This document shows, piece by piece, positions 1-20,839 of a stretch of 20,839 nt of DNA. This DNA is from a virus: IMG/VR virus record IMGVR_UViG_3300032242_001865, positions 1 through 20,839 of that record; one strand, given 5' to 3'. The number at the start of each line of letters is the position of its first letter. The first letter of the stretch is position 1. The notes under the pieces are model-generated. The model had not been told where the DNA came from. It saw nothing but the letters and a program-made list of their open reading frames with translations, and ran no database searches. Made by a program: the position numbers and the translations under genes.

Positions 1-464
1 CTCACTTTAGGAGTAAATATGCATCACTGTCATCAGTTATTGATGCTATTAAACCTGCTCTTAATAGTGCTGGAATTGTTTTTTTACAATTTGTTAGTCC
101 TAGTGATGATGGAAAGCTTCATTTAACCACTAGACTTCTACATACCTCTGGCGAATACATGGAAGATACCGCCAGTTGTCCACTCGCCAAAAATGATCCT
201 CAAGGTTATGGATCAGCTCTCACTTACCTTCGCAGATACACTTTGGCTTCAGTAATTGGTCTTTATCAAGATGATGATGATGGTCAAGCAGCTTCACTTA
301 AAGCGGATGATTTTCTTAACCGCATCAAAGCATCTAAAACAATTAATGAATTAGAAAAGAATTACCTAGCGGTTTATGACCAAGTTAAGAATGACAAACT
401 TTTAACTTCTATGGTTATTAAAGAAAAAGACCGCATGAAGGGAGTTCTTAATGTTGCTGAATAG
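1..464 (+). CDS. erf: ERF-family single-strand annealing recombinase (5' partial)
   Basis: The protein anneals complementary single strands during phage recombination and replication, in partnership with an exonuclease. The reading frame is open from the first complete codon at base 3, so the start lies outside the window and at least 153 residues are present. The N-terminal part shows the ERF signature SKYASLSSVIDAIKPAL, followed by a stretch around H-T-SGEYMEDTA. The central hallmark is GSALTYLRRYTLASVIGL followed by an acidic DDDDG run, which matches ERF proteins of P22-like phages. The C-terminal part is charged and helical and is the variable region in this family. The next gene starts inside its last 14 bases, and the exonuclease two genes on is its natural partner. 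The first ATG at 159 is internal and is not the start. The family call rests on motifs only but is strong. Confidence 0.9.
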   Translation, partial: HFRSKYASLSSVIDAIKPALNSAGIVFLQFVSPSDDGKLHLTTRLLHTSGEYMEDTASCPLAKNDPQGYGSALTYLRRYTLASVIGLYQDDDDGQAASLKADDFLNRIKASKTINELEKNYLAVYDQVKNDKLLTSMVIKEKDRMKGVLNVAE

Positions 465-927
465 CTTTTATAAAATGAACTTTATTACAGGCGAAAATAG
501 TTACCAGGAAAGGATTAGCATTAAGAATAAAGGCGAATCAATCTTTGAATCTTATTGCACTGATAACAGCATTTATTTTACTAGAGTAGGATTTGATGAA
601 GTTAATCGCAATGTGCCTGACTTTTTTAAAATGAATCCTTTTATCAGAAATCTTCCTGATTATTACATCCACAATCCATTAAAACAATCATCAGCATTAA
701 TCATGGTTAAAGGAACTCGAAGCTTTAAACAAAATGAGTTTTATATGCTTGATGATCTTAATATCTATTATGCATCGGAAGCCTGTCCTTTATATTATGC
801 TTTTTGCTTACCTAAATATGAAAAGCCAGTGCTTTTTAGCCCTCAAAAAATTAAAGAACTATATTTGGAAGCTGAAGATAAACAATGGGATTCTGATTCA
901 AAAATTTACAGGACATTAGATATATGA
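451..927 (+). CDS. Probable PD-(D/E)XK-fold nuclease-like phage protein
   Basis: A 158-residue protein between the annealing protein and the exonuclease. The start at 451 is favoured by a GGAG at 441-444, six bases upstream; it overlaps the annealing gene by 14 bases. The ATG at 475 (residue 9) has no comparable site. The pattern resembles small resolvase/restriction-fold nucleases: Glu residues near the N-terminus (GESIFESYC, 28-36), a Pro-Asp motif (LPDYY, 68-72) and a strand ending in MVKGTRSFK (85-93), where family members usually have E-x-K-G. The expected catalytic Glu of E-x-K is Met85 here, so catalysis may be altered or lost. The stop overlaps the next start as ATGA, implying coupled translation. 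The fold call is inferred from a few motifs; an inactive or accessory DNA-binding role is also possible. Confidence 0.5.
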   Translation: MLLNSFYKMNFITGENSYQERISIKNKGESIFESYCTDNSIYFTRVGFDEVNRNVPDFFKMNPFIRNLPDYYIHNPLKQSSALIMVKGTRSFKQNEFYMLDDLNIYYASEACPLYYAFCLPKYEKPVLFSPQKIKELYLEAEDKQWDSDSKIYRTLDI

Positions 928-1574
928 CAAACATAACAATTAATTTAGATCAACCTATCGAGCAGGGATCAGATGCTTGGTTCTTGATGAAATTAGGGAA
1001 GATTTCAGGTAGTCGCATATCTGATGTTTTAACTGAAGGTCGCGGTGGTGCTGAATCATTAACTAAAAAGAAATACAAGAATGAGCTTATTAGAGAGCGA
1101 TTAACAGGCAAAAGGATTCCATCCTATAAAACACCATTAATGGCTCGCGGAATTGAGCTAGAACCGCTTGCAAGGGCTTTCTATGAGCATACTTATCAGC
1201 TTATGGTTGATCAAGTGCCTTTTGTGGATCATCCGAATATTGCAATGGCTGGATGTAGCCCAGATGGATTAGTAGGAACTGATGGTCTTTTAGAAATTAA
1301 ATGCCCTAGTCCTGAAAATCATTTAGATCATATTCTTATGGATGGGCAGTCTTTAATTAAATCTTATTATGACCAGGTGCAATGGCAACTTTGTGTTACT
1401 CAAAGGGCTTGGTGTGATCTCATTTCATTTGATCCAGAAATGCCAGACCACCTAAAAATGTATGTAGTAAGAATCTTGGTTGATCAAGATTGGGTAACAA
1501 AAGCTGAAGCTGCGGTGATCGCGCTTAATGCTGAAATAGAAACTATATTAACTAAACTAAAGGAAAAAATATAA
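924..1574 (+). CDS. YqaJ/lambda-type alkaline exonuclease
   Basis: A 216-residue exonuclease that degrades one strand of duplex ends to make single strands for the annealing protein encoded upstream. The YqaJ viral recombinase domain fills the protein. Visible motifs are an N-terminal QGSDAWFLMKLGKISGSR block (14-31), the GIELEPLAR helix (76-84) carrying a conserved Glu, the catalytic Asp in SPDG (114), the E-x-K pair in LEIKCP (Glu124, Lys126), and the downstream helix YYDQVQWQL (148-156) with the family's conserved Gln. All core residues of the PD-(D/E)XK nuclease site are therefore present. Length is typical of the family. The ATG overlaps the previous stop by four bases, and its own TAA shares a base with the next ATG. 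The pairing with an ERF protein is a classic two-component recombination system. Confidence 0.92.
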   Translation: MTNITINLDQPIEQGSDAWFLMKLGKISGSRISDVLTEGRGGAESLTKKKYKNELIRERLTGKRIPSYKTPLMARGIELEPLARAFYEHTYQLMVDQVPFVDHPNIAMAGCSPDGLVGTDGLLEIKCPSPENHLDHILMDGQSLIKSYYDQVQWQLCVTQRAWCDLISFDPEMPDHLKMYVVRILVDQDWVTKAEAAVIALNAEIETILTKLKEKI

Positions 1575-1798
1575 TGGCAATCACACATGACCTTATAGCA
1601 AAAGCAGGTGAGTATCAAAAGGATGGCGAAACAAAAGCTCGCTGGACTAAAGTTGGAGTTGCAATGTCCAATAAGTCTGGTGGCACTTCACTTCTTATTG
1701 AATCTTTACCTGTGAATTTTGATGGTTGGATTACAATGCGCGAACCACAACCTAAAGATGGCGCACCTAAAGAATCTTCAGGTGATGTTCCATTCTAA
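1574..1798 (+). CDS. Small SSB-like protein with acidic -DVPF tail
   Basis: A 74-residue protein, last gene of the recombination operon, starting within the stop of the exonuclease gene (TAATG). Its N-terminal 55 residues alternate hydrophobic and polar residues (RWTKVGVAMSNK, TSLLIESLPV, DGWITMRE), as expected of a small beta-barrel. It ends in a Pro/Gly/Lys-rich linker and SSGDVPF. Bacterial single-strand binding proteins end in a comparable acidic D-D-I-P-F tip used to recruit partners such as exonucleases and RecO. The location next to an annealing protein and an exonuclease fits a role in coating single strands or recruiting proteins. It is much shorter than a normal SSB (about 110 residues for the OB fold), so the OB fold is not demonstrated. 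Function is inferred from the tail and context. Confidence 0.55.
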   Translation: MAITHDLIAKAGEYQKDGETKARWTKVGVAMSNKSGGTSLLIESLPVNFDGWITMREPQPKDGAPKESSGDVPF

Positions 1799-1800
1799 AC

Positions 1801-1826
1801 AAAAGGGGATTAAGTTCCCCTTTTTT
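1801..1826. terminator. Intrinsic terminator between convergent units
   Basis: A nine-base-pair stem pairs AAAAGGGGA (1801-1809) with TCCCCTTTT (1816-1824) around a six-base loop, followed by further T on the + strand, giving a run of six T at 1821-1826. It sits three bases after the stop of the + operon. On the - strand the stem is followed by four T, so it may work in both directions. The - strand methyltransferase reads into it: its last codons and stop (1810-1812) lie in the stem and loop. Confidence 0.8.
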
Positions 1827-2391
1827 CTATTGCAATTTGATAAGCCGAATAGATAAGGTTAATGTCTTTATTAAATAGGGTTATAAAGTAATCTACAGCC
1901 ATTTTAGGTCGATCAATTGGATCAGGTAGGTCAGTCCATTCATAATCATCAAAAACAATTACACCACCGCTTCTTACAAGTTGGAAAGCCATGCAAGCAT
2001 CAGTCATCACATCTTTACCTAAATGGCTACCATCAATGTATATGAAATAAAATTGTTCATGTCCAGCAATAAGTGTTGCCATCCCATCAAAAGAAGTTGT
2101 TTGAATAACATAAAGATTTTGATTGGGTTTTTTAACTTGATTTACATTATTTAAAAATCTATCTTTTAATGAAGTTAGATTTAATTTATCATGTTCTTTA
2201 GAGCCTTTAAATGTATCTATACAAGTAAGATTAGCATCATCATCAATCTTATTAAGAAACCAACAAGATGATCTGCCTTCAAATGATCCTATTTCTAGGA
2301 AGTCTTTTTTGCCTTTTAATTTGTCATCAAAAAGCTTATTAAGATTGTATTCATTATGAGTAAACCAATCAGCGCTAAATTCTAATGTCAT
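1810..2391 (-). CDS. Class I SAM-dependent methyltransferase (TylF/Methyltransf_24-like)
   Basis: A 193-residue methyltransferase with a single Rossmann domain. Visible motifs in order are FLEIGSFEGRSS (31-42, SAM-binding loop), the acidic end of the second strand in TCIDTFKGS (56-64), the strand FIYIDGSH (116-123) and the conserved GGVIVFDDY (142-150). The IDGSH plus GG-x-I-x-x-DDY combination is typical of the family that includes sugar O-methyltransferases such as macrocin O-methyltransferase, so a sugar or small-molecule substrate is more likely than DNA; no DNA-methylase (D/N/S)PPY motif is present. An AAGGAT site lies about seven bases upstream of the ATG. It is the last gene of the - strand unit, downstream of two glycosyltransferase genes, suggesting methylation of a transferred sugar (inference). 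Its final codons (EKRGT, stop) form part of the terminator hairpin. Confidence 0.85.
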   Translation of the reverse strand: MTLEFSADWFTHNEYNLNKLFDDKLKGKKDFLEIGSFEGRSSCWFLNKIDDDANLTCIDTFKGSKEHDKLNLTSLKDRFLNNVNQVKKPNQNLYVIQTTSFDGMATLIAGHEQFYFIYIDGSHLGKDVMTDACMAFQLVRSGGVIVFDDYEWTDLPDPIDRPKMAVDYFITLFNKDINLIYSAYQIAIEKRGT

Positions 2392-2431
2392 ATTTTATCC
2401 TTTTGTCAATATATCACTTTTTTTGATTTAA

Positions 2432-2641
2432 TTATTTAATATAATGATCGCCATCTGAATTAATACCTATAATATTAACTTTATCTTCATCCCATGATGT
2501 AGTTTCATCAGAATCATAGTATCTATCTTCATAAAGCTTGTTTTCTTTTTTACCCCAGATGCGCTCATAATTTTCATCATAATCTTTTTTTTGTTTAAGC
2601 TTTGTGGTTGATCCTTTACCAGCTTCACTATATTTGCTCAT
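2432..2641 (-). CDS. Small charged conserved-type phage protein, unknown function
   Basis: A 69-residue, strongly charged soluble protein without membrane segments. It begins with a Gly-Lys-Gly-Ser motif (SEAGKGSTTK, 5-14) followed by an aromatic/acidic stretch with NYERIWGKK (24-32). This GKGS...Y..NY..I(W/F)G arrangement is, from memory, a recurring pattern in small phage proteins of unknown role. The C-terminal half is rich in Asp, Glu and Tyr. An AAGGA site stands about eight bases before the ATG, and the gene overlaps the end of the HNH-like gene by 14 bases, so the two are probably translated from one message. I do not recognise a function. The 40-base gap to the methyltransferase holds only that gene's ribosome binding site and A/T-rich sequence. 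Confidence 0.65.
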   Translation of the reverse strand: MSKYSEAGKGSTTKLKQKKDYDENYERIWGKKENKLYEDRYYDSDETTSWDEDKVNIIGINSDGDHYIK

Positions 2642-2993
2642 AAATTTTCCTTACCCATTTAGCAAAGTTAATTAAATCATTTTTATCGGCAGTATGTTTC
2701 ATTGTATTAGCTTTAGATGAAATCACTTGTATATTGCCTTTAATATAGCCTTGAGTGTTATCTACTCTATCAAGACTAGGGCTTAAATCTCTATTTCCAT
2801 CTATGGCTTTTTTAAGTGGAAGTCCCAAAATAGGACATACTTCTGGAATAATTATATCGGATATTTCTATATTAAATGGGATATTTTTAGTTTTTGCGCG
2901 GTATTGGGCTTGCTGAAATAATATCTTTTCTCGATTGTGTGATTTCCAATCTCTTAAATAATCATTTCTATTTCTCTTGTCTTTTGTAGGCAT
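2628..2993 (-). CDS. HNH-like homing-type endonuclease
   Basis: A 121-residue protein. The N-terminal 45 residues are basic and helical (RNRNDYLRDWKSHNREK) and probably bind DNA. The core reads CPILGLPL (53-60), SPSLDRVDNTQGYIKGNIQVIS (71-92) and SKANTMK (93-99), which is the signature of a group of phage endonucleases related to HNH enzymes in which L-D-R-[IV]-D takes the place of the usual His-rich first strand and the two Asn residues (GN, AN) are retained. Only one Cys is present, so the structural zinc pairs of many HNH proteins are absent. Such genes are usually selfish elements inserted between phage genes or involved in genome processing. The start follows the upstream stop directly (TAAATG). 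Nuclease activity is likely from the family but not shown. Confidence 0.75.
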   Translation of the reverse strand: MPTKDKRNRNDYLRDWKSHNREKILFQQAQYRAKTKNIPFNIEISDIIIPEVCPILGLPLKKAIDGNRDLSPSLDRVDNTQGYIKGNIQVISSKANTMKHTADKNDLINFAKWVRKIYEQI

Positions 2994-3263
2994 TTATTTA
3001 TCAGCTTTGTTATCTAACTTTTCATAAAGTTTATCTAATAAAGCTTCAATCCGATCAAATCTGGCTTCCATATCATCTTTGCGAACATATTTAGTTGGCA
3101 ATTCAACTTCAATCTTTTGAATATCATTGGTAACTGATTTAACATCGGTCTTTAATTCTTTAACTGCATCAAATATTTGCTTTGAAAACCATCCAAATAT
3201 TGCCGACAGCAAGCTACAAACACCAAAGATTACATTAAAAATTACTTGCCATTCCACATTCAT
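2994..3263 (-). CDS. Single-pass membrane protein with coiled coil (possible holin/lysis accessory)
   Basis: An 89-residue protein. Residues about 7-26 (VIFNVIFGVCSLLSAIFGWF) form one hydrophobic membrane segment close to the N-terminus. The rest is amphipathic helix: heptad-like repeats from 30 to 54 (FDAVKELKTDVKSVTNDI) and again from 66 to 86 (EARFDRIEALLDKLYEKL), separated by a Pro kink and a basic KYVRKDD. This plan (N-terminal anchor, C-terminal coiled coil, charged tail) is common for small phage proteins annotated as XhlA-like or holin-associated and for spanin-like components, but here the anchor is N-terminal and no lipobox is seen. No endolysin gene lies nearby in the window. A role in lysis or membrane targeting is possible; I cannot decide. 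Confidence 0.6.
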   Translation of the reverse strand: MNVEWQVIFNVIFGVCSLLSAIFGWFSKQIFDAVKELKTDVKSVTNDIQKIEVELPTKYVRKDDMEARFDRIEALLDKLYEKLDNKADK

Positions 3264-3277
3264 TTTATTTCTTTCCG

Positions 3278-3451
3278 CTAATTAATAATATGCTTTTCAA
3301 ACCCCAAATAAATATTGTGATCAGAGAGAAAATACACAGTAGTATGATCAGATAATAAAAGAGCCACACTACCCTCGCTAATGTCCACAGATTGGATTGT
3401 TTTATTTTGTAGAATATCGACATAATCATCGATTGAGCCTTCGGTGATCAT
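3278..3451 (-). CDS. Small protein of unknown function
   Basis: A 57-residue soluble protein (MITEGSIDDYVDILQ...). The frame could begin at a TTG at 3460, but the AAAGG at 3461-3465 would then touch the start codon; with the ATG at 3451 the spacing is nine bases, so the shorter form is chosen. The first half is acidic and helical; the second half is a hydrophobic beta-like stretch (SVALLLSDHTTVYFLSDHNIY) ending in a His-containing tail. No family is recognised. It lies between the glycosyltransferase pair and the membrane/coiled-coil gene in the same orientation with short spacers, so it is probably co-expressed with them. Confidence 0.5.
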   Translation of the reverse strand: MITEGSIDDYVDILQNKTIQSVDISEGSVALLLSDHTTVYFLSDHNIYLGFEKHIIN

Positions 3452-3460
3452 GGTGATCAA

Positions 3461-3465
3461 CCTTT
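3461..3465 (-). promoter_or_regulatory. Ribosome binding site deciding start at 3451
   Basis: The - strand reads AAAGG here, nine bases before the ATG at 3451 and directly abutting the in-frame TTG at 3460. The spacing favours the ATG. The start region also contains two copies of TGATCACC (one before and one overlapping the ATG), built on the palindrome TGATCA. Confidence 0.5.
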
Positions 3466-3894
3466 CTATATGAATTTAACAACTTCTTCAGGTAAAACAA
3501 ATTTTGTCGCATCATATTCTGTAAAGTCCCACCATAAGAATTGATTTGTTGCTAAATTTTTTCTATCCAACAATAAGTTGGTGTTCTCTGGATGCCCAAA
3601 GATATTCGGATCGGAAACCGACCATAGAACTATACCATATTTTTTGCGATCCCAACAAAAATGCTGAAAAAAAGAATCGCAACTTATCCATGTTGTGCAT
3701 TGATCTACAAGCGATCCCAACTCATCAAGAGATAAATTTTTTTTAAAGTCAGGCACTAATTGTTCTTCACCTTCGACACCTACTTGAATGATTGGTTCTT
3801 CTATTAAGCTTATGAGTTCTTTCCAATAAGGATAATTTTTTGGGTTTCTTTTTTTGTTTATTAATGGTTTTGAATAAGGTGAAATAATAATCAT
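3466..3894 (-). CDS. GT9/heptosyltransferase-like C-terminal Rossmann domain as a separate ORF
   Basis: A 142-residue protein that looks like only the second, nucleotide-sugar-binding half of a GT-B glycosyltransferase. It begins with a short strand and loop (IIISPYSKP), continues with a helix (NYPYWKELISLI, 20-31) and strand (IIQVGVEGE, 35-43), then LSLDELGSLVDQCTTWI (54-70), CDSFFQHFCW (72-81) and YGIVLWSVSDPNIFGHPEN (86-104). This follows the heptosyltransferase pattern of Leu-x-Glu-Leu helix, D-S-x-x-x-H motif and the Gly/Pro-rich donor loop. The gene starts inside the stop of the GT2-like gene (ATGA, -1 frame). The end of that protein resembles the missing first half, so the two may act together as one split enzyme. 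An alternative is a degraded fragment, although its clean ends argue against that. Confidence 0.7.
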   Translation of the reverse strand: MIIISPYSKPLINKKRNPKNYPYWKELISLIEEPIIQVGVEGEEQLVPDFKKNLSLDELGSLVDQCTTWISCDSFFQHFCWDRKKYGIVLWSVSDPNIFGHPENTNLLLDRKNLATNQFLWWDFTEYDATKFVLPEEVVKFI

Positions 3895-4865
3895 AGATAT
3901 AACTTTCTATAAGCATTTTCTAAACTCCCTGTCCAATTCCAATCAGCCATCTTTTTATAAACATTCCATTGATCTATGCCACCAAATAATGCATAAGCAT
4001 CCGCAATTGGTCGCCCTGGAATAATATCTGGATAGCAAGTAAATACTTCTGCATTTTCAATTTCAGGCAATATATGTTTAAACACAATATGATCGCCCAT
4101 GCCACCAGTTAATACTACAATCTTTTTGTCTTTAAAATTTACAATGTTTTTAAATATATTTTCATCATGCTCAAACATTTCCATTGTTTGATTTGATCTT
4201 ATACCGCCTTCTGGATTTTTAAGATGCCATGTAATAGCATTAGGAATAACTAAAAGCTTATAACCTTTTTGATATAATCCATTTGAAAATAATGTTTCTT
4301 CTCTATGTGCTACTCTTGATAATCCAAGATTGTAATCATGCACACCAGCTCGGTATAAAAATGAACAATAAAGATGCTCAACTTCTTTAGTTTTTTCAAT
4401 TAAACCCCATTGAATGTTAGGTTCAATTTGTATGTTTTCTAATTTGCCTGTGGATTTTGATGCATCATTATTGACAGGCAAAGGTGGAGTAATCACCGAT
4501 CCGCCAACTGCACCTACTTCATCAAAAGCATAATATGAAAGCCGCTCTAATACATTAGGTTCTGGTATTGCATCATCATCTACTCGCCAAACCCAATCAT
4601 AACCCATGGTGTTAGCCATCTGATGAATATGATGTTGTCCTTTCTTTTCAGCATATTTCCATTCCCAATCAATACCTTTGACATTAAGAATGTGAAATAA
4701 ATGTTGATAAAGAAAATGATTCCTTAAATCTTGTGGTTCATCATTATCATCAAAAATAACCAATTTATCTGGCTTTCTTGTTTGATAAATAATTGATTCA
4801 ATCACCATAGGCAAAGTAGAAAAATACCTGCCTTTAGTAGCAATTGAACATAATATCTTATCCAT
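3891..4865 (-). CDS. GT2-family glycosyltransferase with C-terminal half GT-B domain
   Basis: A 324-residue protein. Residues 1-240 form a GT-A glycosyltransferase: the N-terminal nucleotide-binding strand MDKILCSIATKGRYFSTL, a conserved VIFDDNDEP (36-44), the metal-binding RVDDDAIPEP (94-103, DxD type) and the acceptor-side region REETLFSNGLYQKGYKLL followed by WHLKNPEGG (188-221). It is expected to transfer a sugar from a nucleotide donor. Residues about 247-324 are an extra part: KKIVVLTGGMGDHIVFKHILPEI followed by FTCYPDIIPG, which resembles the first Rossmann strand and Gly-rich loop (G-G-x-G-D) of GT9 enzymes. The rest of that fold appears in the next ORF, which overlaps by four bases. 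An AAAGGATA site lies a few bases before the ATG. The gene follows the giant fibre gene by 15 bases, suggesting a role in modifying virion or host surface glycans. Confidence 0.85.
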   Translation of the reverse strand: MDKILCSIATKGRYFSTLPMVIESIIYQTRKPDKLVIFDDNDEPQDLRNHFLYQHLFHILNVKGIDWEWKYAEKKGQHHIHQMANTMGYDWVWRVDDDAIPEPNVLERLSYYAFDEVGAVGGSVITPPLPVNNDASKSTGKLENIQIEPNIQWGLIEKTKEVEHLYCSFLYRAGVHDYNLGLSRVAHREETLFSNGLYQKGYKLLVIPNAITWHLKNPEGGIRSNQTMEMFEHDENIFKNIVNFKDKKIVVLTGGMGDHIVFKHILPEIENAEVFTCYPDIIPGRPIADAYALFGGIDQWNVYKKMADWNWTGSLENAYRKLYL

Positions 4866-4880
4866 ATCTTATCCTTTATA

Positions 4881-7800
4881 TTAAATTGGATATACTAAAT
4901 CTACCCTTTGTCCTACAGATAATGCAGTTCCAAATACTACTGCTGTCCCTGATGTTACAGTTACATCAACACCATTAATCATTTTAACACCTTGCAAGAA
5001 TACTTCAATTTTGCCTGATGTATAAGTTGCAGATGTTGTAAATGATGTTTGAGCTGCTGTTGAAGTAAATTGATCATAAATCATTTTAGTTACAATACTT
5101 GATGCAGAGCCACTGTAGCCTGAATAGCCAGAATAACCAGATACACCAGAACCACTATAGCCAGAATATCCGCTAATACCAGAACCAGAGTAACCTGATG
5201 TTCCAGAATAACCAGAATATCCAGAAATTCCTGATTGACCAGCAATATCAAAAGTCCATGATGCAAAAGTTCCTGATCCACCAACTAAATCAACATTCAC
5301 TGTTAATGTTGTTGTTGAATAAGCTGTGATCTGACCTTCCATAAAGTTAGTAGTATTATTAATCCTAACTCTCATCCCAACTACATAAGCATTAGTGCCT
5401 TGAGCTTGATTAACTGTGAATGCTTTAGAGCCTGTGCCAATTAAGAATGAAGTTGTGGAAGTTAATCCTGCATAACCTAAACCTGAATATCCGCTATAAC
5501 CAGATATGCCACTTGCACCGCTAAACCCAGATACACCACTACCAGAATATCCGCTATAACCACTTATACCAGAGCCACTGTAACCGCTATATCCACTTGT
5601 GCCTGATAAACCATTTGTTCCATTAGTGCCTGAATAACCGCTTATTCCAGAAAAACCACTATAACCAGATATTCCAGAAAAACCAGAATAACCGCTTACA
5701 CCACTACCACTATAACCAGAATATCCAGAAATACCAGAACCGCTATAACCACTATAACCGCTTATGCCAGAGCCACTATAGCCAGAGTAACCGCTTATTC
5801 CAGAGTAGCCGCTTATTCCAGAGTAGCCAGAGTATCCTGATATGCCACTTCCTGAATAGCCTGAATATCCTGAAGTTCCGCTTGCGCCAGTTGCGCCATT
5901 TGTGCCACTATAACCAGAATAGCCACTAATGCCTGATGCGCCATTTTGTCCACTTATTCCACTCCATCCTGAAATTCCACTAAATCCACTATAACCACTA
6001 ATGCCAGAATAACCTGAATAACCAGATACTCCACTACCACTGTAACCTGAATAACCACTTACTCCAGAACCGCTATATCCACTAAAACCTGATTTACCAC
6101 TAAATCCTGATATTCCAGAATAACCGCTATAACCACTAAATCCTGATATTGCATAAGTGACTTGTGTTGCAGTAAAAATAACTGATGGTGTTTCAGGATA
6201 AGTTGAATTTCCAGCTATTGTTTCTAAATAAACATTTGAATTAGCAGTATCCCAATATAATTCAATATAATCATTTGCATTTAAATTTAATACAAAATTA
6301 ACAGTTAATATATTGGATGAATATGAACTTCCAGCTTTATCAGGCACATCATAATGAGAATTAGTATCCGCAATATTTGTGCCATTCTTTTTTAGCCAAA
6401 CTTGAGTTGCGCCTAATGAATTACTATGGTTAGTAAATTGAATAGAAAATGTAAGACTATAAGTTCCTGTGTCACTAAATACAATTCTTGATGAAGGTGA
6501 TCCAATAGCCACATCTCTTGAATTTGAATCATAACTATTAAAAGTTATTGCAGTTGGTGTGTTAGCTGTTGTTGTTTGAGTTGTAGTATCCCAAAATGAA
6601 CCCCAAGAAGCTATTGTTCCACCAAGACCTTGTGCGCCAGAAAAACCAGAAATACCACTATAGCCTGATATACCACTAAATCCGCTATAACCTGAAATTC
6701 CAGAGTATCCAGAATAACCTGATACACCGCTTCCGCTATAACCACTATAACCTGATATACCGCTAAAGCCAGAATAGCCACTTATACCTGAAAAACCTGA
6801 TGCGCCATTAGTTCCAGAAATACCACTATATCCACTAATTCCTGAATAACCAGATGTGCCACTAAAGCCTGATATACCGCTAAAGCCACTATAGCCGCTT
6901 ACACCACTTCCAGAATAACCACTGTAACCAGATGTGCCTGAATATCCACTAATTCCAGAGTAACCTGAAAATCCACTTATGCCAGAATAACCGCTTGCAC
7001 CATTTTGACCGCTAAATCCACTTATTCCAGAATAACCTGAAAAGCCACTTGTGCCATTAGTTCCATTTTGACCACTATAACCAGAGTAACCGCTTGTGCC
7101 TGATGCACCTGAAAATCCGCTTATACCTGAATAACCTGATGTGCCATTTTGTCCAGAATAACCAGAATAACCACTTGTGCCATTAGAACCATTAATACCA
7201 GAATAACCAGAATAACCAGAGTAACCAGAGTAACCAGAAGCACCATCAAAGCCACTATAACCTGAATAACCAGATTCACCTTGAGCGCCATCTTGTCCAC
7301 TATAACCACTATATCCTGAAGTTCCTTGTTCGCCACTATAACCACTAAATCCTGATATACCGCTTTGTCCTGGTGGTCCAACAATAGGTCCTACATTATT
7401 CCAAGTAGCTCCATCCCATACATATAAGTCGCCATCGGATGTAACAATATAAGCATCATTAGGAAGATTTCCAATTAAAGGTAAATCTGCTGGAGTTGCA
7501 ACTGTGCCTTTAATATTAATTGAAGTTCCTTGCTGACCAGAGTAACCAGAGAATCCACTATAACCAGAAATACCTGAATCACCACTCCATCCGCTAATAC
7601 CACTATCACCACTAAATCCACTAATACCTGAATCACCACTGTATCCACTTATTCCTGAATAGCCACTATAGCCAGATATTCCACTGTCACCTGAAAATCC
7701 ACTAATACCTGATTCGCCTGAAAAACCACTTATTCCACTATCACCGCTATAACCGCTATAGCCTGAAAAACCACTGTCACCTTGCGGAACAAATAAAGTC

Positions 7801-8678
7801 CAAAGATAAGGAATATAAGGCGGTTCAGGTTCACCTGGTGGAACAATTCCATTTGCAATATAAGTATTGTTATTATAAGTAACAATGTCATTTAAATTAT
7901 ATCCAGCAAAAAGATTCCATGCGCCTTTAAAATATAATCCAATTCCTGAATATCCGCTATAACCTGATATACCAGAATCACCGCTAAATCCGCTAATACC
8001 AGAATCGCCTGACCATCCACTTATGCCAGAATCGCCACTGTAACCTGATATGCCACTAAAGCCACTATATCCGCTTATACCTGAATCGCCAGAAAAACCG
8101 CTTATGCCACTATCACCTGAAAAACCTGATATGCCACTATCGCCAGAATAACCACTAATTCCACTATCACCGCTATATCCTGACCAACCTGAAATTCCGC
8201 TACCAGAATATCCACTTATGCCGCTATCGCCGCTAAAGCCAGATAAACCGCTATCACCGCTAAACCCAGAAATACCTGAATAACCACTATAACCGCTATA
8301 GCCAGAATAACCGCTATCACCTTGTATTGATTCGCCAGAGTAACCAGAATAGCCAGAGTAACCACTTACACCTGATCCTGAAAATCCAGATATGCCTGAA
8401 AATCCAGAATAACCTGATTGACCGCTAAAACCAGAATAGCCTGAAAATCCTGAATAGCTTGAATAACCTGATATTCCAGAGTAGCCAGAAAAACCTGATA
8501 TACCTGAAAATCCAGAATAACCACTGTATCCAGAATATCCGCTAGTTCCTGAATAACCGCGAATACCTTGATCAATAGTGACTATAGTTTGAGTTGTGGG
8601 AGTAACTTGAACATCAATTGTGGATGTAGGATTTACAGATACATCAACTGTATTTATAGGCGATAAAGTGATGTCCAT
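4881..8678 (-). CDS. Giant Gly-X-Ser collagen-like tail fibre/adhesin
   Basis: A 1265-residue protein, the largest gene in the window. An N-terminal 40-residue beta-rich segment (SPINTVDVSVNPTSTIDVQV) probably attaches it to the tail. The rest is five tracts of Gly-X-Ser triplets (X mostly Tyr, Phe, Ile, Asp, Trp) at about 41-245, 300-382, 437-680, 843-1066 and 1149-1190, separated by folded modules. The modules are a small WNLFAGYNLNDIVTYNNNTY domain resembling chitin/carbohydrate-binding modules (246-299), a DLYVWDGATWNNVG module common in tail fibres (383-436), a jelly-roll-like domain of C1q/TNF type (680-843), a beta module (1066-1149) and a C-terminal beta domain (about 1191-1265). Unlike true collagen it has almost no Pro. 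Synonymous codons vary between repeats, so the pattern is kept at protein level. The start follows the upstream stop by two bases with a weak ribosome site, suggesting coupling. Receptor binding is inferred. Confidence 0.85.
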   Translation of the reverse strand: MDITLSPINTVDVSVNPTSTIDVQVTPTTQTIVTIDQGIRGYSGTSGYSGYSGYSGFSGISGFSGYSGISGYSSYSGFSGYSGFSGQSGYSGFSGISGFSGSGVSGYSGYSGYSGESIQGDSGYSGYSGYSGYSGISGFSGDSGLSGFSGDSGISGYSGSGISGWSGYSGDSGISGYSGDSGISGFSGDSGISGFSGDSGISGYSGFSGISGYSGDSGISGWSGDSGISGFSGDSGISGYSGYSGIGLYFKGAWNLFAGYNLNDIVTYNNNTYIANGIVPPGEPEPPYIPYLWTLFVPQGDSGFSGYSGYSGDSGISGFSGESGISGFSGDSGISGYSGYSGISGYSGDSGISGFSGDSGISGWSGDSGISGYSGFSGYSGQQGTSINIKGTVATPADLPLIGNLPNDAYIVTSDGDLYVWDGATWNNVGPIVGPPGQSGISGFSGYSGEQGTSGYSGYSGQDGAQGESGYSGYSGFDGASGYSGYSGYSGYSGINGSNGTSGYSGYSGQNGTSGYSGISGFSGASGTSGYSGYSGQNGTNGTSGFSGYSGISGFSGQNGASGYSGISGFSGYSGISGYSGTSGYSGYSGSGVSGYSGFSGISGFSGTSGYSGISGYSGISGTNGASGFSGISGYSGFSGISGYSGYSGSGVSGYSGYSGISGYSGFSGISGYSGISGFSGAQGLGGTIASWGSFWDTTTQTTTANTPTAITFNSYDSNSRDVAIGSPSSRIVFSDTGTYSLTFSIQFTNHSNSLGATQVWLKKNGTNIADTNSHYDVPDKAGSSYSSNILTVNFVLNLNANDYIELYWDTANSNVYLETIAGNSTYPETPSVIFTATQVTYAISGFSGYSGYSGISGFSGKSGFSGYSGSGVSGYSGYSGSGVSGYSGYSGISGYSGFSGISGWSGISGQNGASGISGYSGYSGTNGATGASGTSGYSGYSGSGISGYSGYSGISGYSGISGYSGYSGSGISGYSGYSGSGISGYSGYSGSGVSGYSGFSGISGYSGFSGISGYSGTNGTNGLSGTSGYSGYSGSGISGYSGYSGSGVSGFSGASGISGYSGYSGLGYAGLTSTTSFLIGTGSKAFTVNQAQGTNAYVVGMRVRINNTTNFMEGQITAYSTTTLTVNVDLVGGSGTFASWTFDIAGQSGISGYSGYSGTSGYSGSGISGYSGYSGSGVSGYSGYSGYSGSASSIVTKMIYDQFTSTAAQTSFTTSATYTSGKIEVFLQGVKMINGVDVTVTSGTAVVFGTALSVGQRVDLVYPI
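5109..8558 (-). repeat. Nine-base/three-residue Gly-X-Ser repeat tracts
   Basis: Long tandem arrays of a nine-base unit encoding Gly-X-Ser fill 7944-8558, 7533-7781, 6639-7370, 5481-6152 and 5109-5234, all in frame. Individual units differ in synonymous codons, so DNA identity between units is moderate. In the first and second tracts Asp occurs regularly (GDSGISG); in the fourth, GSGISG and GSGVSG dominate; the third also contains Asn-Gly and Thr-Ser variants (QNGTSG, NGTSG). Confidence 0.9.
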
Positions 8679-8680
8679 GA

Positions 8681-9160
8681 TTAATTAACTACACCATCAG
8701 AGCGCACTAAAAAGAGTAAGAATATGATTTGATCTTGAGCTGGTGTATCACCAGTTGCAGAAAATGAAATTTTAATGCGACCAGAAAAGCCTACACAGTT
8801 TACAGCATTAATATCAAGTTGTGGATCGGATGCAATGACATCCCATGCTGATTCATCAATTACTAAAGTAAAGTGACCTAATAAATCATCTCGATTAGTA
8901 ATAGTAAGAGTAACTGGATCAGGAGTTGGTGTGTAATCAGCTATGTCAAATGTAAGACCATAGCGAGAATCATGGATATTAGTTACTGATCTTCTAATGA
9001 TTTGTGCATCAATAGTAGCATCAGTTAAATCGACTGGAATCCCATCAGTATTAAAATTAAGATTCCAAAATGTTTTTTGATTATAAACAAGTTCGCCAGC
9101 AATGATTTCATTATCAAAGCCAGAAACTTGGCGCAAAGTGTTTTTATTAAAGATAGCCAT
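8681..9160 (-). CDS. Tail fibre-associated/baseplate-type protein
   Basis: A 159-residue beta-rich protein. The N-terminal part reads FNTDGIPVDLTDATIDAQIIRR (36-57), a layout (G-x-P-x-D-L-T ... A-x-[IV]) seen in the N-terminal domains of upper baseplate and fibre-attachment proteins of many phages. The middle carries VTLTITNRDDLLGHFTLVID, and the C-terminal part GFSGRIKISFSATGDTPAQDQIIFLLFLV is again beta sheet. There is no signal peptide. A GAGG ribosome site stands about six bases before the ATG. It lies immediately before the giant Gly-X-Ser fibre, two bases apart, so it probably forms the collar or adaptor that links that fibre to the tail tip (inference). It is the first gene after the only sizeable intergenic gap, so it may be the first cistron of its own transcript. 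Confidence 0.6.
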   Translation of the reverse strand: MAIFNKNTLRQVSGFDNEIIAGELVYNQKTFWNLNFNTDGIPVDLTDATIDAQIIRRSVTNIHDSRYGLTFDIADYTPTPDPVTLTITNRDDLLGHFTLVIDESAWDVIASDPQLDINAVNCVGFSGRIKISFSATGDTPAQDQIIFLLFLVRSDGVVN

Positions 9161-9288
9161 GTTTTCCTCACTAGGTAAATTGTCGAGCCTATATGCTTAC
9201 AGAACTCGGATGGTATTATCTTATTATAACTTATTAATATTTGCCTTCAGCGAATACATTTACAAAATATGTTTAGGAACAACTGTTA
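9161..9288 (-). promoter_or_regulatory. Intergenic region with possible - strand promoter
   Basis: This is the longest gene-free stretch (128 bases) and is very A/T rich. On the - strand a perfect TATAAT lies at 9228-9223, about 60 bases before the ATG at 9160; the matching -35 position reads GCTGAA and is poor. An alternative is TTGTAA with a 17-base spacer to AAATAT. A weak CGAG/CTCG inverted repeat with a 17-base loop lies nearer the gene. No strong terminator hairpin is seen. The promoter call is tentative, because A/T-rich phage DNA yields such matches by chance. Confidence 0.3.
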
Positions 9289-9579
9289 TCATATTGTAGT
9301 GACACTATTAGTTAAAGGTTCATTTGCAATAGGTAATGGTGGTTTAGGAGCATTTGTAGTTACAACAGAACCATTCCAAGTAAACCCAATTTGACCTTGA
9401 CCCATTACTTCTGTTAAAACATAATCTGTTCTATCTGTGTTTGGTTGCCAAATTATTGATGGAGTAGTATCTAGAGCAATAGCTATAGAATCAATTGGTG
9501 ATTGCCAACCTGACCCACCATCCCATACAACAATATTTGTTACTACATTATTTTCAATAATTAAATAATTTTGATTCAT
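9289..9579 (-). CDS. Small fibre-associated (tail fibre chaperone-like) protein
   Basis: A 96-residue protein beginning NYLIIENNVVTNIVVWDGGSGW and containing IGFTWNGSVVTTNAPKPPLP near the end. The plan Y-x-V-I-x-x-x-x-V-x-N-[IV]-V-x-W-D-G followed by a C-terminal I-G-x-x-[WY]-N/D-G-x-x-F/V is frequent in small phage proteins encoded next to tail fibre genes, where they are taken to be fibre tip or fibre assembly proteins. A good AAAGGATA ribosome site stands before the ATG. The gene follows the Gly-rich fibre gene by 11 bases, so the two are probably co-translated. The Pro-rich tail (APKPPLP) may be a flexible linker. The exact role is not known. Confidence 0.6.
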   Translation of the reverse strand: MNQNYLIIENNVVTNIVVWDGGSGWQSPIDSIAIALDTTPSIIWQPNTDRTDYVLTEVMGQGQIGFTWNGSVVTTNAPKPPLPIANEPLTNSVTTI

Positions 9580-9590
9580 TTTATATCCTT

Positions 9591-10583
9591 TTAATATTCA
9601 ATATATACACAGCCACCAATACCACCTGAAGCATTAAATCCGGTTGGGTCATCAGCATAACTTCCAGAACCAGGAGCATAAACACTTGTTGTTGTCCATG
9701 CTACAGCAGCACCTGAAAAAACAGCAGTAAGTCTATAATTATTTCCACCAAACCAATAAGAACCTTGACCATATATATTAAAAGAAGAAGTTGTTCCTCT
9801 TATTAAAGTTCCTGTAGTTACTGTAGAAGTTCCACAAGCACCTCCAGCACCATAAATTCCACTTGTGCCAATACCACCTCCAGAAGATACATTAATTCCA
9901 GTTCCTACAACAGAGGATGCTCCACCATTACCAGCAGCTCCATTATTATTAACTCCTGCTCCACCAGCTCCTACAGTAACAGTTAAAGTTCCTCCTGATG
10001 TAAGTCCTGTAGCAACAGCCCATGTAGCAGCCCCAGCACCAGCAGTGCAAGCATTATTTCCATTATTATTAGTTCCTCCACCACCCCCTATAATTAAAAC
10101 TTTAATCATAGTTACACCTGTTGGAACAGTCCAAGATGCTGAAGATGTAAACATTACACCGCTCATACCAGCTACACCACCACCTGATGCTGCTGCCCAA
10201 GTTGGTGCTGCTGCACCTGCTGATGTTAAAACATAACCTGATGTTCCAGCCGCAGTATAAGCTTGAGCTGTTCCTGTGCCATAAACAACCCCACCATTAG
10301 TTGGAGTTGCTGTTGAATTTGTGCCACCACCAGCAATAGGTAAAACACCAAAAGCTGGAGCAGATGCGCCAGCAGATACTAAAGCTTGACCAGTTGTTCC
10401 TGCCGCAGTTGTAGCTAATGCAGTTCCAGTTCCATAAACAGCACCGCCAGCAGTTGGAGTGGCGGTAGAGTTAGTGCCACCATTAGCAATTGGCAATGTT
10501 CCTGTAACAGCAGCGGTCAAAGATATTTGACCTGATGTGTTTACATTATTTGCTAATTGAGATAGATTAAAAGCATTTGACAT
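9591..10583 (-). CDS. Tail fibre with tandem repeats and Gly-rich tip domain
   Basis: A 330-residue structural protein. After about 28 residues it has two head-to-tail copies of a 51-residue unit starting LPIA-GGTNSTATPT (30-80 and 81-131), a G-G-T-N-S/T type shaft motif well known from tail fibres. A strand-rich region (MFTSSASWTVPTGVTMIKVLI, about 147-167) leads into a Gly-rich domain that fills the C-terminal half, with GGGGGTNNNGNN, GAGGAGVNNNGAAGNGG and similar runs, ending in GGIGGCVYIEY. Gly-rich tips of this kind (as in T2-type gp38 adhesins and other phage receptor-binding proteins) are hypervariable and determine host range. A GGGG ribosome site precedes the ATG. It follows the gpJ-like gene by nine bases. 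Receptor binding is likely; the receptor is unknown. Confidence 0.8.
   Translation of the reverse strand: MSNAFNLSQLANNVNTSGQISLTAAVTGTLPIANGGTNSTATPTAGGAVYGTGTALATTAAGTTGQALVSAGASAPAFGVLPIAGGGTNSTATPTNGGVVYGTGTAQAYTAAGTSGYVLTSAGAAAPTWAAASGGGVAGMSGVMFTSSASWTVPTGVTMIKVLIIGGGGGTNNNGNNACTAGAGAATWAVATGLTSGGTLTVTVGAGGAGVNNNGAAGNGGASSVVGTGINVSSGGGIGTSGIYGAGGACGTSTVTTGTLIRGTTSSFNIYGQGSYWFGGNNYRLTAVFSGAAVAWTTTSVYAPGSGSYADDPTGFNASGGIGGCVYIEY
10191..10496 (-). repeat. Two tandem copies of a 51-residue (153-base) unit
   Basis: Within the Gly-rich fibre gene two adjacent in-frame units share GGTNSTATPT, VYGTGTA and TAAGT-G blocks and the SAG-[SA]AP ending. The copies differ by scattered substitutions, so the duplication is not recent. 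Such duplications lengthen a fibre shaft. Confidence 0.8.
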
Positions 10584-10592
10584 TTTTTCCCC

Positions 10593-13500
10593 TTATGCCG
10601 CTCCATATCGAGCGAATGTTTGTTGTCCCATAATTTCAGTATTTATAGCTGGTGTTACAGTTAAAGTGTAGCTTGTGGTTGTTGAAGTATAATCAGTTCC
10701 GCTTACTAACAATGCGCCATTCATATAAACATTTAAAGCATTAACAATTGAATTAAATGGATAACCAGCTTGTCCAATAACTGTATATGCTATCATATTT
10801 ACCATGCTTCCAGTAGGTGTTGTTAGATTATTTCCAGTAAATTGTATTATATCTAAATCCCCACTAAAAATGTTAGGAATTGATGAATATGTATTGCTAG
10901 TTAAATTATAGTCATAAGCTGTTATAGCTGCACCATTAATAAATGGAAGTTCAAATCCAGTATCAAATGACCATAAAGTAGGTGTATAACTAGAAGCATT
11001 AGTTAAATTAGCTGTATATCGACTAAATACTCTATAACTTGATGATGCAGCTCTATAAAAATACATTCTTGATCCAGCAGAAACTCCAGTGACAGGTGTG
11101 CTAAATGTAATTTGAGCGGTAGAATAATTAACACCTGTGACTGTATATTGAGTTGGTGTGCCAGTATTGCTAAATGTAATCTTATTGCCTACATCAATTA
11201 AGTCCCATGGCATATTGGCATTATTCCAAGTCACCACATTAGAAGCTACACTAGAAACTGACATACTCATTAAATCATAATAAGTGCTAGTTGATATAGC
11301 TCTCATAGATATAATAGTTATGTTATCGCCTAAAGTAGCACCTGTGGCTAAAGTAACACTTCCTGATGCATCTGTATAATCAGATTCTTTTAATAAAACA
11401 CCATTTTCAAACACTAAACATTGACCAACAATATAGCTTGAATCTCTTGTTACACTAAATACAGTTTGACTTGATGTTGCAGTAAATTGAGCAATAGTCA
11501 TAAAGAATTGATCTGCTGAAGCAAATCCTACCACTCGACCATAAACATCAATAGTTAAAGTAGCGGCTGATCCTGTAAATGTAGTAGGACCACCAAAATC
11601 TAGGAATTTTTGAAGTGCTGCTACTACTTGACCATCGGCTGTATTGACAATAGAAATTTCACCTGTGCTTACAGTGGTTGTGCCTGTGCCAATTAACTGA
11701 CCAGTTCTTTGATCTAAATCAATAACATTAGTCCCATCAGGTAAAGCTGACCAAATACTTGGATCATATAAAGATGATGTAGTTGGAACAAAAGAAGCTG
11801 TGCCAGCAGCATAAGCAGCAAGGTCTGTAGCAAAGCTAAATTTGCGACCAGTTCTATTTGAAAAAGCTACAAATTTATTAGAACTAAATGTAGGATCAGC
11901 TAAATACCATGTATAGTTTGCAGGATTAGTTGATGCGCTAGATGAGCTTGAATTATAAAGTCCATAATACAATCTATTTCTAGGGTTTAAATTAAAGTTA
12001 GATGTGCCTGTAATATTATCGGCATAAGCCACTGATAAATATTTTTCAGTAAATTGATATGTAGTTGGTCGCCATTTAAATACTGATGAAGGCGGACTAT
12101 ATGAGCTTTTAGCAATACTATTAACCATGCGGCTAAAGAAATACCAATCGCCTGAAGGGATATTAGTTAATTGATTATTTGTAATTAAATAATTAATGGT
12201 ATATGGATTTCCATTAGGCAATACTGGAGTTGTGCCAGCAAATATTAATTGGCTTGATGTTGGAGTTGCATAAGCTGAATACCAAATTTCAGCATATTGA
12301 GTAATACCAGAGCTTGCTGTTTCTATATCAACTGTAAAATATGGATTTGTTGCAGAAGGATATGAAGCTGAAACAATCGGTGCATATAATGTGCCAAAGT
12401 TTGTAGGCGATCCAATACCAGTATTTGGAGCTGGAGTAAATTCAGTAATTGATGCATCATTATAAACCGCAGGATTAAATTCCATTAAAGTTAATCCAGC
12501 AGTTACTTGACCAGTGTCACTAAACTTTTCAATAACTTTAGAAATTCTAAATAATTTAGCATCCCAACCATAATTAGCATTAGTTAAAGTTACAATATCG
12601 CCAGCTTCTAATTGAAGCCCTACATAATTAATTTCTAATGTAACTTGTAAATCTTCTCTGGCTGCTTTTAAAAGTCTATTAGCAAGATATTGAACTTGCA
12701 CATTGTTATTTGACAAATAAAGATTTAATGATTGTTTATTAACTGGTTCATTTGGAAATAAAAGTGTGGGATCAATTGTTTGTAGATCAAATGTAACTGA
12801 TGCAAATGAATTTTTTTCAGAGCCATCAGGATATTTACATTCAATAGTATTAAATGAATTAGATAAATCAATTGGACTTACATTAATAGCGCCAATGGTA
12901 TTGCTATTATTAATATCCATAGCAACTGTATAAGTAGGTTTTTGAACAATAACACCCCAAAGACCAACTATTTCATTATATTTAACTAAACAATCACAGC
13001 AATCCGCCATAGATTGAATGTTTTGCATAATCTTTTGAACAGGATCAAGCACACCATTAAATTCAAATCTTTTTTGTGTCGCTGATCCGCCACCATAAGG
13101 TGTATAAGTAATCACTTCATTTGAATATGTATTAAGCGCTGTTAAAGATGTTGTATCAATTTGACTTAAAGGTAAAGCTGCGCCATATCGAGTAGAGCTA
13201 AAATAATCTAAAAAGCAATCGCCTGGAGCTTTTCTTGAATTGGTTACTTGAAATCTTGTTTGATTTAAACCAGTTAAATTTTTGCTTGAATTATATTTAA
13301 CATGAATAATTGCAAAAGCAGAATTACTCATTAATTTAGAACTATCCCATTGATAAACAAGATTAGAAGCTTGTAATACTGTAATAGCGCTTGTAGAAGT
13401 ATTTGCTGGCTGATTAGAACCATTCTTATAAAGATATATATCCATGTAACCAGTAATATCTTCAGTAACACCTGTTGATTCATCAAGTAATCCAGTCACC

Positions 13501-13901
13501 TGTGCGCCTGTTCCAAATATACATTTTTTTCCACCCCAATAAACATTGCCAAATGTTATTGTGTCAGGTGTTCCGCCATGTTCAGTATTAGTAACTTCGC
13601 ATAAAGCCATCACCCAATAAATATCTTGATTATCTGTTGAAATTGTAAGGTCTGTAATAACACCGCCAACATAAGCTGTGCCATATACAATAGGCATTAA
13701 ATTATTGCCAGCAGGTGGAAGTTGTTGCGGATTGCCAGGGTTAGGTTGCGCTTGTTGTGCGCCTTGATTTGGAGTATTAGGTGCAAATACTTTAGAAAGA
13801 ATAGATGAAGCAACCATAGAAATAGCAAAGCCCACAATCTGTCCTGCGACAGATGCTGCGAAAGCTTCACCAAATACTTCAGCTACAATAAGACTTGCCA
13901 T
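10593..13901 (-). CDS. gpJ-like central tail tip/hub protein
   Basis: A 1102-residue protein at the position of lambda gpJ, after the tail-tip proteins and before the fibres. Residues about 8-38 are Ala/Ile/Val-rich and could insert in or pack against a membrane; a Pro/Gln/Asn linker follows (NQGAQQAQPNPGNPQQLPPAG). The next 450 residues contain the hub-type features: NLMPIVYGTAYVGG, GDCFLDYFSSTRYGA, and LANRLLKAAREDLQVTLEI with LEAGDIVTLTN, which match the conserved part of tail hub proteins. FNPAVYND (around 477-485) marks the end of that part. Fibronectin-like and beta modules follow (about 500-1100), including a unit QFTATSSQTVFSV...VFENGVLLKESDYT (about 802-868) that recurs in the giant fibre. 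The C-terminus is expected to contact the host receptor. It starts within the previous stop (TAATG). Confidence 0.82.
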   Translation of the reverse strand: MASLIVAEVFGEAFAASVAGQIVGFAISMVASSILSKVFAPNTPNQGAQQAQPNPGNPQQLPPAGNNLMPIVYGTAYVGGVITDLTISTDNQDIYWVMALCEVTNTEHGGTPDTITFGNVYWGGKKCIFGTGAQVTGLLDESTGVTEDITGYMDIYLYKNGSNQPANTSTSAITVLQASNLVYQWDSSKLMSNSAFAIIHVKYNSSKNLTGLNQTRFQVTNSRKAPGDCFLDYFSSTRYGAALPLSQIDTTSLTALNTYSNEVITYTPYGGGSATQKRFEFNGVLDPVQKIMQNIQSMADCCDCLVKYNEIVGLWGVIVQKPTYTVAMDINNSNTIGAINVSPIDLSNSFNTIECKYPDGSEKNSFASVTFDLQTIDPTLLFPNEPVNKQSLNLYLSNNNVQVQYLANRLLKAAREDLQVTLEINYVGLQLEAGDIVTLTNANYGWDAKLFRISKVIEKFSDTGQVTAGLTLMEFNPAVYNDASITEFTPAPNTGIGSPTNFGTLYAPIVSASYPSATNPYFTVDIETASSGITQYAEIWYSAYATPTSSQLIFAGTTPVLPNGNPYTINYLITNNQLTNIPSGDWYFFSRMVNSIAKSSYSPPSSVFKWRPTTYQFTEKYLSVAYADNITGTSNFNLNPRNRLYYGLYNSSSSSASTNPANYTWYLADPTFSSNKFVAFSNRTGRKFSFATDLAAYAAGTASFVPTTSSLYDPSIWSALPDGTNVIDLDQRTGQLIGTGTTTVSTGEISIVNTADGQVVAALQKFLDFGGPTTFTGSAATLTIDVYGRVVGFASADQFFMTIAQFTATSSQTVFSVTRDSSYIVGQCLVFENGVLLKESDYTDASGSVTLATGATLGDNITIISMRAISTSTYYDLMSMSVSSVASNVVTWNNANMPWDLIDVGNKITFSNTGTPTQYTVTGVNYSTAQITFSTPVTGVSAGSRMYFYRAASSSYRVFSRYTANLTNASSYTPTLWSFDTGFELPFINGAAITAYDYNLTSNTYSSIPNIFSGDLDIIQFTGNNLTTPTGSMVNMIAYTVIGQAGYPFNSIVNALNVYMNGALLVSGTDYTSTTTSYTLTVTPAINTEIMGQQTFARYGAA

Positions 13902-14326
13902 TAATTAATTTCCCAATGATGCTCTAATAATTTAAATCCAAATTTAGATAAATCAATGTTAGGATAACTTGACATAACTACTTGATTTATTTCTTTTTTT
14001 TCCAACATTTCTTTTCCTGTTTTAATATATTCTTTAATTAATCTTGCTGTAACTATATTAGTTTTTCCAGTTAGCATAATTTCTTGTAATTGAATAATAT
14101 TGTTATTCCAAATATATTTAGATTTAATTGCAATCAATATACCTGTTTGTTCATTATCAATTAATACAAATCCAAGTCCTGCATAAAGCATAGTCAATAT
14201 ATGTTCACAATGAGTTTTTGACCAACTTAAAGGATTGCTTGCTAATGGAGTTTCTATTTTAATAGCAAATTCTTTTATTAACTCTATTATCTTGTCATTG
14301 TCATATTTATTAGCAAATCTAATCAA
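13901..14326 (-). CDS. GNAT-type N-acetyltransferase-like protein
   Basis: A 141-residue protein with the GNAT layout: N-terminal strand and helix IRFANKYDNDKIIELIKEF (2-20), a central pair of strands (GLGFVLIDNEQTGILIAIKSKYIW), LQEIMLTGK as the fourth strand, a long helix (ARLIKEYIKTGKEMLEK) and the C-terminal FGFKLLEHHWEIN. The usual R/Q-x-x-G-x-G/A acetyl-CoA loop is poorly preserved, which is common among phage copies. The start codon is TTG: the - strand reads TTGATT, overlapping the previous stop as TTGA, and no ATG matches the expected N-terminus. GGGAAAA lies just upstream. It sits between tail-tip genes; similar acetyltransferase genes occur in phage tail modules, but the substrate is unknown. 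Modification of a virion protein or a host target is possible. Confidence 0.7.
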   Translation of the reverse strand: MIRFANKYDNDKIIELIKEFAIKIETPLASNPLSWSKTHCEHILTMLYAGLGFVLIDNEQTGILIAIKSKYIWNNNIIQLQEIMLTGKTNIVTARLIKEYIKTGKEMLEKKEINQVVMSSYPNIDLSKFGFKLLEHHWEIN

Positions 14327-14916
14327 CCAGTTTTCCCAAAAGCATAATTAATTGTTTGAATAAATGCTACTCGATTCATAGATGTATCGCCTGGATTCCA
14401 ATATTGCCAAGCATTATCATTAGTAAATCGACCTGCATTTCTATTTTGTAAAATAGTTTGAATGTTATTTGCATTAGCATTAATAACACCTATATACATT
14501 CTTGCTTCTTCCATCCATTGCTCTGAAATAGTATAAGAACTAATATAGCCTGTAAAAAATTTATAAAGACCGCCTGAACCGCCTGTAGTAATTAATGATC
14601 CATCAGGATTAAAAAATCCATGCCACATTTCAATTTGTGATCCTTTTCCCTGTTGAGATAATATCCATCCCAATAAAGCTGTATCAAGACCAACTAAAGT
14701 AATGCTTGTTTGATTGGCTGTGGATTTAATATCTCTTTGGACATCACCAACTTTAACTAATGATCCTAATGCATCAAAAGGTTGGCTATCAACTGCAGAA
14801 ATTGTAAGTGGTGCGGAAGTAGTAGCAAAGCGATAGGTAGCTGAAGGTGTGGTTACCCTTACAAAATCTGCCATCCTTATATTATTAGTATTTTGTAGTG
14901 GTGTTATGTTGTTCAT
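14323..14916 (-). CDS. Minor tail/tail-tip protein (gpL or DUF2163-like position)
   Basis: A 197-residue beta-rich protein. It reads DFVRVTTPSATYRFATTSAPLTI near the start, then GDVQRDIKSTANQTSITLVGLDTALLGWI (57-85), IEMWHGFFNPDGSLI and LYKFFTGYISSYTIS (around 118-132). A phage-typical sequence of a query for a surface 'Y/F-R-F-A' strand, D-I-K-x-T repeat, and a strand with F-x-G-x-I is seen in tail-tip proteins occupying the lambda gpL/gpM position. It overlaps the neighbouring genes on both sides (ATGA upstream, TTGA downstream), so it is part of a coupled tail-tip cassette. No catalytic motif and no Cys cluster (as in lambda gpL) is seen. Assignment depends mainly on position and fold pattern. 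Confidence 0.6.
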   Translation of the reverse strand: MNNITPLQNTNNIRMADFVRVTTPSATYRFATTSAPLTISAVDSQPFDALGSLVKVGDVQRDIKSTANQTSITLVGLDTALLGWILSQQGKGSQIEMWHGFFNPDGSLITTGGSGGLYKFFTGYISSYTISEQWMEEARMYIGVINANANNIQTILQNRNAGRFTNDNAWQYWNPGDTSMNRVAFIQTINYAFGKTG

Positions 14917-15602
14917 GTTGGTAATACCGCTTCAAGGGCTTTAAATGTAGAGTTCCAAGCTATAAATGAATCATTAGTCATAGGGACTAAAGTATAGTTT
15001 GGATATTGAGTTAAAATAACTGGAAATGTTGTTCCTGTAAATGTTAATCCACCTAATGAAATAGTTGTTCCATATTGACCTATAACTGCATTAACAGGAC
15101 TAGATATTGTATTAATAATATTTCGATGCACAGGAATATTAACTGTAGTCCCAACACCTCTTAATACATCAGCAGTTGCTATATATGCATATCTACCTAC
15201 TTGAATAAAATCACCTGTTTTAACAATATAAGCAGTTGCACTTATAGAAGGTAATGATCCTAATACAATTATTTTATTAGCTGATGATGTTTGAATTTGA
15301 CATGATGAAATTTGAGATGATGTCATATCACCTTGATAAGCAATATAATTCCACCATCCTGTTGAACCAAAATTAAGATATTGTTCATATTCGCGATCCG
15401 CTACTCGCAGCGCTGATAATAATGCTTTGTTTTTAGATAAAAGCAAATAGTTCATTGGCTTAATATCAAAAGCAAAAGGTTGAACTGATACAATTTCAGA
15501 TGTTGAAATTCTTTGATTGCGAGATATAGTTTGACCTACAAATTTTTGATCATTAATGCCAACTTGTTCTGCAACTGCTAATATGTCATTTAAGGTAGCC
15601 AT
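14913..15602 (-). CDS. Tail-tip protein, distal-tail-like
   Basis: A 229-residue protein encoded directly after the tape measure gene, the position of lambda gpM and of distal tail (Dit) proteins. The N-terminal part is helical (LNDILAVAEQVGINDQKFVG); the rest is mainly beta, with SEIVSVQPFAFDIKPMNYLLL (35-55), a polar module (GDFIQVGRYAYIATADVLRG) and strands rich in Thr/Ile to the end. It has neither signal peptide nor membrane segment. It lies four bases from the tape measure gene and overlaps the next gene by four bases (ATGA). Together with the next gene it probably forms the ring at the tip of the tail tube to which the hub attaches. I do not recognise a named family with certainty. Confidence 0.6.
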   Translation of the reverse strand: MATLNDILAVAEQVGINDQKFVGQTISRNQRISTSEIVSVQPFAFDIKPMNYLLLSKNKALLSALRVADREYEQYLNFGSTGWWNYIAYQGDMTSSQISSCQIQTSSANKIIVLGSLPSISATAYIVKTGDFIQVGRYAYIATADVLRGVGTTVNIPVHRNIINTISSPVNAVIGQYGTTISLGGLTFTGTTFPVILTQYPNYTLVPMTNDSFIAWNSTFKALEAVLPT

Positions 15603-15605
15603 ATA

Positions 15606-17537
15606 TTATCTCGATTGTGGTAAGGATAATTGAGCAGATTGATTAGCTGCCCAAACACCTTGTTTATTTTTAGCCAAGAATTGTGTTGCTGATTGAGTAT
15701 CGATTGCACTCATATTATTAATGTATGGACCATTATAAACCACTTGCGGTTGATTACCAAACATAGAACTTAATTGATGATTAGGAACAATTGATCCTGG
15801 ACTTGATGGCACAAATAATTCTGGACCTCTTTCACCTACAATAGATGGACCAGATATAGAACCGCCTTCAGCATGACCTGAAATCGCTAAAGAAGAACCT
15901 ATTGTGCCTAAAGAACTTACAAATCCACCGCCACCTACTGCTCCACCAAATCCAAATAAACCGCTCAAACCTTTAAACATACTTGTTAATTGAGCTTGTA
16001 ATTGAATCTTAATAAGATCAGCAATAATACTTCTAGCCAAATCACTAAAGCTTAATTTACCTGTTTGAACAAATTTGTCTAAAGCTGATCCCATATTAGA
16101 TGCAAATGAATCAAATGCTTGTTGTCCTTGAGCAAATGAATCCATAGATTTTTCTTTAAAATTCTCATAAGCTCTTGACCAACCATTTTCAAATGTATTT
16201 TGTGTGCGCTTGGCGGTTTCTTCCATATTAACCATAGCAACTTTTTCTTGTTCAATAGCTTGTATTTGTTGTTTAGTAAGCTCTGGATGTTGTCTTTCAA
16301 TGTCAGCTATTTGTTGATGAACTTTTAATAATTCCTCTTGCTTTTTTCTTTGTGTATCAGAAAGCCCAGCAGTTTTAACTTGAAGCTCATAAATTTGTTC
16401 TTGATTTTTAGCTGATTCCATTTCAGCTCTAACAAATTCTCTAGCTTTGGCTGCATCATAAGCTTGCGCTGCGGCTTTAGCATTGGCTTCCATTTGAGTG
16501 CCGCGAAGCTTCTCATATTTACCGCCTTTTTCAAATTCAAGATTTAATTCGGCAAATTTGCTTTTAACTGTTCCAACAGTTTGAGCTTCTAATTGAAGTG
16601 TTCTTATTTGTCTTTCTAATTCATCATTTTGCTTTTTAGCTTCTTCACTTAATGGCTTAACATCTCGACCACCTTGTGTTTGTTGTTGTTGTGCTAATAA
16701 TGATTCTGCTCTGGCTTTTTCAAATCTTGCATTTAAGTCTTTTTCAAATTGAACCCCAGCCCAATCATAATTCTTAAAATCTTGCCAATCTCTATTAACT
16801 AAATCTTTTACAGCTCTGCCTGCTGTGCCAATAGCATGACCTAAAGTTAAAAATAATTTAGTTAAGCCTTCAATAGCTGGAGCAAATGTTTGAATAAAAT
16901 CTGTTTTAGCTTGCGCCATAGCGCCTGCAACAGCATCCATAGATGCTTTAGTTTGCATAAATGATTCTGCTGCGCCTTTATTTGTATCTTTGAGCCTTTC
17001 CATATTCTCATATAGCTCTTTAATATCAACACCGCGAATAGCTTTACCAAACAATTCCATAGCTTTGGCATTGCGAGCTGATGATTGCTCAATATCATTT
17101 AAGCCTTTAAGAGTTTTTAAGAGAAGATCATCGGTTGAAAGATTTTTAAGGTCTTTAAGAGATACACCAAGATTTTTGAATATTTCGCGAGTTTTGTCTG
17201 AACCTTCAGCAGCCGCATCAACTTGTTTTGCAAAGCCAGACATCATTCGGCTTGCACCTTCCATTGATCCACCAGCTTCAACTAAAGCTTCATTAAGAGC
17301 CAAGACAGTAGAAACTGCCATGTCATTGGTTTTTGCGACTTGCGCAATTTGATCTGCATATTCAACTGCTGATCTTGCAAATTCCGCAAAAGCTACAGCT
17401 AAACCAGCAATAGTTAGTTTTGCACCTAAAGAAGATGCCGCAAACTCTTTTAAGCCATCTTGAGCTTTACCCAAGCCAGCATTAAATTCGCCTGCATCTA
17501 ATCCGAGAACAACACCTAATCTTGATATTAATGACAT
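15606..17537 (-). CDS. Tail tape measure protein
   Basis: A 643-residue protein that fixes tail length and is threaded through the tail tube. The N-terminal part shows LDAGEFNAGLGKAQDGLKEF (14-33), typical of tape measure starts. There is a hydrophobic stretch around 39-53, then long coiled-coil helices (about 85-470) rich in Lys, Glu, Gln and Ala, such as QTKASMDAVAGAMAQ and KFAELNLEFEKGGKYEKL. The C-terminal part has a Gly-rich hydrophobic segment (LFGFGGAVGGGGFVSSLG) followed by HAEGGSISGPSIVGERGPELFVPS, the widely conserved tail of lambda-type tape measures. By the lambda rule of about 0.15 nm per residue, it predicts a tail near 95 nm. It directly follows the two chaperone-position genes, two bases from the nearer one. 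No lytic-transglycosylase or peptidase domain is seen. Confidence 0.92.
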   Translation of the reverse strand: MSLISRLGVVLGLDAGEFNAGLGKAQDGLKEFAASSLGAKLTIAGLAVAFAEFARSAVEYADQIAQVAKTNDMAVSTVLALNEALVEAGGSMEGASRMMSGFAKQVDAAAEGSDKTREIFKNLGVSLKDLKNLSTDDLLLKTLKGLNDIEQSSARNAKAMELFGKAIRGVDIKELYENMERLKDTNKGAAESFMQTKASMDAVAGAMAQAKTDFIQTFAPAIEGLTKLFLTLGHAIGTAGRAVKDLVNRDWQDFKNYDWAGVQFEKDLNARFEKARAESLLAQQQQTQGGRDVKPLSEEAKKQNDELERQIRTLQLEAQTVGTVKSKFAELNLEFEKGGKYEKLRGTQMEANAKAAAQAYDAAKAREFVRAEMESAKNQEQIYELQVKTAGLSDTQRKKQEELLKVHQQIADIERQHPELTKQQIQAIEQEKVAMVNMEETAKRTQNTFENGWSRAYENFKEKSMDSFAQGQQAFDSFASNMGSALDKFVQTGKLSFSDLARSIIADLIKIQLQAQLTSMFKGLSGLFGFGGAVGGGGFVSSLGTIGSSLAISGHAEGGSISGPSIVGERGPELFVPSSPGSIVPNHQLSSMFGNQPQVVYNGPYINNMSAIDTQSATQFLAKNKQGVWAANQSAQLSLPQSR

Positions 17538-17539
17538 AG

Positions 17540-17848
17540 TTATTTTCTTTTAAATTTATCTACACTAAATTCTGGAGCTTGTGACATAAATGTCAGTAAT
17601 GATTCACTAGCAGATAAATCTTTATCTGGATAAATATAACTATAAACATTACCCAAAATAGACTTTAAGGCATAAGGCGGACTGTTTGGTGGTCGCATAT
17701 AATTGAAAACCCCATTGGTGAGTGTTCCCAAGCCCACTATAAGACCTTTATTTCCTATTAAGCCATCAGCATACATGACCATAAGTTCATGCATTGTGGC
17801 TTCATCTAGCTCATCAATATTTTTTCTTGTATGCCCATTAAAGATCAT
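17540..17848 (-). CDS. Small protein in the tail assembly chaperone T position
   Basis: A 102-residue protein immediately before the tape measure gene. It reads IDELDEATMHELMVMYADGLIG (12-33), then GTLTNGVFNYMRPPNSPPYALKSILGNVYSYIYP (41-74). This NYMR...SPPY pattern occurs in small phage proteins between tube and tape measure. The ATG at 17848 has no recognisable ribosome site. Its frame is -1 relative to the preceding 156-residue ORF and is open back to a TAA within that ORF's end, leaving a short window where a -1 shift could join them, as with lambda gpG-T. The window lacks a canonical slippery heptamer, so reinitiation after the upstream stop (32 bases away) is as likely. Role as assembly chaperone is inferred from position. 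Confidence 0.6.
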   Translation of the reverse strand: MIFNGHTRKNIDELDEATMHELMVMYADGLIGNKGLIVGLGTLTNGVFNYMRPPNSPPYALKSILGNVYSYIYPDKDLSASESLLTFMSQAPEFSVDKFKRK

Positions 17849-17880
17849 GTGAGCGCAAACTTGCGATCTTAATGAGCTAG

Positions 17881-18351
17881 TTACTTTGACCTTATATCTT
17901 TATAATCAGGTGAAATAACCTCATTAATTTTATCCACAATTTGAAGTTGAATTGATAGTGGTATATCAGCATCAATGTCTGCATAAGTTAATGTATTAAC
18001 ATCTTGCCCTTCTTGTGGAACTAAAAACTTAAAGTATTCTAAAATTCTAAATTGAGTAAGATAAGTATTTTTAGCAGCTTCTCGCATTGAGCGGTCATTG
18101 ACTAATACATCATTATCAGTTTTTGTAACTACATCACCTTCAAATGTTTTTAGATTAATAGTTAAATCTTGATAAATTTTTTCAATAGCTACTTGATCAG
18201 GATTTTTAAAATGATTATAAATAGCTTCTATTTGAGAAACATTTGGCACTTTAACTTTTAATGTTGCTTCGCCAAATTGAAATGTTCTTGTCAAAATAGA
18301 TAATCTATGTTTTTCATAGTCATCACCTAATAACTGTCCTAATTTACTCAT
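17881..18351 (-). CDS. Tail assembly chaperone-like protein (gpG position)
   Basis: A 156-residue soluble, helical protein. It starts MSKLGQLLGDDYEKHRLSI, has a short strand region (FQFGEATLKVKVPNVSQIEAIYNHF, 25-49) that may bind the tape measure, then charged helices and LTYADIDADIPLSIQLQIVDKINEVI near the end. This size, acidic character and location between the tail tube and tape measure genes match tail assembly chaperones such as lambda gpG, which keep the tape measure soluble. The start overlaps the stop of the gp10-like gene (ATGA), indicating coupled translation. It is followed by a 32-base spacer and the 102-residue ORF in the -1 frame. Sequence alone gives no firm family. Confidence 0.6.
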   Translation of the reverse strand: MSKLGQLLGDDYEKHRLSILTRTFQFGEATLKVKVPNVSQIEAIYNHFKNPDQVAIEKIYQDLTINLKTFEGDVVTKTDNDVLVNDRSMREAAKNTYLTQFRILEYFKFLVPQEGQDVNTLTYADIDADIPLSIQLQIVDKINEVISPDYKDIRSK

Positions 18352-18905
18352 ATATGTTTGCTCCTATATTGTTCGATTTTTTGTTGTAATAATTTACCTA
18401 ATAATTCTGATACTTGTTGCACTTGGCTTTCTAATGAAACCCTTAAATATGGTCTTGGGCTTACATTCTTTGTTCCAAATTCCATTGCCACAGCTCTGGC
18501 ATCATAAAAAACACCTTGTTCTTCATAATAACCTTTGATAGCTTTTTTGCGATCCTTTTTATCAACAATGCTTTTAGTCGCTTCATAAGCGCTTTTCTTT
18601 AAACTTCTTGGAATTGGTTTAGTAGTTACAATTGCAATAGCCGCATCATTATCATTGACATAATTAGATTTTTTATCTTTTCCAGTTGGTCTGCGACCTA
18701 CAATAGCTAAAGAATGTAATAACATTTCAGTATTGCCTTTTGGAACTAAAGATTGAGCCATAGCTAATACTGGTTGCATTGCTTGTTTAACTACTGGAAC
18801 TAATATTTTACTTTGAGAATTTTTATCGCCTATATCTTCTCGCAATTGATCAAATATAGCTTGAGTTTCAGATAACCCTTTAACATCAAAAGTAAAGCCT
18901 GACAT
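18348..18905 (-). CDS. HK97-gp10-like tail protein
   Basis: A 185-residue protein of the HK97 gp10 family, a tail component or assembly factor near the head-tail junction. The N-terminal part is helical (LSETQAIFDQLREDIGD), and the typical middle motif is SLVPKGNTEMLLHSLAIVGRR (52-72), in which family members have V-P-x-x-T-G-x-L-x-x-S. The hallmark is FYDARAVAMEFGTKNVSPRPYLRVSLES (133-160), with E-x-G-T and P-x-R-P-x-x-R-P/V. The C-terminal helix (VSELLGKLLQQKIEQYR) is usual. In most relatives this gene precedes the tail terminator and tail tube; here it follows the tail tube and two 75-residue ORFs. It overlaps both neighbours (TAATG and ATGA). Confidence 0.82.
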   Translation of the reverse strand: MSGFTFDVKGLSETQAIFDQLREDIGDKNSQSKILVPVVKQAMQPVLAMAQSLVPKGNTEMLLHSLAIVGRRPTGKDKKSNYVNDNDAAIAIVTTKPIPRSLKKSAYEATKSIVDKKDRKKAIKGYYEEQGVFYDARAVAMEFGTKNVSPRPYLRVSLESQVQQVSELLGKLLQQKIEQYRSKHI

Positions 18906-19132
18906 TAATCAGCCTTAATTATTTTTTGATATATAGTGTTATTTAATTTAATGACATAATCAACAACTTCTTCAGGCGATAATTTGTCTGCATGATTTTT
19001 TGCAATTTCATGAGCAAGATTAATACCTGTAAGTCTTTGTTGAGCAAAACCAAACCAATTCTTTTGACCAGAATTGGCTTGGCTCACTAAATAACTTAAT
19101 AAATCATCACTCGACTTGATCTGTGTGGTCAT
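18905..19132 (-). CDS. 75-residue helical protein of unknown function
   Basis: A small soluble protein. It begins TTQIKSSDDLLSYLVSQANSG and is entirely helical by appearance (FAQQRLTGINLAHEIAKNHADKLSPEEVVDYVIKLNNTIYQK), without membrane segments. The start lies within the last 26 bases of the preceding 75-residue gene, in the +1 frame relative to it, with only a purine-rich weak ribosome site inside that gene's codons. The stop shares a base with the start of the gp10-like gene. I do not recognise the family; its position between tail tube and gp10-like protein suggests an assembly role. Confidence 0.55.
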   Translation of the reverse strand: MTTQIKSSDDLLSYLVSQANSGQKNWFGFAQQRLTGINLAHEIAKNHADKLSPEEVVDYVIKLNNTIYQKIIKAD

Positions 19133-19334
19133 CTTTTTTCTCTTTTGTTTTAACTTGTTGAGTGTAAGGATTAAATTTAGCTAATACTGAAAGCGCTACA
19201 TATTCTTGACTTCCAACTTCAGCTTTTGCCAATGCATCATTAACCTCTTTAGCATCAACTGGCAATCCTTGTGCTACAGAATCTAAACTTCTGTAAGTAG
19301 TTGTTAATATTTCTAGTGCTTCAGATACTTGCAT
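19107..19334 (-). CDS. 75-residue helical protein of unknown function
   Basis: A small protein directly after the tail tube gene. It reads MQVSEALEILTTTYRSLDSVAQG with further helix (VNDALAKAEVGSQEYVALSVLAKF) and ends in a Lys/Asp/Glu-rich tail (KTKEKKDDHTDQVE) that looks disordered. An AAGGA site stands seven bases before its ATG, the best ribosome site in this part of the cluster. It overlaps the next gene by 26 bases. Small helical proteins after the tail tube gene often act as assembly chaperones, so this and its neighbour are candidates, but I do not recognise a family. Confidence 0.55.
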   Translation of the reverse strand: MQVSEALEILTTTYRSLDSVAQGLPVDAKEVNDALAKAEVGSQEYVALSVLAKFNPYTQQVKTKEKKDDHTDQVE

Positions 19335-19346
19335 AATGATTCCTTA

Positions 19347-19841
19347 TTATGTGTTATTAGACCAACCATATTGATTACCTCTTGGATGGATGCTAAATGT
19401 GCATTTAGTTTCCGCGCCTGGAGCTGGATCAATTTTAAATTCTGATACTCGACCATTAAAAGCATAATAAACACTGTTTGTTCCATCAGTTGCTTGAATT
19501 ACAAATGTGCGATCAATTGTGCCATTATAAGCATCACCGCGAATGAGTAATAAGTTTGCATCAGAAGGATTCCAAGCTGCTGTAATAACCATTGATGTTG
19601 GAGCAGATTGAACTGGGATTTTATCTGATTGTCTTGAACCAGCAACAGCAAAGTTAGCAACTGCATCATCTTGACCAAAAGCTGGGATAGCTTCAACAGG
19701 AACTAAATTGCCAGAAACAGCAATTGCTGAAACTGAAGAATAAGTTGATAAAGCTGAAACTGCTAAAGGTGTAGGTGATGAAGTAGGTTGCATATATAGA
19801 GATGCGCTAAACCCAGGTAAAATTTTATTTGGTAATGCCAT
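19347..19841 (-). CDS. Major tail tube protein
   Basis: A 164-residue, beta-rich protein with strong features of a tail tube subunit, the repeated ring component that encloses the tape measure. It reads NKILPGFSASLYMQPTSSP near the start and AFGQDDAVANFAVAGSRQSDKIPVQ in the middle; strands MVITAAWNPSDANLLLIRGDAYNGTIDRTFVIQATDG, VYYAFNGRVSEFKIDPAPG and KCTFSIHPRG follow. The Y-x-F-x-G-x-V-x-x-F pattern and the C-terminal strand with K-C-T-F-S-I match lambda gpV-like tube proteins. GAGGAAAT stands before the ATG. It is the structural gene between the tail terminator and the chaperone-position genes. No C-terminal Ig-like domain is present, unlike lambda gpV. Confidence 0.78.
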   Translation of the reverse strand: MALPNKILPGFSASLYMQPTSSPTPLAVSALSTYSSVSAIAVSGNLVPVEAIPAFGQDDAVANFAVAGSRQSDKIPVQSAPTSMVITAAWNPSDANLLLIRGDAYNGTIDRTFVIQATDGTNSVYYAFNGRVSEFKIDPAPGAETKCTFSIHPRGNQYGWSNNT

Positions 19842-19875
19842 AATTATTTCCTCACATTAAAAAAATTAAAAAATC

Positions 19876-20295
19876 TTATGTTGGTATATCTAAAGTGCAA
19901 TCCATAAATACTGTATGAAGTGCTGTTGTATTGTCATAAGCATGATAAAGCCAAGCTACATCTGCTTTAGATATTTGAAAGCCATAAGTAGCGCCACCAA
20001 ATAATCCGCTATAACCATGAAGCGCTTGTATGATTGTATTGGCTGTAGTAAATGCATCATCCGCAGTTGTTCCAAATACACTCATCTGAAATATTGGTCT
20101 GTCAATGCCTTTTACATTCTGATATTGACCAGTATATACAGGCTGATGGACATTTCTTAAATGCCATGTTACAAACTTGCTTTCAGAAGCATAATTCCTG
20201 TTAAAGTCGGAATATACTTTTATAGGGCTTATTATATCACTTAATTGCCATTGTATCGCTTTGCCATATACTACTGGACTATTTTGTGTAGCCAT
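19876..20295 (-). CDS. Tail terminator/tail completion protein
   Basis: A 139-residue alpha/beta protein. It reads AIQWQLSDIISPIKVYSDF at the start, the central DRPIFQMSVFGTTADDAFTTANTIIQALHG (66-95) resembles the DUF3168/gpU-type 'P-x-[IVF]-Q-[VIM]-x-x-x-[GA/ST]' strand followed by the long helix, and it ends with the strand FMDCTLDIPT. Proteins of this class form a hexameric ring that caps the tail tube and joins it to the head. The order here (head closure, terminator, tail tube) is the canonical one. An AAAGG ribosome site precedes the ATG. The gene lies three bases from the head-closure gene and 34 bases from the tube gene. Confidence 0.72.
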   Translation of the reverse strand: MATQNSPVVYGKAIQWQLSDIISPIKVYSDFNRNYASESKFVTWHLRNVHQPVYTGQYQNVKGIDRPIFQMSVFGTTADDAFTTANTIIQALHGYSGLFGGATYGFQISKADVAWLYHAYDNTTALHTVFMDCTLDIPT

Positions 20296-20298
20296 ATT

Positions 20299-20643
20299 TT
20301 ATACCTTTGTAACAGGATCATTGCGATAGCATAAAAGAGTAACACTCATTTTATCATTAGCTTCAATGCAATCAGTTATTCGCCAGTCATGTCCCCTATA
20401 TGTAATAGAGTATAGTTGTTGATTTTCAACTATTTGCTTCATCCAAGGTGTGAAATTAAATACAAACCTTGTCAAATCCTGATAAATTCTAGTGTCATTA
20501 GTTATTTGCAAACTGTTCTTGACATCTTGCACAAGCGGTCTGCCAGTGAACCATTTAGTTATGGTGGTTACATTTTCGCCTAAATCGCTTGTTGTGAATG
20601 TCAAGTTATTTACATCCACATTTTCATATCTTGAAATAGCCAT
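20299..20643 (-). CDS. Head closure / head-tail joining protein
   Basis: A 114-residue, mainly beta protein between the connector and the tail terminator, the position of SPP1 gp16-like stopper or head-tail joining proteins. It reads LTFTTSDLGENVTTITKWFTG (15-35), a strand-rich middle, and LYSITYRGHDWRITDCIEANDKMSVTLLCYRN (77-108). The closing motif (Y-x-I-x-[YW]-R-G-x-x-[WY]-x-I, then a strand with L-C-Y-R) is typical of head-tail joining proteins. It is expected to close the portal channel after DNA packaging and bind the terminator ring. Its ATG follows the stop of the upstream gene at once (TAAATG). Family call is by motif and position. Confidence 0.68.
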   Translation of the reverse strand: MAISRYENVDVNNLTFTTSDLGENVTTITKWFTGRPLVQDVKNSLQITNDTRIYQDLTRFVFNFTPWMKQIVENQQLYSITYRGHDWRITDCIEANDKMSVTLLCYRNDPVTKV

Positions 20644-20839
20644 TTACATCACCAATGGTTTATAAGGTCTTAATAAAGCATCAACTCCATAAGGAATATT
20701 GTGAAGCATATTTATAGTAGTTTCTGATCTGTTATTGTATAAATGTGTTAATAACAATAAAGCTGCCTGTTTAATGACTGGAAAAGCTTGTAAAAAATTA
20801 GGTGTCAAAGTAAATTCGCACATTAAAGGTGCTGTTCTA
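20644..20839 (-). CDS. gp6-like head-tail connector (partial, N-terminus outside window)
   Basis: Sixty-four C-terminal residues of a protein whose start lies beyond the right end. The readable sequence begins RTAPLMCEFTLTP and continues FLQAFPVIKQAALLLLTHLYNNRSE followed by NIPYGVDALLRPYKPL and the stop. The long hydrophobic helix ending in L-Y-x-N-R-S/E, the following I-P-x-G-V-x-x-L-L-x-P-Y-[RK] motif and the short C-terminus are characteristic of gp6-like head-tail connector proteins, which form a ring beneath the portal. The gene is the first of the visible - strand unit and implies that portal, capsid and terminase genes lie further to the right of this window. Confidence 0.8.
   Translation of the reverse strand, partial: RTAPLMCEFTLTPNFLQAFPVIKQAALLLLTHLYNNRSETTINMLHNIPYGVDALLRPYKPLVM

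Follow-up and report, generated by a model that had tools for sequence, protein, structure and literature searches.

In the natural examples of divided GT-B glycosyltransferases, Alg14/Alg13 of eukaryotes and EpsE/EpsF of bacteria and archaea, the acceptor (N) and donor (C) halves are carried by different chains, between which the active site lies; that of Alg14/Alg13 is formed in trans by the two chains (PMC8993221), and separate GT-B domains obtained by engineering can auto-assemble into active dimers (PMC10937113). Both natural pairs belong to the GT1/GT28 (MurG-like) lineage, from which natural split GT-B enzymes are known. Searches of the literature for a split GT9 enzyme or a split phage glycosyltransferase found nothing relevant, nor did the literature searched yield a split GT-B enzyme in which another glycosyltransferase bears one of the halves. 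The GT9-type enzymes WaaC (HepI), WaaF (HepII) and TibC are single chains of approximately 320–400 residues with a full N-terminal domain and, in those compared here, no GT2 fusion. Pelagiphages HTVC111P and HTVC112P also encode a putative glycosyl transferase on one chain of 293 residues (gp53 and gp49, respectively), adjoining a tail-fibre gene.

The locus described here, in which such halves would likewise be divided between two genes, lies in a window of 20,839 nucleotides, the whole stretch of IMG/VR virus record IMGVR_UViG_3300032242_001865 that was analysed. Open reading frame (ORF) A, at positions 3891–4865 of the minus strand, encodes 324 residues comprising a GT2 domain and a 78-residue tail, and ORF B, at 3466–3894 of the minus strand, encodes 142 residues making up a GT9-type C-terminal domain. 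The two share the four bases ATGA (3891–3894, minus strand), which are read from the sequence as the stop of A and the start of B, with B in the −1 frame, exactly as given in a preliminary description of this DNA. Directly upstream of A, at a spacing of 15 nt in the window, is a gene for a collagen-like repeat fibre of 1265 residues with 219 SGxSG motifs (4881–8678, minus strand). The closest relative of the window in the phage collection is Methylophilaceae phage P19250A (71% identity, tail-tip protein compared), whose products P19250A_0025 and P19250A_0026, annotated as hypothetical, are direct orthologues of A and B (66% and 76% identity, respectively) with the same 4-nt overlap; unlike the window, P19250A has a methyltransferase gene before A. 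No PHROGs family was found for A or B. The two proteins are probably co-translated chains that together make up one GT9-like GT-B active site in trans, the tail of A being its acceptor side. Of the options put forward in the preliminary description, this two-chain enzyme is the best-fitting reading.

Protein B is the complete C-terminal (nucleotide-sugar-binding, donor) domain of a GT9, heptosyltransferase-type GT-B enzyme. PF01075 was matched by 66 of 67 relatives of B (best 4.5e-9), the window’s own B scoring 11.9 bits, under the Pfam cut-off of 22, and NCBIfam heptosyltransferase models match most of the relatives. The predicted structure of B (pLDDT 96.7, pTM 0.90) aligns end to end, over residues 1–142, with residues 182–339 of HepII (1psw; Z 14.2, rmsd 2.1, 124 residues), and the same residues align with 180–316 of WaaC (Z 13.9); overall, the C-terminal domains of HepII, TibC and WaaC gave Z scores of 13.6–14.2 and rmsd values of 2.0–2.6 over 120–135 aligned residues. 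The downstream ORF therefore begins where the second Rossmann half begins, as had been suggested from the sequence, and the split falls at the GT9 domain boundary. In a profile alignment, Lys19 (3838–3840), Asp73 (3676–3678) and His78 of B correspond to Lys192, Asp261 and His266 of WaaC, and all three are invariant among 67 sequences. In WaaC/HepI, the catalytic base of which is Asp13, the alanine mutants D13A, D261A and K192A lose 4688-, 2027- and 926-fold activity, respectively (PMC5713226). B thus corresponds to the C-terminal domains of WaaC/HepI, WaaF/HepII and TibC both in its fold and in its key residues. In this respect it appears to differ from Alg14/Alg13 and EpsE/EpsF: the top sequence and fold matches of B, among those listed, are GT9, and there is no MurG or Alg13 entry among the 50 structural matches listed, a result still compatible with a MurG-like lineage.

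Residues 1–246 of A (4128–4865, minus strand) form a GT2 glycosyltransferase domain of the GT-A fold, recognized both by PF00535 (27 bits, compared with a cut-off of 23.3) and by structure; all 61 relatives of A matched PF00535 with E below 1. The segments DDD (residues 96–98, about 4572–4580), REET (188–191) and WH (213–214) are invariant, the first of these being the acidic metal motif expected for a GT-A fold, and invariant residues of catalytic type are present on both A and B. The predicted structure of A, tail included, has a pLDDT of 91.5 and a pTM of 0.88 and is nearest to pp-GalNAc-transferases, RmlT, TarP and SpsA, with Z scores of 17–18 to GT2 and pp-GalNAcT structures. Many alignments to GT2-only structures end at residue 246, and some VIA alignments to pp-GalNAc-transferases cover residues 1–324.

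The tail, residues 247–324 of A (3894–4127, minus strand), may be read as a shortened GT9-type N-terminal half, from its conservation, its model and a weak profile match. It carries an invariant GxGD motif within GGMGD (residues 254–258), in which Gly255, Gly257 and Asp258 (4092–4094) are unchanged among 64 sequences; one family alignment was built without the phage-collection locus L001. The tail is modelled with high confidence as a β-strand (248–252), the GGMGD segment, an α-helix and a second β-strand (272–276), followed by three helices. The GD motif of the tail would correspond to that of the single-chain GT9 enzymes, and in the predicted structure Asp258 is placed like Asp13 of WaaC, which we take to lie within the GD motif directly after the first strand. 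The tail comprises 78 residues compared with approximately 180 in the usual GT9 N-terminal domain. Its profile gave no significant GT9 match against NCBIfam and PDB sequences, and did not rise above shuffles against 19 cellular GT9 proteins, several of the ORF picks in this set being poor. In an analysis of covariation with B, the tail held 55% of the top 100 pairs, as against 27% expected and 34–50% in unpaired controls. Assignment of the tail as the N-terminal (acceptor) half of a GT9-type GT-B enzyme is moderately supported and, since the direct profile searches yielded no GT9 match, not proven. The proposed resemblance of the GGMGD segment to the first half of a GT9 domain is thus plausible from the motif, the predicted β-α-β unit and a weak colinear match, with the shortness of the tail and its want of a significant direct match counting against it; the suggested GT9 profile searches bore out B through its relatives, and not the tail.

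The colinear match is to the pelagiphage protein. Its C-terminal half shows a clear relationship to B (hhalign probability 96.8, E 2e-10); the best match of the tail of A is to residues 6–27 of the same protein, the expected place, at a weak hhalign P of 0.012. In HTVC111P and HTVC112P, by contrast with the window, both halves are on the one chain and no GT2 domain is attached. A distant relative of the pair, at 8712–11103 of locus L479 (28% and 36% identity), consists of a 616-residue A-like and a 222-residue B-like ORF that overlap extensively in different frames; the tail is longer here and more GT9-like in look, reads RICLATGGVGDNILFKSALGDILAANPD, and in an alignment led by L479 matched the N terminus of the single-chain protein at P 0.001. 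These colinear matches suggest that the order of tail then B mirrors that of a one-chain enzyme. Compared with Alg14/Alg13 and EpsE/EpsF, the putative phage N-terminal half is very short and is joined to a distinct GT2 enzyme.

The two-frame layout is widely conserved among related freshwater phages. When IMG/VR was scanned with A or B, the confirmed relatives numbered 179, 323, 437 and 149, of which the 80 best per scan were kept; 306 loci were fetched, and 95 near-duplicates were taken out. Among the fetched loci, A is directly followed by B in 199 distinct cases, in none of which are the two in one open frame, a split that goes far beyond what chance would give. The 4-nt overlap, ATGA or GTGA, is retained in 192 of the 199, the exceptions being five loci with overlaps of 14 or 26 nt and B in the other frame, one short gap and one odd start. 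In nine loci, intact genes lie between A and B, both halves of which are still present and intact: L278 and L307 have a complete GT2 gene there, L285, L289, L294 and L298–L300 a complete methyltransferase gene, and L288 complete genes of both kinds. Neither A without B nor B without A was found where the contig was long enough; the four contigs with apparently only A and the one with apparently only B, from the scan for the fibre repeat, each break off inside the gene or immediately next to it. Values of dN/dS of 0.05–0.26 for the tail of A and for B indicate purifying selection.

This conservation bears on the idea, raised in the preliminary description, that a single-base sequencing or assembly error had broken a natural GT2–GT9 fusion. 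A single-chain GT9-like relative does occur in pelagiphages, which would speak for such an error; the suggested search for fused relatives yielded this joined GT9-like chain. Two frames conserved in about 199 distinct viral loci, whole genes between the halves in nine, the identical split in the complete genome of the isolate P19250A and the selection acting on both ORFs exclude an error, to which we attach practically no probability; as was argued at the outset, the position of the split is unlike that of a random frameshift. A fused A–B frame was not found among the 306 fetched loci, and since taking the best 80 matches per scan favours close relatives, more distant ones may include a fused form.

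A single polypeptide could also arise from the two ORFs if ribosomes shifted frame at the ATGA junction or read through the stop there, and the strong conservation of so short an overlap might be seen in this light. No slippery heptamer (X-XXY-YYZ) occurs within 120 nt of the stop codon of A, confirming the earlier statement that a classical one is lacking, and the codon before this stop varies among loci (CTA, TTA, AAA, GTA, ATA or CTG). A ribosome-binding-site-like hexamer, AGAAAG, lies inside A (3903–3908, minus strand), 8 nt ahead of the B start codon (ATG); a Shine–Dalgarno-like core is present in 152 of 192 loci, and Arg320 is encoded by AGR in 132 of 162 loci, as opposed to 810 of 2055 among the remaining Arg codons of A, in sequences that are related to one another. 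The hexamer and the AGR bias suggest that B is initiated independently or by coupling. Together with the nine loci in which whole genes separate the halves, and the five in which B is in another frame, these features make a frameshifted or read-through fusion very unlikely, and A and B are probably translated separately and kept in step by translational coupling.

In the two-chain reading, A and B would be coupled proteins that associate into one enzyme complex, the contact between them, the role of the tail as N-terminal half, the catalysis and the substrate being parts of the model that we infer. A would have its own GT2 (GT-A) active site and, in its short C-terminal module, part of a second, GT9-like site, to which the tail would contribute Asp258, the proposed catalytic residue, together with the acceptor side; B would supply donor-nucleotide binding, with Lys19 and Asp73. 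With the candidate catalytic base on A and the donor domain on B, the second active site would, like that of Alg14/Alg13, form only when A meets B, and with the GT2 site of A in addition, the complex could add two sugars. Alternatively, B might be a stand-alone GT9-like protein, acting as a homo-oligomer or with some other partner, the tail a purely structural appendage of the GT2 enzyme and the two genes mere neighbours in a glycosylation operon. The shortness of the tail and its want of a significant GT9 match would agree with this, as would the confident folding of A alone with its tail, the VIA alignments that run across the whole of A and the occurrence of other genes between A and B. We nevertheless regard it as unlikely: B is a donor domain only, with neither an acceptor half nor a GD catalytic base, A and B always co-occur, the invariant GxGD sits in a predicted β-α-β unit of the tail, and in the single-chain relative the two parts follow one another in this order too.

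The substrate of the pair may be sought in its gene neighbourhood. Of 186 A–B loci, 140 have an SGxSG-repeat ORF in the flanking sequence that was fetched, compared with none of 80 loci related to the single-chain phage gene and none of 32 cellular GT9 loci. A reciprocal scan with the repeat DNA pattern alone recovered both A and B in at least 54 loci (54 of the 119 among the matches listed). The association of pair and fibre is therefore two-way and strong, in genomes that are related and hence not independent. Many loci also have a methyltransferase or GT2–methyltransferase gene upstream of A, overlapping A by 4 nt. This neighbourhood of SGxSG fibre, methyltransferase and GT2 genes suggests a fibre-modification cassette, in which the SGxSG fibre may be the acceptor protein of the A–B pair; the strength of the linkage makes glycosylation of the virion fibre a testable guess. 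The two glycosyl transfers would then belong to a virion- or surface-modification cassette and would be directed most likely onto the adjacent fibre. The fullest form of this proposal, a bifunctional phage machine consisting of a GT2 enzyme with a GT9 acceptor half in cis and a separate donor gene, building a two-sugar glycan on the phage’s own SGxSG fibre, is put forward only tentatively.

The pair might instead modify host lipopolysaccharide or capsule, for example to block superinfection, a rival concerning the substrate alone that is compatible with the two-chain mechanism. GT9 is classically the family of heptosyltransferases of the lipopolysaccharide core, and the cassettes contain GT2 and FkbM-type methyltransferase genes. 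The two-way association with the fibre gene weighs against a host-surface target, as does the presence of protein O-glycosyltransferases among the nearest GT2 folds, although folds do not fix substrate; such a target is a genuine possibility that we do not favour.

If the two-chain enzyme is as proposed, natural splitting of GT-B enzymes would extend beyond the MurG/Alg13–Alg14/EpsE–EpsF lineage, small donor domains with genes of their own would be available from nature, such an enzyme might manage with a shortened acceptor half, and two common, unannotated freshwater-phage proteins could be named. Were the fibre the target, a common repetitive phage fibre would be tied to a dedicated glycosylation cassette, which could be tested on cultured P19250A virions.

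Several of the loci show further features. In L523 (6190–7755), an A homologue begins with a methyltransferase joined to it in frame, whereas elsewhere the two are mostly separate genes with a 4-nt overlap, indicating that the cassette undergoes fusion and fission. In L035, an in-frame TAG at residue 50 (about 3187–3189) interrupts an otherwise intact A homologue, which may be due to an error, to decay of this copy or to recoding of TAG. Four matches, L162–L165, came from cellular assemblies, one of them filed as Nitrosotalea, and may be phage contigs that were sorted into cellular genome bins. In L278 (4505–7792) and L288 (4478–8426), B is followed by another repetitive fibre-like protein, with repeats of the NTTGSNNTAIG type. 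In P19250A itself (L001), the product P19250A_0023 (KX815270.1, 21390–24995), carries the annotation of a tail length tape-measure protein but is apparently the SGxSG-repeat fibre protein, so that this annotation looks doubtful.
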